Shown piece after piece: positions 1 to 54,369 of a stretch of 54,369 nt of DNA. How positions within the stretch are numbered: the stretch's first letter is position 1; each line of letters begins with the position of its first letter. This DNA is from an uncultured Bacteroidota bacterium (GTDB lineage: Bacteria > Bacteroidota > Bacteroidia > Chitinophagales > LD1), in the NCBI GenBank assembly GCA_903861145.1, contig CAIOTH010000007.1, positions 1 through 54,369 of the forward strand, in the 5' to 3' direction. The notes beneath the pieces were generated by a model. The model was not told the DNA's origin. It saw only the letters and a list, made by a program, of their open reading frames with translations, and did no database searches. A program made the translations under genes and the position numbers.

Positions 1-489
1 CAATAATAATACGGTAAGCGCATTCGGCGTAACCAATGCCAAACCCAATACCGAGGCCATCATGCCTAAATAAATAGGATTGCGCGAAAAACGGAAAACG
101 CCTTGTGTTACCAGGCTTGTTTTTTGCGACTCGTCAATGCCTACTCTCCATGATTCGCGCATGTGGGCTTGTGCTATGTAGGTCCAAATAAGTGAAACAA
201 CCAGTATTAGCATGCCCAATATTTGTAAGGCACCGGATTGAAGATAAACCATAGGAAAGAAATAGGCGTACGTTTTAGGGAATAAGGAAAAGGCGCATGT
301 GTAAAGGCCCAAAACTAAAATCCAAACCAAAAAGTAAGTCGATATTAAACCGTGTGCATCATCGGCCTTTGAAAGCACTATCGGGTTTTTGCCAATTTTT
401 TTGCGCACGGCAAACGTGCGGATAACAATGAGAAAAAGAAAATAAAGCACAAAATATGCAGGCAAAGCGTATCGTAAACAGGTGTTCAT
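1..489 (-). CDS. Isoprenylcysteine carboxyl methyltransferase/PEMT-like membrane protein, 3' end off the window
   Basis: An open frame runs from an ATG at 489 to the left edge without a stop, giving 163 residues; the C-terminus lies outside the window. It is a polytopic membrane protein with hydrophobic segments at about residues 7-24, 48-68, 74-100 and 140-163. The motif GVFRFSRNPIYLGMM near residue 135 is the SAM-binding signature of the ICMT/phospholipid N-methyltransferase fold. Bacterial members have varied or unknown substrates, so the target cannot be named. A good Bacteroidota promoter and two tandem palindromes lie directly upstream, so the gene is probably repressor controlled. It is divergent from the MbnP-like lipoprotein. 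Family confidence is high; function is open. Confidence 0.8.
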   Translation of the reverse strand, partial: MNTCLRYALPAYFVLYFLFLIVIRTFAVRKKIGKNPIVLSKADDAHGLISTYFLVWILVLGLYTCAFSLFPKTYAYFFPMVYLQSGALQILGMLILVVSLIWTYIAQAHMRESWRVGIDESQKTSLVTQGVFRFSRNPIYLGMMASVLGLALVTPNALTVLLL

Positions 490-518
490 AAAATTTGATT
501 TTGGATTGATTAATGGGT

Positions 519-575
519 CAAAGGTAAAACAATAATTAGTCTTACCTAATTTAAATAATTAGTCTAACCTAATTT
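519..575 (-). promoter_or_regulatory. Promoter overlapped by two tandem DtxR-box-like palindromic operators
   Basis: Two 22-bp direct copies (531-552 and 554-575) differ at one base. Each contains an 18-bp palindrome, AATTAG-N6-CTAATT (534-551 and 557-574). Read on the minus strand they give TTAGGTTAGACTAA and TTAGGTAAGACTAA, which resemble the DtxR/IdeR/MntR box half-consensus TTAGGTTAG. On the minus strand a -7 box TACCTTTG (519-526) follows a -33-like TTAG (546-549) with a 19-bp spacer, so one operator covers the -33 region of the methyltransferase promoter. A metal-responsive repressor is an inference. Confidence 0.6.
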
Positions 576-649
576 CATTAAACCTGGCTCCAACGTTATA
601 AAGCAACTCAAGCCCATTCTGACTATATTTAGCTCTGTATTTTCAAAAC

Positions 650-1405
650 ATGAAAAAGCAACAAAAGATCATCACCTTGTTTTTGGCATTGGCTATTATG
701 CTTTCTGCCTGCAAAAAACCTGGCCCTACTACCTTTACACTAAAGTTAAGGGCGAAATACGGCAGCCAAAGCTTTGCACTTGGAACACCCAATACCGACG
801 CAGCAGGAAGGGTAATTATTCTAAGCAACCTTGAGTTCTACTTATCACATATCAAACTGATACATAGTGATGGTAGCACAGTAAATGTGGCAGATGTTGC
901 CTTATTTAGTTTTTATGACTCAACAGGGCTTTCAGTAACAGTTAAAAACATTGAAGGAAATTTTACCGGCATTAGTTTCGCATGCGGCCTTGATTCGCTT
1001 GAGAACGATACAACTAATGCAAATCTGTATTTGCCACCAAACCCATTAAGCGCCAACTACGCTATGTACCGTCCGATGCTGGATTATCAATTTGAGGAGT
1101 TAGAAGGAAAGTGGGACACTGCGAACATAGCATATGCAAACATGCGCTATGGTTTAAACTATCACATATATTCTAACCGGGCGTACAGGCAAACGGTGTT
1201 GAACAAAAGCTTTTCAGTTTCGGGTAGCCCTTGCACACTTACAATGTACTTAGATGTTGCCCAAATATTTAATAATGCAATAACCGGTTCAACCATAAAC
1301 ATTGTAACAGAACCTTACTGTTCGTCATCACCCGCTGATAATCCTGACATTTTACCCGTGTTTGCAAATAATTTTTCTAACTCATTTACTTTTGACGGAC
1401 CCTAG
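650..1405 (+). CDS. MbnP-like domain lipoprotein
   Basis: 251 residues. The N-terminus is a lipoprotein signal with a lipobox ending at Cys21 (IMLSAC), so the protein is probably anchored in the outer or inner membrane facing the periplasm. The body matches the MbnP-like family as I recall it: a beta-strand start, SNLEFYLSHIKLIHSDGS (about 63-80), a GISFACGLDS block (about 105-115) and YQFEELEGKWD (about 147). MbnP-family proteins in Bacteroidota often sit near TonB receptors and haem peroxidases and bind copper in methanobactin systems; here no MbnH/MauG partner is visible. The gene is divergent from the methyltransferase, shares its operator region, and ends one base before the convergent kinase gene. 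Copper binding is inferred. Confidence 0.7.
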   Translation: MKKQQKIITLFLALAIMLSACKKPGPTTFTLKLRAKYGSQSFALGTPNTDAAGRVIILSNLEFYLSHIKLIHSDGSTVNVADVALFSFYDSTGLSVTVKNIEGNFTGISFACGLDSLENDTTNANLYLPPNPLSANYAMYRPMLDYQFEELEGKWDTANIAYANMRYGLNYHIYSNRAYRQTVLNKSFSVSGSPCTLTMYLDVAQIFNNAITGSTINIVTEPYCSSSPADNPDILPVFANNFSNSFTFDGP

Positions 1406-1406
1406 T

Positions 1407-3545
1407 TTATCCTTCGGTAAGTACTTCCTGCAAAGGAATTGAAAAATAAAAGGTGCTACCCTCGGATGGGTTGGATTCGGCCCAAATACGGCCGCCGAGT
1501 TTTTCGACAAAGCGTTTTACACTATTTAAACCAATACCGGTGCCCTCAAATTCGGCATCGCTATGTAACCGGATAAAACCTTTGAACAATTTATCGTGGT
1601 CATTCATATCAAAGCCAACACCATTATCGGTAACCGAAAAGAGATGATAGTCCCCTTTATCACTATAGGCAATATCTACCTTAATTAATTCGTTTTTGCT
1701 GGAATATTTAAAAGCGTTGCTTAAAAGATTAGTAAAAATTTGCTGCATCAAAATAGCATCAGAATTGATAACCGGCAAAGCACCAATACTGACATTGTGC
1801 TTATGATGCGGCCAGTGCTTTTTTACATCTGCAATAACCCCTTCAACGGTTTTATTCAAATCAACCGATTTTACCTGAACGGGTTTACTTCCCAATTTCG
1901 ACATCTCGAGCAAGCCGGTGAGTATGCCATCCATTTTGGCGGCATCCCTCTTTATCATGTCCAGGCTTTCCATAATGTCAATTTCGGCATTGAGGCGCGT
2001 AAATTTGCGGGTTAAAATTTCGCCGAAAGACTTTACCCTACGTATTGCCCCGCGCAAATCGTGAGAAAGCATAGAATTGAAATGGTATAGATCGTGATTA
2101 ACTATTTCGAGCTCACGGGTGCGTTCCCTCACTTTCTTTTCCAGCGATTCGTTCAGGTTCCTGATTTCGGCCTCAACAGCTTTACGTTCTGTTATATCAA
2201 TAATGCTACCCCTTATAAGCGTATGCGTTTCGGATGGCAGGCGAACGAGGCGTACCTCGCATTGAATTGGGTTGCCTTGAATATCGCTATGTATCCATTC
2301 AAATACAGGTTTGCCACCGGCCATGGCTTTCTGTAATTTCTCCATAATCTGAATAGATGATAAGCCCCCGTTAGCCTGATAATGCGGGCTAATATCGGCC
2401 GGACCCATTTTTAATAATTGTTCGCGAGATGCTTTAAATAACTGCACAGCGCTTTCGCTGACGCTTACAAAGGTTCCCTTTTCAATATCGAGAACGACCA
2501 GCGCTTCAACTGCATTTTCAACCAGGGCGCGATACCTTTCCTCGCTTATCTTTAAGGCCTCTTCGGCCATTTTTCTTTGTTGAATATCCTGAACAAGACC
2601 AATATAAAAATCCGTTGCTCCCGTTTCCGCACTTCTATATGCCGTAAGATTCAGTTCGACCCAGAAAAACCGCCCGCTTTTATGCTTATAACGTTTCTCC
2701 AAAGTATAACTATCAACCTCACCCCTGGCGATTCTATCCATTTGTTGTATCTCCAACACCACGTCATCAGGGTGGGTAAAGTCGCCGAAATAAACGCCTT
2801 GTAGTTCTTGCTCGGAATAGCCAAGCATGTTACAAAAGGTGGCACTTGCATTTATTATTCTACCCTCGGGCGAGGCCCATCCAACACCCAAAATTTTATT
2901 CTCAACCGCCTTGCGGTTATTGAATTCGCTTTGTTTAAGCCGGGTTTCAGCCTGTTTCCGCTCTTCGGTTTCGCGGGCAATTGTTTGAAATGAAAACCTA
3001 ATGTATTTGGTTACCAGGTACTGCATGGCTGCAACCAACAAGCCAGAGATGGAGTACGAAAGCCATAATGTAATGGGAGTATGCACTACCTGAACAGCCG
3101 GAAGTTTGCCATTTATATCCAACAACACAAATCCCAATGCCGATAACAGGCAAACTGCTGTCATAACAATACCTGAAACGCCACCCAACAAAAAGCCCGA
3201 TGTTATAATAACAGGGAGATAAGCAACAACAGCCGGAGCATATATGCCGCCTGCCGTTAAAGCTAATAGCGAAGCGATGAGCCAAAGCGATACCGAAAGA
3301 ATAATACTTGCCGCCTTAATGTGCCCATTCTTATTTATAAGCAGGCACGCAACGGCCACGGTATCTACTACGGTTATTGTGGTTATGCCGCGAAACCAAA
3401 AGGCCGATAACACCAATATCATTACAGATATAATAATTGTAACCCCGATTATCCATGCCCAAGCCAGCGTGTAAACCAAATTAGCCCTATAGTTTTGCTC
3501 CATGCTACTATACGTAGCGGGTCGCAGTGGGAGGTATGTTTTCAT
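1407..3545 (-). CDS. Membrane PAS-domain sensor histidine kinase
   Basis: 712 residues. About six hydrophobic segments cover residues 22-185, followed by two PAS domains (about 205-325, with a PAC-type end, and 335-455), a charged coiled coil (about 455-485) and the kinase core. The H-box is SMLSHDLRGAI (phospho-accepting His), the N-box is QIFTNLLSNAFKYS, and the G boxes are VTDNGVGFD and GTGIGLNSVKRF. No receiver or DNA-binding domain is attached and no response regulator gene is adjacent, so this is an orphan kinase here. The signal is unknown; the multi-TM N-terminus could sense a membrane or small-molecule cue. The ATG is preceded within 4 bp by a short palindrome. Confidence 0.9.
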   Translation of the reverse strand: MKTYLPLRPATYSSMEQNYRANLVYTLAWAWIIGVTIIISVMILVLSAFWFRGITTITVVDTVAVACLLINKNGHIKAASIILSVSLWLIASLLALTAGGIYAPAVVAYLPVIITSGFLLGGVSGIVMTAVCLLSALGFVLLDINGKLPAVQVVHTPITLWLSYSISGLLVAAMQYLVTKYIRFSFQTIARETEERKQAETRLKQSEFNNRKAVENKILGVGWASPEGRIINASATFCNMLGYSEQELQGVYFGDFTHPDDVVLEIQQMDRIARGEVDSYTLEKRYKHKSGRFFWVELNLTAYRSAETGATDFYIGLVQDIQQRKMAEEALKISEERYRALVENAVEALVVLDIEKGTFVSVSESAVQLFKASREQLLKMGPADISPHYQANGGLSSIQIMEKLQKAMAGGKPVFEWIHSDIQGNPIQCEVRLVRLPSETHTLIRGSIIDITERKAVEAEIRNLNESLEKKVRERTRELEIVNHDLYHFNSMLSHDLRGAIRRVKSFGEILTRKFTRLNAEIDIMESLDMIKRDAAKMDGILTGLLEMSKLGSKPVQVKSVDLNKTVEGVIADVKKHWPHHKHNVSIGALPVINSDAILMQQIFTNLLSNAFKYSSKNELIKVDIAYSDKGDYHLFSVTDNGVGFDMNDHDKLFKGFIRLHSDAEFEGTGIGLNSVKRFVEKLGGRIWAESNPSEGSTFYFSIPLQEVLTEG

Positions 3546-3548
3546 AAA

Positions 3549-3565
3549 TTAGTCGTTAGGACTAA
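3549..3565. promoter_or_regulatory. Short inverted repeat next to the histidine kinase start
   Basis: TTAGTC-GTTAG-GACTAA is a perfect inverted repeat with 6-bp arms and a 5-bp spacer, lying 4-20 bp upstream of the kinase ATG. The left side (AATTAGTC) is shared with the tandem operators at 531-575, but spacing and right arm differ. It may be an operator or chance. Confidence 0.3.
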
Positions 3566-3782
3566 GGTTTGCTTTAGCATAAAAATTTGATATCGACGGC
3601 GCACTTATTACCGGCGTTGAGCAGACGATGAAAGTTGAAAAAGGCAAAAACACATGGGAAGCAGTTAAACTTTAACAAATATAGGGAAATTTAGTGCCCA
3701 TGCTATAATCGCGAAACAGCCATGTACTTTTACAAACCGACCGCCTTTTGCTTTTAACGCCCGGTTTTAACCTCGAATTAAC

Positions 3783-3811
3783 TTGCACAGAACGAATACT
3801 TTTTATTTTTG
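3783..3811 (+). promoter_or_regulatory. Bacteroidota-type promoter for the His/Cys-rich protein
   Basis: The -7 box TATTTTTG (3804-3811) matches TAnnTTTG exactly, and a TTG (3783-3785) sits 18 bp upstream at the -33 position. Transcription should start around 3815-3818, only a few bases before the ATG at 3822, so the mRNA would be nearly leaderless. This also argues against the TTG start at 3783. Confidence 0.6.
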
Positions 3812-3821
3812 TCAACACAAA

Positions 3822-4160
3822 ATGCAACGGACAAGGTTTTCGGCTTTACGGTTTTCTCTGTTTTTAACTCTGGTTGGAGTATTTCTCTATTCTGCATCAG
3901 TGCAAGAGATACACTACCTTTTTGTAAACCATCATACCGAGTTAAGCGAACATTGCCACAACCACTTACACGCCCAAACCGGCCACGTAGATTGTAACCT
4001 TTGCAAAATTGAACTAGACTCGTATGTCAAGGCAAGCAATCAATACGATGCCACCGCTAAGCTTTTTACCCTTGATAGAAAAGTATATAATACACACAAC
4101 TTAAAACTAAGCTCCCAAAAGTCTTCACAATCTCTCCGCGGCCCGCCCGCATTGGTTTAA
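3822..4160 (+). CDS. Small exported His/Cys-rich protein upstream of a TonB receptor
   Basis: 112 residues from the ATG at 3822. A single hydrophobic segment (about residues 8-27) suggests a signal peptide or N-terminal anchor. Next comes a His/Cys-dense block containing HYLFVNHH, SEHCHNHLHAQTGH and DCNLCK, a plausible soft-metal binding site (copper or zinc), then a basic tail ending SLRGPPALV. I do not recognise a named family, though short proteins of this design occur ahead of TonB receptors in Bacteroidota. The receptor gene starts 82 bp downstream on the same strand, so the two are likely co-transcribed or co-regulated. A role as periplasmic metal-binding partner of that receptor is inferred. 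Confidence 0.65.
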   Translation: MQRTRFSALRFSLFLTLVGVFLYSASVQEIHYLFVNHHTELSEHCHNHLHAQTGHVDCNLCKIELDSYVKASNQYDATAKLFTLDRKVYNTHNLKLSSQKSSQSLRGPPALV

Positions 4161-4178
4161 ACGCTATTTAATTATTCG

Positions 4179-4198
4179 ATATCCATGTACATGGATAT
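4179..4198. promoter_or_regulatory. Perfect 20-bp palindrome between small protein and TonB receptor
   Basis: The sequence ATATCCATGTACATGGATAT is identical to its own reverse complement. It lies 19 bp after the small gene's stop and 44 bp before the receptor ATG. It could be a dimeric repressor site or a weak hairpin; there is no clean T-run, so a terminator is less likely. Confidence 0.45.
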
Positions 4199-4241
4199 TT
4201 CGGTTTGTTTTTGGGAGCATTTAAACTAAAGCATTTTGAGC

Positions 4242-6689
4242 ATGAAATACATTACTATATTATTAACTATATTATCATTCTCCGTTCTAACACGGGCTCA
4301 AAACAGCCTGGGGGGAACTGTTTATGATAAAGACACCAAAGAAACATTGCCGGGTGTAGCAGTTTATATACCAGATCTTAAGATAGGAACCGTTACCGAT
4401 TCGGCAGGAAACTTTTCGTTTACAAACATGTCGAGTGGAAAATTTTTAATCGAAATAAAATCAATTGGTTATGCCTCGAAAGTAGTAACGGCTAATACAA
4501 CAGATAATAATCCATTGCAAATATATTTATCACAATCGGCCGGTGAGTTGCAAGAGGTAGTTGTAACCGGCGTATCGAAGGGAACAGAAATACGTCGTAG
4601 TCCCGTACCAATAGTGGCTATTGATAAAGATTACCTGGTTACAAACCTGGCGTCGAATGCTATTGACGCAATTACCAAAGTACCCGGCGTAACAGCAGTG
4701 ACTACCGGACCGAACATTTCGAAGCCATATATTCGGGGCCTTGGATTTAACCGAATATTGACGTTGTTTGATGGTAACCGGCAAGAAGGCCAGCAATGGG
4801 GAGATGAGCACGGCATTGAAGTAGACCAATATAGCATTGAGCGTGTGGAAGTAATTAAAGGCCCCGCTAGTTTAACCTATGGTAGTGACGCCCTTGCAGG
4901 TGTGGTAAACCTGATACCAACACAACCGGCACCGGAAGGAGCCCTTAAAGCTGATATTACCACCAATTACGCCAGTAATAACCAGGAGATTGGGGGCAGT
5001 GGCATGGTGGAGGGCACAAAAAAAGGCATTGATTTTATGGCGCGGGTTTCGCACAAACAAGCCATTGATTACACCAATGCTATTGACGGCAGAGTATTTG
5101 GTACAGCCTACAGCGAAACGGATGCAAGTGGATCGGTGGGCATACATAGAAAATGGGGTTTCTCGCACCTTAGCTTTTCGGCATTTAACGATTTGCAGGA
5201 AATACCGGATGGAAGCCGCGATAGCGCCACCCGTGAATTTACCCGGCAAATTACTGAAATTGATACGGCGCGCGAAATTGTATCGCAACACGATCTTAAT
5301 AGTTACAAAATAGAAAAGCTGCACCAGCATATTCAACACTACCGGCTTTATAGTAATAATAACTTTTTATTAGGTACCGGTGGTTCTATTGAAGTGAATT
5401 TAGGTTATCAGTATAGCCAAAGACAGGAGTTTAGCCACCCGGTGCTTTATACCATACCCGGGTTGTTTCTGCAACTGAACACCTTTAACTACGACATTAA
5501 ATACCACATGCCCGAAATAAAGGAATGGAACTTTGTGCTGGGCATTAACGGTATGTACCAAGACAACAAGGTAACCAACGGTACGGACTTCGTAATTCCC
5601 TCTTACCATCAATTTGATATTGGGCCGTTTGCAGAAGTAAAACGGAGTTTTGGCAAGTTCGATATAGAAGCAGGGTTGCGATATGATTTCAGGGTTTTCG
5701 ATAACCAGCAACTGTATGCCAAACCTAACCCGGCAACAGGTTTTGATATGCCGGTAACCGGAGCAAATACGGTTGGCGCGAACAAGATATTCCCGAATTA
5801 CCATGCCCTTTACCAAGGGCTTTCGGGCAGTATAGGGGCAACGTATAATGTTACCAGCCAATTGTGTATTAAGCTTGATTTAGCAAGGGGTTTCCGGGCG
5901 CCAAACATTGCAGAAATTTCGGCCAATGGCGTGCACCCCGGCACTAACATTTACCAGCTTGGCAACACCTTTAAACCGGAATTTAGTTTGCAACCGGATT
6001 TGGGGATTGCATTCAGTTCGAAGTACGTGGCATTTTCGGTGGATGTGTTTTATAATTATTTGCAGAATTACATTTACAACCAAAAGCTATTGGGGGTTAA
6101 CGGACAAGACTCAGTTATTGTGCCCGGTAATCAAACCTTTCAATTTGAATCGGCACGCGGGCAATTGTATGGGGCAGAGTTAAGCCTGGATATTCATCCC
6201 TTAAAGTCACTACATTTTGACAATGGGCTTAGTTTAGTTTACGGTGACTTTTTAGGGCAAAAAGGACAGGTAGTTGCCGATAGCGAGCGTTATTTGCCCC
6301 TTATACCACCGTTACATGGGACCAGTGAAGTACGATATGACTTTAGTGTTAAGGCGGCACATTTGCTGAATTCGTTTGTAAAGGTTGGCATAGTTTATTA
6401 TGCAGCGCAAAACCGGGTTTACAGCGCGTTTGGCACCGAAACACAGACACCGGGTTATGTATTGCTTAACGCAGGATTGGGGACTAGCCTAACCAATAAA
6501 AAGGGTAAAACCATTGTTAGCGTTTATCTTTTAGGGAGTAACCTACTTAACACTGCTTACCAGGATCATTTAAGTCGATTAAAATATTTCGAATTTTATC
6601 CGAACAACCCTACCGGCCATTCGGGTATATATAATATGGGCAGAAATATTTCGGTTAAGCTTGATTTTCCGCTGGATTTTAAAATTTGA
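4242..6689 (+). CDS. TonB-dependent outer-membrane receptor
   Basis: 815 residues from the ATG at 4242 (an upstream in-frame TTG at 4236 adds only two residues). Signal peptide at about 1-20; a CarboxypepD_reg-like beta-sandwich domain (about 22-105, GGTVYDKDTKETLPGVAVYI); then a plug domain (about 120-225, with VPGVTAVTTGPNISKPYIRGLGFNRILTLFDG split across its core and VEVIKGPASLTYGSDALAGVVNL at its end); then a 22-strand type barrel ending with an aromatic-alternating strand and a terminal hydrophobic residue. It imports a ligand across the outer membrane using TonB energy. It lacks a SusD partner, which favours metal or siderophore-type ligands over glycans. The His/Cys-rich neighbour supports metal uptake; the substrate is inferred. 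Confidence 0.92.
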   Translation: MKYITILLTILSFSVLTRAQNSLGGTVYDKDTKETLPGVAVYIPDLKIGTVTDSAGNFSFTNMSSGKFLIEIKSIGYASKVVTANTTDNNPLQIYLSQSAGELQEVVVTGVSKGTEIRRSPVPIVAIDKDYLVTNLASNAIDAITKVPGVTAVTTGPNISKPYIRGLGFNRILTLFDGNRQEGQQWGDEHGIEVDQYSIERVEVIKGPASLTYGSDALAGVVNLIPTQPAPEGALKADITTNYASNNQEIGGSGMVEGTKKGIDFMARVSHKQAIDYTNAIDGRVFGTAYSETDASGSVGIHRKWGFSHLSFSAFNDLQEIPDGSRDSATREFTRQITEIDTAREIVSQHDLNSYKIEKLHQHIQHYRLYSNNNFLLGTGGSIEVNLGYQYSQRQEFSHPVLYTIPGLFLQLNTFNYDIKYHMPEIKEWNFVLGINGMYQDNKVTNGTDFVIPSYHQFDIGPFAEVKRSFGKFDIEAGLRYDFRVFDNQQLYAKPNPATGFDMPVTGANTVGANKIFPNYHALYQGLSGSIGATYNVTSQLCIKLDLARGFRAPNIAEISANGVHPGTNIYQLGNTFKPEFSLQPDLGIAFSSKYVAFSVDVFYNYLQNYIYNQKLLGVNGQDSVIVPGNQTFQFESARGQLYGAELSLDIHPLKSLHFDNGLSLVYGDFLGQKGQVVADSERYLPLIPPLHGTSEVRYDFSVKAAHLLNSFVKVGIVYYAAQNRVYSAFGTETQTPGYVLLNAGLGTSLTNKKGKTIVSVYLLGSNLLNTAYQDHLSRLKYFEFYPNNPTGHSGIYNMGRNISVKLDFPLDFKI

Positions 6690-6699
6690 GAGCGCGCAA

Positions 6700-6730
6700 G
6701 ATTTGGCAACTTTTAAAAAGTTGCCAAATC
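6700..6730. terminator. Long near-perfect hairpin after the TonB receptor
   Basis: GATTTGGCAACTTTT and its exact reverse complement are separated by one base (15-bp arms). It starts 10 bp after the receptor stop and ends 33 bp before the next ATG. There is no T-run after the stem on the plus strand, so it may be a factor-assisted terminator, an mRNA-end stabiliser or a dispersed palindromic element. Confidence 0.6.
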
Positions 6731-6763
6731 GTAACGTTCCACCTCTTTCATTATCTTTCGGTT

Positions 6764-8776
6764 ATGAAAAATTACTACGCGTTGTTTATTTGCATTGCAT
6801 TATCTGTTTTTTGCACTAAGACTTACGCTGCAAACGATTCGATTTATGAGCAACGAAGAAATGCATACATAGATAGCTGCCTGGCTAATTTCAGCACGTT
6901 TGATATTACGTTACAGGCTTACCGCGGCTTACCGGTAAACGCCGCGGCTTTTGATACTATGGTTGCACAGTTACCTACCGATGGCACGGCTGATTTTGAA
7001 ATTGTGCAGGTAGTTAGAATTCTTTTTCTTTCGAACGGGCAATATGATTCAGTAGCCTTGCCGGTTTTGAGCAAAATTCCGTTTTGGTTAACCAGTGGCG
7101 ATATGCTTTTTGATTACTGGAGCGAAAATCACATGTGCCAATGGATAAGTTCGGATTATTTGTTACATCAAAAATATAACTGGCCGGTTGATAGCAGGCT
7201 TAACTACCGTGTAAAGCATTACCTTGATTTGAAAGTGCAATATGGCTTTTACGAATTTCTATCAACTGATTATGCACCATATTGCTTGAATGGGTTACTT
7301 AACCTGGCCGATTTTGCACAGGATACCATCATAAAAAACCTGGCTATAAAAGCATCGCAACGATTGCTGACTGATTTATTAATGGCAACTAATAACATTG
7401 GCACCTGCTTCCCTACCGCCGGCCGAAACTATTATGGTAAATATGAAACACCTTACGACCAGAACTACAACAATCTACTTTGGCTATTAACCGGTTTTGG
7501 GCAGCAGCAAACCCGGCCATCGCCGGGAGGTGTGGTTTTAGCAAGTTCATCGCTACCGGTTGATGGCATTATCAGTTCATGGTCATCGCATTTAGACACG
7601 ACACTAATAGTGGGACACACCCTGGAGAATGGATTTACTATTAATGATAGCCTAAGTACGTGCGACAAAGTGCTTTTTCAGTGGAGCTCGGGAGCATATT
7701 TTCATCCGGAGGTTGCACAACAAACGGCTCAGTTACTTACTGATTCGAATCTTTGGCATAACCCGGCTTTCTCGATGTTTTCAATTTTTCAGTTAACTCC
7801 ACCGGCCGAGTTTGTGCAGGATGCACAGGCGTTAAGTTATGTATCGGAAAGTTCGGTAATTTGTAACGATACGGTGAAAATATTTAAGCATAATACCGTT
7901 ACGCTTTCATCGGTTCAGGATTTTTGGCCAGGGAAACTTGGTTATGAGCAAATACCATGTGTGGCCAATGTTGGAACTACGGCAGTGTTTACGGCTTCGG
8001 GGAAAATATTAGCCAACTTTGAAAGCCGAAGTGCAACCAACGAGAACAATGATTTACCTTATGTTAAGCAGCAAAGCAATGTGGCGCTGTTGATGTACCG
8101 ACCGGAGGCGAACTTACCGACTATTGGATATAAGTATCCGCAGGTATCCTTGCATTGGCTTGATAACACATTTGATGAGGAACGAAATAGTGGCTCATGG
8201 ATATTAGGCCGGCAGGGAAACGGATATGTGGCTGTGTTGCGTGGGTGTATGGATAGCGTAAATACTTTAAGGGTATGCCAAATGCCTAATGGACAAACCT
8301 GGGTAATAGTGGTTGGCGATAGTAGTATGTATGGCGGCTTCGATAATTTTGAAAGCGTTATTGATTCGTCGCAGGTTCAGGAAAGCTGGGTGTTCGATTC
8401 GTCATCGCAGCAATGGACTTACCAGGCACAAATTACGGTTGATACAATTACTATTGGCCATGCCTGGATTGGTGATTCGACTTTAGTAGGGCCTACAACC
8501 GGCATAGAAAACGCTGGTAATGAAGGGGCAAGTTTCAATATTTTTCCGAACCCGACCCAAAATGCAGTTACTGTGGATTTAGGCTTGTTTGGCCGAGAGC
8601 CCATAACTTTAATGGTAACTAATATGTTGGGCCAGCAGGTTTACAGCGCTACATTTGCAAAGGGCGATTCACCCCGGCAAAGTATAAATACCGGTAAATG
8701 GGCAGACGGGATGTATCTCATTTCGATTGAAACACAACATGAAGTAGTTACTAAAAGGTTAATTAAAAATCAATAA
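6764..8776 (+). CDS. Large secreted protein with T9SS type A sorting domain
   Basis: 670 residues from the ATG at 6764 (MKNYYALF); the longer frame from 6686 would run through the hairpin and put 26 residues ahead of the signal peptide. Signal peptide at about 1-21. The central region (about 60-480) has alternating helical segments with YWSENHMCQWISSDYLLH and FYEFLSTDYAPYC, reminiscent of alpha/alpha-toroid glycan-active proteins, but I cannot assign a family. The last 80 residues are a typical T9SS type A C-terminal domain (FNIFPNPTQN, MLGQQVY, WADGMYLISI, VTKRLIKNQ), so the protein should be exported across the outer membrane and attached or released. Function unknown. Confidence 0.85.
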   Translation: MKNYYALFICIALSVFCTKTYAANDSIYEQRRNAYIDSCLANFSTFDITLQAYRGLPVNAAAFDTMVAQLPTDGTADFEIVQVVRILFLSNGQYDSVALPVLSKIPFWLTSGDMLFDYWSENHMCQWISSDYLLHQKYNWPVDSRLNYRVKHYLDLKVQYGFYEFLSTDYAPYCLNGLLNLADFAQDTIIKNLAIKASQRLLTDLLMATNNIGTCFPTAGRNYYGKYETPYDQNYNNLLWLLTGFGQQQTRPSPGGVVLASSSLPVDGIISSWSSHLDTTLIVGHTLENGFTINDSLSTCDKVLFQWSSGAYFHPEVAQQTAQLLTDSNLWHNPAFSMFSIFQLTPPAEFVQDAQALSYVSESSVICNDTVKIFKHNTVTLSSVQDFWPGKLGYEQIPCVANVGTTAVFTASGKILANFESRSATNENNDLPYVKQQSNVALLMYRPEANLPTIGYKYPQVSLHWLDNTFDEERNSGSWILGRQGNGYVAVLRGCMDSVNTLRVCQMPNGQTWVIVVGDSSMYGGFDNFESVIDSSQVQESWVFDSSSQQWTYQAQITVDTITIGHAWIGDSTLVGPTTGIENAGNEGASFNIFPNPTQNAVTVDLGLFGREPITLMVTNMLGQQVYSATFAKGDSPRQSINTGKWADGMYLISIETQHEVVTKRLIKNQ

Positions 8777-8841
8777 CATTTTTTTGAGGTTTTCCATACT
8801 TATCAATTTCAGATAATTACTTTTACATCAAATATTAATTT

Positions 8842-9783
8842 ATGGGATCATTCTTCCTTATTGGAGTTGTAGCTTTTGCAGCTATTGTATTTTTTTCGTC
8901 GTTTGTGGTGGTGCAACAGGGTAATGTTGCTGTAATAACTTCGTTTGGTAAATACCGGCGAATTATGTTTCCGGGCTTAAATTTTAAGTTGCCAATTGTT
9001 GAAATGGTTGCTAAAACAATTTCAATTCAAAACCGCTCGGTTGAGTTGGAGTTTCAGGCTATAACGGTTGACCAGGCTAATGTTTACTTTAAGTCGATGT
9101 TGCTTTATTCGGTATTGAACCAGGAAGAGCAAACGCTAAAAGATGTAGCTTTTAAGTTTATTGATACAGCCAGCCTTATGCAGGCTTTAACCAGAACGAT
9201 TGAAGGTTCAATCCGTTCGTTTGTGGCTACTAAAAAGCAGGCTGAAATATTGTTGCTTAGAAAAGAAATTATTGAGTTTGTAAAAGAGCAATTAGACAAG
9301 CAGTTAGAATCGTGGGGTTACCACTTACAGGATTTGCAGTTAAACGATATTACGTTTGACGATGACATTATGAAGAGCATGAGCCGCGTTGTAGCCAGTA
9401 ATAACCTGAAGGCTGCCGCCGAGAATGAAGGCCAGGCTTTGCTGATTACTAAAACCAAGGCTGCCGAGGCAGAAGGCAATGCCATTAAAATATCGGCAGA
9501 GGCTGAAAAAATTGCCGCGCAATTACGCGGACAGGGTGTAGCACTTTTTAGAGAAGAAGTGGCAAGGGGTATGAGTGCAGCTGCTAAAGAAATGGAAGGC
9601 GCTAACCTTAATACCACCATGATTATGTTTAGTATGTGGACAGAATCCATTAAGCAGTTTTCGGAGCAGCCTAAGGGGAATGTTATATTTTTAGATGGTT
9701 CGCCTGAGGGGATGCAGCGCACGTTTAAGCAGATGATGGCGCTTAACCAGTTGGATCAAAATGCCGCTGAAGGAAAAATCTAG
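8842..9783 (+). CDS. SPFH/Band 7 domain membrane protein
   Basis: 313 residues. One N-terminal membrane segment (about 3-25) is followed by the SPFH/Band 7 domain (about 26-210; VVVQQGNVAVITSFGKYRRIMFPGLNFKLP at its start contains the usual GLNFK/LP block) and a C-terminal Ala/Glu-rich helix (about 190-250, EAEGNAIKISAEAEKIAAQ). This is the stomatin/HIR-like layout; such proteins oligomerise on membranes and organise microdomains or regulate proteases. No NfeD or protease partner is adjacent, so a specific role cannot be given. It ends 6 bp from the convergent gene. Confidence 0.85.
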   Translation: MGSFFLIGVVAFAAIVFFSSFVVVQQGNVAVITSFGKYRRIMFPGLNFKLPIVEMVAKTISIQNRSVELEFQAITVDQANVYFKSMLLYSVLNQEEQTLKDVAFKFIDTASLMQALTRTIEGSIRSFVATKKQAEILLLRKEIIEFVKEQLDKQLESWGYHLQDLQLNDITFDDDIMKSMSRVVASNNLKAAAENEGQALLITKTKAAEAEGNAIKISAEAEKIAAQLRGQGVALFREEVARGMSAAAKEMEGANLNTTMIMFSMWTESIKQFSEQPKGNVIFLDGSPEGMQRTFKQMMALNQLDQNAAEGKI

Positions 9784-9789
9784 TTACTT

Positions 9790-10602
9790 CTAAAATAAAT
9801 CCAGTGGTTGTGGCTGAGGGGTTTTGCAATCGACCTCAAAACCAATTTCGTAGCAGTTAAGGTGCCTAATCTTATCATAAACGTTATTGATAATAATAAA
9901 CCTGCGGCCGGGTTTGCGGCAATAGCCGATATAAATATTGTGGTCGGCTACATAGCATTGGTTATTGCTAATAAAGTTAAGGTTGTGTTGCGTTTCTTCG
10001 GACGAAAATGATTGCATCGGAATTACGTAGGTCAATAACCTTTTCTGCAACGCAGGGTTGCACACTTCGCAAGTGTCAAAATTAAAGAGGCCCAACTTAA
10101 CACTATCTACGTAAACGTAAACTTTGGCTAAACCAGTCGTGTCGGAAACTATAAGGCCCAGGCTGTCGTTATCGGCGGTTACGTACCCATTAAAATCGCC
10201 CTTTGCGCCAGACTTTTTTAGGAATACATTTTTGGGCAAAAGGTCAATAACCTCTTTATGCAGCTTATCGCTGGTTTCGGCTTCAATCTTTTTATTAAGG
10301 CCATCGAGCACAAAATGAGCAACGATTAAAAAAACCATTGTAACCGGGATTACCGAGGCGGTAGCCCAAACTATAAATTTGCCTATTGCCGGTTTGGGAC
10401 TGGCAAGCAAAAATATAACTCCAATGATCAGGCCTAACATTATCTCGGCTAAAATGGCCAGAGAGGCGCTAACAAAGTTGCTTGCCGAGCCTTCTAATTG
10501 CGCAAAAGTATGTGCATTCCACCCAGCAAAGTGCTTGATAAGGCTAAAGCCCATGATAAACAAGAGGTAATAAACGACTAAATATGGAGCGTTTTTCATC
10601 AT
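9790..10602 (-). CDS. Hypothetical membrane protein with three N-terminal TM segments
   Basis: 270 residues. Hydrophobic segments lie at about residues 5-24, 42-67 and 77-99. The C-terminal part (about 100-270) is soluble and contains four cysteines in pairs (CEVCN, NQCYVADHN, YIGYCRK, HLNCYEIGFEVDCKT). The topology would place it on one side of the inner membrane, perhaps in the periplasm. I do not recognise the family. Two adjacent ATGs (10602 and 10599) are equally possible starts. It is convergent with the SPFH gene and divergent from the phosphatase gene. Confidence 0.7.
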   Translation of the reverse strand: MMKNAPYLVVYYLLFIMGFSLIKHFAGWNAHTFAQLEGSASNFVSASLAILAEIMLGLIIGVIFLLASPKPAIGKFIVWATASVIPVTMVFLIVAHFVLDGLNKKIEAETSDKLHKEVIDLLPKNVFLKKSGAKGDFNGYVTADNDSLGLIVSDTTGLAKVYVYVDSVKLGLFNFDTCEVCNPALQKRLLTYVIPMQSFSSEETQHNLNFISNNQCYVADHNIYIGYCRKPGRRFIIINNVYDKIRHLNCYEIGFEVDCKTPQPQPLDLF

Positions 10603-10736
10603 AAAATCCGTGGCCTTTAAATATTTCTATTGCCGAAATTACAATAGCAATTGATTTCGCTCTTAAAATTTACATTTATATCTTTGATTAAGGGCCGTTA
10701 GGGGCAGAAAACATTTCCATTTAAAAGCAAGTAAGC

Positions 10737-11231
10737 GTGAAACGCACGTTAATATTAATAAGGCATACCAAGTCAAACTGGGGCGATTTTTCGGAACCGG
10801 ATTTTGACCGGCCTATTAAAAAGGACCGGATTGATGATGCCAAAAATATGGCTGTAAAGCTTAAGGAGTTAGGGGTTGAACCCGACCTTATTATTTGCAG
10901 CCCGGCTAAACGCACCCGGCAAACGGTTGAGTATTTTTGTGATAAGTTGAAATACGACTACGATAAAATCCAATTTGACAAAAGGATTTATGAATCGACG
11001 GCCGAGGATGTTTTAGGTGTTGTGCGCGAAACTGACCCGGGCATTAAAACACTGGTTGTAGTTGGCCACAACCCGTCGCTTACCCATTTAGCCAATATGT
11101 TTGCTGAAAACAGCATAGACGAAGTGCCCACTACAGGGGTAGTTTGGTTAGAATTTGCCATAAAAAGTTGGGAAATATACAGGCTAACCCCATGCAAACT
11201 AAAGGCGTTTTTGACCCCAAAAACAATTTAG
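10737..11231 (+). CDS. sixA: SixA-like histidine phosphatase
   Basis: 164 residues, starting with GTG at 10737. It belongs to the histidine phosphatase (phosphoglycerate-mutase-like) superfamily: the catalytic RHTKS motif (His10) is at the N-terminus and the second catalytic His is in VVVGHNPSLTH. The length and RHT/GHNPS arrangement fit the SixA group, which removes phosphate from phosphohistidine proteins in E. coli. In Bacteroidota such genes occur next to polyphosphate kinase, as here (ppk1 begins 280 bp downstream), so a link to polyphosphate metabolism is plausible but unproven. The true substrate is unknown. Confidence 0.85.
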   Translation: MKRTLILIRHTKSNWGDFSEPDFDRPIKKDRIDDAKNMAVKLKELGVEPDLIICSPAKRTRQTVEYFCDKLKYDYDKIQFDKRIYESTAEDVLGVVRETDPGIKTLVVVGHNPSLTHLANMFAENSIDEVPTTGVVWLEFAIKSWEIYRLTPCKLKAFLTPKTI

Positions 11232-11270
11232 CGCCAGCCCTACCGTTAAATAAACGTTATACATGTAGTT

Positions 11271-11399
11271 ATGAGAGCATTGAGGTGGGTGTTCATTTTA
11301 GGCGTTACCATGGCCATTTTTGCCGAGACCAGTTGCAGCACCAAAAAGGACTGCCGGGGTCATATTAAACACAAATTACCCAACGGTATTTGGATTTAA
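11271..11399 (+). CDS. Small possible lipoprotein between sixA and ppk1
   Basis: A 42-residue frame starts with ATG and has a hydrophobic N-terminal stretch (WVFILGVTMAIFA) followed by Cys22 in AETSCSTKKDC, then a short basic tail ending in KHKLPNGIWI. It resembles very small lipoproteins of Bacteroidota, although the Glu at -3 of the lipobox is unfavourable. It is in the gap between sixA and ppk1 on the same strand, 39 bp after sixA. Coding is likely but not certain; function unknown. Confidence 0.5.
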   Translation: MRALRWVFILGVTMAIFAETSCSTKKDCRGHIKHKLPNGIWI

Positions 11400-11510
11400 T
11401 TCAAGGTTAAATAATTGTTACCACGGCGTAAACAATACATATTTTCGGTTATATTCGGCACTTACCAGATTAGCCCCTTTTTGGGACTTAGCGAGGAAGA
11501 TACAGAGGTT

Positions 11511-13583
11511 ATGTCGAAGAACGGAAAATTTATTAACAGAGAAATAAGCTGGTTATCGTTTAACGAGCGGGTTTTACAGGAAGCCTCAGATTCGAATGTA
11601 CCGGTAATTGAGCGCCTTCGCTTTTTGGGTATTTTCTCAAATAACCTGGATGAGTTTTTCAGGGTGCGAATTGCCACTTTAAAACGATTACTGGTACTAG
11701 GGAAGAGAGCCAAAGAAAATATCCATTTTAAGCCCAAAAAGGTTTTAGAGGAAGTTCAGGTTACGGTTTTGGAGCAAACCAAAATGTTTGAGGAGATTTA
11801 CCGGGATGTGCAGGAAGAACTACGCCATCAAAACATATTTATTATTGACGAGGGCCACCTGAACGTGCAACAGGGTGAATTTGTAAAAAACTACTTTAAC
11901 GAAAATGTGCGACCAGCCCTGGTGCCTATTATGCTTACGCAGGTTAAGAGTTTTCCCTACCTAAAAGATAAGGCCATTTACCTGGCTATTAAGCTTTCGG
12001 TTGATAGAAAGCCGCGTTCTACGCAATATGCACTGGTAGAAATTCCGAGTGGCGTTGGCGGGCGGTTTATCATTCTTCCTTCGGAAAAAGGTAAGCAGTG
12101 CATTATTCTATTGGACGATATTATCCGCTACAACTTACCGGAAGTATTTGCCATGTTCGGGTTTAACCAAATTGAGGGATTTACTATTAAGATTACGCGT
12201 GACGCCGAGCTGGATATTGATAACGATATTCAGCAAAGTTTTATTGATAAAATATCGAAGAGTGTAAAGGCAAGATCAAAAGGAAACCCGGTAAGGTTTG
12301 TTTATGACAGCGCAATACCCAAGGACCTACTTGATTTTATTAAGCTGAAAATGAAGCTGAATAAACTTGACAACCTTACGCCTGGAGGCAGGTATCACAA
12401 CTTTAAGGATTTTATTCAGTTTCCGAACGTAGGCGCATCGAACCTGGTTTATCAAAAAATAAAACCGATTGGTAGCAAGGTTCTTCTACCCAACCAAAGT
12501 TACTTTGAGGTATTGAAGAAGCAGGACGTGATGTTGCATTACCCCTACCAAAGTTTTTCGCAATTTATTGACCTGTTACGCGAAGCCGCCATTGACCCGA
12601 ACGTTAAGGTGATTAAGATTACTTTATACCGGGTTGCCAAGACCTCGATGGTAATTAACGCATTGGTAAATGCAGCACGAAACGGAAAGCAGGTTATTGC
12701 ACTACTTGAGTTACAGGCGCGTTTTGACGAGGAAGCCAACATTAACTGGGCCAAGCGATTGCAGGACGAGGGTATACACGTTATTTATGGTGTACCAGGA
12801 CTGAAGGTACACTCTAAACTTTGCCTCATTACCAGAATAGAAAATGGCAGGCAACAACTTTACGCCAATGTAACAACGGGTAATTATAATGAGTTGACTT
12901 CGAATATTTATTGTGATGATTCGCTATTAACCAGCGACCCAAAAATTACGAAGGAAGTAGAATATATTTTTGAGTTTTTTGAGAAGAACTACAAGGTGCA
13001 TACCTATAAGCACCTGATACTATCACCACACTCAACGCGCAAAAAGCTGATGAAGCTGATTGAGAATGAAATAGATTTTGCCAAGGCTGGCAAGAAGGCA
13101 GAGATATTTTTAAAAATGAATAGCCTGGTTGATGAAGAAATGATTTCGTGTTTGTATGCTGCCAGTAAAGCGGGCGTGGATATCAAAATTATTATCCGCG
13201 GCATGTGCGCACTAATACCCGGTGTTTTGGGCCTGAGTGAAAATATTGAGGTAATAAGTATAATTGATAAATTCCTTGAACACTCCCGCGTTTTTATTTT
13301 CAAAAATGGTGGCGACGACCTTTACTACATTTCATCGGCAGATTGGATGGCTCGAAACCTTGATTCGCGGATTGAAGTAACCTGCCCGATTTATAGTAAG
13401 AAAATCCAAAAGGAATTAAAGGATTTGCTGGATATACAATGGACTGATAACGTAAAAGCGCGGGTTGTAGACGAGATGCAGAAGAACCAGCATAAAGCCA
13501 TTGCCTTTAATCAAAAAAAGGTGAGGGCGCAGGATGCCATTTATGAATACTTGAAGGCTGCTAATGGCAAGGACTCAAAGTAA
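11511..13583 (+). CDS. ppk1: Polyphosphate kinase 1
   Basis: 690 residues from the ATG at 11511 (MSKNGKFINREISWLSFNERVL), the usual PPK1 start; a longer frame opens with TTG at 11415 but adds 32 unrelated residues. PPK1 reversibly transfers the ATP gamma-phosphate to polyphosphate. N, head, C1 and C2 domains are all present at normal length. The phosphorylated catalytic His is His434 in LKVHSKLCLI and the second conserved His is His591 in LEHSRVFIF, matching E. coli His435 and His592. The neighbours sixA-like and ppx make this a polyphosphate group. Confidence 0.97.
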   Translation: MSKNGKFINREISWLSFNERVLQEASDSNVPVIERLRFLGIFSNNLDEFFRVRIATLKRLLVLGKRAKENIHFKPKKVLEEVQVTVLEQTKMFEEIYRDVQEELRHQNIFIIDEGHLNVQQGEFVKNYFNENVRPALVPIMLTQVKSFPYLKDKAIYLAIKLSVDRKPRSTQYALVEIPSGVGGRFIILPSEKGKQCIILLDDIIRYNLPEVFAMFGFNQIEGFTIKITRDAELDIDNDIQQSFIDKISKSVKARSKGNPVRFVYDSAIPKDLLDFIKLKMKLNKLDNLTPGGRYHNFKDFIQFPNVGASNLVYQKIKPIGSKVLLPNQSYFEVLKKQDVMLHYPYQSFSQFIDLLREAAIDPNVKVIKITLYRVAKTSMVINALVNAARNGKQVIALLELQARFDEEANINWAKRLQDEGIHVIYGVPGLKVHSKLCLITRIENGRQQLYANVTTGNYNELTSNIYCDDSLLTSDPKITKEVEYIFEFFEKNYKVHTYKHLILSPHSTRKKLMKLIENEIDFAKAGKKAEIFLKMNSLVDEEMISCLYAASKAGVDIKIIIRGMCALIPGVLGLSENIEVISIIDKFLEHSRVFIFKNGGDDLYYISSADWMARNLDSRIEVTCPIYSKKIQKELKDLLDIQWTDNVKARVVDEMQKNQHKAIAFNQKKVRAQDAIYEYLKAANGKDSK

Positions 13584-13718
13584 TGTGGTAGTGCATTGCC
13601 TAACCATGGATGAGTCTTGTTAATCTCACTTTGAGCCCTTCCCGTCCACAATTTTTGGTTGAAAACTTGCTTAGCAAGTATGGGTATAGCCATTTAATTT
13701 TCGGAAAATTTCAGCACA

Positions 13719-14624
13719 TTGGAAATCCGCAAATTTGCAGCTGTCGATATTGGCTCTAACTCAGTAAGGCTGCTTATTGCCAACGTGTTGATGAATGGTG
13801 AGGAACCACTGTTCAAAAAAAGCTCGCTGATACGGGTGCCGGTACGTTTAGGTGTAAACGCCTTTACCGATCACAAAATTCCTGAGGTTTCTATTGTGCA
13901 TTTGGAGGAAACCATGTTGGCTTTTAGATACCTGATGAAGGCCAATGATGTAATACATTATAAAGGTTGTGCCACATCGGCAATGCGTGAGGCGATAAAC
14001 GGCCCCCGCATTATTAAGCGCATTAAGGAAAAAACCGGTTTAAACATTGACCTTATTTCAGGGAATATTGAAGCGGATTTAATATTTAACAGCCAAAGCG
14101 CCTCGCTGGGGAAAATACAGGAGAATTGTTTGTTTGTAGATGTTGGCGGCGGCAGTACTGAGGTAACAGTATTTTCGAAAGGAAAACCGGTTTCGGCCAA
14201 ATCTTTCCCCATAGGCACCATTCGTATTTTGCAAAACCAGGTTGATAAAGAAGCCTGGAAAAAAATGAAGGATTGGGTTAAGAACAAGGCCGAAGGGTTG
14301 AAGGATTTTTCGATGATTGGCTCAGGAGGTAACATTAACCGCATTGCTAAACTGGCACAGTTAAAACCGGGCAAGTCGCTTGCCGTTGAAAAACTGATTG
14401 CCATAGTGCAAATGATGCGCGAGCATACTTATGAAGAGCGCTTAAAACTATACGACTTAAATCCGGACAGGGCAGACGTTATTGTACCTGCAGGCGATAT
14501 TTTCATTACCATGATGAAATGGATAGATGCCGATAAAATATACGTACCCAAAATTGGCCTTGGTGACGGCATTGTTCGCGAAGCTTATAAAGAATATTTG
14601 AACGGAAAGAAGAGTACGTTTTAA
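13719..14624 (+). CDS. ppx: Exopolyphosphatase/GppA-family phosphatase
   Basis: 301 residues. It releases phosphate from polyphosphate ends or hydrolyses pppGpp. The ASKHA-fold N-terminus VDIGSNSVRLL (residues 9-19) is the phosphate-1 motif, Glu118 in SGNIEAD is the likely catalytic base, and DVGGGSTEV is phosphate-2. The start must be TTG at 13719, because the first ATG lies within the conserved core. At about 300 residues it is the short form without the C-terminal HD domain. It lies 135 bp after ppk1, so the two opposing activities are encoded together. Ppx and GppA activities cannot be separated from sequence. Confidence 0.9.
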   Translation: MEIRKFAAVDIGSNSVRLLIANVLMNGEEPLFKKSSLIRVPVRLGVNAFTDHKIPEVSIVHLEETMLAFRYLMKANDVIHYKGCATSAMREAINGPRIIKRIKEKTGLNIDLISGNIEADLIFNSQSASLGKIQENCLFVDVGGGSTEVTVFSKGKPVSAKSFPIGTIRILQNQVDKEAWKKMKDWVKNKAEGLKDFSMIGSGGNINRIAKLAQLKPGKSLAVEKLIAIVQMMREHTYEERLKLYDLNPDRADVIVPAGDIFITMMKWIDADKIYVPKIGLGDGIVREAYKEYLNGKKSTF

Positions 14625-14629
14625 ATACA

Positions 14630-14662
14630 TTTTTACCGCAAAGAGCGCAAAGAACACAAAGG
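14630..14662 (+). repeat. Dispersed CACAAAGG-type intergenic repeat, copy 1
   Basis: TTTTTACCGCAAAGAGCGCAAAG followed by AACACAAAGG shows the 7-10 bp spaced CAAAG units that recur in seven other gaps of this window. Confidence 0.7.
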
Positions 14663-14896
14663 AAATAGCGGAATAACGAACACCGAATATTGAATAATGA
14701 AGTAATTACCGCAGAATAGATGAGTTGTCACGCGACGTTGCTGGAGCGTAGCAGTTTTGCCTGTTTGGCTTAATTTATTATTATTTTCAATATATTACTT
14801 GCAAGAGAATTGTATAGAACTTACATAAATGGTTTACACCTGCATTTTTTGTAATAAGTTGAAAATCAATAAATAGCGTGTCTTTTTAACAAACCG

Positions 14897-14927
14897 ATGG
14901 TTTACAGTTTGCAAAAATGTAAACCAT
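14897..14927. repeat. Inverted repeat between ppx and lptF/G
   Basis: ATGGTTTACA (14897-14906) and TGTAAACCAT (14918-14927) form perfect 10-bp arms with an 11-bp spacer. It lies 35 bp beyond the lptF/G stop and could end either convergent transcript, though neither side has a clear T-run. Confidence 0.5.
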
Positions 14928-14961
14928 GCTGACGCGATTAAAATTGCAAGGAAATACGACC

Positions 14962-16038
14962 CTATTTTGGGGCCTTCTTAATTAAGTAAAAGGCAAGCCC
15001 TGCATAAAGCAGATTAGGTATCCAAACACCTAAAATAGGTGGTAGGGAAGCGTTGGTGGAGAAGGTAATAGTGAACTTCATCATTACTTCATATAAAGCA
15101 CATAAGCCTATGCCAAGCACGATGTGCCATCCAAGCCCCCCCGTTACTTTACGAGAGGCAACACTTACGCCTATGAGGGTAAATATGTATATGCTGAAAG
15201 ATGTTGAGGTTCGGCGGTAGCGTTCAACTTCATAAAACTCTATATCGGGTTGGCCGCTTTTATACATATAGGCAATGTACTCCTTCAACTCAGGCGTGGT
15301 CATTACTTCTTTCTTATTCTCGGCAAAAGTGAAGTCTTCGGGTTTAAAGTTGAACACGGTATCGAGCACAGCACCGCTTGATATTTTATCGCCGGCAGGG
15401 CTTAGCTCGCGAATATAGTAGTTGCTAATGCGCCAATGTTTTGTTGCCTTGTCCCAATCAATTTTATCGGACCTAAGTTTATATACCAGCTTGCCATCGG
15501 CAAACTTGTCGATTGAGAATTTAAAGCCACTACCATCGGTAGGCTTATAGTTCTCGATGTAAATAATAGTACCGGGAGCAATAGTGCGATGAAAATTAAA
15601 CCGCAGCCCCTCGGAAGGTTTACTGACGTAGGTGTTCTCAAACTTAATCCGCTTTTTGTTGGCAAAGGGAACGAAATAGTTGTTACCCAAGTAGAAGGTA
15701 GCCGCCAAAATGGTTGCACCTAACATGTAGGGATAGAGCATGCGATAAAAGCTGGTGCCGCTGTTTAGTATGGCAATAATTTCGGAACGCTCGGCTAGTT
15801 GGGAGGTAAAGAAGATGACTGATACCAGGATGAAAAACGGGCCGATGAGAGAGGTAATATAAATGATGAAATAGATTAAATATTGAGAGAGAACAATGCC
15901 TACACCGGCGTGATTATTAACAAAGGCATCAATCTTCTCTTCAATATCTATTACTATGGTAATACAAAGTAACAACGCCATGATGAACAGGAACGTGCCG
16001 AGGAATTTCCAAAGTATGTAGCGGTCGAGTTTCTTCAT
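14962..16038 (-). CDS. LptF/LptG-family permease
   Basis: 358 residues. YjgP/YjgQ family: three N-terminal membrane segments (about 12-34, 45-75, 96-118), a periplasmic beta-jellyroll (about 125-265) and three C-terminal segments (about 270-355). LptF and LptG form the inner-membrane channel that, with LptB, extracts lipopolysaccharide for export. Bacteroidota often have LptF and LptG homologues at separate loci, and this sequence alone does not tell which it is. It follows tgt by 24 bp on the same strand, a pairing common in the phylum, so the two are probably one operon. Confidence 0.9.
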   Translation of the reverse strand: MKKLDRYILWKFLGTFLFIMALLLCITIVIDIEEKIDAFVNNHAGVGIVLSQYLIYFIIYITSLIGPFFILVSVIFFTSQLAERSEIIAILNSGTSFYRMLYPYMLGATILAATFYLGNNYFVPFANKKRIKFENTYVSKPSEGLRFNFHRTIAPGTIIYIENYKPTDGSGFKFSIDKFADGKLVYKLRSDKIDWDKATKHWRISNYYIRELSPAGDKISSGAVLDTVFNFKPEDFTFAENKKEVMTTPELKEYIAYMYKSGQPDIEFYEVERYRRTSTSFSIYIFTLIGVSVASRKVTGGLGWHIVLGIGLCALYEVMMKFTITFSTNASLPPILGVWIPNLLYAGLAFYLIKKAPK

Positions 16039-16062
16039 TACTGGTGTTGGAAGGCAATATAA

Positions 16063-17193
16063 CTATAACCTTGTCATCAATTTAACCATCATTTCTTTTT
16101 TCCATGCACTAAACGTTCCTTCTTCAATTTTCTTGCGTGCCTGGGCAACTAACCACAAATAGAGGCTTAAATTATTGACGCTGGATATTTGGGCGCCAAG
16201 CATTTCGCCGGTATGTACCAAATGACGCAAAAAGGCTTTTGTGTGGGTGCGCATCAATTCGCAATCACTATCCGCATCAATTGGCGAAAAATCGTTTTTC
16301 CACTTCTCGTTTTTAATATTGATAATGCCCCGGGTGGTAAATAACATGCCGTTGCGGGCATTTCGGGTAGGCATTACGCAATCAAACATATCAATACCAA
16401 GGGCTATCCCTTCTAATATATTACCGGGTGTACCTACACCCATTAAATACCGCGGTTTATCTTTAGGCAAGATATCGCAAACCAGTTCAGTCATTTCATA
16501 CATCTCATCATCGGGTTCGCCAACCGAAAGGCCACCGATGGCGTTGCCCTCCATACCCAACGATGCAACAAACTCAGCCGACTCTTTACGTAACTCTCTA
16601 TAAACACTACCCTGTACAATTGGGAAAAGGGTTTGCCTATAATCGTAAGGACTTTCGGTAGCATTAAATTGCTTAATGCATCTTTCGAGCCACCGGTGAG
16701 TTAGACCGAGGGACTTTTTAGCGTAGCTAAACTCGCAGGGGTAAGGGGTGCATTCGTCAAAAGCCATAATAATGTCGGCCCCTATTTTTCTTTGAATATC
16801 CATTACTCCTTCGGGTGAAAAAAAGTGTTTGGAGCCATCAATATGGCTTCTGAACTCCACTCCTTCCTCTTTTATCTTCCTGATTTTAGCGAGAGAGTGA
16901 ACTTGGAAGCCACCGCTGTCGGTAAGAATGGGCCTATCCCATCCATTAAACTTGTGCAAGCCACCGGCAGCCTGGATAATGCTTGTGCCGGGACGTAAGT
17001 AGAGGTGATAAGTATTGCCCAATATGATTTGGGCGTGAATATCATTTTTTAGTTCCTGCATGTGCACGGCCTTAACCGCACCCAATGTACCCACGGGCAT
17101 AAAAATGGGGGTTTGGATTTTACCGTGGTCGGTAACAATTTCGCCGGTGCGGGCTTTGGTATCCTTATCTTGTGTTAACAGCTTAAATTCCAT
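16063..17193 (-). CDS. tgt: tRNA-guanine transglycosylase with degenerate zinc site
   Basis: 376 residues. Tgt exchanges G34 for preQ1 in GUN-anticodon tRNAs. The active-site DSGGFQ (Asp92), the AFDEC block (about 144-148), the GGLSVGEP loop (220-227) and the nucleophile region DCVMPTRNARNG (Asp271) are intact. The usual CxCxxC...H zinc ligands are largely lost: the aligned positions read Ser309, Cys311, Met314 and Asn340 (FSPIDADSDCELM and SSVNNL). Other Bacteroidota Tgt proteins, as I recall them, also lack these cysteines, so this looks like a lineage trait and not a dead enzyme. It is the first gene of the tgt-lptF/G operon. Confidence 0.95.
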   Translation of the reverse strand: MEFKLLTQDKDTKARTGEIVTDHGKIQTPIFMPVGTLGAVKAVHMQELKNDIHAQIILGNTYHLYLRPGTSIIQAAGGLHKFNGWDRPILTDSGGFQVHSLAKIRKIKEEGVEFRSHIDGSKHFFSPEGVMDIQRKIGADIIMAFDECTPYPCEFSYAKKSLGLTHRWLERCIKQFNATESPYDYRQTLFPIVQGSVYRELRKESAEFVASLGMEGNAIGGLSVGEPDDEMYEMTELVCDILPKDKPRYLMGVGTPGNILEGIALGIDMFDCVMPTRNARNGMLFTTRGIINIKNEKWKNDFSPIDADSDCELMRTHTKAFLRHLVHTGEMLGAQISSVNNLSLYLWLVAQARKKIEEGTFSAWKKEMMVKLMTRL

Positions 17194-17230
17194 ATCAGCG
17201 CGCGAAGATAGGTTTTTGGGAAATACAATT

Positions 17231-17277
17231 AACCACTAAGGCACTAAGTGCACCAAGAATCACTAAGAATGCAAAGG
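17231..17277 (+). repeat. Dispersed CACTAAGG-type intergenic repeat, copy 2
   Basis: AACCACTAAGGCACTAAGTG is followed by CACCAAGAATCACTAAG and GCAAAGG, the same irregular short-unit array as other copies. It lies upstream of tgt. Confidence 0.7.
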
Positions 17278-17406
17278 CAAGAATAAAATAGTTGCCTATT
17301 ATGGGATTCTAAAAATCCTACCTCTTCAGGATTCCTGCCTTCGGTAATATCGAAAGTGCTGAGGGAGCAATTTCTATAGTCAACAAATTTTGATTTTATT
17401 TGAATT

Positions 17407-18252
17407 ATGAAAAAACTCATCTATTTAATCTTGTGCCTGGTTTCACAGGTAATTGTTGCAAAAGTTCCAACGGCAATAGTAGAGCAACATTATCTATCGG
17501 TTTTGGCAAAGAGTTTTACTGATAATAAATTTTACGCTCCGAGAAGTCCCCTTTACTGGAGCTTATGCCTGGGCGAAACGGAAGCTTTAAGCAAACCCCA
17601 ACTGAGCAATCGTATTTCGGCATTGGAAAATGATAGCGCAGCAAGGATAGCTTTTTATAAACGACTCAACTTTTACCGAGGGTATAAATCTGACCCTACT
17701 GAAAAGTCGGAAACCTATGGACCTATTTTTCTACCTTATGAGAAAAATCCAAAGAAAAATTCAGCAAAGCAGTTAAGTGTGCCTGTATTGGGTTACGATA
17801 ATATCGTGATTTCGGAAGACGATTGGACGACTTATTCAAACTATGTCACTTCTTTGGGAGATGACGATTTGCTAAATAAGCGATGGACAGGTCCCGTAAC
17901 AAACGTCACAAAAGGCTTTGATGTGGATAGCAACGATAAAGTTTATGTAAAAGCAGATTCACTGCCGCAATTTCCGGGAGGAGATGCGGCATTATTGAAA
18001 TTTTTGCAATGGCAAATTGAGTATCCCCAAATGGAACGGGATAACGATATACAAGGCAAGGTACTGTTTCGGTTTGTTGTTAGGCAGGATGGCTACGTGA
18101 GCGCGGGGACCATTGCGCATGGCGTAAGCCCTGGCCTAAACCAGGAGTCGATGCTGATTATAAAAATGTTACCTCGCTTTATACCGGGCAAGCAAAACGG
18201 CAACAATGTTTCGGTTTACTTTAATTTACCTATAGTTTTCAGGCTACAATAA
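17407..18252 (+). CDS. Exported protein with TonB C-terminal domain
   Basis: 281 residues. The N-terminus (MKKLIYLILCLVSQVIVA) looks like a cleavable signal peptide or a very short anchor. Residues 20-185 are unassigned. The C-terminal 95 residues form a TonB_C domain: LPQFPGGDAALLKFLQWQIEYP, then GKVLFRFVVRQDGYV and a terminal INLP-like strand (VYFNLPIVFRLQ). Classical TonB has a cytoplasmic-side anchor plus a Pro-rich spacer, and both are absent, so it may not transduce energy; stand-alone TonB_C proteins are common in Bacteroidota with unknown roles. No receptor gene is adjacent. Confidence 0.75.
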   Translation: MKKLIYLILCLVSQVIVAKVPTAIVEQHYLSVLAKSFTDNKFYAPRSPLYWSLCLGETEALSKPQLSNRISALENDSAARIAFYKRLNFYRGYKSDPTEKSETYGPIFLPYEKNPKKNSAKQLSVPVLGYDNIVISEDDWTTYSNYVTSLGDDDLLNKRWTGPVTNVTKGFDVDSNDKVYVKADSLPQFPGGDAALLKFLQWQIEYPQMERDNDIQGKVLFRFVVRQDGYVSAGTIAHGVSPGLNQESMLIIKMLPRFIPGKQNGNNVSVYFNLPIVFRLQ

Positions 18253-18308
18253 TTTTCAACAAATGCTGCTGCCCCGCATTTCCGCCTAATTATTTTCTTT
18301 GCATAGCA

Positions 18309-19418
18309 ATGGATATTGTGTTTAAGATTTTTTTGGCCTGCGCTGCGATACAACTGCTTTATTACCTGCTGGTATTTTTGCGTTTAAATTTTGTGCGGCC
18401 CATTAAGGGCATTGCAGAGATTTTACCACCGGTTTCGGTAATTATCTGCGCCAAAAATGAGGCGCTGAACCTGCAGCAGTTTCTTAAAATAGTTTTGATA
18501 CAGCAGTACAAGCAGTTTGAGGTAATTGTGGTTAACGACCAAAGTGATGACAATACCATTGACGTGCTGGTGGAGTATTACAAACGCAACAAGAACCTTA
18601 AAATAATTGACATTCCGAAAAACGCCACTAAGCCGTACGGAGGCAAGAAGTATGCGCTGATGAAAGGGTTGGAAGCAGCCGCTTTTGAAACCATAGTTGT
18701 AACCGATGCTGACTGCAGGCCAGCAACAACGCAATGGCTGGCTACCCTGGCCGGAACGTATTTGGAGGAAACGCAAATTGTACTGGGCCACTCGCCGTAC
18801 GAAGAACGACCCGGCTTTTTGAATAAGCTGATACGGTACGAAAACTTTATGACGGCTGTACAGTATTTCGGCTTTGCCAAGGCGGGCTTGCCGTATATGG
18901 GTGTGGGTAGAAATATGTCGTACAAAAAAAGCCTTGTAAAAGGTTTTACCGGATTTGACAAGGCCAAAAACATACTTACAGGAGATGATGATTTGTTTGT
19001 TAACGCGGTTGCGAACGGAGGCAATACCGAGCTTTGTATTGACAAGGCTGCCTTTATGTGGACGGAGCCTGAAACGACATTAAAGGGCTGGTTAAATCAA
19101 AAGAAACGTCACTTGCGGTCGGGATTCAGTTATAAATTTATACACCGGTTATTACTGTTTATGTTTGCGTTGAGCAACTTTGCCTTTTATGCCACTTTTA
19201 TCGCTTTAATTGCAAAAGTGATATTGCTAAAACCTATACTGGCCGTGTTTTTGAGCTTAGTACTTCTGAAATTGATTATGACCTTCAGGTTATACAAAAA
19301 ACTGGGGATGGAAAACTTACGTTTTATATCACCGATATTAGATGTAACTTACAGCGGCTATTTGCTGATAATTTTTTTATTATTATTGCTGAAACCTAAA
19401 GACAGTTGGAAGACTTAA
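18309..19418 (+). CDS. Family 2 glycosyltransferase, membrane bound
   Basis: 369 residues. Layout is one N-terminal membrane segment (about 3-22), a GT-A catalytic domain (about 40-250) and two or three C-terminal membrane segments (about 275-365). Seen motifs are VSVIICAKNEA, VVNDQSDDNT, VTDADCRP (metal-binding DAD), GDDDLFVN (catalytic Asp) and QKKRHLRSGF (QxxRW-like). This resembles processive or lipid glycosyltransferases of the cell surface; donor and acceptor are unknown. The stop overlaps the sigma-factor start by 13 bp, so the two are translationally close. Confidence 0.88.
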   Translation: MDIVFKIFLACAAIQLLYYLLVFLRLNFVRPIKGIAEILPPVSVIICAKNEALNLQQFLKIVLIQQYKQFEVIVVNDQSDDNTIDVLVEYYKRNKNLKIIDIPKNATKPYGGKKYALMKGLEAAAFETIVVTDADCRPATTQWLATLAGTYLEETQIVLGHSPYEERPGFLNKLIRYENFMTAVQYFGFAKAGLPYMGVGRNMSYKKSLVKGFTGFDKAKNILTGDDDLFVNAVANGGNTELCIDKAAFMWTEPETTLKGWLNQKKRHLRSGFSYKFIHRLLLFMFALSNFAFYATFIALIAKVILLKPILAVFLSLVLLKLIMTFRLYKKLGMENLRFISPILDVTYSGYLLIIFLLLLLKPKDSWKT

Positions 19419-20014
19419 ACGCAAAATTTTCATCGCGGGCGCAGGAAGACCTTGAATTGGTGGCTAAAGCCAAGGAAGGCGATCAAAACGCTTTCAGTAA
19501 ATTGATGGCCCGTTATCGTGACTCGATTTTTTTTATGGTGCTTAAAATGGTGCATAACCGTGATGACGCCGAGGATTTGACTATTGAGGCCTTTGGTAAG
19601 GCTTTTAATAATATCGGTAACTACTCAGCTGACTTTGCTTTTAGTACCTGGCTTTTTAAAATTGCTACCAATAACTCTATCGATTTTATACGCAAAAAGA
19701 GGCTGGTAACTACACCAATTGACCGTACCACCACTACTGAAGATGGTGAGACTACCCCAATAGCGGTGCGCGATCATGCTGCAAATCCTGAGGAAGCAGT
19801 TATAAAAGAGCAAAGAGCGCAAAAAATACGCGGAGCGATTGAACAACTTTCGCCCAAATACAGGTCGTTAATTGAATTGCGTTACCTGGATGAGCTTTCG
19901 TACGAAGAAATTGCGGAAAAACTAGACCTGCCGTTGGGAACAGTTAAAGCTCAACTCTTCAGAGCAAAAGATATGCTTTATAACATGCTTAAAATTACAA
20001 AGGAGAAATATTGA
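19406..20014 (+). CDS. ECF-type RNA polymerase sigma factor
   Basis: 202 residues, starting with TTG at 19406 inside the end of the glycosyltransferase gene; the first ATG (19505) would delete much of region 2. Region 2 (about 13-80: DAEDLTIEAFGKAFNNI and STWLFKIATNNSIDFIRKKR) and region 4 (about 140-195: LSPKYRSLIELRYLDELSYEEIAEKL, GTVKAQLFRAK) are complete. No anti-sigma gene follows; the next gene is rsmG. Highly similar short sigma-70 factors without a neighbouring anti-sigma are common in Bacteroidota and may serve general envelope functions. Confidence 0.92.
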   Translation: MEDLNAKFSSRAQEDLELVAKAKEGDQNAFSKLMARYRDSIFFMVLKMVHNRDDAEDLTIEAFGKAFNNIGNYSADFAFSTWLFKIATNNSIDFIRKKRLVTTPIDRTTTTEDGETTPIAVRDHAANPEEAVIKEQRAQKIRGAIEQLSPKYRSLIELRYLDELSYEEIAEKLDLPLGTVKAQLFRAKDMLYNMLKITKEKY

Positions 20015-20074
20015 TTCTTTTTACATCTGCATTTTTCCTTTACGGGCAGTAAAAACTGCTACTTCAATTTGGGT

Positions 20075-20692
20075 ATGGACATTATTTTAAAATACTTTCC
20101 TGAAATTAAACAGGAGCAGATTGAACAGTTTGCCGCCATTAAAGCTTTGTATACAGAGTGGAATGAAAAAATCAATGTCATCTCGAGAAAAGATATTGAT
20201 AATCTATATGAAAGGCATGTGCTTCACTCATTAAGCATTGCTAAGCTTCTTCAATTTAAAAGCGCTACTAAAATTATGGACCTGGGCACAGGTGGTGGTT
20301 TTCCGGGTATTCCGCTGGCTATTCTTTTTCCTGAAAGCAGGTTTCATTTGGTTGACTCGATAGGTAAGAAGCTTAATGTGGTGGATGATGTGAAGACGAA
20401 GCTAGGGTTAAAAAACACTTTCATTTTTCATGCCCGGGCTGAGGAGATGGATTATCAATATGACTTTGTTGTTTCGCGCGCGGTTGCCCCACTATCAGAG
20501 CTTCTAACGTGGACGAAGGGTAAGTATCTTCCTAAAGATCAAAACACCTTCAAGAATGGGCTTATCTGCTTAAAGGGCGGAGATATTACGGAGGAGCTTT
20601 CGGTGGTGAAGAACGCGAAGAAATTCCCGATATCGAATTACTTTAGTGAAGAGCTATTTAAGGATAAGTTTATTGTTTACACTGAACAATAA
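20075..20692 (+). CDS. rsmG: 16S rRNA (guanine-527 N7) methyltransferase
   Basis: 205 residues from the ATG at 20075; a TTG two codons upstream is less likely. RsmG (GidB) methylates G527 of 16S rRNA in the 530 loop using SAM. The SAM-binding motif DLGTGGGFPGIPLAI is at about residue 69, VDSIGKK follows, and FVVSRAVAPL is the conserved late motif. Length is normal. It is 60 bp downstream of the sigma factor. The stop is immediately adjacent to the stop of the convergent vWA gene, with no terminator between. Confidence 0.95.
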   Translation: MDIILKYFPEIKQEQIEQFAAIKALYTEWNEKINVISRKDIDNLYERHVLHSLSIAKLLQFKSATKIMDLGTGGGFPGIPLAILFPESRFHLVDSIGKKLNVVDDVKTKLGLKNTFIFHARAEEMDYQYDFVVSRAVAPLSELLTWTKGKYLPKDQNTFKNGLICLKGGDITEELSVVKNAKKFPISNYFSEELFKDKFIVYTEQ

Positions 20693-22804
20693 CTAGTACC
20701 CACCCAGATACTTACGCATAAACCATTCGGCGGAAATGAGTGCCAGGATAAGAAAGAATATCCATTTTAGGTTGATGGCATTTTCTGTAACGAAACTATC
20801 GTATAGAATAGGCTTTAATTGGTTTTTAGAATCAATCTCACCGGCTATTTTTTCAAGGTCGTTAACATGGTGCATTAGGCCGTTGTGCTGCGATGCTAAT
20901 TGGTACAGCACCTGGTGGTCAGCCCGAGTGCGCATTTCTTCCAACTGTAATGGGCTAACTGAAAACTTACCGCCGGCAGTGTATTCGCCGGTGCCAAATT
21001 TAACCGATGCCAAATATGAATAACTACCTACCGGTAAGAAGCCTGCATTTAGCGTATAAGCATTATCGCTTTTGTTGAATTTGTACTCATACTCCTTTCC
21101 GTCTTCGCCTTTAATTTTCATGGCAACATCGGCAGTATTTACCAATTCGAAATTGGCATTGTATAATTGTGCATCGAAAGTAATAGCCTCGTTATCCTGG
21201 AAGATATTTTTTTGAAGGTTAACCCTAAATGGACGCTTGTCGCTTTTAACCGAAAGGTACTGGATGGTTTTATTGATTAACTCGTTGGTGGCATCCTGGT
21301 TTTTATTCATCATAAAATCATAAAACCTCCAACGCCATAGCCCTTCGCCACAAATAATACCAAACTTGGTATCGCCGGTTTCGTTAAACAGCCAGAGGGG
21401 AAAATCGGTTTCGACATTATTAATTTTTTGATGCAGCAATATTTTTGAGGAAGGGTTTGCATTGAACTCACCGAAAAAGCAGGTAAACGGAGGCAACTTA
21501 CCAATAGTTTGAGCGGTTTTATCGGACAAAGTAAATAGCGAAAAATCTTTAGCAACAGTGGCGGTAACATCGTTAAACTTATCGGCATTGCCTTTTATTA
21601 TCAGCCCGTTCTGCGCGCGTTGAAATTCGGCCAATGAAGTTTGAGAGCCTACAACAAAAAGCAATGGTTTTTTAAGGTCATTGGCTTCTTTTAAAATATT
21701 AATGACCCGGTTATTGTTAGCCGGCAACTGGTGCAAAATAACCAGGTTATAGTCGTTTAGTTTGCGCGAAAATGTTTCGGCATATTCTACATCTAACTGG
21801 TAGTTCTTATTGCTTTCAATAGCCGAGCGAAAAGCAAATATATCGGGGTGAGGGGAATTTGCTACAAGCAAAATCTTCTGCCTGCCGTCAAGCACTTCGA
21901 CAAAAATATCACGGGTGTTATTTTTATAAGAAGCTTCGCCTTCCAGGCTTGACAACGAAATTCTGAAGTGCGCAATACCTACTTTATTGGCGGGTAGTGT
22001 TAAATCGAAAGATTGGAAGAAGTTATCGCTATTATATGCAACGTCTTTCTGCACCATTAATTTAGGCTCTGCTCCTGTTTCGATTGCCTGAACGCTTAGC
22101 TTAACCGTTTTTCCTGAAAAATTATTGGCTTCTACATCTACCCTCAAACCAAACTCATCATTTAAGTAGGCGATGCTGTTATAAAATGCATTCGCCAATT
22201 TTTGGTCTTTTTGAATGGAGGTATCGCCAAGGGCAATCGTATAAATAGAGTAGGCCGATTTTGCCGCCGAGTAAACCGGGTTAATACCGCGGTTATAAAT
22301 TCCATCGGAAGCGATAACAACAGCGCCCAAATTTTGATTGTAGTATAAATCGTTTATTTCGTCAACGGCCGCACTGAGGTCGGTTGATTTATCGGTAAAA
22401 GAAAAGTCAATCCCTTTTCGCAACTGGTCGCCGGCCGAAAATTGCGCTACCTCGTATTTATCGCTCAACTTATCGGCCAGTTCTTTTATTTTCTTTTTAT
22501 ACTCAGTGGTATCTTTACCTAGCCCATTTTTTACAGATTCGCTATTATCAACCACCAGGGCTACAATTGGTTTAAATTTTTGCGTGCTGCGGTTACGTAT
22601 AAATGGTGACAGGAGAAGAATTGCCAAAATGGTTACAGCTAAAAACCTAAAACCGCCCATTAGTAATTGGCGTAGCTGCGAACCGTTCGTTTTTTCGGAA
22701 AAGGTACTATCTCTATAATATAGCAACAGGGCATACAACGCACCCAGCAGCACACAGAATATTAAAAACCAAGCGGGATATTGAAAAGAGAGACCGGAAT
22801 TCAA
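20693..22804 (-). CDS. vWA-like membrane protein
   Basis: 703 residues from a TTG start at 22804; no in-frame ATG precedes the first membrane segment. Membrane segments lie at about 10-30 and 47-68, and a C-terminal one at about 680-697. Between them VALVVDNSESVKNG (about 80-93) supplies a DxSxS MIDAS-type site, followed by VVIASDGIYNRGINP, so the large periplasmic part begins with a von Willebrand A-like domain, then beta-rich regions. The same general design as the BatA-type protein at 48572-50596. Role unknown; it is not next to bat or MoxR genes. Confidence 0.8.
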   Translation of the reverse strand: MNSGLSFQYPAWFLIFCVLLGALYALLLYYRDSTFSEKTNGSQLRQLLMGGFRFLAVTILAILLLSPFIRNRSTQKFKPIVALVVDNSESVKNGLGKDTTEYKKKIKELADKLSDKYEVAQFSAGDQLRKGIDFSFTDKSTDLSAAVDEINDLYYNQNLGAVVIASDGIYNRGINPVYSAAKSAYSIYTIALGDTSIQKDQKLANAFYNSIAYLNDEFGLRVDVEANNFSGKTVKLSVQAIETGAEPKLMVQKDVAYNSDNFFQSFDLTLPANKVGIAHFRISLSSLEGEASYKNNTRDIFVEVLDGRQKILLVANSPHPDIFAFRSAIESNKNYQLDVEYAETFSRKLNDYNLVILHQLPANNNRVINILKEANDLKKPLLFVVGSQTSLAEFQRAQNGLIIKGNADKFNDVTATVAKDFSLFTLSDKTAQTIGKLPPFTCFFGEFNANPSSKILLHQKINNVETDFPLWLFNETGDTKFGIICGEGLWRWRFYDFMMNKNQDATNELINKTIQYLSVKSDKRPFRVNLQKNIFQDNEAITFDAQLYNANFELVNTADVAMKIKGEDGKEYEYKFNKSDNAYTLNAGFLPVGSYSYLASVKFGTGEYTAGGKFSVSPLQLEEMRTRADHQVLYQLASQHNGLMHHVNDLEKIAGEIDSKNQLKPILYDSFVTENAINLKWIFFLILALISAEWFMRKYLGGY

Positions 22805-22900
22805 TTTCGAAAGTTGAGCATTAATAAATTCAAAAATCGGAACAATTTAAATGGTTTATAACCGATGAGCGGATATTTTAACCGTTCATTCACAAAACCT

Positions 22901-23641
22901 CTATCTGCACATAGCCCCACATACACTTAAAACCTGGCCTGAAACATAAGTTGACAGGTCGCTTGCAAGAAAGAGGGCCGCATTTGCAACCTCGTCAGCG
23001 CTACCCATTCGCTTCATCGGAATTTGTGAAAGAATGCCCTTTTTCGTTTCTTCAGAAAGCACCGAAGTCATATCGGTTTCAATAAAGCCGGGGGCAATAG
23101 CATTACAGCGAATACCACGTGAACCGAACTCATCGGCAATTGATTTGGTAAACCCTATAATACCGGCCTTTGACGCCGCGTAGTTAGATTGGCCAGCCTG
23201 GCCCTTTAAGCCAACTATAGATGTGAGGTTAATAATCGAACCTTTTTTATTGCGCAGCATGATTTTAGAAACGTGCTTAGACAGGTTGAACACCGATTTA
23301 AGGTTTGCATTGATAACATCATCCCATTGTTGCTCAGTCATTCTTAATATCAGGTTATCACGCGTTACGCCGGCATTATTTACCAGTATATCAATAGTGC
23401 CAAACTCTTTTACAACTTCTTCTACCAGTTTTTCGCTTTCGGAATATGAACCTGCATCTGATTTAAAGGCTTTTGCCTTTATGCCCAAAGCGTTTAACTC
23501 AGCCTCGAAGGCTTTAGCTTTCTCCTCGGAGCTGAGATATGTGAAGGCAACGTTGCACCCCTGCTCGGCAAATTTCCTAACTATGGCGTACCCTATCCCT
23601 CTTGTGCCACCTGTAACAAGGGCTGTTTTATTTTTAAGCAT
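22901..23641 (-). CDS. fabG: 3-oxoacyl-ACP reductase
   Basis: 246 residues from the ATG at 23641 (MLKNKTALVTGG), the normal FabG start; a longer frame adds 13 residues unlike the family. FabG reduces beta-ketoacyl-ACP with NADPH in fatty acid elongation. Cofactor motif TGGTRGIG (10-17), NNAG (88-91), catalytic Ser141, Tyr154 and Lys158 are present, and the tail YVSGQVLSVCGAM fits the family. No other fab genes are adjacent, so an acyl-chain role outside type II FAS is possible. A GC-rich hairpin (23659-23673) lies in its leader. Confidence 0.9.
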   Translation of the reverse strand: MLKNKTALVTGGTRGIGYAIVRKFAEQGCNVAFTYLSSEEKAKAFEAELNALGIKAKAFKSDAGSYSESEKLVEEVVKEFGTIDILVNNAGVTRDNLILRMTEQQWDDVINANLKSVFNLSKHVSKIMLRNKKGSIINLTSIVGLKGQAGQSNYAASKAGIIGFTKSIADEFGSRGIRCNAIAPGFIETDMTSVLSEETKKGILSQIPMKRMGSADEVANAALFLASDLSTYVSGQVLSVCGAMCR

Positions 23642-23766
23642 GCAGATCGTTTTATTAAGCCTCGCGCGGAGGCCTGACAAAGAAAAAATTTTTTAGTCAG
23701 CAATTAAACTTCTATTCAGGCAAGAAGTTTTCGTTTATTTTCGATAAACCCATCACTTAATCAGTG

Positions 23767-23818
23767 CCTTATCAACAAAAAGCCGTTGATAAGGGCTAAT
23801 AACAAGCTCTACTTGTTA
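23767..23818. repeat. Two consecutive inverted repeats between divergent fabG and the first basic-protein gene
   Basis: CCTTATCAAC (23767-23776) pairs with GTTGATAAGG (23785-23794) across 8 bp, and TAACAAG (23800-23806) pairs with CTTGTTA (23812-23818) across 5 bp. Neither flanking gene ends here, so a terminator is not needed; an operator pair or an unannotated small RNA is possible. Confidence 0.5.
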
Positions 23819-23931
23819 AAAAGTACTTAAAAAGGTTAAGAAAGTGTATTACAAATGCAGAAATTAAAGTTTGACCTATTACATTTGACCATTCATTTTT
23901 AATTAACCCAAAAAACTTAAACAAAAAAGCC

Positions 23932-24132
23932 ATGAAGAAAATCTTTTTGACTCTGTCTGTAGCTTTCGCAGTATTAGCTGTTAGCGCTCAAGGTACAACT
24001 ACCAAAACTGAGACTAAAAAAACTGAAACTAAATCTACTACTGCTAAGCCAGCTGCTAAAGCTGAAACTAAGCCAGCTGCAAAAACAACTGAGACTAAGA
24101 AAACAACTGATACTAAAACTACTACTAAGTAA
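23932..24132 (+). CDS. Short exported Lys/Thr/Ala-rich protein, paralogue 1
   Basis: 66 residues: a clear signal peptide (MKKIFLTLSVAFAVLAVSAQ, cleavage near 18-20) and a mature part made almost only of Lys, Thr, Ala, Glu and Pro (TKTETKKTET, AKPAAKAETK, TTETKKTT). No hydrophobic core is possible, so the mature chain should be disordered and strongly basic. A TACATTTG -7-like box lies at 23880-23887. It has its own strong terminator. It is the first of four adjacent paralogues with near-identical signal peptides. I do not know a function; extracellular binding to polyanions such as DNA or LPS is only a guess. Confidence 0.8.
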   Translation: MKKIFLTLSVAFAVLAVSAQGTTTKTETKKTETKSTTAKPAAKAETKPAAKTTETKKTTDTKTTTK

Positions 24133-24154
24133 TTTTAGCTCTTTGTTTTTTCTG

Positions 24155-24189
24155 ATAAAGCCCGGTTATTTAACCGGGCTTTATTTTTG
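24155..24189 (+). terminator. Intrinsic terminator of basic-protein gene 1
   Basis: Perfect 14-bp arms ATAAAGCCCGGTTA / TAACCGGGCTTTAT with a 2-base centre, followed by a T-rich run, 22 bp after the stop codon. Confidence 0.92.
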
Positions 24190-24232
24190 TACCTAAGTCA
24201 TAATGAACGTTAATGAAAATGATAATTGGGTG

Positions 24233-24290
24233 TTTGGCATTGCATTTGAAATACTGCAATCATTCATTCACTTAAAAAACATAACAAATG
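24233..24290 (+). promoter_or_regulatory. Conserved upstream block of basic-protein gene 2
   Basis: TTTGGCATTGCATTTG, then ATAC, ATCATTCATTCACTTAAAAA and ACAAATG recur nearly base for base upstream of gene 3 (24692-24749). TGCATTTG resembles a -7 box (one mismatch to TAnnTTTG) but no -33 box is evident; GG-N10-G(A/G) spacing also resembles a sigma-54 -24/-12 element. Confidence 0.55.
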
Positions 24291-24527
24291 AAAACGTTCA
24301 AAAATCTGGCTCTTTTATTCGTAGCGGCCACAATTGCAATTGGCGCATCGGCACAAGGTTCAACAACTGCTAAACCGGCTGCAAAAACGGAAACTAAAAC
24401 GGAATCCACTACGAAGACAACTGTTAAACCAACAGCTAAGACTCCGAAAACGGAAACTTCAAAAACATCAACTTCGAAAACAGAAACATCGAAGACTGAA
24501 ACAAAAAAAGAAGCTCCTAAAAAGTAG
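24288..24527 (+). CDS. Short exported Lys/Thr/Ala-rich protein, paralogue 2
   Basis: 79 residues: signal peptide MKTFKNLALLFVAATIAIGA with cleavage near SAQ (21-23), then a low-complexity mature chain (AKPAAKTETKTE, SKTETSKTETKKEAPKK). The signal region is almost the same as in paralogues 3 and 4, while the mature part varies, which indicates tandem duplication followed by repeat expansion. A separate promoter block and a separate terminator show it is a single-gene unit. The mature chain is basic and probably unstructured. Function unknown. Confidence 0.8.
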   Translation: MKTFKNLALLFVAATIAIGASAQGSTTAKPAAKTETKTESTTKTTVKPTAKTPKTETSKTSTSKTETSKTETKKEAPKK

Positions 24528-24550
24528 TATCAGTTTAAATCGAAAAGCGA

Positions 24551-24582
24551 AAATCCCGGCCGGTGGTCGGGATTTTTGTTTT
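24551..24582 (+). terminator. Intrinsic terminator of basic-protein gene 2
   Basis: 11-bp stem AAATCCCGGCC / GGTCGGGATTT with one G-T pair and a 3-base loop, followed by TTGTTTTT. Confidence 0.9.
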
Positions 24583-24691
24583 TAATACACATCTACGTCT
24601 ATAATATATACATCAAAATAAATTTCGCGGAGTGTTAACGGTTGTTGATTAGAGGTAGCTAACAGAAGTTAAAAGAAACTGATAAAACAAA

Positions 24692-24749
24692 TTTGGCATT
24701 GCATTTGGAATACACCCATCATTCATTCACTTAAAAAACAAAACAAATG
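24692..24749 (+). promoter_or_regulatory. Conserved upstream block of basic-protein gene 3
   Basis: Nearly identical to 24233-24290: TTTGGCATTGCATTTG, ATAC, ATCATTCATTCACTTAAAAA, AACAAATG. Conservation stretches through the leader into the signal peptide codons, so the duplication unit included the promoter. Confidence 0.55.
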
Positions 24750-24977
24750 AAAACCATCAAAAACCTGGCGCTGTTGTTTGTAGCCGCAACCATAACATTG
24801 GCTGCTTCTGCACAAACGTCAACCACGTCGAAGCAAACAAGCACGACAAAAACTTCAACCGCTAAAACGGAAACAAAAACTGCTGCCAAAGACAGCAAAA
24901 CAGATGCAAAGGCTAAACCAGCGCCTACAACCAAGGGCAAACCGGCTACCAAAAGCACAGCACCTGCAGCCAAGTAG
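24747..24977 (+). CDS. Short exported Lys/Thr/Ala-rich protein, paralogue 3
   Basis: 76 residues: signal peptide MKTIKNLALLFVAATITLAA, cleavage near SAQ (21-23), mature part TSTTSKQTSTTKTST, then Lys/Asp/Pro-rich AKDSKTDAKAKPAP and a tail ATKSTAPAAK. Same organisation as paralogue 2, with a slightly more mixed composition. It carries its own terminator. Likely periplasmic or extracellular and disordered. Function unknown. Confidence 0.8.
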   Translation: MKTIKNLALLFVAATITLAASAQTSTTSKQTSTTKTSTAKTETKTAAKDSKTDAKAKPAPTTKGKPATKSTAPAAK

Positions 24978-24993
24978 TATTTAAGTTTCTGGT

Positions 24994-25030
24994 ATAGAGA
25001 TCCCGGTTAAATCCCGGGGTCTCTATTATT
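24994..25030 (+). terminator. Intrinsic terminator of basic-protein gene 3
   Basis: 13-bp stem ATAGAGATCCCGG / CCGGGGTCTCTAT with one G-T pair and a 7-base loop, followed by TATT. Confidence 0.88.
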
Positions 25031-25105
25031 TAAAACAAAGAGAAAATATTTTCTTCTCAATTCACAAGTTCATATATTTACACATAACTAAAAACAAAAC
25101 AAAAA

Positions 25106-25423
25106 ATGAAAGCAATCAAAACATTGGCTATGTTATTTATAGCAGCCACTATTACCTTAGGCGTTAGCGCACAAGGAGCAAAGGGAACAACCGGGGCAAA
25201 AGCATCAACCGGTGCCAAGGCTACCACAGCAACACCGGCTAAAACTACAACTGCAACTCCAGCCAAAACTTCAACCCCACCGGCTGATGTAAAATCAACC
25301 GATAAAGTTGATGCTACTATGAAAGGGCCTAAAGGTGAAACAGTTTACACCGGCCCTAAAGGTGGCAAATACTACCTTAACGCAAGTGGCAAAAAGGCTT
25401 ACCTTAAGCAAGAGGCTAAATAA
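25106..25423 (+). CDS. Exported basic protein with PBCV-basic-adaptor-like C-terminus, paralogue 4
   Basis: 105 residues: signal peptide MKAIKTLAMLFIAATITLGV with cleavage near SAQ (21-23), an Ala/Thr/Lys/Pro low-complexity linker (about 24-65), and a compact C-terminal motif GPKGGKYYLNASGKKAYL (83-100). That motif matches the short PBCV-specific basic adaptor domain as I remember it (GxxGGxYYxNxxGxKxY), found in chlorovirus and bacterial proteins and suspected of binding nucleic acid. It is the only member of the cluster with a recognisable fold, so it may show what the linker-like paralogues work with. Confidence in the domain is moderate. Confidence 0.82.
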   Translation: MKAIKTLAMLFIAATITLGVSAQGAKGTTGAKASTGAKATTATPAKTTTATPAKTSTPPADVKSTDKVDATMKGPKGETVYTGPKGGKYYLNASGKKAYLKQEAK

Positions 25424-25444
25424 TTTTTGTTGAGCAATTTTTGT

Positions 25445-25474
25445 AAAGGCCTCCATGCAAACATGGGGGCCTTT
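25445..25474. terminator. Terminator between basic-protein gene 4 and the convergent lipid kinase
   Basis: 13-bp stem AAAGGCCTCCATG / CATGGGGGCCTTT with one G-T pair and a 4-base loop CAAA. It lies in the 52-bp gap between two stops and probably serves both strands. Confidence 0.9.
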
Positions 25475-25475
25475 G

Positions 25476-26393
25476 TTATTTAGGTGAGATAAATTTTATA
25501 GCCGCCGGAACAACCTTTAATTTCAAAGGGGTATAACCTACAAACTCGCCATCCATATCAATTGGCAATGGCCCGATAGATGATTCAATTAACAATTGCG
25601 CTGCGGTTAGGTACTTAATTTCGGAGTGTTCAATTTTTTTGGACTTCTTAATTTTTCCAAGGTTCATCAGATATTCCAGAATTGAAATCTTCCCCACAAT
25701 TACCACCGAAAACAATTTATCATCGGGCAAAGCATCGGGTGCTATACCCATTCCGCCACCAAAAAACCTGCCATTGGCAACTATCAGGCTCATAACCTCA
25801 CGTTCATAATCAAAACTATCGGCATGCACTTTTACAGGTTGATTTTTATAAGTAAGCAATGCCGTTAAAATCGCTTTTTGGTAGGTTATGGTTGGCCCCA
25901 GAACCTTTGAAGAATTTGCCAGGCGCTGAGCAATAGCGCCACCGATACCTACATCGGTAATATTTACGAAATAACGACTTGCCTGCTGGCCATCACCATC
26001 AAAATATTCCGTCCAGCCAATATCTACTACCCTGTAGCTATCTTCTTCTATCCACTTTTTTAGAAGTGCTATCTCGTAGGTAACGCCGATCGTTCGTGCA
26101 AAATCGTTACCAGTGCCATTAGGCAAAAGCCCTATCCTTATCTCGTTTACGTTATTACTATTGGCGCTCATTACGCCATTAATAACCTCATTCAGGCTAC
26201 CATCGCCGCCTATGCAAACCACATGCGTTGCGCCATTGAGCACCGCTGTGCGAGCTAATTCGGAGGCGTGGTTGGCATGTTGTGTTACTAAAAAAGTTAG
26301 GGTAGCAGTATCGCCAAAGTGCGCTTTAATGCCCACAATTATTTTATAGTGGTTCTTTATTTTGCCATGTAGAATAAAGGCAATTTGCTTCAT
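25476..26393 (-). CDS. Diacylglycerol kinase-family lipid kinase
   Basis: 305 residues. DagK/YegS/BmrU-like family, which phosphorylates diacylglycerol or related lipids at the cytoplasmic membrane face. Seen motifs are VCIGGDGSLNEVINGV (the GGDG ATP-binding/catalytic loop, about 59-75), LPNGTGNDFARTIG (about 90-104) and a C-terminal DGEFVGYTPLKLKV block with the conserved DGE. Length is normal. It stands alone, convergent with the basic-protein cluster. The exact lipid substrate is unknown. Confidence 0.9.
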   Translation of the reverse strand: MKQIAFILHGKIKNHYKIIVGIKAHFGDTATLTFLVTQHANHASELARTAVLNGATHVVCIGGDGSLNEVINGVMSANSNNVNEIRIGLLPNGTGNDFARTIGVTYEIALLKKWIEEDSYRVVDIGWTEYFDGDGQQASRYFVNITDVGIGGAIAQRLANSSKVLGPTITYQKAILTALLTYKNQPVKVHADSFDYEREVMSLIVANGRFFGGGMGIAPDALPDDKLFSVVIVGKISILEYLMNLGKIKKSKKIEHSEIKYLTAAQLLIESSIGPLPIDMDGEFVGYTPLKLKVVPAAIKFISPK

Positions 26394-26420
26394 GTGTAAT
26401 TATAATGAGAAAGGCAGTAT

Positions 26421-26462
26421 AACACAAAGAACACTAAGGTTTATACAAAGACCATGAAGAAT
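26421..26462 (+). repeat. Dispersed CACTAAGG-type intergenic repeat, copy 3
   Basis: AACACAAAGAACACTAAGG is followed by ATACAAAGACCATGAAG, matching the unit pattern of the other copies. It fills the gap between two minus-strand genes. Confidence 0.65.
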
Positions 26463-26495
26463 ACCGTTTTTGTGGCCTTTACAACAAGCTGCGCC

Positions 26496-27266
26496 CTATA
26501 CTTTGAAAATATTACCTGCCATAGGAACCACAATATCGTGAGGAGTAAGTTTAGAGGCAAGGGCACCAACTTTATTTGCCAGGCCAGGAATTGCAACACT
26601 TTTGTTTTTCATAACAGCCTGTAAGCCTACCTTTGCAACCTTATCGGCGGTCATCATAAACTGCGCGTTTTTTTCAATCACCTTGGCCATTTGTGCTGCA
26701 TCAAAAAAATCGCTGTAAGTTCCACCAGGGCAGAGGGCCGTTACGTAAACGTTCTTCTTTTTTAATTCCTCACGCAATGCCCTCGAAAATGAAAGCATAA
26801 ACGACTTGGTTGCAGAGTAAATAGCCATTGTTGGCACCGGCTGATAAGCACCGGTGCTAACCGTGTTGAGTATATATCTGCGTTGCTTGCTATCAGAGTT
26901 TTTAAGGAATGTATAAGCTATCGAAATGCAGGCATCCATATTAAGGTGCATTATTTCCAAATGTTTGCTTAGCGGACAATCTTCAAAATTGCCGTAATAG
27001 CCCATACCGGCATTGTTAGCCAGCATGTTTACATTAAACGAATTCTCTTTAGCAAACTGAAATATCCTATCGGCAGCATCTTTTTCAAAAAGATCTATTG
27101 CCAAAGTTTTGACAGATACATTTTTAGTTGTCAGTTCAGCCGACAATTTCTCCAACAGATCTTTAGATCGTGCCACCAAAAATAAATTCATTCCACGGCT
27201 GGCAGCTTCAATAGCAATGGCTTTTCCTATGCCTTTAGAGGCTCCTGTAATAAGGGTATAATTCAT
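26496..27266 (-). CDS. Short-chain dehydrogenase/reductase
   Basis: 256 residues. Classical SDR fold: cofactor motif TGASKGIG (about 6-13), NNAG (about 88-91) and the catalytic Ser-Tyr-Lys set with the YSATKSF segment (about 152). A C-terminal hydrophobic stretch (NKVGALASKLTPHDIVV) resembles the DltE-like or HSD17B-like oxidoreductases that act on lipid substrates. The substrate cannot be named. It begins 2 bp downstream of a small lipoprotein gene on the same strand, so they are probably one operon. Confidence 0.85.
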   Translation of the reverse strand: MNYTLITGASKGIGKAIAIEAASRGMNLFLVARSKDLLEKLSAELTTKNVSVKTLAIDLFEKDAADRIFQFAKENSFNVNMLANNAGMGYYGNFEDCPLSKHLEIMHLNMDACISIAYTFLKNSDSKQRRYILNTVSTGAYQPVPTMAIYSATKSFMLSFSRALREELKKKNVYVTALCPGGTYSDFFDAAQMAKVIEKNAQFMMTADKVAKVGLQAVMKNKSVAIPGLANKVGALASKLTPHDIVVPMAGNIFKV

Positions 27267-27268
27267 AA

Positions 27269-27685
27269 TTAAATTTTAACTCCGTAGAAATAATAATGGA
27301 TTGTATCGTAGGCATTAACACCGGTACCTTGCAGGGTTATTGCGGCACCATTTAGCGTTGCGGTACCCGAAAGAAGAAAAGGATGAAGAAATCCCACTAC
27401 CGAATCGTTTTCACTAAAATTAGTACCGGTGGCGTTTTGTACTGATACGTTCTGTAAAACAAAGTAAATAACATTGGGTGCCTGTGAGAAGCCGGCACTG
27501 CTATCGGCTTCAATTCTAATACTATTCAAATTGTTTTCGCCCACTACAACGCGGTAAAAGCTGTTGGGATATAAACCACCGGCGGCAGTAATATAGGTGC
27601 CTGCCCATTTAGAGGCATTATCGGTATCCTTACAACCCGCGAATAAAAGCAGGGCAACCAGGGTGATCAAAATTCTTTGAGCCAT
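27269..27685 (-). CDS. Small hypothetical lipoprotein
   Basis: 138 residues from the ATG at 27685; the longer frame uses TTG at 27694. The N-terminus MAQRILITLVALLLFAGC has a textbook lipobox (LFAGC, Cys18). The mature part is a predicted all-beta domain with repeated short strands (YRVVVGENNLNSIRIEAD, VIYFVLQNVSV, TATLNGAAITLQG), like many small Bacteroidota surface lipoproteins with a lipocalin-like or META-like profile. No family is recognised. It lies 2 bp upstream of the SDR gene. Confidence 0.75.
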   Translation of the reverse strand: MAQRILITLVALLLFAGCKDTDNASKWAGTYITAAGGLYPNSFYRVVVGENNLNSIRIEADSSAGFSQAPNVIYFVLQNVSVQNATGTNFSENDSVVGFLHPFLLSGTATLNGAAITLQGTGVNAYDTIHYYFYGVKI

Positions 27686-27755
27686 ACCAAACAATTTAAA
27701 GGTAAAAATAGAAGAATGATTGATATAGAGTTATATAGAACAATTAAGCAGGAAA

Positions 27756-27905
27756 TCAATGATGTTTAAAGTATTGAATTTCGCGCTCGTGCTTTTTGGC
27801 AGCATCGAGAGAATCAAAGGTGCCCAGGTTTTTACGCTTATGAGTTTTGGCGTTTACTTTTCGTGAGAATATGCGGTATTGGCCCGACTTTAATTTTCGT
27901 ATCAT
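27756..27905 (-). CDS. Conserved 49-residue basic protein
   Basis: An ATG at 27905 opens a 49-residue frame: it begins MIRKLKSGQYRIFSRK, continues with NAKTHKRKNLGTFDSL and ends HEREIQYFKHH. I recognise this as a short conserved protein found in Bacteroidota and Proteobacteria, with a three-stranded start (KLKSGQYRIFS, KRKNLGTF) like the N-terminal arm domain of tyrosine recombinases, then a helix. It may bind DNA or RNA, but no function is established. It lies alone between the lipoprotein and sucD genes, on the same strand. Confidence 0.8.
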   Translation of the reverse strand: MIRKLKSGQYRIFSRKVNAKTHKRKNLGTFDSLDAAKKHEREIQYFKHH

Positions 27906-27986
27906 AACACTCAATTTACACAATAACGGGCAAAAAGTGTGCCTGCATAGAAAGCAACGGTAATAAAAAGAAAACTGGGGCTAAGC

Positions 27987-28874
27987 CTACGCTACAACAG
28001 CGGCATTCTTTAAAACCATGGCCATAGTTTCTCCAATTGCGGCAGGAGAATCGACTACCGTTATACCGCAATCGCGCATAATCTGCATTTTGGCAGCGGC
28101 GGTATCATCTTTACCACCAATAATGGCGCCGGCATGACCCATCCGACGACCTGCAGGTGCAGTTTGCCCAGCAATAAAGCCAACCACAGGCTTGGTACCA
28201 TTGGCTTTAACCCAACGGGCGGCTTCGGCCTCCAGGCTTCCGCCAATTTCGCCAATCATAATAATGCCATCGGTTTCGGGGTCGTTCATAAACAACTCAA
28301 CAGCTTCGCGGGTGGTTGTGCCAATAATTGGGTCGCCACCAATGCCTATTGCGGTAGAAACGCCTAAGCCGGCTTTTACAACCTGGTCGGCCGCTTCGTA
28401 AGTTAAGGTGCCTGATTTAGAAACGATACCCACTCTGCCTTTTTTGAAAACAAAGCCTGGCATAATGCCAACTTTAGCCTCGTTAGGGGTTATTACGCCC
28501 GGGCAGTTGGGTCCTACCAAGCGAGAGTTTTTGCCAACTAAATAAGCCTTAGCCTTTACCATATCCTGCACCGGAATACCTTCGGTAATGCATACAATTA
28601 GTTCAACACCAGCATCGGCAGCTTCCATAATAGCATCGGCAGCAAAAGCCGGTGGTACAAAAATGATAGATACGTTACAGCCGGTTGCTTTGCGTGCATC
28701 GGATACGGTATTAAACACCGGCTTATCGAGGTGCTTTTCGCCGCCTTTGCCGGGAGTTACACCACCAATCACATTAGTGCCGTATTCAATCATTTGCAAG
28801 GCGTGGAAAGTTCCTTCTTTGCCGGTAAACCCCTGCACAACTATCTTCGAATTTTTATTGACTAAAACGCTCAT
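27987..28874 (-). CDS. sucD: Succinyl-CoA synthetase subunit alpha
   Basis: 295 residues. Together with SucC it interconverts succinyl-CoA and succinate with substrate-level phosphorylation in the TCA cycle. The CoA-binding Rossmann domain ([10 protein letters not shown], about 15-24; VTPGKGG, about 39-45), NCPG (about 123-126) and the phosphorylated His247 in [12 protein letters not shown] are all present. Length is normal. sucC is not adjacent, a separation common in Bacteroidota. It is 49 bp downstream of an ABC transporter ATPase on the same strand. Confidence 0.97.
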
Positions 28875-28923
28875 AGTTTATCTGTTTTTTGGCAGAGTGA
28901 TTTTTAACTCTACCAGATGAATA

Positions 28924-29694
28924 TTATTTATCGTTTTCGTAATGGGCCCTCATCCGTAATTCCTTCAAAAAGTCGGAGGCGAATATAAAGTCAAATAACT
29001 CGCCGTCGGTAATTTTAAGGATATCTTTATTGGTCCCTTCCCAATATTTTAGCCCTTCATGTATAAAAATCACTTTATCGCCAATGCCCATTACCGAGTT
29101 CATGTCGTGGGTATTAACAACCGTGGTTATGTTATATTCTGCAGTTATTTCCTGAATCAGGTGGTCGATTACAATAGAGGTTTTAGGGTCCAAACCCGAG
29201 TTCGGTTCGTCGCAAAAAAGATACTTGGGGTTCATTACAATAGCGCGAGCGATGCCCACCCGTTTTTTCATACCACCCGATAGCTCGCCGGGGTATTTTC
29301 TATTAGTATTTACCAGATTTACCCTTCCCAAGCAAAAATTAACGCGTTCAAGTTTCTCCTCCTTAGTCATGTTAGAAAACATGTCCAAAGGGAAGCTTAC
29401 GTTTTCTTCAACACTTAGGGAGTCGAACAAAGCCGTACCCTGGAAAAGCATACCGATTTCTTTGCGCACTTCCTTACGTTCGTTAAACTGCATTTCGGTA
29501 ATGTTTCTGCCATCAAACAAAATGTAGCCGCTATCGGGCTCAAGCAGCCCGACCATGCATTTTAAGGTAACAGTTTTACCTGAACCGGACTTGCCAATAA
29601 TTAAATTACACTTTCCGCTTTCGAAAGTAGCAGAAACGCCTTTTAGCACAGGGGCGGCACCGAAGTTTTTGGTTATGTTTTTTATCTCTATCAC
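28924..29694 (-). CDS. MlaF-type ABC transporter ATP-binding protein
   Basis: 256 residues. Walker A is GKSGSGKT (about 34-41), the Q-loop is LFQGTALFDSL, the signature is LSGGMKKRVGIAR, Walker B is YLFCDEPNSGLDP and the H-loop is NTHDM. The PNSGLDP sequence is characteristic of the Mla/Ttg2 lipid transporter ATPases. It starts with GTG at 29694 within the TGA stop of the permease (4-bp overlap), so translation is coupled. With the permease it should move phospholipids or other lipids between the inner and outer membrane. No MlaD substrate-binding protein is adjacent. Confidence 0.9.
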   Translation of the reverse strand: MIEIKNITKNFGAAPVLKGVSATFESGKCNLIIGKSGSGKTVTLKCMVGLLEPDSGYILFDGRNITEMQFNERKEVRKEIGMLFQGTALFDSLSVEENVSFPLDMFSNMTKEEKLERVNFCLGRVNLVNTNRKYPGELSGGMKKRVGIARAIVMNPKYLFCDEPNSGLDPKTSIVIDHLIQEITAEYNITTVVNTHDMNSVMGIGDKVIFIHEGLKYWEGTNKDILKITDGELFDFIFASDFLKELRMRAHYENDK

Positions 29695-30434
29695 AGTAAC
29701 AGGAATGCAACCACAAAATTTACAATTACCACAAAAATTGAACTATACACTACGGCCTGAGTACTTGATTGGCCAATTTCGACTGCACCACCTTTTACGG
29801 TAAATCCTTTGTAACAAGAAACCGTGGCTAGTATTAGCCCGAAAAGCACAGATTTAACCAGCATAATAAATACGTCGTACGATTTAAAGCCATCCTGCAC
29901 ACCACGCATATATTCAGCAGTGGTATAAAAATGGCCGCCAACACCGGCAGCCCATCCACCCATAATACCTAAAAAAACTGCAATAACCACCAGCATGGGA
30001 ACCACAAACACGGCCGCCGCTATTTTGGGGCCTATTAAATACGCCGGGGTATTTACACCCATAATTTCTAAAGCGTCAATTTGCTCGGTTACGCGCATGG
30101 TACCTAATTCTGAGGCGATATTTGAACCTACTTTACCGGCTAAAAGGAGTGCAGAAATAGTTGGTGCCAGCTCTAATATCATCGCTTTACGCACTACTGA
30201 ACCAATCCACCACATAGGCACCAGGTTCAACGAGCTAAACTGGTAGGCAAACTGCACGGCACTAACAGCGCCAATAAATGTAGCTACAATGGCAATAATT
30301 GGCATAGAGCCTATACCAATATCTTTAGCCTGCCTGAAGGTTTCTCTCCAGTACATTGCTGCTTTCTCGGGCTTTGAGAAAGCCCTATACATAATAGTAA
30401 TATACTCGCCGAAAGTTTCGAAAACTCTTACCAT
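29691..30434 (-). CDS. MlaE-family ABC transporter permease
   Basis: 247 residues with five to six hydrophobic segments. The conserved MlaE core is visible: [18 protein letters not shown] (about 45-62), a [41 protein letters not shown]-type coupling helix split as [19 protein letters not shown] and [20 protein letters not shown] (about 95-132), and a final [19 protein letters not shown] block. It pairs with the downstream ATPase in one operon. Substrate is expected to be a phospholipid; direction of transport is not shown by sequence. Confidence 0.92.
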   Translation of the reverse strand: [247 protein letters not shown]

Positions 30435-30514
30435 GCCTGCAAAAAGTTGCTAAGATAATCGTTTAGGTGAAAGTGCGAAGCCCCGAAAGAAAAGAAGGAA
30501 CTTTCACAAAATAA

Positions 30515-30541
30515 ATCGGCCCCGAAATATTCGGGGCCGAT
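30515..30541 (-). terminator. Intrinsic terminator of the proline-rich T9SS protein gene
   Basis: Perfect 12-bp arms ATCGGCCCCGAA / TTCGGGGCCGAT with a 3-base loop, 50 bp after that gene's stop. On the minus strand the stem is followed by TTATTTTG. Confidence 0.93.
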
Positions 30542-30590
30542 AGCAGTTGAAGGTGGGAATTAGTGTATTTGCGATAACCTATTTCTTAAC

Positions 30591-31403
30591 TTACTGCATT
30601 ACCACTTTCGTGGTCGTCTTTTCACCGCCGGCTTGTATCTCCATAATATATGTTCCGCCGGCAAGGTTGGTGTTGTTAATGTCTTTTTCAAATTTCCCCG
30701 AGTAGTTATCGAACGTTTCGTTGTAAACCTCTTTGCCATTTAAATCTGTTAGTTTTACATGAACTGTTGTTGGCTTCGAAACGCTAAATTCTACATGAAA
30801 TTGCCCGCCTGCAGGGTTTGGGAAAACTTTAACATCGTTTAAGTTATTGGCCGATGTTGCAGGCTCTTTTACCGACATTGGTGGTTGTGGAGGTTCAGGA
30901 GTTTGTGTTTCGGAATTGATTTCGTGGTGAACAGAGCGCTCCTTTCTTATTTCAACTCTTACGTTTTCCTCTTTCTGGCTCAATACTTCGTCAATCAATT
31001 CTGTTCTCTCTTCGGGGGCAAAATTCTCATATGTAATCTCGAGCGTAGAATGCCCGTTTCCATTAACAGGGGCATTTTCGGTAACCACTATACTCTTCAT
31101 ATTCTTATCGCAATGTTTATTGCCTGCACCATGACAAGGAGGTACCGGCGGAACCGGCGGCAGCGGAGCTTCAACTATTTCGGGAGCATCGAGATTATTG
31201 TCCTTCATGTAAGCATCCAATTCTTCTTTGCTGGAAAAAGTTTTATCAATTACTTCCTGCTTACCGTTTTCATCTTTTACTATTTTGATTTGATATTTTT
31301 GTTGCTCTTGTTTTTCAGTAGCTTGCTGGGCAAACATTAATTGCGCTGATAAAACAATTGAAGCGAGAACAACGGTTTTGATGATGGTAGTTGTTGTTTT
31401 CAT
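30591..31403 (-). CDS. Secreted proline-rich protein with T9SS type A sorting domain
   Basis: 270 residues. Signal peptide (about 1-26, ending MFAQ). Mature part has a charged N-terminal region (KTFSSKEELDAYMKDN), a Pro-rich hinge with a Cys/His pair (PLPPVPPVPPCHGAGNKHC, about 81-99), an acidic region (about 120-150), a second Pro stretch (TPEPPQPPMS, about 170) and a T9SS C-terminal domain (VKVFPNPAGGQF, LNGKEVYNETF, LAGGTYIMEIQ, TTKVVMQ). It is divergent from a histidine kinase whose sensor domain has a matching PEPPTPPAPPP stretch. The role is unknown; a surface partner or output of that system is inferred. Confidence 0.85.
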   Translation of the reverse strand: MKTTTTIIKTVVLASIVLSAQLMFAQQATEKQEQQKYQIKIVKDENGKQEVIDKTFSSKEELDAYMKDNNLDAPEIVEAPLPPVPPVPPCHGAGNKHCDKNMKSIVVTENAPVNGNGHSTLEITYENFAPEERTELIDEVLSQKEENVRVEIRKERSVHHEINSETQTPEPPQPPMSVKEPATSANNLNDVKVFPNPAGGQFHVEFSVSKPTTVHVKLTDLNGKEVYNETFDNYSGKFEKDINNTNLAGGTYIMEIQAGGEKTTTKVVMQ

Positions 31404-31469
31404 AAAACTGTATTTAGTGATTAAATTTTATTGCTGATACAAAGGTGGCAGGTAAACAAACACGTTTGG

Positions 31470-31541
31470 GTTAATACCACGTTAAAGGGGGTTAATGAAA
31501 AGTTAAATGCTAAACGCATCGGCTTCATCCTTTTACTTTTG
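31470..31541 (+). promoter_or_regulatory. Four GTTAA direct repeats and -7 box between divergent genes
   Basis: GTTAA occurs at 31470, 31481, 31491 and 31502, that is at 11, 10 and 11 bp, one per helical turn. Three of them are GTTAA(A/T) with a G-rich 5' flank. A -7 box TACTTTTG matches TAnnTTTG at 31534-31541, which places the array at about -75 to -35 of the kinase operon promoter. OmpR-family regulators bind direct repeats with this spacing, and the operon encodes one. Confidence 0.65.
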
Positions 31542-31592
31542 ACAACACAAACACCAGCGCTTTAAAGGCGATGTTTAAATATTTAGAAGTCA

Positions 31593-33239
31593 ATGAAATC
31601 GAGGCAAAGCATACGGATTTTGATTGCATTAATGAGCCTGGCCTTGTTAGGTGTAATTATTATTCAGTTTTTATGGATAAAAAATGCCCTGCAAATGAAG
31701 CAGGAACAATGCGAGCGCAGTATTAGCGCTGCACTGGTGAGAGTATCGGCTGACCTGGAGAATAAATATGGAGTACATTGGATTACTGAAAAACTTACTT
31801 CCGACTCGAATGTACGTAAAGAGGTGCTGAGCGAAGATCCGGGGTTTTACAAGTTTATGATATCGGTAAACGATGGAAGGGATGCGACCGATGATGGCGA
31901 TGTTGATACCGAGCAGCGCGATGTTGAAGAACGACTTATTACCGCTATTGACGGAGACACTATTAACAGTCATTACTCGGACCAGGCAGATAGAGGTACC
32001 CCACAAAACCGGTTAATTAAAGTGGTGCATGTTAAGCGACATAAGAAACCCGAAATGGTTGCAAACTGCACCTTAGGCGAAGTGCCAGAACCACCAACAC
32101 CACCAGCCCCGCCGCCAAGCCCGGCAAAAGCAGGTAAGTTGATTAATATTGTAAAAAGTGCAGCCAATGAATGGGCCATGAGTAAAATGAGTGCCAGCGA
32201 TATAAGTGAAGCACTAGACTCGGGCGAAATAAGATCGACGATAGAAAAAGAATTTCACAAGCAGGGGTTATATGACCGATTTGAATTTGCAACATACTCA
32301 ATGGCGGGCGATTCGCTTATCATTAATAAAAAGGGTTCTAAAAACCCACTAAACGATTTTAGTTACCATGCGCCACTTATTGCCACAGATTTTATTGAGG
32401 GTGGCACCATGTTGTTACTTAACTTTCCACAGCATTTTAAATATCTCTTTGCCTCAATTGCCAGCATGCTTGCCTTATCGTTGCTGTTCACACTGTCGCT
32501 TATAGCCACGTTTGCTTACTCGTTGCATGTTATCTTCAAGCAAAAGAAGATATCTGACATAACCAACGATTTTATTAATAACATGACCCACGAGTTAAAA
32601 ACCCCGCTGGCAACAATTTCGATGACGGCTGATACACTGGCACTTCCATCGGTCAATCAAAACACCGGTTTGGTTGCAGAGTATTCGGGGATGATAAAGA
32701 ATGAAGTAAAAAAACTGGCGCAGCATGTGGACAGAATTCTGGAGGCTGCGTTGCTTGAAAAAAATGGAAAAGACAGGCAACAGGACCTAGTAGTAATAAA
32801 TCAGTTAATTGAAGATGAGTTGGTGGTATTTAAGCCGAGGGGGCAGCAATTGGGGGGCAGTTTAATGGCTCAATTACCCGCAGACCCAGTGAGAATATGC
32901 GCTAATACTGATTTGCTGCGAAGCGCGATATCAAACCTACTTGATAATGCTATAAAATACGCGCAGCAAGCGCCTGAGATTAATGTGGCGCTTAAAGTTG
33001 TTTCGGGCAAGGCTTTGTTAAGCATTAGCGACAAAGGCATAGGCGTAAACAAAGCTGACCAGACGCTGATATTTGAAAAATTTTACCGTGCACACACCGG
33101 TAACCGACACGATGTAAAAGGTTTTGGTTTAGGGCTAAGCTTTGTAAAGGATGTTATAGAAAATTTGAAAGGGCGGGTTTGGGTGGAAAGTGAGTTAGGA
33201 AAAGGAAGTACTTTCTTTATAGAAATTCCGATAAGCTAA
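31593..33239 (+). CDS. Sensor histidine kinase with proline-rich periplasmic domain
   Basis: 548 residues. Two membrane segments (about 9-30 and 288-315) enclose a 255-residue periplasmic domain that contains a Pro stretch (PEPPTPPAPPPSPAKA, about 170-185). The cytoplasmic part has no HAMP or PAS domain and goes straight to HisKA (FINNMTHELKTPLATIS, with the phospho-accepting His), then N-box SNLLDNAIKYA and G boxes ISDKGIGV and FGLGLSFVKDV. The response regulator follows after a short gap, so this is a classical pair. The signal is unknown; the divergently encoded Pro-rich secreted protein is a candidate. Confidence 0.94.
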   Translation: MKSRQSIRILIALMSLALLGVIIIQFLWIKNALQMKQEQCERSISAALVRVSADLENKYGVHWITEKLTSDSNVRKEVLSEDPGFYKFMISVNDGRDATDDGDVDTEQRDVEERLITAIDGDTINSHYSDQADRGTPQNRLIKVVHVKRHKKPEMVANCTLGEVPEPPTPPAPPPSPAKAGKLINIVKSAANEWAMSKMSASDISEALDSGEIRSTIEKEFHKQGLYDRFEFATYSMAGDSLIINKKGSKNPLNDFSYHAPLIATDFIEGGTMLLLNFPQHFKYLFASIASMLALSLLFTLSLIATFAYSLHVIFKQKKISDITNDFINNMTHELKTPLATISMTADTLALPSVNQNTGLVAEYSGMIKNEVKKLAQHVDRILEAALLEKNGKDRQQDLVVINQLIEDELVVFKPRGQQLGGSLMAQLPADPVRICANTDLLRSAISNLLDNAIKYAQQAPEINVALKVVSGKALLSISDKGIGVNKADQTLIFEKFYRAHTGNRHDVKGFGLGLSFVKDVIENLKGRVWVESELGKGSTFFIEIPIS

Positions 33240-33251
33240 TATTTGCACGAC

Positions 33252-33953
33252 ATGGAAGACAGAAAAACGCGTATACTTTTAGTAGAGGACGATTTGAACT
33301 TTGGGAAAATCCTGAAGGACTATTTATCCATGAATTCGTTTGAAGTGATGCATATGCAGGATGGCATTGACGGATGGAAAACATTCAGGAACCATCACTT
33401 TGACCTATGCATTTTAGATATTATGATGCCCAAACGGGATGGATACGAACTTGCACAGCAGATAAGAAAGGAAAATACAACTATTCCTATTTTCTTTTTA
33501 ACGGCTAAAGGGCAGAAGGCCGATATGGTAACCGGTTACGAAAACGGTGCCGATGACTATATTGTTAAACCGGTTGACGCCGATATTTTAATGCATAAAA
33601 TAAAGGCCATACTTAAACGCACTAACGAACACCCATCTACAGAACCTGAGCAGTGCGAGTTTAAAATTGGCAAATTTCATTTTCATTTTCCATCGCGTAC
33701 TCTTTCGCTTGAAAGTGAAAAGCAACTCCTTTCGCCTAAAGAAGCGGATTTGATGTTAATGCTTTGCTCGAAAAAGAACCAGTTGGTAAAGCGTGAAGAC
33801 ATACTGCGCAGCTTGTGGAAGGAGGTTAGTTATTTTACCGGGCGGAGTATGGACGTTTACGTAGTAAAGTTGCGGAAATACCTGCAGCGCGATTCAAATA
33901 TCAGCATCATTAACCTGCACAAAAGCGGGTATATTTTGGAGGTGAAGGGGTGA
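33252..33953 (+). CDS. OmpR/PhoB-family response regulator
   Basis: 233 residues from the ATG at 33252; a TTG three codons upstream is less likely. Receiver domain (about 6-120): acidic pocket VEDD, phospho-acceptor Asp56 in CILDIMMPKRDG, Thr in FFLTAKG and Lys in YIVKPVD. A winged-helix DNA-binding domain follows (about 135-230: LSPKEADLMLMLCSKKN, REDILRSLW, RSMDVYVVKLRKYL). The start lies 12 bp after the kinase stop. It probably autoregulates through the GTTAA repeats upstream of the kinase gene. Confidence 0.95.
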   Translation: MEDRKTRILLVEDDLNFGKILKDYLSMNSFEVMHMQDGIDGWKTFRNHHFDLCILDIMMPKRDGYELAQQIRKENTTIPIFFLTAKGQKADMVTGYENGADDYIVKPVDADILMHKIKAILKRTNEHPSTEPEQCEFKIGKFHFHFPSRTLSLESEKQLLSPKEADLMLMLCSKKNQLVKREDILRSLWKEVSYFTGRSMDVYVVKLRKYLQRDSNISIINLHKSGYILEVKG

Positions 33954-34107
33954 GGGGGTGCGAACGTGTTAAGGTGTTAAAGTGCAAATGTTTAAATACA
34001 TGCGGCCTATTCCATTTTAATAAATCGTTTGGTTGCGCTTTGTTGTTTTAAAGCCGGGCAAAGGCTTCTTCCATTCAAGATTAGCCTCATTTAATTATGT
34101 TTGCCTG

Positions 34108-34821
34108 ATGAACAAGAAGATTGTTATTACCGGAGGCACTAAGGGCATTGGCCTGGCTATAGCCCGAAAGTTTACCATGGGTGGTTTTGATGTTGCTGTT
34201 TGCGCGCGGAACGAAAATGACTTACTGGCACTGGATAGCGCATTGGCTGCGCTTCGCAGGCACGAAAGCCAGAAGATACTCATGGCGAAATGCGATATCA
34301 GCAAAAAGGATGAACTAAAAGCATTTTCGGATGACGTGTTGCGCGAGTTTGGCCGCGTTGATATGCTTGTAAATAATGGTGGCGTATTTTTACCGGGGCA
34401 GATACACAAGGAAGAAGATGGGTTACTGGAAAAGCTGATAGAGACTAACCTTTACAGCGCATATAATTTGAGCAGGTGGTTAATACCCGGAATGATAAAG
34501 CATAATACGGGGCATATTTTCAATATGTGTTCGGTGGCCAGTTTAACGGCTTACCCAAATGGGGGCTCTTATAGCGTTTCGAAATTTGCGATGTTGGGTT
34601 TATCAAAGGCTTTGCGCGAGGAGCTAAAAGACTTTAACATAAAGGTTACGGCATTACTGCCAGGCGCAACGCTTACAGATTCGTGGAAAGGGACCGACTT
34701 GCCAATCTCTCGTTTTATGAAGGCTGAAGATGTTGCCGATATAGTTTGGGATATCTACAATTTATCGGCCAATACAGTGGTGGAGGAAATAGTTTTAAGG
34801 CCCCTTTTGGGCGATATTTAA
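34108..34821 (+). CDS. SDR-family oxidoreductase, FabG-like
   Basis: 237 residues from the ATG at 34108 (MNKKIVITGGTKGIG); the longer frame from 34033 adds 25 residues that do not fit the family. Cofactor motif TGGTKGIG (8-15), NNGG in place of NNAG (about 94), catalytic Ser in CSVASL and YSVSKFA (Tyr/Lys) are visible. It reduces or oxidises an unidentified alcohol/ketone with NAD(P)H. It stands between the two-component system and the DUF1573 gene on the same strand, with gaps of about 95-150 bp, so it is probably transcribed separately. Confidence 0.88.
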   Translation: MNKKIVITGGTKGIGLAIARKFTMGGFDVAVCARNENDLLALDSALAALRRHESQKILMAKCDISKKDELKAFSDDVLREFGRVDMLVNNGGVFLPGQIHKEEDGLLEKLIETNLYSAYNLSRWLIPGMIKHNTGHIFNMCSVASLTAYPNGGSYSVSKFAMLGLSKALREELKDFNIKVTALLPGATLTDSWKGTDLPISRFMKAEDVADIVWDIYNLSANTVVEEIVLRPLLGDI

Positions 34822-34915
34822 GGCTAAAATGTTGTTAAAGGAATTTAACCAAATCTCAAAAATTTAGAATTAAAACCCCAACTCTGCTATTTTAGCATTT
34901 CAAATAACCGATTTT

Positions 34916-35416
34916 ATGCAAAAGACTTTCTTGTTTTTCTTATTGATTACCCTTGGCTCAGTTTCGTTTGGCCAGCAGGTTAAAACCACCCCAGCACCTA
35001 AAAAAGACGATAAGCCCGCTCAGGCGCCGGTTAACCCTAATGCTGCTACGGCCGATTTTAAGGAAGAGAGCTACAATTTTGGTGATGTTGGCGAGGGTCC
35101 GCAAATTACCCACGAGTTTAAGTTTACCAATAATGGTAAGGAGCCTTTGATTTTATCGAACGTAAAGGCAAGTTGTGGTTGCACAACGCCCAGCTGGCCT
35201 AAGGACCCTATTTTACCGGGTAAAGAGGCTACCATTTTAGTAACTTATAATACCCAGGGGAGGCCCGGTAAGTTTACCAAAAGCATTACTATTACAAGCA
35301 ATGCCGCCACACCAAGCAAGGTTATTTACATTAACGGAACCGTTGAAAAAGTTGACCCTGCCAAGTACGAGCCGCTTGAGCAACCAAGCATGCTTTCGCC
35401 AAAGGGAACTAATTAA
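34916..35416 (+). CDS. DUF1573 domain exported protein
   Basis: 166 residues. Signal peptide (about 1-19, VSFGQ), an Ala/Pro/Lys linker (about 20-45), then a DUF1573 immunoglobulin-like domain (about 48-145): YNFGDVGEGPQITHEFKFTN, a NVKASCGCTTPSW motif with the conserved CGC, LPGKEATILVTYNT and GKFTKSITITSN. The family is widespread in Bacteroidota and is thought to be a periplasmic or surface beta-sandwich protein of unknown role. Gene symbol cannot be given. Confidence 0.9.
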   Translation: MQKTFLFFLLITLGSVSFGQQVKTTPAPKKDDKPAQAPVNPNAATADFKEESYNFGDVGEGPQITHEFKFTNNGKEPLILSNVKASCGCTTPSWPKDPILPGKEATILVTYNTQGRPGKFTKSITITSNAATPSKVIYINGTVEKVDPAKYEPLEQPSMLSPKGTN

Positions 35417-35439
35417 TAAAACAGTCGGTTTGAACGAAG

Positions 35440-35516
35440 TGAAGAATCTGGCCATTTGAGAATTGCCCAAGATTCCACATCAAGATGTTTCGCTATCGCT
35501 CAACATGACAAAAGGG
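35440..35516. repeat. Dispersed intergenic element with GCTATCGCTC core
   Basis: The stretch GAAGAATCTGG ... AAGATGTTTCGCTATCGCTC followed by AACATGACA contains an inverted ATGTT/AACAT pair and resembles a common Bacteroidota intergenic element. Only one copy is in the window, so the assignment is from memory. Confidence 0.35.
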
Positions 35517-35547
35517 GAATTTATCCCTTCATCAATAAATCTTCACT

Positions 35548-36762
35548 ATGCCAAGTGTTTCGCACAAAGGAATGTCGATGCCTGAGTCACCTATCAGGAA
35601 ATTAGTGCCGTATGCAGATGCAGCTAAGAAAAAGGGAGTTAAGGTTTACCATCTTAACATTGGGCAGCCAGATATTGAAACGCCTAAACAGTTTTGGGAT
35701 AAGTTGAAAACACTTGACATTAAGGTGCTGGAATATTGCCCCAGTAATGGTATTGCATCTTACCGCGAGAAGTTTGCAGGATATTATAACCGCATTGGCA
35801 TACCGGTTAACGCTACTGATTTTATGATTACCGAGGGAGCAAGCGAGGCACTTTCGTTTGCTATGATGAGCTGCCTTGACCAGGATGACGAGATAATTAT
35901 ACCCGAGCCTATGTATGCCAATTATATTGGTTTTGCGGCAGCTGGTGGAATAAGAGTAACGCCTATACCTACTTCCATTGAAAACGGGTTTGCCTTGCCT
36001 CCTATTGAAGATTTTGAGAAAGCGATTACCCTCAAAACAAAGGCTATATTGATTTGTAACCCGAATAACCCTACCGGTTATTTATATAGCAAGGAAGAGT
36101 TGCTTACGCTACGTAATATTTGCCTACGCCATGACCTGTTTTTGTTTGTGGATGAGGTTTACCGTGAGTTTTTATATGGTGGCAAAACGTTTTTCAGTGC
36201 CCTTAACCTTGATGGTATGGATAAGCACGTTGTGGTGTTTGATTCAATATCGAAAAGGTTTAGTGCATGTGGTGGAAGAATTGGTGCCATTGTAACACGT
36301 AATAAAGAGGTGTTGGCGGCGGCATTAAAGTTTGGGCAGGCAAGGTTGAGCCCTAACTCGCTGGCGCAAATTGCAGGCGAAGGACTTTTTGATTTAGGTA
36401 AGGATTACTACGATGGCATTATAGCAGAATATCAAAAGCGCCGTGATGTTATTGTAAAGTTATTGAACGAAATGCCGGGTGTAAGCTGCCCGAACCCTGG
36501 TGGGGCGTTTTACGCGGTAGCTTCTTTACCCGTTAAAGACAGCGACCATTTTTGCCAATGGATGCTCGAAAACTTTTCGCATAACGGGGCAACAGTAATG
36601 ATGGCGCCGGCATCGGGTTTCTATTCAACAACAGGTTCTGGTAAAAACCAGGTGCGTATTGCTTATGTATTGAATACGGAAAACCTTACAGCTGCGGCGG
36701 AATGCCTTGATTTAGGGTTGAAGGAGTATGCTAAGGCGATGGTTAGGGAGTTGGTGAATTAA
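35548..36762 (+). CDS. Class I/II PLP-dependent aminotransferase
   Basis: 404 residues. Fold type I aminotransferase of the aspartate/aromatic group: N-terminal IGQPDIETP, the NPNNPTGYLYS motif that orients PLP (about 172-182), FVDEVYREF (Asp to the pyridine nitrogen and Tyr) and SISKRFSACGGRIG with the Schiff-base Lys. The C-terminal arm NQVRIAYVLN carries the substrate-carboxylate Arg. The specific substrate (aspartate, aromatic or alanine) cannot be settled from sequence. It lies alone on the plus strand and is followed by a hairpin and a convergent gene. Confidence 0.93.
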   Translation: MPSVSHKGMSMPESPIRKLVPYADAAKKKGVKVYHLNIGQPDIETPKQFWDKLKTLDIKVLEYCPSNGIASYREKFAGYYNRIGIPVNATDFMITEGASEALSFAMMSCLDQDDEIIIPEPMYANYIGFAAAGGIRVTPIPTSIENGFALPPIEDFEKAITLKTKAILICNPNNPTGYLYSKEELLTLRNICLRHDLFLFVDEVYREFLYGGKTFFSALNLDGMDKHVVVFDSISKRFSACGGRIGAIVTRNKEVLAAALKFGQARLSPNSLAQIAGEGLFDLGKDYYDGIIAEYQKRRDVIVKLLNEMPGVSCPNPGGAFYAVASLPVKDSDHFCQWMLENFSHNGATVMMAPASGFYSTTGSGKNQVRIAYVLNTENLTAAAECLDLGLKEYAKAMVRELVN

Positions 36763-36764
36763 TT

Positions 36765-36796
36765 TTGAAGAGACGCGGTGCATCGCATCTCTTCAA
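36765..36796. repeat. Hairpin between aminotransferase and convergent secreted-protein gene
   Basis: TTGAAGAGACGCG (36765-36777) pairs with CGCATCTCTTCAA (36784-36796), 13 bp with one G-T pair and a 6-base loop. It lacks a T-run on either strand; it could be a bidirectional terminator or a dispersed palindromic element. Confidence 0.55.
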
Positions 36797-36805
36797 TGTT
36801 GGCAC

Positions 36806-37396
36806 CTACTTACTGCTTGCACACGTTTCAAAAAATTTATCAATGTCACAGTCTGGCCGATGATAAACCCTTTGCCAAGCCCTTGATAGTTTATTTATCT
36901 GTTCATTTACGCAATTAAAAAACGGAGCAAACTCAGGTTGTTTATTCGCCAAGGCTTTAAGAGTAGCAAATGTTCTGGCATGAAATATTTTTCCATCAAT
37001 ACCTTTTGAAATACATGTAATGTCATAAGTCTGTGATTGTGGACTACCATTAGCATTAGGCGTTTCCACAACAGAATAATGATGCCACAAATAATATTCT
37101 CCTTCGCGTTCAATTTTAAAATTCAATCCAAATGCTATTCTACAGAACTCTCCTTTGTACATTACACCAAAAATATCCTCTTGCTTATGAAATTCCAGTA
37201 CACCATTTATCTTATAACGAAGTAACGCGTTGGATCCGCGCAATGCATTCAGGCTATTGCTATCAATCAGAATCAATCTCTTGTTTAAATAATCATCATA
37301 AGTTTTATAAATGCCATCTTGAGCCTGAACAAAAAAGATGGAGAAAAGCAAAAAGGTAATTACCCAAAGTGGCCTAAAAAAGATGCTTCCTTTCAT
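36806..37396 (-). CDS. Hypothetical exported protein
   Basis: 196 residues. Signal peptide (about 1-25, FFVQAQ). The mature part begins DGIYKTYDDYLNKRL, a pattern frequent in small Bacteroidota exported proteins (a short strand-helix-strand start followed by repeated strands: GVLEFHKQEDIFGVMYKGEF, FKIEREGEYYLWHH). A C-terminal helical segment (about 150-190) carries CVNEQINKLS and CDIDKFFETC, so one or two disulfides are possible. No family is recognised. It lies alone between two convergent or divergent genes. Confidence 0.7.
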   Translation of the reverse strand: MKGSIFFRPLWVITFLLFSIFFVQAQDGIYKTYDDYLNKRLILIDSNSLNALRGSNALLRYKINGVLEFHKQEDIFGVMYKGEFCRIAFGLNFKIEREGEYYLWHHYSVVETPNANGSPQSQTYDITCISKGIDGKIFHARTFATLKALANKQPEFAPFFNCVNEQINKLSRAWQRVYHRPDCDIDKFFETCASSK

Positions 37397-37461
37397 GTAA
37401 GCAAAATTTAATACGGAAATATTAAAAAATATATAGAATTATTCACCTATAATTTTTCTTC

Positions 37462-38037
37462 TTACAACGTTGTATTATGGGTCAATATTTCCGCAAATGC
37501 AGATAGTGATTCGCAATAATTATCAATCAGCAGTTTTTGCTCATCGGTTGGCTTGTTTGGTTCACCTATAAACACAGTTATCATACCTGCATTTCGGCCA
37601 AACTCCATATCGCTTATTGAATCGCCTACGATGATGGATTTGGCGAAGTCAATTTCGGGGAAGTCTTTTTTAGCGCGCTTGGCCATACCGATATTGGGTT
37701 TGCGCATTTGTTTAACATCGTTAGCAACTAACTCTGTAGCGGAGTAGATGGCATGAATGCGGCCGCCATGCTTGCGCACTTCTTTCAGCATTTCGTCATG
37801 TATAAACTCTAAGTCGTCATGCGTCATTAAGCCACGCCCGACGCCTTGTTGGTTGGTAACGATTAGTATGCGTCGAAATACTTTGGCTAATTGAGTCATG
37901 GCATCAAGCGCGCCTTCCAGAAAATAAAACTCATCCCACGACTTGACGTAGTCGTTTGGATAGTGCAGGTTGATTACTCCATCTCTATCGAGAAACAGCG
38001 TCCAGCCTTTATCTATTTTCAATTCACTTAAAGTCAT
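37462..38037 (-). CDS. gmhB: D-glycero-D-manno-heptose 1,7-bisphosphate phosphatase
   Basis: 191 residues from the ATG at 38037 (MTLSELKIDKG), overlapping the upstream gene by 14 bp. HAD-IIIA phosphatase: nucleophile Asp17 and general acid Asp19 in FLDRDGVIN, the Thr/Asn motif IVTNQQGVGRG and GDSISDMEFGRNAG at the end of the core. In place of the usual zinc-binding Cys loop there is a shorter stretch with no cysteines, so the zinc-free subtype is likely. It removes the C7 phosphate so that the C1 phosphate can be activated. Context (gmhA, hddA, hddC) supports the GDP-heptose route. Confidence 0.9.
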   Translation of the reverse strand: MTLSELKIDKGWTLFLDRDGVINLHYPNDYVKSWDEFYFLEGALDAMTQLAKVFRRILIVTNQQGVGRGLMTHDDLEFIHDEMLKEVRKHGGRIHAIYSATELVANDVKQMRKPNIGMAKRAKKDFPEIDFAKSIIVGDSISDMEFGRNAGMITVFIGEPNKPTDEQKLLIDNYCESLSAFAEILTHNTTL

Positions 38038-38722
38038 GCTGCGCTTTGTTGTAATCTTCGGGAATTCCAATATCGATAAAATAGCCGTCGAACACCTTAC
38101 CTGAAAACTTTAGTTCACCGGTGTATCTTTCAAGAATATCTTTTTCGAAGGAGAACTTCGGCCCTACTTCGACCTTATCAAAGAGCTTTTTATCGAAGAA
38201 GTAAATGCCACCATTTATGAATCCCTTGTTCACAAATTTCTTCTCATCAAATTTCGTTATTCTGAAAGCTTCATTCATTTGCACGGTGCCATACCTGTCA
38301 AAATGCTCAAGCGGTTTAATGGCTAGTGTAATATCGCTTTTGCTCTCAAAATAATATTCCTGTAATGCCCACAAAGGCAGTCCGAAAAAGGTATCACCGT
38401 TTAAAACATAGGCTGGGCCGTCAATCAAATCAAAGGCTTGTTTAATTCCGCCACCGGTGCCCAGCGGTTCTTCTTCAATTGAGTAACGAACTTTGATGCC
38501 CAGGTATTCTTCGCCAAAAAAGTCTTTAATAACCTCATGCTTATATCCAACCGATAATATTACATCCTTTATTTGCTCGCTCTTTAAATATTGAAAGATG
38601 TAATGTAGAAAAGGCTTTCCGTTAACCGGGGCCATTGGTTTGGGGAGGTCGTTAATTACAGTGCGCAGGCGGGTTCCAAGGCCACCGGCTAAAACAATAG
38701 CTGGATAATCTTTAACATCCAT
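38024..38722 (-). CDS. hddC: Heptose 1-phosphate nucleotidyltransferase, HddC-like
   Basis: 232 residues. Sugar-phosphate nucleotidyltransferase fold: LAGGLGTRLRTVINDLPKPMAPVNGKP is split over residues 11-37 with the GGxGTRL signature, then SVGYKHEVI, EPLGTGGGIKQA and VLNGDTFFG (metal-binding Asp). It is placed between gmhA and gmhB and belongs to the same run as hddA, so the product should be GDP-D-glycero-alpha-D-manno-heptose, made from heptose 1-phosphate. A glucose- or mannose-type substrate cannot be excluded by sequence alone. It starts 1 bp after gmhA. Confidence 0.83.
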   Translation of the reverse strand: MDVKDYPAIVLAGGLGTRLRTVINDLPKPMAPVNGKPFLHYIFQYLKSEQIKDVILSVGYKHEVIKDFFGEEYLGIKVRYSIEEEPLGTGGGIKQAFDLIDGPAYVLNGDTFFGLPLWALQEYYFESKSDITLAIKPLEHFDRYGTVQMNEAFRITKFDEKKFVNKGFINGGIYFFDKKLFDKVEVGPKFSFEKDILERYTGELKFSGKVFDGYFIDIGIPEDYNKAQHDFK

Positions 38723-38723
38723 C

Positions 38724-39305
38724 CTACTTGAATTTAAAAAGCTCCTCTTCTACCAACTGGCAGATGATGTGGCCAATTAAGATGTGGCTCTCTTGTATAC
38801 GAGGGGTATCTTTGCTGGGAACGTTAAAAAGATAATCGCAGCTATCTTTCATTTTGCCACCGGTTTCGCCGGTAAAGGATATAACAGTCATGCCACGTTT
38901 CTTGCCCTCTTCCTGAGCGAGAATAATGTTTTTTGAACTGCCTGAGGTTGAAATACCAATCAAAACATCGCCCTTGCGGCCATGCGCTTTTACTGCACGT
39001 TCGTATACCTGATCGTAGGAGTAATCGTTTGCTACGGCAGTCAAAAATGAGGTATTAACGTGCAGGGCTTCTGCGGGAAGGGGTTCTCTATCACTATAAA
39101 AACGGCCAGTAAACTCGGCGGCTAAATGTTGTGCATCGGCAGCGCTGCCACCGTTGCCGCACAGGTATAAGCGATTGCCGTTTTTAAAGGCACCTGCAAT
39201 ACCAAAGGCTACTTCCTCAATTCGCTTTATCAATTCTTCGTCAGCCAATACTTTCTTCTTGACTTCGATTGAAGCAGATATGATGGATTTTATTTTGTCT
39301 TTCAT
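38724..39305 (-). CDS. gmhA: Sedoheptulose 7-phosphate isomerase
   Basis: 193 residues. SIS-domain isomerase making D-glycero-D-manno-heptose 7-phosphate, the first step of LPS and S-layer heptose synthesis. CGNGGSAADAQHLAAEFTGRF (about 51-71), ISTSGSSKNI and IQESHILIGHIIC with the conserved Glu/His are typical of GmhA. It is followed at 1 bp by hddC and preceded at 18 bp by hddA, consistent with one transcript. Confidence 0.95.
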   Translation of the reverse strand: MKDKIKSIISASIEVKKKVLADEELIKRIEEVAFGIAGAFKNGNRLYLCGNGGSAADAQHLAAEFTGRFYSDREPLPAEALHVNTSFLTAVANDYSYDQVYERAVKAHGRKGDVLIGISTSGSSKNIILAQEEGKKRGMTVISFTGETGGKMKDSCDYLFNVPSKDTPRIQESHILIGHIICQLVEEELFKFK

Positions 39306-39323
39306 CGGTTAATTCTTTTGACA

Positions 39324-40346
39324 TTAAATAGTCCAGGTGGTTAACCCGTATTCGGTAAAGTTATATTTCATTACGCGGCCGCCCAGTTTATTTAACGTAT
39401 CAATCACTTTAAATTTTGCATTGTAGGGTGCATAAAAAATCATAAATCCGCCGCCGCCGGCACCGGATATTTTACCACCGGTTGCGCCTGCTTTAATGGC
39501 TGTATCGTAAATGCCCTCAATCATAGGGTTTGAAATGCCTGAGGCCATGGCTTTTTTATGCTCCCAGCCGTAGTGTAAAATTTTGCCTATACCATCTACA
39601 TCGCCTTTCAAAATGGCTTCTTTCATCATTACGCTCTGCTCCTTGAGGTTGTGCATAGCTTCGATACTCTTTACGTTTTTCTTCTTCACGTTTTCGGATT
39701 GGCGGGCAATGATTTCGGAGGAAGAGCGGGAGGTTTCGGTAAAAAACAGGATGAGGTTGTTTTCCAACTCATTCAACCATTTATCTTTTATGCGCAGCGG
39801 GTTTACAATTACTTTATCGTTGGCATAAAACTCCATGTAGTTTACTCCGCCGAAAGTGGCTGCATACTGGTCCTGCTTACCACCATGCATAGCCAGGTCT
39901 TCGCGCTCAATACGATAGGCTAAATGGGCAATGTCATATTCACCCAAGGGTAACTTGAACCATTCAACAAAAGCGCCGAGAATAGCCACTACCAGTGTTG
40001 AAGATGAGCCTAGCCCTGAACCTGGGGGAGCATCAACATAAGTCGTCAGTTCAAAAGCGAATGGTTTTTTAATGAAGTCTTTTACCACCCGGTTATAAAC
40101 GCCTTTGGCTAAATCGAGTTTCCCGTCAATAGCCAAATGCTTTTTGGCTTCTAAAACCAGCTCTTCGTTTCTGTCGATAGCTTTGATAGTTATCTTTTTG
40201 CCGCTTGACGGTTTGATAGTTGCATAGGCATGCATGCCAATGGTCATATTGAGGATGGCACCACCGTATAAATCAGAGTAGGGCGATACATCGGTACCAC
40301 CGCCTGCCAAACCAAGACGCAAAGGGGCTTTACTTCTTATAATCAT
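39324..40346 (-). CDS. hddA: D-glycero-alpha-D-manno-heptose 7-phosphate kinase
   Basis: 340 residues. GHMP kinase: substrate motif KAPLRLGLAGGGTDVSPY (about 5-22), the ATP-binding GSGLGSSSTLVVA (about 107-119) and the C-terminal GGKISGAGGGGFMIF. The alpha-configured 1-phosphate it makes is used for GDP-heptose, not ADP-heptose. HddA with GmhA, GmhB and HddC completes the GDP-D-glycero-alpha-D-manno-heptose pathway. The gene is preceded by a 95-bp gap containing a dispersed repeat. Confidence 0.93.
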   Translation of the reverse strand: MIIRSKAPLRLGLAGGGTDVSPYSDLYGGAILNMTIGMHAYATIKPSSGKKITIKAIDRNEELVLEAKKHLAIDGKLDLAKGVYNRVVKDFIKKPFAFELTTYVDAPPGSGLGSSSTLVVAILGAFVEWFKLPLGEYDIAHLAYRIEREDLAMHGGKQDQYAATFGGVNYMEFYANDKVIVNPLRIKDKWLNELENNLILFFTETSRSSSEIIARQSENVKKKNVKSIEAMHNLKEQSVMMKEAILKGDVDGIGKILHYGWEHKKAMASGISNPMIEGIYDTAIKAGATGGKISGAGGGGFMIFYAPYNAKFKVIDTLNKLGGRVMKYNFTEYGLTTWTI

Positions 40347-40395
40347 ATGGTTGCAAAATAAATGATTTCGGGGAATGTAGGGGGGTAGAGAAATT

Positions 40396-40432
40396 AACTA
40401 CTAAGGCACTAAGGACACACAGGAGCACTAAG
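40396..40432 (+). repeat. Dispersed CACTAAGG-type intergenic repeat, copy 4
   Basis: AACTACTAAGGCACTAAGG is followed by ACACACAGGAGCACTAAGC, the irregular 8-10 bp unit seen in the other copies. It lies between hddA and the GT4 gene. Confidence 0.7.
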
Positions 40433-40441
40433 CTTATAAAA

Positions 40442-41578
40442 CTAAGCACTGATTTGTTGGTACATTTCAAAAATGCGGTTTAGCATTTCGCTCCAGGCGT
40501 ATTTTTTCTTCTCGGTTTTTATGGCGTCGCGCATAGGATATTCGCGGTGGTTGGCATAAAAATCTACCAGTGCATCGGCAATGGCTTTGGGTTCGGGTTC
40601 AACTACGTAGCCTACTTTCCCGTTTGGCACTATTTCGGGTAAGCCTCCAACATTGGTAACCAACATTGGCCTATCGAAGTGATAGCATATTTGGGTAACG
40701 CCACTTTGCGTAGCATGCTTATAGGGCTGAACAACAATATCAGCAGCACAGAAGTAATTGCGCACTTCGTTGTCAGGAATAAAATCAGTTCTTAAAATAA
40801 GTTTATCGGCTATGTTCAACTGGGTAATTAAATCCCAATATGGTTTAGCGGCGGTATAAAACTCGCCGGCAACAATTAACCTGATATTCAGATTTCTTAC
40901 TCTGTCATCGGCCATGGCATTCAACAAAAGGTCAAGCCCCTTGTAATCGCGGATGAAGCCGAAAAATAAAATGTATTCGGTATTGATTTCGAGGCCGAGT
41001 TTTTCGTAGGCCTCAGTCTTTTTGATAGCCTCACCAAAGTTGTCGAACAAAGGATGCGGCGAAAAAACCTTGGGCTTTTTAGAATCGAATTTCTGTAAGT
41101 CAACTAACACAGAATCGCTCATAGCAATAAAGCCATCTACAGAATTTGCGAAGTATTGAGCAAGTTGAAAATCACCCAGGCGCTTTTCGTGAGGAATGAT
41201 GTTGTCAATAATGGAAATGACTTTGGTTTTCTTGTTCTTTTTCACAATCCGTGAAATGGTGCCGAGGCACGGGCCCATGAACGGCAGCCAAAATTTTACA
41301 ATCATCAGGTCGGCATTCAGTTTGGCAATTTCTCTGCCCACGCTTATCCAGTTAAGCGGGTTGATGGAGTTTACTTTTACATGAATGTATAAGTCATCGG
41401 GAGCAGGTTGATCACTAATCTGAGAGGTGCCGGGAAAAAGAAATGAAGGATATTGCAGGCTGAAAGTATAAATCTGAACGCTGTGTCCCTGTCTTACAAA
41501 CTCGCGCGCAAGGCGTTCGTTGTATGATGCCAAGCCGCCGCGTAATGGGTGAGCGCTACCTAAAATTATAACTTTCAT
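40442..41578 (-). CDS. Family 4 glycosyltransferase
   Basis: 378 residues from the ATG at 41578 (MKVIILGSAHPLRGG); the longer frame adds 10 residues. GT-B fold: the N-terminal G-rich loop LRGGLASYNERLAREF (about 12-28) and a C-terminal domain with GFIRDYKGLDLLLNA, VAGEF, ADIVVQPYKHATQSG and GGLPEIVP, including the nucleotide-binding EX7E-like segment. It transfers a nucleotide-activated sugar, possibly the heptose made by the adjacent enzymes; acceptor and linkage are unknown. It lacks membrane segments and should work at the cytoplasmic face. Confidence 0.88.
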   Translation of the reverse strand: MKVIILGSAHPLRGGLASYNERLAREFVRQGHSVQIYTFSLQYPSFLFPGTSQISDQPAPDDLYIHVKVNSINPLNWISVGREIAKLNADLMIVKFWLPFMGPCLGTISRIVKKNKKTKVISIIDNIIPHEKRLGDFQLAQYFANSVDGFIAMSDSVLVDLQKFDSKKPKVFSPHPLFDNFGEAIKKTEAYEKLGLEINTEYILFFGFIRDYKGLDLLLNAMADDRVRNLNIRLIVAGEFYTAAKPYWDLITQLNIADKLILRTDFIPDNEVRNYFCAADIVVQPYKHATQSGVTQICYHFDRPMLVTNVGGLPEIVPNGKVGYVVEPEPKAIADALVDFYANHREYPMRDAIKTEKKKYAWSEMLNRIFEMYQQISA

Positions 41579-41595
41579 TATCGAAGATATTATAT

Positions 41596-41682
41596 GCCAC
41601 AAAGGCACTAAGACACTAAGAAATACAGGTTATGATAATCGGGCTTATTGATTAAACCTTTGTGCCTTCGTGTCTTTGTGGC
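41596..41682. repeat. Inverted pair of CACAAAGG-type repeats, copies 5 and 6
   Basis: GCCACAAAGGCACTAAGACA (41596-41620 region) and, on the other strand, GCCACAAAGACACGAAGGCA (41657-41682 region) are head-to-head copies of the same element separated by about 36 bp, filling the gap between two glycosyltransferase genes. Confidence 0.75.
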
Positions 41683-41693
41683 GAAAACTAATT

Positions 41694-42632
41694 TTACAAA
41701 TTCACAGTTTTTGCAATGTCGTATTGATTGCGGTTAGCGCCATTGCGCGAAACAAGTTCACCTAAAAAACCCGCTACAAATAGTTGAACACCGATAATGA
41801 TGGAGAGCATACCGATGTAAAATATAGGACGCTCCGTCATACGATATACCTCAAATGCAAACTTGGCGATGGTTAAATAGATTACCATGCATGAGCCCAG
41901 AAAAAAACTAAGCACACCCAAACCACCAAACAAGTGCATAGGGCGTTTTGCAAAACGCGTCATGAACGATACGGATAGCAAATCTAAAAAGCCATAGAGA
42001 AAGCGCTCCATACCAAATTTGGTTACGCCGTATTTACGGGCCTGGTGCTGCACTACCTTCTCTCCTATTTTGCTGAATCCTGACTTTTTAGCCAGTATGG
42101 GTATGTAACGATGCATTTCGCCATATACTTCAACACTCTTCACTACCTCGTTTTTATATGCCTTTAAACCACAGTTAAAGTCGTGCAGGTAAATGCCCGA
42201 CATAGCCCGTGCTGCAGCGTTATATATTTTTGTAGGGAGCGTTTTGGTTATTGGGTCATATCGTTTTTGTTTCCATCCGCTAACCAGGTCGTAACCATCT
42301 TCCGTTATCATTTTATACAAAGCGGGAATCTCGTCCGGCGAGTCCTGTAGATCGGCATCCATGGTAATTACTACATCGCCTTTAGCAAGTTGAAAGGCAG
42401 TGTTAAGAGCGGCGCTTTTTCCGTAATTAATTCTAAACTTAATGGCCTTCAGATTTGGATTTTGTGCTGTAAGGCTTTCTAAAACCTGCCACGACTTATC
42501 CTTGCTCCCATCATCCACTAGTATTACTTCGTACGAAAAGTTATTAGCCTTCATTACGCGGTCAATCCAGGCGGTTAACTCTGGCAGCGATTCTTCTTCA
42601 TTAAATAAGGGAACTACTATCGATATCTGCAT
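41694..42632 (-). CDS. Family 2 glycosyltransferase, DPM1/GtrB-like
   Basis: 312 residues. GT-A domain: VVPLFNEEESLPEL, VDDGSKDKSW, ITMDADLQDSPDEIP and VSGWKQKRYDPITKT (about 130) are the usual dolichol-phosphate-mannose-synthase-like motifs. Two C-terminal membrane segments (about 230-255 and 266-292) anchor it, as in GtrB and undecaprenyl-phosphate sugar transferases. It probably loads a hexose onto undecaprenyl phosphate for periplasmic glycosylation. It begins directly at the stop of the DUF4199 gene, so the two are coupled. Confidence 0.92.
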   Translation of the reverse strand: MQISIVVPLFNEEESLPELTAWIDRVMKANNFSYEVILVDDGSKDKSWQVLESLTAQNPNLKAIKFRINYGKSAALNTAFQLAKGDVVITMDADLQDSPDEIPALYKMITEDGYDLVSGWKQKRYDPITKTLPTKIYNAAARAMSGIYLHDFNCGLKAYKNEVVKSVEVYGEMHRYIPILAKKSGFSKIGEKVVQHQARKYGVTKFGMERFLYGFLDLLSVSFMTRFAKRPMHLFGGLGVLSFFLGSCMVIYLTIAKFAFEVYRMTERPIFYIGMLSIIIGVQLFVAGFLGELVSRNGANRNQYDIAKTVNL

Positions 42633-43172
42633 TTATTCCTGCGCTTTTATTACGGGCCTGTCATCGGGCCGATTCACAAATAAACCAATAAGTAGTGAAA
42701 ATATTGCACCAATTATAATCGATTGAACGTAAATCATCAGCTGCATCTTTAAAGTCGGTTTACCGCTGACATCCTCAATCTTTTTTACTGCTTCATCTAT
42801 CTTCTCATCGGTAGATCCAAATTTCTCCAAAATGTCCTTAGCCATTTCAATTTTCTTTTCTTTAACAATAACAGGTATTTGAGGATCAATCACATTATAT
42901 AATACGTAGTTAAAAGAGTCAAATAGCATTGTAGCAGTAAGGGAAATAATTAAAACTGTTACAAAGGCATGCTCGAAATCAGAAAACTTACCTAATTCTC
43001 TTCTAATAGTTATCCCACCCCAAATCATCAAAAATATAAGTGGTAGATATACTACTTTGGGCCACATGCCTGCAAGTGCTGAGATACTTACAAAATAGAT
43101 AACCAGAATTATGATAATCATGATAACGCCTGCAATAACACCGTATTTTATGGAGGAGGAGTATTTATTCAT
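42633..43172 (-). CDS. DUF4199 family membrane protein
   Basis: 179 residues. Four hydrophobic segments (about 9-30, 35-52, 66-90 and 145-168) around a charged loop (KEKKIEMAKDILEKFGSTDEKIDEAVKKIED, about 103-133, shown here as its ends KEKKIEMAKD and KIDEAVKKIED). The pattern matches DUF4199, a Bacteroidota family of unknown function often encoded next to DPM1-like glycosyltransferases and dihydroorotase, as here. It sits 10 bp after pyrC and touches the GT2 gene, which argues for a shared role in polyprenyl-linked glycosylation. Confidence 0.8.
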   Translation of the reverse strand: MNKYSSSIKYGVIAGVIMIIIILVIYFVSISALAGMWPKVVYLPLIFLMIWGGITIRRELGKFSDFEHAFVTVLIISLTATMLFDSFNYVLYNVIDPQIPVIVKEKKIEMAKDILEKFGSTDEKIDEAVKKIEDVSGKPTLKMQLMIYVQSIIIGAIFSLLIGLFVNRPDDRPVIKAQE

Positions 43173-43182
43173 AAAATAGATT

Positions 43183-44454
43183 TTACCGGTTTAGAAGCGC
43201 TTTGCCTTTGTTTATTACACCAACCACTTTGCCAATAAATTCTGTTCCGATAAAGGGGGTGTTTTTTGATTTTGATTGAATATCATCAGCTGTAAACTTC
43301 CACTTTTTGCCCGGATTAAATAAGGTTAAATCGGCGGCAGCGCCTTCTTCAATTTTCGGGATTGCTATACCCAATATTTTGCGCGGATTTTGTGCCAGCA
43401 GTTGAACTATCTTTTCAACTTTTATTTCGCCTCTTAAAGCGGTATTGGTCACCGCAAAACAGGTTTCCAAACCAACCATTCCAAAATCAGCTTTGTCAAA
43501 CTCCAGCTTTTTGCAATCTTCATCTTGCGGCTGATGGGCTGAACTAACAGCGTCTATGGTTCCATCCGCAACACCCTTAACCAGCGCTGTTATGTCGGCC
43601 CGTAAGCGAAGGTGGGGGTTAACTTTATAATTGGTATCAAAATCGCCTACGGCGCTATGCTCCAGCATTAAGTTGTATGCGTTTACCGAGGCCGATACAT
43701 TTAGTTTTTTTCTTTTAGCGGCGCGAATCAGATCAACTGATTTCTTCAATGAAATATCCAGCAGATGCAATTTCGAATCCGTGTATTCCAATACAAACAA
43801 ATCGCGGTTAACGGCTATTTCTTCGGCCAAAGCCGGTGCACCTGGTAAGCCTAATTGCGTGCTCACCAAACCTTCGTGCATGGCACCGTTTTTAGAGATG
43901 CTTTTATCCTCAGCGTGAACCATAATTAAGCCGTCAAATGCTTTTACATACAACAAGGCCCGCTCTATCATTCCAGCCGTAGGGCTTGGTTTAAGCCCGT
44001 CACTGAAGGCGATGGCACCGGCCTGGTGCAGGTCGTACATATCGGCCAAATCGTGCCCTTCTGTATTGTGGGTAACAGCACCGATTGGGTGAACGCTTAC
44101 CAGTTGGTCGGTAGATTTACCCAAAACATATTCTACCTGCGCTTTGGTTTGAATTACCGGCTGGGTGTTTGGCATACAGCATATATGGGTAAACCCACCG
44201 GCCGCTGCGGCTTTACAACCCGATTCAATTGTTTCTTTTTGTTCAAAACCGGGGTCGCCTAAAAAGGTATTGAGGTCGAACCAACCAATTGAGACATGCA
44301 GATTGTCTTCTTTAATTTCCTGAGCCTTGCTTGTGTTTCGTAAACCCGTGCCTATCCTTTTGATTTTTCCGTCGGAAACCAAAATGTCTTTAACCTGATT
44401 ATTAAAAGGAGAGCCGGTATCTACTATTCGTGCTGAGCGGATGAGTATTTCCAT
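43183..44454 (-). CDS. pyrC: Dihydroorotase homologue lacking metal ligands
   Basis: 423 residues. Amidohydrolase superfamily, class I dihydroorotase type, which normally cyclises carbamoyl-aspartate in pyrimidine synthesis. The HxHLRxPG metal and substrate motif is replaced by Asn62, Phe64 and Gly66 (FDLNTFLGDPGF), and the usual TDHAPH block reads SSAHQPQ, so the catalytic Asp is Ala. Other blocks (CMPNTQPV, HPIGAVT, FSDGLKP, VHAEDKS) remain. Bacteroidota commonly carry such a second form, as I recall. It may be non-catalytic, an ATCase partner, or work on another substrate. It heads the DUF4199-GT2 run. Confidence 0.85.
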   Translation of the reverse strand: MEILIRSARIVDTGSPFNNQVKDILVSDGKIKRIGTGLRNTSKAQEIKEDNLHVSIGWFDLNTFLGDPGFEQKETIESGCKAAAAGGFTHICCMPNTQPVIQTKAQVEYVLGKSTDQLVSVHPIGAVTHNTEGHDLADMYDLHQAGAIAFSDGLKPSPTAGMIERALLYVKAFDGLIMVHAEDKSISKNGAMHEGLVSTQLGLPGAPALAEEIAVNRDLFVLEYTDSKLHLLDISLKKSVDLIRAAKRKKLNVSASVNAYNLMLEHSAVGDFDTNYKVNPHLRLRADITALVKGVADGTIDAVSSAHQPQDEDCKKLEFDKADFGMVGLETCFAVTNTALRGEIKVEKIVQLLAQNPRKILGIAIPKIEEGAAADLTLFNPGKKWKFTADDIQSKSKNTPFIGTEFIGKVVGVINKGKALLNR

Positions 44455-44496
44455 GTTTTTGTTTACCGGAACGCAAATATAGCAGAATTGGGATAC

Positions 44497-44534
44497 TTTT
44501 TACCGCAAAGAAGCAAAGGGCGCAAAGAATACAC
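44497..44534 (+). repeat. Dispersed CACAAAGG-type intergenic repeat, copy 7
   Basis: TTTTTACCGCAAAGAAGCAA is followed by AGGGCGCAAAGAATACAC. Its start is the same as in copies 1 and 8 (TTTTTACCG). Confidence 0.7.
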
Positions 44535-44593
44535 TAGTTTGATGGTGGTGATTGCTTACAAATTTTTGCAGGATTTATCATTAATTAGCACCC

Positions 44594-45673
44594 ATGGAAA
44601 ACGTTTTAGGATTTTTGGCCCCAATAGCGGTTTACTTGGTCATTTTTATATTAAACGCGGTATTACCAGGCCGATGGGTAACAGGATATGTTACAAAACC
44701 CAACTCAGCCGAAAAACTACGCTACCGCCTTAACGGACTACTGGTGCTAATTACAGTAGTTACGGGGTGGATACTATTGTGCTACTCAGGCTTTTTAAGC
44801 TGGGATTGGCTATATCAATACCGGTGGTATGGCCTGGCAGGTGCCGTTACCTTTGGGCTCGCCTTCTCGCTGGTATTAGTAGTACCCAATGTCCCTGTTA
44901 AGGACTCATTCTTAGCTGACTTTTATTTAGGCAGGCTTGAGAACCCGCAACTGTGGGGTGGACGAATAGATGCCAAAATGTGGCTTTACCTGATAGGCGC
45001 GGTTATGCTTGAGTTGAACGCTTTAAGCTTTGCGGCCCATCACTACCTCATTTATGGAGCGGAAGCATCGAAAGGTATTTTTCTCTGCGCTGGGTTGCTT
45101 ACCTTCTTTCTGATAGATTATCTGACTTTCGAAGAGGTGCATTTGTATACCTATGATTTTTTTGCAGAGAGGGTTGGGTTTAAGCTGGGATGGGGGTGCA
45201 TTGCTTTTTACCCGTATTTCTACGCCATACCGTTGTGGTCAACAGTAGCCCTTGCTCCTACACATACAGCTACACCACTATTAATATTATATGTCCTTAT
45301 TTTCTTTACAGGCTGGGGCTTATCTCGCGGGGCGAATTTGCAGAAGTATTTTTTTAAGAAAGACCCCAAGGATACTTTTTTAGGTATAACACCTGAAACG
45401 ATTACGGATGGTAACCGCACATTACTGGTAAATGGCTTTTGGGGCCTAAGCAGGCACATCAATTATTTAGGCGAAATAGTAATGGCTGTAGGTTTAGCGC
45501 TTTGCACCGGACACCCTTTATTGTTATGGCCGTGGTTGTATCCTTTGTATTATGTGGCCCTGCTGTTTCCAAGGCAGGCTGACGATGATGCCAGATGTGC
45601 ATTAAAATATGGCGCACTTTGGGATGAGTATTTGAAGCGAGTGCCAAAGCGTATTATACCCTTTGTGTACTGA
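44594..45673 (+). CDS. ERG4/ERG24-family sterol C14/C7-reductase-like membrane protein
   Basis: 359 residues with nine or ten membrane segments. The C-terminal third carries the family signatures: LLVNGFWGLSRHINYLGEI (about 276-294, equivalent to the WGxxRHxNYxG block), LLWPWLYPLYYVALLFPRQA (about 309-328) and DDARCALKYGALWDEYLKRV (about 330-349), ending with RIIPFVY. In eukaryotes this family reduces C14 or C7 double bonds of sterols with NADPH. At 359 residues it is shorter than the fungal enzymes. No squalene or sterol cyclase gene is in the window, so the substrate (sterol, hopanoid or other isoprenoid) is unknown. It is alone, convergent with an SDR gene. Confidence 0.82.
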   Translation: MENVLGFLAPIAVYLVIFILNAVLPGRWVTGYVTKPNSAEKLRYRLNGLLVLITVVTGWILLCYSGFLSWDWLYQYRWYGLAGAVTFGLAFSLVLVVPNVPVKDSFLADFYLGRLENPQLWGGRIDAKMWLYLIGAVMLELNALSFAAHHYLIYGAEASKGIFLCAGLLTFFLIDYLTFEEVHLYTYDFFAERVGFKLGWGCIAFYPYFYAIPLWSTVALAPTHTATPLLILYVLIFFTGWGLSRGANLQKYFFKKDPKDTFLGITPETITDGNRTLLVNGFWGLSRHINYLGEIVMAVGLALCTGHPLLLWPWLYPLYYVALLFPRQADDDARCALKYGALWDEYLKRVPKRIIPFVY

Positions 45674-45674
45674 T

Positions 45675-45708
45675 TTTTTACCGTAAAGACACAAAGAGCG
45701 CAAAGGGA
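45675..45708 (+). repeat. Dispersed CACAAAGG-type intergenic repeat, copy 8
   Basis: TTTTTACCGTAAAGACACAA is followed by AGAGCGCAAAGGGAAA directly after the stop of the sterol-reductase-like gene. Confidence 0.7.
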
Positions 45709-45757
45709 AATCCAAAGAATTCAATAGCTTCCTTTGGAAAATGCTCAAGCAGCCAGA

Positions 45758-45837
45758 CTCACCCCGTCACTTCGTGCCACCTCCCGCCCAAAACCGCGGG
45801 ATGAAACACCTCCTTATGAAAACAGAGAGGGGAACAG
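45758..45837. repeat. Intergenic hairpin element, copy A
   Basis: CTCACCCCGTCACTTCGTGC, then CACCTCCCG, CCTCCTTATGAAAACAGAG and AGGGGAACAG follow the same order as copy B at 46694-46757. The two flank the SDR gene. Confidence 0.45.
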
Positions 45838-45844
45838 CCCATTA

Positions 45845-46642
45845 TTAAAGCCGGTACATTTTTCGGGTAGTATCGCCCATAATATTAATAGCCGTTTTTC
45901 GGGGCATTAGCTTTTGCATGATAAAGCTTGCCAGCTTATTACCGGTGCCGGTTATGAAAGAGGGTTGTTTGCCTAGTTTCTCAAAACATTCCTTCACCAC
46001 CTCATCGGGGCTTTGAACGCGTGGCGCAAAAAAATCGGCTTTCTCTGGTTTTGTGTTAATGAAATTGGGCGTTGCGGTGGCGCCGGCACAGCAGGCTATA
46101 ACATCTACCCCCCTATCTTTCCACTCGTACCATAGGCTTTCGGCAAATATCCGGTTAAAGGCTTTGGTTGCGGCGTAAGTGGCTAAAAAACCACTACCCT
46201 GAAAACCTGCCAACGAAGCCATTAAAATAATAGCTCCGTTGCCCCTATTCAACATTGGCTCAGCAAAAAGGTGAACCAAGTTCATAGGCGTAACCATATT
46301 TGCCTGGGCAATTTTATTGTTATGTTCAAGCGTATCCTTTTCAAAAGCCCCAATGTGTGAAAGGGCTGCGTTGTACACCAACAAACCAACTTCCATGTCC
46401 TTAGTTGCCTCTTGCAGTTGCAGGGCAGCACCGGTATTGGCTAAATCGCAACTAATACATTTGGCCTGTATTTTGAACTTACTGGTAAGCGCTTTTGCTA
46501 ATTCCTCTAAAGGCTCTTTACGCCGCGCCACCAGCACCAGGTTAAAACCCGAGGATGCCAGGTAAGTTGCATAGGCAGCCCCAATTCCCTCTGATGCACC
46601 GGCTACTAAGGCCCATGTGCCATATTTTTCAGTTAACTGCAT
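45845..46642 (-). CDS. SDR-family oxidoreductase, DltE/HSD17B-like
   Basis: 265 residues. Cofactor motif AGASEGIGAAYA (about 15-26), YNAALSHIG where NNAG is usual (about 88-96), catalytic Ser in MASLAGFQG, and YAATKAF (Tyr and Lys, about 156-160). The extended C-terminal part (LGKQPSFITGTGNKLASFIMQKLMP) resembles SDRs acting on lipids, such as ketoacyl or 17-beta-hydroxysteroid oxidoreductases. It is convergent with the sterol-reductase-like gene, so a joint lipid pathway is conceivable, but the two are not in one operon. Confidence 0.85.
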   Translation of the reverse strand: MQLTEKYGTWALVAGASEGIGAAYATYLASSGFNLVLVARRKEPLEELAKALTSKFKIQAKCISCDLANTGAALQLQEATKDMEVGLLVYNAALSHIGAFEKDTLEHNNKIAQANMVTPMNLVHLFAEPMLNRGNGAIILMASLAGFQGSGFLATYAATKAFNRIFAESLWYEWKDRGVDVIACCAGATATPNFINTKPEKADFFAPRVQSPDEVVKECFEKLGKQPSFITGTGNKLASFIMQKLMPRKTAINIMGDTTRKMYRL

Positions 46643-46693
46643 CGGTTATTTTGTGAGGTAAAGGTGGTAATTAAATGTTAGAAAAAAATGAGG

Positions 46694-46757
46694 CCTCATC
46701 CTCTGTCCTTCGGACATCTCCTTCTCCATTTTCAGAGCAAAATAGAGAAGGAGAACG
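46694..46757. repeat. Intergenic hairpin element, copy B
   Basis: CCTCATCCTCTGTCCTTCGG starts the element; TGTCC/GGACA make a small hairpin, and TCTCCTTCTCCATTTT pairs with AAAATAGAGAAGGAGA (46717-46732 with 46739-46754) with one mismatch. A short open frame through here is an artefact of this element. Confidence 0.6.
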
Positions 46758-47000
46758 AAATTTTGACATTGGCCTTACTTTAAGAAATTCCAAATCTGCA
46801 CAGTTAAAGCGAACAGCCAGTTATGCTCACCCTGCCTATAAGTTTTTACATAGGTTATTGAGTGTATGTTTAGTTTTGTGAGGTGAATTTATGGGACTAT
46901 GAGGACCTGTGGGACTGTTGTTTGACATGATGAGAATATAATCTTAGGTTGAGGGAGAGGTCTTTAGAGAGTCCTGATCTATTAAAGTGCGAGCGAAAAG

Positions 47001-47040
47001 TTGACAAAACTTGACAAAACCCGACAAATTCTAGAATTTG
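47001..47040 (+). repeat. Tandem 10-mers adjoining a 16-bp perfect palindrome
   Basis: TTGACAAAAC occurs twice in tandem (47001-47020), followed by a degenerate third copy CCGACAAATT (47021-47030). A perfect palindrome CAAATTCTAGAATTTG covers 47025-47040. This iteron-like layout has no obvious partner gene. Confidence 0.5.
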
Positions 47041-47198
47041 GAGTTTGATCGCGCTATTGAAAAAGTCATTGAGTTAAAAATATGTGCAATATATATCAAA
47101 CCACCTTACCTGTCTAATTTTAAGGGAATTAGAGAAATGGGCTACTAAAAAAGTACACAAAAGTACACCGAATTTATTTTTTTAAAACCGGGAGGATA

Positions 47199-47597
47199 TC
47201 AGCCCCTCTTGTAAAAAATCCAAAGCCAGCTTAGACGTGAAAAGCGAAAAAATACAGGGCTTAACAGAACCAGCAAAATGCCGTTAACAAGCACGTAGTT
47301 TAAACTAAGTGAATTCATAAACCCAAACGCTACTGTTGAAATGGCAAAAGTAAAGCAGCTAAACGCCACGGTAATTGCGTACGACATATATGTTGCACCC
47401 CAATAAAAACCGGTTTCTGGTGAAAACTCGAGATTACAATGGTCGCAATGTTCATGCATGGCGGCCATTTTGCGTATGTTGAAAGGATTGGAGGAAACAA
47501 ACACCTTGCCTTGCCCGCAACGAGGGCATTTTCCGGCAAAAAAATCTGATGCTGTCGGTGTCATTAAGTGGTTGGTCACCTGTTCATGCTGTATCAT
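47199..47597 (-). CDS. DUF983 family zinc-ribbon membrane protein
   Basis: 132 residues from the ATG at 47597; a TTG start at 47606 is less likely. DUF983 pattern: a four-Cys ribbon (KCPRCGQG and HCDHCNLEF, about 24-58) followed by two membrane segments (about 66-93 and 96-118). The family is widespread in Bacteroidota and Alphaproteobacteria and has no established function. It lies 12 bp after the AraC regulator stop on the same strand, so they are probably co-transcribed. Confidence 0.85.
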   Translation of the reverse strand: MIQHEQVTNHLMTPTASDFFAGKCPRCGQGKVFVSSNPFNIRKMAAMHEHCDHCNLEFSPETGFYWGATYMSYAITVAFSCFTFAISTVAFGFMNSLSLNYVLVNGILLVLLSPVFFRFSRLSWLWIFYKRG

Positions 47598-47609
47598 AAA
47601 ATTCAAAAT

Positions 47610-48491
47610 TTAATGGTTCATAATGCTCTTTCTGAAAGTTTCAGGTGCTTGCCCGGTTGCCTTCTTAAAGAATTTGCTAAAGTGAGAATGGTCAGTAAAA
47701 CTTAAATGATGTGCTATTTCAGATATATGCATATCCTGGTTAACCAGCATACGTTTGGCTTCCAGCAAAACCCTGTCGCGAATAATTTCACCGGCGGGTT
47801 TTCCTACCACCTGCTTGCATAAATTATTAAGGTAATTAGGCGTTACAAAAAGCAGCGCTGCATAATCCCTAGGCATGTGCAGTTGCAGGTATTTTTCTTC
47901 TATCAGCTTTTTGAAGCTGCTTATTACCACGTGATTGCCATGTTGTTTATTAGCGGTATTTGGCAATTTTGTTTGGTCTGCTGTTATTATAAAAAGCTCC
48001 AGCATCCAAAGCTTAATTAAATCAGGGTTTGTCGTCTTGGTGTTATTGGCCGCCGCCAGAATCTTATCGAATAAATCCTTCACCTTTTTCTGCGCTGCAA
48101 GCGGTAAAAACACTACACATTGTTGTGCATCGCCTAAAAAGAAAGTGAATTGATCGAGGTAAGTAGGGTTGGCTAAAAATGAGCGGAAGAAGTTTTCGGA
48201 AAAATTAATGACATAGCCATCCGGTTCGCTTTTAAAATTCCAGCTATGTACCTGGCCGGGCGACATAAAATATATTTCGCCAGCCGAAACGGGAAAATTG
48301 ACAAAATCGATATTGTGCGTTCCGCTGCCTTTTGTAAAATAAATAAGGTGGTAAAAATTATGCCGGTGAGCAGCGCACAAACCTGAGTGAACTTTGAGAT
48401 ACGGAGCAAACCTGTTTACCAATAACTCGTTGGAAGAATTCCTTTCGGGTTTAATAGTGCAGATATCGTATGTTGGAATAACCTTTGCCAT
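47610..48491 (-). CDS. AraC-family transcriptional regulator
   Basis: 293 residues. N-terminal cupin-like sensing domain (about 20-150, with AHRHNFYHLIYFTKGSGTH and VSAGEIYFMSPGQVHSW, split motifs of the AraC-type arm/cupin) and a C-terminal double HTH (about 195-290: LHMPRDYAALLFVTPNYLNNLCKQ and IAHHLSFTDHSHFSKFFKKATGQAPETFR). It activates or represses unknown target genes; the co-transcribed DUF983 gene is one candidate. Small-molecule effector unknown. Confidence 0.92.
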   Translation of the reverse strand: MAKVIPTYDICTIKPERNSSNELLVNRFAPYLKVHSGLCAAHRHNFYHLIYFTKGSGTHNIDFVNFPVSAGEIYFMSPGQVHSWNFKSEPDGYVINFSENFFRSFLANPTYLDQFTFFLGDAQQCVVFLPLAAQKKVKDLFDKILAAANNTKTTNPDLIKLWMLELFIITADQTKLPNTANKQHGNHVVISSFKKLIEEKYLQLHMPRDYAALLFVTPNYLNNLCKQVVGKPAGEIIRDRVLLEAKRMLVNQDMHISEIAHHLSFTDHSHFSKFFKKATGQAPETFRKSIMNH

Positions 48492-48571
48492 TGCGAAGCA
48501 AAGATACCAGTACTTGTAATACCCTGCTTGTATTATTTGTGGGTAAACTGGTAGTTTTTACCCATGGTAAA

Positions 48572-50596
48572 CTACACCCTCCAAAACCTCAACAGCAGTA
48601 TTTCAAGGCCTAAAAAGAGAAGTGTCAGTATAAGACACCACCTCCATAGGGGTGTACCGCGGTCAAGTTCCTTTACAATAGAAGCCACTTCGGCATTTGC
48701 GGTGCTTACCACGTTTACATTACTCTGGGGGTATTTTTCTTTTAGCTGAGCCGCAGTAGAAAACTTAAGGTCACTTTCGCGGCGGTCAAAATTAAGAGCC
48801 AAAACCTGGGTAGAATCTGAACCTTCAAGAGCTATGGTATAAAACCCTGCTTTTTTAATTTGATCACTTAAGCCAAGCAACATTTTGTTGCCAACGGCGA
48901 ATTGCTCGGGTATAAACTCAACATTCTCGCCTTTTATTTTATAAACCTTTTGGCTGGCTACTTTTGGTGCATCAACCTCAATACGGGTTTTGTCGCCAAT
49001 AAAATAACTGATGTTGCCGCCTTTAATATTCAACACAGCCATTTTATATAACATAGGCACAAATATGGCGTGCACCGGCAGGTCAGAAAAATCTTTATCA
49101 AGCGGAGCTGCACAAACATATAGAGAGCCTTGCTGAAAAGGATAACGGCTGAAAAACGAAGTGCCGTCTTTTAGGTTCAGTATCGCCTCCTCGTTCGAAG
49201 CCGTTGAATGTGAAAAAGTGTAATACTTTTTAGCCTGAGGCAAATTCATATTTTGTGGCACTTTTTCAAAAACATCTTTAAAAATGTTTTGCTGCAGATT
49301 AATGGTTGCCATATCCTGTTGCTGCTCTGAAAACCCAGTGATTGAATTGGCCTGCAGGTTATTTAAAAAGCGGTTATAAGCTTCCGTTTCGCACTTATCG
49401 CCGGGAAACAAAGTTACTGCCCCGCCATTGGCAATATATTGGGTGATGGCAGAGGCCATGCCCGTGGGTATTGTTTTCAAATTAGCCAAAATCACAAGTT
49501 GTGTGCCCTGCAAAACGGCAGGGTCGAAACCACTAAGGGATATAGAAGAGTAATTAAATTCTGTCTGGTCCTTAAAAAGAGCATCTAAAAATATATTGGC
49601 CCGGCCTTCATTAACTGCAACCACCTTTATTTTTTCAATCACGTTGAACGCGATATAATAGTTGTCGTCGTAATTAATCGGATAATCTTGAATTGAAAGT
49701 TCTGCTTTGTTGAGGCCAGCTTGCGCGGGTATAAAACTAAGTGTATCATATTTAAATGAGCCGGCATCTACCGAAAAATCGGCCATAACTTTGGTTTGGC
49801 CATTCAGTTTAAGTACCAACCGGTTGTTCTCATTTTTCTTTTCGCCTGCATTGCTGATTTTAACTATCAGTTGTGCCTGCTGGCCTATTAGCTGCACCGG
49901 TTCACTAAACCAGCACGTATCCACATAAACATTTTCCTGGGCATCGGCGGACAAGGGAATCAAGTTATATCCTACTAATGAGTCAACGCTCATATCCCCC
50001 ATATTCTTCTGAAAATCGGAAAGCAGGTATGCAATCTGATTTTTGCCATTTTCACGACTTAACGCATCTTTCTGGCGTTTGGTAATCTCTGAAAGTGTTC
50101 TTACTGAGGGCGAAATTTCAAGCTCATCAACCATATTGGTAAACTCTTCCTTACCAACCAGTCGTTGGTGTTTTCCCATGAAATCATTGCTCAACAATTG
50201 AAACTGGTCATCGGCCGAATAATTATGAGCTATTTCCTTAGCAGCAAGCTTTGCTTTATCAAACAAACTTCGCCCCTGACTCATGGCGTTCATCGAAAAC
50301 GAATTATCGACATAAACGCTTACAAATTTTTTACCAGCCGAAACCTGGTTTCTTTTATTGGGTATATATGGCTGGGCAAAGGCAAAAACCAAAAAGGCAA
50401 GCGCCAGCAAACGGCAGGCTAACACCAACAAATGTTTCAGCTTACTTTGCGAGGCAGTTTCATCCTTTAATTCTTTTAAAAAAGTAACGTTGCTGAAGTA
50501 AACAGTTTTATACCGTCTGAAATTAAACAGGTGGATGATAATAGGAATGGCGAGGGCCGAAAGCGCAAACAAAAAGCCACTGTGAAGAAATTGCAT
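48572..50596 (-). CDS. BatA-domain vWA membrane protein
   Basis: 674 residues. The N-terminal BatA (aerotolerance regulator N-terminal) domain covers about 1-77: LFALSALAIPIIIHLFNFRRYKTVYFSNVTFL is split by its two membrane segments, and the second ends FLVFAFAQPYIPN. A vWA-like domain follows (about 85-210), with MIDAS DNSFSMN (DxSxS) at about 93-99. A C-terminal membrane segment at about 650-668 closes it. Such proteins have large periplasmic parts and no established function. It has the same design as the protein at 20693-22804 but a standard ATG start and a clearer BatA domain. Confidence 0.88.
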   Translation of the reverse strand: MQFLHSGFLFALSALAIPIIIHLFNFRRYKTVYFSNVTFLKELKDETASQSKLKHLLVLACRLLALAFLVFAFAQPYIPNKRNQVSAGKKFVSVYVDNSFSMNAMSQGRSLFDKAKLAAKEIAHNYSADDQFQLLSNDFMGKHQRLVGKEEFTNMVDELEISPSVRTLSEITKRQKDALSRENGKNQIAYLLSDFQKNMGDMSVDSLVGYNLIPLSADAQENVYVDTCWFSEPVQLIGQQAQLIVKISNAGEKKNENNRLVLKLNGQTKVMADFSVDAGSFKYDTLSFIPAQAGLNKAELSIQDYPINYDDNYYIAFNVIEKIKVVAVNEGRANIFLDALFKDQTEFNYSSISLSGFDPAVLQGTQLVILANLKTIPTGMASAITQYIANGGAVTLFPGDKCETEAYNRFLNNLQANSITGFSEQQQDMATINLQQNIFKDVFEKVPQNMNLPQAKKYYTFSHSTASNEEAILNLKDGTSFFSRYPFQQGSLYVCAAPLDKDFSDLPVHAIFVPMLYKMAVLNIKGGNISYFIGDKTRIEVDAPKVASQKVYKIKGENVEFIPEQFAVGNKMLLGLSDQIKKAGFYTIALEGSDSTQVLALNFDRRESDLKFSTAAQLKEKYPQSNVNVVSTANAEVASIVKELDRGTPLWRWCLILTLLFLGLEILLLRFWRV

Positions 50597-50821
50597 GGGG
50601 CTAAAATAATAGTATTTAGTAGTTAGTATTAAGTGTTTGGGTTGAACGCAAGCCGCATTTTAAATGTTATTTCCAATTTCTAACTTCTCACACCCTGCTG
50701 ATAACATTTCTTAACTACAAACACTAAAAACAAACAATTGTAGCATCTTTGCAAATAACCAAGGCGTTTTACCCAAACAAAATCCTTAACTTTTGAAGCT
50801 GTTGTAGATTACGGCGACTTT

Positions 50822-53800
50822 ATGGCCCATAACCGTCAAATTTTTCAAACTGACTCACCCACGCGCTGGAACACTTTTAAGTGGAGCGCCCGTATAGTTA
50901 TTTTCATCCTTTTTTTGGGTGCGGTTGCTCTTAGTGTGGCCCTGTTTAAAAATTCGAACCCCAACCTTCCGAAATTAATAAGTATTGAAAGCTCAAGGCC
51001 GCTATCTACTCCCGAAAAATCGCATGAGTATAAGGAGCATAGCAAAAAAAGAAAGCACAACGAAGCTATTCGTAAATCCCCGATAAATAATAAAATAAGG
51101 GCCGGTTTTTACCCGGATAAAGCCGACCCACAATCGTTTAGCGTATTGAAAGCCAATGTTGCTAAAATGAATGTGGTATTGCCTCAATGGCTCTTTATTG
51201 ATCGAAATGCAGATACCATTATATCGCACCTTGATAGGGGGACATTTAACCTACTCGATTCATCGCAGGCCAAAATAATACCGATGCTTAGCAATGTGGA
51301 TACAGCCTATTACGATAGCTGTATTATCCGAATTGTCTCGTCCCCGCAAAAACGGAAGGCATTTATCAATAGTGCTTTGGGTATTTTGAAGAAATACGGT
51401 ATGGATGGCCTGAACGTGGACTTCGAAAACCTCGACGATATAAAAGACGAGCCGGCAATTGCAGAAGCATTAATGAGTTTTCATAAGCAATTAAGCGACT
51501 CACTACACGCACATCATTACCTGGCAACACAATGCGTGCGTCCGTTTACAACGGATTATAAACTTAGCGAGGTTAGTACATACAACGACTATGTTTTTGT
51601 AATGGCCTACGATGAGCATTTTGATGAATCGGACCCTGGCCCTGTAAGCTCAACCAAATGGGTTGAAGACGTAATTAATAATTGCAACACAAAAATTACC
51701 CCTGAAAAGTTTGTGCTGTGCATGGCCGGTTTTGGTTACGACTGGTTGGCAAAAGGCACCGGTGTGCAGGTTACTTACCAAGAGGCTCTTACTACTTGTA
51801 AAGAAAACGATCAGAAAATAGCCTACGATAAAGAATCGGACAATGTTCACTTTAGCTACAAAGATGACGAAGGCCATGCACACAATGTTTGGTTTGCTGA
51901 TGCGGCCACCAACTTTAATGTAATGCGTACGGCTTCGCCATACGGGCTTGCCGGCGTTGCCATTTGGAGAATTGGTGCAGAGGACTCGCGACTTTGGAGT
52001 TTTTTTAAAGACAATCTTTCGGATGATTCAATAAAAGCGAAACCTGTTGACCTTTCGAAATTTAAAAACGTAGCACCATCCAACGTTGTTGTTTACATGC
52101 AGGAGGGTGAAGTATTGGATATTCTTCAAACACCGGAGCCGGGAAATATCTTTACCGATTACAATACCAAAACAGATTTGATTACAGACGAAACATATTT
52201 GCAACTTCCTTTCCCGTATGTAATACGCAAATATGGCAAGGCCAAGCAAAACGAAGTAATACTAACCTTTGATGACGGGCCCGACCCGAAGTATACACCC
52301 GAAATACTGGATATACTTAAGAAAGAAAATGTGCCAGCCTCTTTTTTTATGGTAGGTGAAAACATGGAAAGCAACATTCCATTGGTTCAGCGAATTTACA
52401 ACGAGGGTTATGAAATTGGCAACCACACCTTCACTCATCCAAACCTCGCTGAAGTAACACGCGAAAGGGCACGATTAGAAATGAATGGTACCCGAAGGTT
52501 AATGGAAATAATAACGGGGCATTCAACCGTCATGTTCCGCCCACCGTTTAATGCCGATGCCGAACCTCAGGATCTTGCAGAAATTATACCGGTAGAAGAA
52601 AGCCGTAAAGAAAACTACATAACCATTGGCGAATCGGTTGATCCGCAGGATTGGGATGTTACCGGTGCTCTAAATCCCCCAATTAATGCGGATAGTATTT
52701 TTAACCGTATCTTACGCTATCAAAAATTAGGTGCGGTAATTCTTTTGCACGATGCCGGAGGTAATCGTAGTGCTACGGTTGAGGCATTGCCTAAAATCAT
52801 ACATTACTTTAAAGAAAAGCATTATCACTTTGGAACAATAGCTGAATTACTAGGCAAAACCAAAGAAGATTTAATGCCAACAGTTACTAATCCCAATGAA
52901 AAACTACTTAACGGGGCAAGTTATTTGGTGGCCGATGGGATATTTTTTGTTGAGCACTTTATTTATGGATTGTTTTTTGTGGGCATTTTTCTTTCTATTG
53001 GCCGTATGTTGTTTATGGGTGTTTTAGCCAGCATTCAAAATGGGCGCGATAAGCGCTTGCAACAAAAATCGACGGCTACACCTCTTGTAAGCATTATAGT
53101 ACCGGCTTATAACGAAAATGTAAACGCGGTTACCACAGTAGCCAACTTGCTTAAATCTGATTATCCCCATTTCGAAATTATTTTTGTAAACGATGGTTCG
53201 AAGGATAATACCTTTGAATTAGTTAGAGAAGCTTATCAGAACAACGAAAAAATAAAGGTTTTTGATAAACCAAACGGAGGAAAGGCTTCGGCATTAAATT
53301 TCGGAATACAACATGCGAACGGCGACTTTGTAACATGTATTGATGCAGATACTCAGTTAAAATCGGATGCAGTTTCGAGACTGATGGAGAGTTTTATTGA
53401 TGACGATACCGGTGCCGTAGCCGGTAATGTAAAAGTAGGCAACGAAATAAACATGCTTACCAAATGGCAAAGCATTGAGTATATAACTGCGCAAAATTTT
53501 GACCGAAAAGCTTTTGATATTTTGAATTGCATTACGGTAGTACCAGGGGCCATTGGCGCGTTTAGAAAAGAAGCCATTGAAGATGCCGGCGGCTTTACAA
53601 CCGATACTCTTGCCGAAGATTGTGACCTAACAATACGCATTTTACGGTCTGGATACAAAATACGAACTAATAGCGAGGCTATAGCCATGACCGAAGCACC
53701 AGAAAAAATGGAGCAGTTTTTAAGGCAGCGTTTCCGTTGGAGTTTTGGGGTAATGCAAACCTTTTACAAACACCGCGATGCCTGCTTTAATCCCAAATAC

Positions 53801-54154
53801 AAAGCCCTTGGCCTGGTGGCGTTACCCAACATCTTAATATTTCAAATCCTTCTTCCCCTATTTAGCCCCCTTGCCGACCTTTTGATGATAGCCGGCCTGT
53901 TTAGCGGCAATGCCGGCCAAATCGGTTTCTATTATCTTATCTTTCAGTTAGTGGATTTGGCCGGGGCAATAGTGGCCTTTAGTTTCGAACGTCAGAACAT
54001 TGCAAAGTTATGGATGCTTATTCCGCAGCGTTTTACTTATCGCTGGTTAATGTATTATATCCTTTTCAAAGCCCTAAACAAAGCCATGAAAGGCGAGCTA
54101 CAAGGTTGGGGCGTTTTAAAAAGAACCGGCAACGTTAAAATGGAAAAAAGCTAA
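50822..54154 (+). CDS. Fusion: GH18-like hydrolase, polysaccharide deacetylase and GT2 synthase
   Basis: 1110 residues. A membrane anchor (about 24-43) precedes a GH18 domain (about 92-405, catalytic DGLNVDFEN with the DxxDxE pattern), a NodB-type polysaccharide deacetylase (about 478-690: LTFDDGPDP, HTFTH, FRPPFNAD, LLHDAGG), a membrane hinge (about 700-735), a family 2 synthase domain (about 754-1000: VPAYNE, NDGSKDNT, DADT, EDCDLT, QRFRW) and further membrane segments to 1075. All catalytic residues are present. It probably makes a beta-1,4- or beta-1,6-linked N-acetylglucosamine-type polymer inside and deacetylates and trims it outside. The exact product is not known. It starts with ATG 225 bp after the divergent BatA gene. 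Confidence 0.93.
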   Translation: MAHNRQIFQTDSPTRWNTFKWSARIVIFILFLGAVALSVALFKNSNPNLPKLISIESSRPLSTPEKSHEYKEHSKKRKHNEAIRKSPINNKIRAGFYPDKADPQSFSVLKANVAKMNVVLPQWLFIDRNADTIISHLDRGTFNLLDSSQAKIIPMLSNVDTAYYDSCIIRIVSSPQKRKAFINSALGILKKYGMDGLNVDFENLDDIKDEPAIAEALMSFHKQLSDSLHAHHYLATQCVRPFTTDYKLSEVSTYNDYVFVMAYDEHFDESDPGPVSSTKWVEDVINNCNTKITPEKFVLCMAGFGYDWLAKGTGVQVTYQEALTTCKENDQKIAYDKESDNVHFSYKDDEGHAHNVWFADAATNFNVMRTASPYGLAGVAIWRIGAEDSRLWSFFKDNLSDDSIKAKPVDLSKFKNVAPSNVVVYMQEGEVLDILQTPEPGNIFTDYNTKTDLITDETYLQLPFPYVIRKYGKAKQNEVILTFDDGPDPKYTPEILDILKKENVPASFFMVGENMESNIPLVQRIYNEGYEIGNHTFTHPNLAEVTRERARLEMNGTRRLMEIITGHSTVMFRPPFNADAEPQDLAEIIPVEESRKENYITIGESVDPQDWDVTGALNPPINADSIFNRILRYQKLGAVILLHDAGGNRSATVEALPKIIHYFKEKHYHFGTIAELLGKTKEDLMPTVTNPNEKLLNGASYLVADGIFFVEHFIYGLFFVGIFLSIGRMLFMGVLASIQNGRDKRLQQKSTATPLVSIIVPAYNENVNAVTTVANLLKSDYPHFEIIFVNDGSKDNTFELVREAYQNNEKIKVFDKPNGGKASALNFGIQHANGDFVTCIDADTQLKSDAVSRLMESFIDDDTGAVAGNVKVGNEINMLTKWQSIEYITAQNFDRKAFDILNCITVVPGAIGAFRKEAIEDAGGFTTDTLAEDCDLTIRILRSGYKIRTNSEAIAMTEAPEKMEQFLRQRFRWSFGVMQTFYKHRDACFNPKYKALGLVALPNILIFQILLPLFSPLADLLMIAGLFSGNAGQIGFYYLIFQLVDLAGAIVAFSFERQNIAKLWMLIPQRFTYRWLMYYILFKALNKAMKGELQGWGVLKRTGNVKMEKS

Positions 54155-54319
54155 CGGATTAACTCAATCCCTATCCGATAATTTAACCGGCTCACATTTT
54201 TAATTATTTCCAAAATCTTTTAGGTTTGCCTCATGTCAGGGTGGTACTCACCTCAACATGCAAAAATCCGGATAAGCGAAAGCCGGGGCAATTAATCACT
54301 GCCTGGGTTTTCGTTTTAT

Positions 54320-54369
54320 CTGGGTGTGGCGCAGCCTGGTAGCGTGCTTGCATGGGGTGCAAGAGGTCG
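54320..54369 (+). tRNA. tRNA-Pro (anticodon GGG), 3' end off the window
   Basis: The first 50 bases of a tRNA: acceptor CTGGGTG (54320-54326), D-stem GCGC/GCGT (the last pair is G-T), anticodon stem CTTGC/GCAAG around the loop ATGGGGT with anticodon GGG at 54354-54356, and the variable region AGGTC. The T-arm and 3' acceptor lie beyond the window, so pairing of the acceptor is unchecked. Confidence 0.85.

Follow-up and report, generated by a model that had tools for sequence, protein, structure and literature searches.

A tandem array of genes for small, apparently exported, basic proteins in an uncultured Bacteroidota bacterium, the last with a PBCV-basic-adaptor-like C-terminal domain

Results

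An uncultured Bacteroidota bacterium carries four tandem plus-strand open reading frames for small, apparently exported, cationic and probably unstructured proteins (Table 1). This confirms the tandem array of a first-pass annotation, which had described a duplicated family of exported basic low-complexity proteins; export is assigned from the sequence pattern of the signal peptides. Judged by sequence, gene 4 is a member of a family with a scattered distribution in the Bacteroidota, which combines a signal peptide, a lysine-rich linker and a C-terminal PBCV-like domain, and genes 1 to 3 look like domain-less expansions of this type. We consider it possible, if somewhat short of probable, that exported disordered polycations of the Bacteroidota have expanded here locally in tandem and shield envelope polyanions, the domain serving as their docking module. 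The array is flanked by a short-chain dehydrogenase gene and a lipid kinase gene of the YegS type (PF00781, PF19279). An Rfam scan of the window (the whole analysed stretch of 54,369 nucleotides) at gathering scores gave no match, and no tRNA was found there.

Table 1. Features of the array, in window positions
Feature	Position	Strand	Description	Basis
Gene 1	23932..24132	+	66 aa; signal-peptide-like start, then Lys/Thr-rich chain	ORF
Gene 2	24288..24527	+	79 aa; signal-peptide-like start, then Lys/Thr/Ser-rich chain	ORF, homologues
Gene 3	24747..24977	+	76 aa; signal-peptide-like start, then Lys/Thr/Ala-rich chain	ORF, homologues
Gene 4	25106..25423	+	105 aa; signal-peptide-like start, low-complexity linker, PBCV_basic_adap-like C-terminal domain	ORF, PF08789, alignment A1
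Gene 4 C-terminal domain	25322..25420	+	small all-beta module (predicted)	alignment A3, AlphaFold2 model, viral fold match
Gene 1 TACATTTG	23880..23887	+	fits Bacteroidota -7 element TAnnTTTG	
Gene 2 TGCATTTG	24241..24248	+	-7-like, second base deviates from TAnnTTTG; within block common to gene 3	
Gene 3 TGCATTTG	24700..24707	+	-7-like, second base deviates from TAnnTTTG; within block common to gene 2	
Hairpin 3' of gene 1	24154..24185	+	probable terminator	-21.1 kcal/mol, z -5.25
Hairpin 3' of gene 2	24543..24583	+	probable terminator	-26.2 kcal/mol, z -5.65
Hairpin 3' of gene 3	24985..25036	+	weaker T-tract	-24.2 kcal/mol, z -4.89
Hairpin 3' of gene 4	25444..25475	+	between two convergent genes	-22.7 kcal/mol, z -3.77
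Degenerate direct repeat, gene 2	24199..24213	+	at -89	3 mismatches to GTTAANGAAAGTTAA
Degenerate direct repeat, gene 3	24658..24672	+	at -89	3 mismatches to GTTAANGAAAGTTAA

Homologues were found in relatives, with the same architecture and partly the same neighbours, so the absence from close relatives that the first-pass annotation had named as refuting did not occur. The domain is present in 9 of 18 genomes of the genus; in the phylum, where 395 genomes were sampled, 36 have it (16 of 171 genera). Bacteroidota carriers include Spirosoma, Larkinella and a Flavobacterium. PF08789 matches above the cut-off occur in 20 of 296 phylum genomes, and 15 of 21 places found with Pfam's own model show a signal peptide and a linker of at least 15% Lys/Arg, which is a crude test. 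Since the domain gene is absent from half of the genus genomes (9 of 18, and 8 of the 13 more complete ones), it seems to be dispensable. It adjoins a YegS-type lipid kinase gene in the relatives G008, G009, G010, G011, G012 and G015. Domain-less array genes like genes 1 to 3 occur in four genus genomes, and the arrays of G008, G009 and G010 have first genes similar to gene 1. A match to the gene 4 query in G006 (E 7.4e-4) is a longer open reading frame without the domain and was left out of the member count.

The end of gene 4 had been likened to the PBCV basic adaptor. This likeness rises above noise and is conserved, and it is borderline against the Pfam cut-off of 20.4 bits, with PF08789 scores of 19.8 bits (E 8.8e-4) on the protein and 21.3 bits in genome mode. 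In alignment A1, PF08789 is matched by 5 of 9 members with an E no higher than 0.01 (best 3.2e-5); seven other homologues comprise two that match below the cut-off (19.0 and 18.3 bits) and five without a match at E up to 0.01. The domain has a dN of 0.14-0.24 against a dS of 0.87-1.80 in the five pairs with computable dS, which, together with the conserved motif, argues against noise. The fourth gene had been said to add the motif; more probably the module came first, and genes 1 to 3 lost it or never had it.

The predicted fold of the gene 4 domain agrees with the PBCV_basic_adap comparison. The best match of the domain model among the viral models of BFVD is named PBCV-specific basic adaptor (E 8.8e-3, probability 1.00, TM 0.57, 41% identity), and a PBCV-specific basic adaptor protein stands at rank 3 for the Spirosoma model (E 0.052). 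Both compare model against model, and neither gave a match at E 0.001. The model of the Spirosoma homologue has a pLDDT of about 46-50 by block in the linker and of 92-94 in the domain. Against the PDB, no fold was found for the gene 4 domain model at E under 1; its best re-aligned match has a Z of 2.8 (rmsd 3.1, 45 residues aligned), the Spirosoma model gave a single match (Z 2.0, rmsd 3.3, 52 aligned) and a single-sequence PDB search gave two, the best at E 0.79. Kinship with WW domains was rejected: Salvador WW domains are the best PDB sequence matches of the profile (E 0.015), but no fold supports them. A topoisomerase I match of the domain is equally weak (Z 2.6, rmsd 2.8, 41 aligned). 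Among 50,697 phage records, tblastn with a 32-aa stretch detected no carrier of the domain.

The signal peptides of genes 2 to 4 had been called nearly the same, and identities of 19/23 (genes 2 and 3), 17/23 (genes 3 and 4) and 15/23 (genes 2 and 4) bear this out; that of gene 1 shares 10-11 of 23 residues with the other three. The mature parts of all four proteins have a net charge of +7 to +10 and a pI of about 10, and their only aromatic residues are four Tyr in gene 4. As proposed, mature chains vary freely. In each of the 21 genus proteins examined, the linker is net positive (+1 to +12), lacks aromatic residues and Cys, and contains few hydrophobic residues (0-7 of ILVMF). The weak linker charge of gene 4 in the window (+4) and of its G009 counterpart (only +1) counts against envelope polycations. 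Secreted cationic antimicrobial peptides or bacteriocins would likewise be small, apparently exported, cationic and multi-copy. Linkers so poor in aromatic and hydrophobic residues speak against such peptides, as do flanking genes that include no obvious immunity or export gene and a bacteriocin-like Pfam match of gene 3 (YxzE, E 0.29) far under the cut-off, and we regard this explanation as very improbable.

High output had also been proposed for the family. Scored towards ribosomal proteins, the four array genes reach +0.015 to +0.177 bits per codon and 12 neighbours -0.034 to -0.226, with small reference sets (800 and 3662 codons) that were scored in-sample while genes 1 to 4 were held out, and with a ribosomal reference of five open reading frames, only L2 of which was identified by a model. 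This ribosomal-like codon usage suggests high output, strongly only for genes 1 and 4, because gene 3 (+0.015) falls below the lowest ribosomal open reading frame (+0.041) and gene 2 (+0.049) lies barely above it. One might take the array for decaying low-complexity open reading frames without function, given the freely varying mature chains, a stop inside the domain of one Larkinella duplicate and the degenerate window copies of an upstream repeat described below. Codon scores that exceed those of all 12 neighbours, the low dN relative to dS of the domain in the five computable pairs and the composition retained in the 21 genus proteins make such decay very improbable.

Neither a lipidation cysteine nor a secretion tail was recognised. 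The four mature proteins and the 21 genus linkers contain no Cys, hence no lipoprotein cysteine follows the signal peptide, and LPAM_1 matches gene 1 only, at 10.8 bits against a cut-off of 20. No type IX C-terminal sorting domain appeared among the Pfam and NCBIfam matches of the four proteins at E up to 10, a range in which the HMMER filters drop most weak matches. This leaves the proteins with a Sec-like signal and no known route across the outer membrane, and the proposed action outside the cell is not borne out. D[ST][AILVMT] is an O-glycosylation motif; none of the 21 genus proteins has it in its mature part. Another suggestion of the first-pass annotation was a surface or biofilm-matrix component, here taken as a glue for cells or exopolysaccharide. 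Low-complexity Thr/Lys-rich chains, the codon usage and the amplification of paralogues would suit a matrix role, and 6 of the 9 sequences in alignment A1 match PF21827 New_glue with an E of 0.01 or lower (best 2.5e-4). The window proteins stay below its cut-off of 31 (gene 4 16.2, gene 2 14.6, gene 3 12.8 bits), and because the match spans signal peptide and linker we take it as one of composition. With the missing lipidation cysteine and secretion-tail model also against it, we judge a matrix role rather unlikely.

Genes 2 and 3 share a leader and promoter block, as the first-pass annotation had noted: in the 56 nt that precede the ATG the two agree at 50 positions, and in the adjoining 64 nt upstream at only 18. 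Elements were compared with the Bacteroidota -7 consensus TAnnTTTG (as given in a passage of PMC6847099). A Kozak-like A at -3 was dismissed as a signal, being found in gene 4 only; an A is at -6 in genes 1 and 3, and all four genes have one at both -12 and -13. Each gene is followed by a strong hairpin, and the claim that each has its own terminator is best supported at genes 1 and 2, since a clear T-tract follows only these two; a consensus terminator scan listed none of the four.

Of 17 upstream regions in relatives, 12 carry a direct repeat, GTTAA-N5-GTTAA, when up to 2 mismatches are allowed; it lies 80-98 nt ahead of the start codon. All seven exact copies in seven genomes lie upstream of members of this family. 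Because the pattern was itself derived from these regions, its presence in them is in part a circular result. More telling is that the seven genomes have no other exact site, where a reversed control pattern gave 5 matches, and that L069, which did not enter the pattern, carries it exactly at -91, while L068 has it with 2 mismatches at -100; it was not found in L070-L074, L076, L077, L079, L083 and L084, whose best scores are 4-6 mismatches. Among 21 genus upstream regions, the 12 with 0-2 mismatches are all in relatives, three have 3 mismatches (genes 2 and 3 of the window, G009_g2) and six have 4-6 (genes 1 and 4 of the window, G009_g1, G009_g4, G008_g4, G009_x). For gene 2 of the window, an alternative placement with 3 mismatches lies 10 nt further on. 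That the repeat is degenerate at genes 2 and 3 of the window and unrecognisable at genes 1 and 4 counts against the envelope-polycation reading, and so does the result that in the organism's own genome no copy within 1 mismatch lies at the array genes; there are 2 one-mismatch matches elsewhere against 6 for the reversed control, and a general, genome-wide regulon is thus not supported.

Discussion

The array proteins may coat or protect the cell envelope. The founding form would be that of gene 4, in which the signal peptide is followed by a flexible lysine-rich chain and, at the C-terminus, a beta module of the PBCV_basic_adap type; genes 1 to 3 would have retained export and the cationic chain without the module, so that more chain would be made. 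Once exported by Sec, the chains would reside for the most part in the periplasm or on the outer membrane, where they could neutralise or shield polyanions such as lipid A and LPS phosphates, envelope polysaccharide and stray nucleic acid. They may also keep envelope proteins soluble under stress, by analogy with what is reported for Asr in Escherichia coli, and the module would dock the chain to a putative partner. Also counting against this reading are the domain gene's absence from half of the genus genomes, codon scores that are strong for only two of the four genes, the homologues that PF08789 does not match or matches under its cut-off, and the low score with the Asr model given below.

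Asr is described, in a part of PMC10746267, as a disordered periplasmic chaperone of E. coli with a role in outer-membrane integrity. By analogy the array proteins are comparable to enterobacterial Asr, yet they are not members of the Asr family. Both are small, basic, of low complexity and exported (the array proteins apparently so); unlike Asr, the array proteins are multi-copy, and with the Asr model NF033636 gene 4 scores 16.7 bits against 50, while genes 1 to 3 are not listed. We know of no such PBCV-like C-terminal domain in Asr.

Lysine-rich chains would bind DNA. The array proteins could therefore act on DNA outside the cytoplasm, either matrix eDNA or incoming DNA, with the basic chain condensing it and the C-terminal module giving affinity for nucleic acid. 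In PBCV-1, A278L and A282L are annotated as a kinase with a PBCV-1 specific basic adaptor domain and have a pI of 10.8; six basic proteins came along with the DNA of the virion, these two included (PMC3281028, in passages on these proteins). In those passages DNA binding is not assigned to the domain itself, and the kinases are very basic (PMC3281028). The likeness of gene 4 to PF08789 lies in a C-terminal sequence near or over the cut-off and in the predicted fold; the domain is annotated on virion-packed kinases in PBCV-1, whereas in gene 4 it ends an apparently exported lysine-rich chain in which no enzyme domain was found. Another carrier is a DNA/RNA non-specific endonuclease (Endonuclease_NS; L087 and L130 are the same gene, thus one case) of another Bacteroidota genome, which shares with gene 4 the phylum, a signal-peptide-like start and a C-terminal PF08789 domain (27.0 bits, over the cut-off), with the enzyme in place of the lysine-rich chain. 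The viral carriers and the nuclease suit DNA binding equally well and so count against an envelope polycation, but the nuclease is one case among the carriers seen, and periplasm and medium are normally not rich in DNA. We consider DNA binding outside the cytoplasm unlikely. For the array proteins, binding of DNA, LPS or exopolysaccharide, as well as a matrix role, is conjecture.

A wider form of the envelope-polycation reading, which we hold to be doubtful, would see a scattered but widespread and undescribed class of polycations at the Bacteroidota envelope. In it, a docking module that giant viruses also possess would hold a disordered lysine chain in place; in this lineage an activator-driven direct-repeat promoter of the class's own would control expression and tandem free chains would raise output, together forming a tunable charge shield of periplasm or outer membrane. 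The first-pass annotation knew of no description of such proteins, and our limited literature search (subscription papers and bioRxiv were outside its scope) found none of an exported Bacteroidota polycation family.

If shielding of the envelope is the function, various Bacteroidota (Spirosoma, Larkinella and a Flavobacterium included) would make a disordered envelope polycation whose shortness, repetitive sequence and near-threshold scores in profile methods let it escape notice easily. After Asr itself, it would be the second exported disordered protein of the Asr-like kind, with no kinship between the two that can be recognised, and PF08789, named from algal viruses, would gain a bacterial setting in which its ligand could be found.

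Results

The first-pass annotation had described a tandem family of four basic, low-complexity, apparently exported proteins, and the open reading frames bear this out (see table). All four N-termini carry, by pattern, a signal-peptide-like stretch with SAQ at its end, pI values are near 10, and the mature chains are high in Lys, Thr and Ala (lysine 14-26%) and almost devoid of hydrophobic residues; their aromatic residues are four Tyr, all in g4. The signal peptides of g2-g4, earlier called nearly the same, have 15 to 19 of 23 residues in common, and g1 shares only 10 to 11 of 23 with them. The g1 signal-peptide codons (23932-23991) are near-identical, silent sites included, to those of the counterpart in the genus relative G009 (L042:4212-4271), with a dS of 0.08 against 0.48-1.12 for g2-g4; constraint at the DNA or RNA level may be involved.

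The tandem genes g1-g4, spanning 23932-25475, and their flanks
Feature	Position	Strand	Codons	Mature residues	Mature net charge	Pfam; remark
Short-chain dehydrogenase gene	22901-23680	minus				PF13561, PF00106; one flank of the array
g1	23932-24132	plus	66	47	+7	
g2	24288-24527	plus	79	57	+8	
g3	24747-24977	plus	76	54	+9	
g4	25106-25423	plus	105	83	+10	
C-terminal module of g4	25322-25420	plus				PF08789-like
YegS-type lipid kinase gene	25476-26393	minus				PF00781, PF19279; other flank of the array

The leader block of g2 and g3 is conserved almost base for base, as had been noted: 50 of the 56 nt preceding the start codons are identical, compared with 18 of the next 64. A 22-nt pattern from this block, allowing up to 3 mismatches, occurs in the 4.7-Mb genome at these two places only, and its reversed control gave 0 matches. 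At a distance of 47-52 nt, g1, g2 and g3 are preceded by boxes resembling the Bacteroidota -7 consensus TAnnTTTG, as described in PMC6847099, the match being exact at g1 only; none was found upstream of g4. Relatives carry a direct repeat of 10-nt period, consensus GTTAANGAAAGTTAA (0-2 mismatches), in 12 of 17 upstream regions; it is placed 80-98 nt before the start codon and, where both elements were found, precedes the -7-like box by 41-43 nt. Such a site could suit a tandem-binding activator, and we take the repeat to resemble the boxes of OmpR-type regulators. Exact copies in seven genus genomes number 7 (four in G010, one each in G011, G012 and G016, none in G008, G009 and G015), all upstream of genes of this family; the reversed control gave 5 matches. 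Within the window, g2 and g3 have a degenerate form of the repeat (3 mismatches, at -89), and upstream of g1 and g4 it could not be recognised.

A hairpin of -21 to -26 kcal/mol lies downstream of every gene; for g1 to g4, respectively, 0, 0, 0 and 1 of 200 shuffles folded equally well. The claim of a strong hairpin after every gene stands, but their role as terminators is probable rather than shown, because a simple terminator scan reported none of the four and the T-tracts 3' of g3 and g4 are poor. Five ORFs for ribosomal proteins from this genome (800 codons) and 12 neighbours (3662 codons) served as references for codon usage. On a scale of bits per codon, on which positive values point to ribosomal usage, g1 to g4 reach +0.177, +0.049, +0.015 and +0.139 and exceed every neighbour (-0.034 to -0.226). 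The ribosomal ORFs themselves span +0.041 to +0.212; g1 and g4 lie inside this span, g2 is close to its lower limit and g3 falls slightly short of it. The proposed high output is thus suggested for g1 and g4 and only weakly for g2 and g3. In the fetched locus L148, a plus-strand run of ribosomal-protein-like ORFs ends after 5047, past an L22-looking ORF, and unrelated ORFs follow; the operon is interrupted here, or else the sequence was joined at this point during assembly.

The PBCV-basic-adaptor-like end ascribed to g4 is a borderline case for PF08789, with scores on both sides of the cut-off of 20.4 bits: residues 76-101 just miss it in hmmscan (19.8 bits, E 8.8e-4) and exceed it in a genome-mode search (21.3 bits). 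Five of nine genus members match at E <=0.01, while among seven more distant homologues two match, both below the cut-off, and five do not; PF08789 is therefore only a borderline detector of the bacterial form. Common to the nine genus sequences is a core, KGPxGETxYxGxxGGxYYL (Met replaces the last Leu in one of them), and Lys14, Gly18, Tyr22 and Tyr31 (g4 domain numbering) are invariant over 24 sequences. An AlphaFold2 model from the 24-sequence alignment has four strands (mean pLDDT 79.5); in that of the Spirosoma homologue the domain reaches 92-94 and the linker about 46-50. Among viral models, the g4 module is closest in fold to a protein from Virus NIOZ-UU159 named PBCV-specific basic adaptor (E 8.8e-3, probability 1.00, 41% identity), and at least two further proteins of that name are among the 50 matches listed; fold searches with the g4 and Spirosoma models found no solved structure with a convincing match. 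Over 28 domain codons, dN between g4 and seven relatives is 0.10-0.24 and dS 0.87-1.80 in five pairs (not computable in two), which indicates purifying selection on the module. That the array consists of decaying, functionless low-complexity frames we regard as highly improbable.

The domain occurs in 9 of 18 genus genomes, the window genome counted, and in 5 of the 13 more complete ones. Domain-less paralogues accompany g4 in the window genome and G009 (three each), G010 (four) and G008 (two); the G008 g1 homologue (L044, about 6028-6246, minus) starts with CTG where the others have ATG. A single domain gene lies next to the YegS-type kinase gene in G011, G012 and G015, and at another place in G016. 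A domain-bearing founder with later domain-less tandem copies would fit this pattern, though g1, with its deviating signal peptide, may have a different origin. Near the domain genes of two other genomes lie further exported-looking proteins: one rich in Cys, Lys, Ser and Thr, of low complexity, with repeated CCSK/CSK motifs and possibly metal-binding (L045:2267-2575, minus, G013; about 0.9 kb away), and one rich in Lys, Ala and Glu and without the domain (L079:5353-5547, minus, a Flavobacteriaceae MAG; about 1.2 kb).

Across the phylum sample, the profile of the 24-sequence alignment gave domain matches in 36 of 395 genomes (16 of 171 genera) and the PF08789 model in 20 of 296. A crude architecture test (signal peptide, linker with >=15% Lys or Arg, length <260) was passed by 15 of 21 Pfam-found places; the six failures are a nuclease, a fragment, a probable non-gene frame, a start-site failure and two low-lysine proteins. 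It was also passed by 26 of 30 fetched profile-found loci, drawn from 43 places, many being the same genes as those found by Pfam. One pass, L137 (G113), should not count, being an SH3_3-like protein (25.4 bits against a cut-off of 27); it has a signal-peptide-like start, and the two cysteine-containing GPRGGCYY modules at its C-terminus represent a variant form of the domain motif. The window g4 itself, with 14% Lys/Arg in its linker, falls one point short. Another locus, L131 (G192), encodes a long protein, presumably of the YD-repeat type by its look, with the C-terminal end GPRGGRYYINRNGNRTYL. The bacterial genome collection yielded 24 domain loci; Spirosoma, Larkinella, Flavobacterium sp. 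SUN052, Desertivirga and Flavihumibacter are among the named carriers, and the others are mostly uncultured Bacteroidota. Larkinella terrae has two lysine-rich domain genes, the second (L077:3578-4132) just downstream and with a stop inside the conserved domain; we read it as a copy in the process of module loss. Two of the outcomes named in advance as speaking against the family did not occur: homologues of the same architecture exist in relatives, in part beside the same kinase gene, and the motif is more than noise, being conserved with a domain dN well below dS in the five computable pairs.

Discussion

The g1-g4 products would probably be exported via the Sec route, judging by pattern. 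Since neither the mature parts nor the genus linkers have a lipidation cysteine, and Pfam and NCBIfam scans of g1-g4 gave no sorting-tail family match, the periplasm would be their default location. There the lysine-rich chains should be disordered and bind polyanions, with the C-terminal module as a likely docking piece. A main rival is that the proteins or their module bind DNA: the PBCV-1 module carriers A278L and A282L are described as recovered with virion DNA (PMC3281028), and a non-specific nuclease also carries the module. The other is a matrix role, to which we give a similar, fairly low probability; six of the nine genus members are hit by the New_glue Pfam model (E <=0.01), though the window proteins score below its cut-off. 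Closest to the behaviour predicted for envelope polycations is that described for Asr, which is reported to be a disordered chaperone of the periplasm with a supporting role in outer-membrane integrity and to draw, at pH 4.4, about 2% of ribosome-profiling reads (PMC10746267); the likeness is in kind only, because g1-g4 clearly fall outside the Asr family model. We put forward only tentatively, at somewhat less than even confidence, that these are exported, disordered polycations of the envelope that bind polyanions and dock through the module; the weakness of the codon signal in g2 and g3 lowers this confidence, as do the New_glue and Pfam results. Neither the polycation chain nor the module is new in kind. 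As judged from the genomes compared, the original observation is real and larger than noted: the family is scattered through the phylum and locally amplified.
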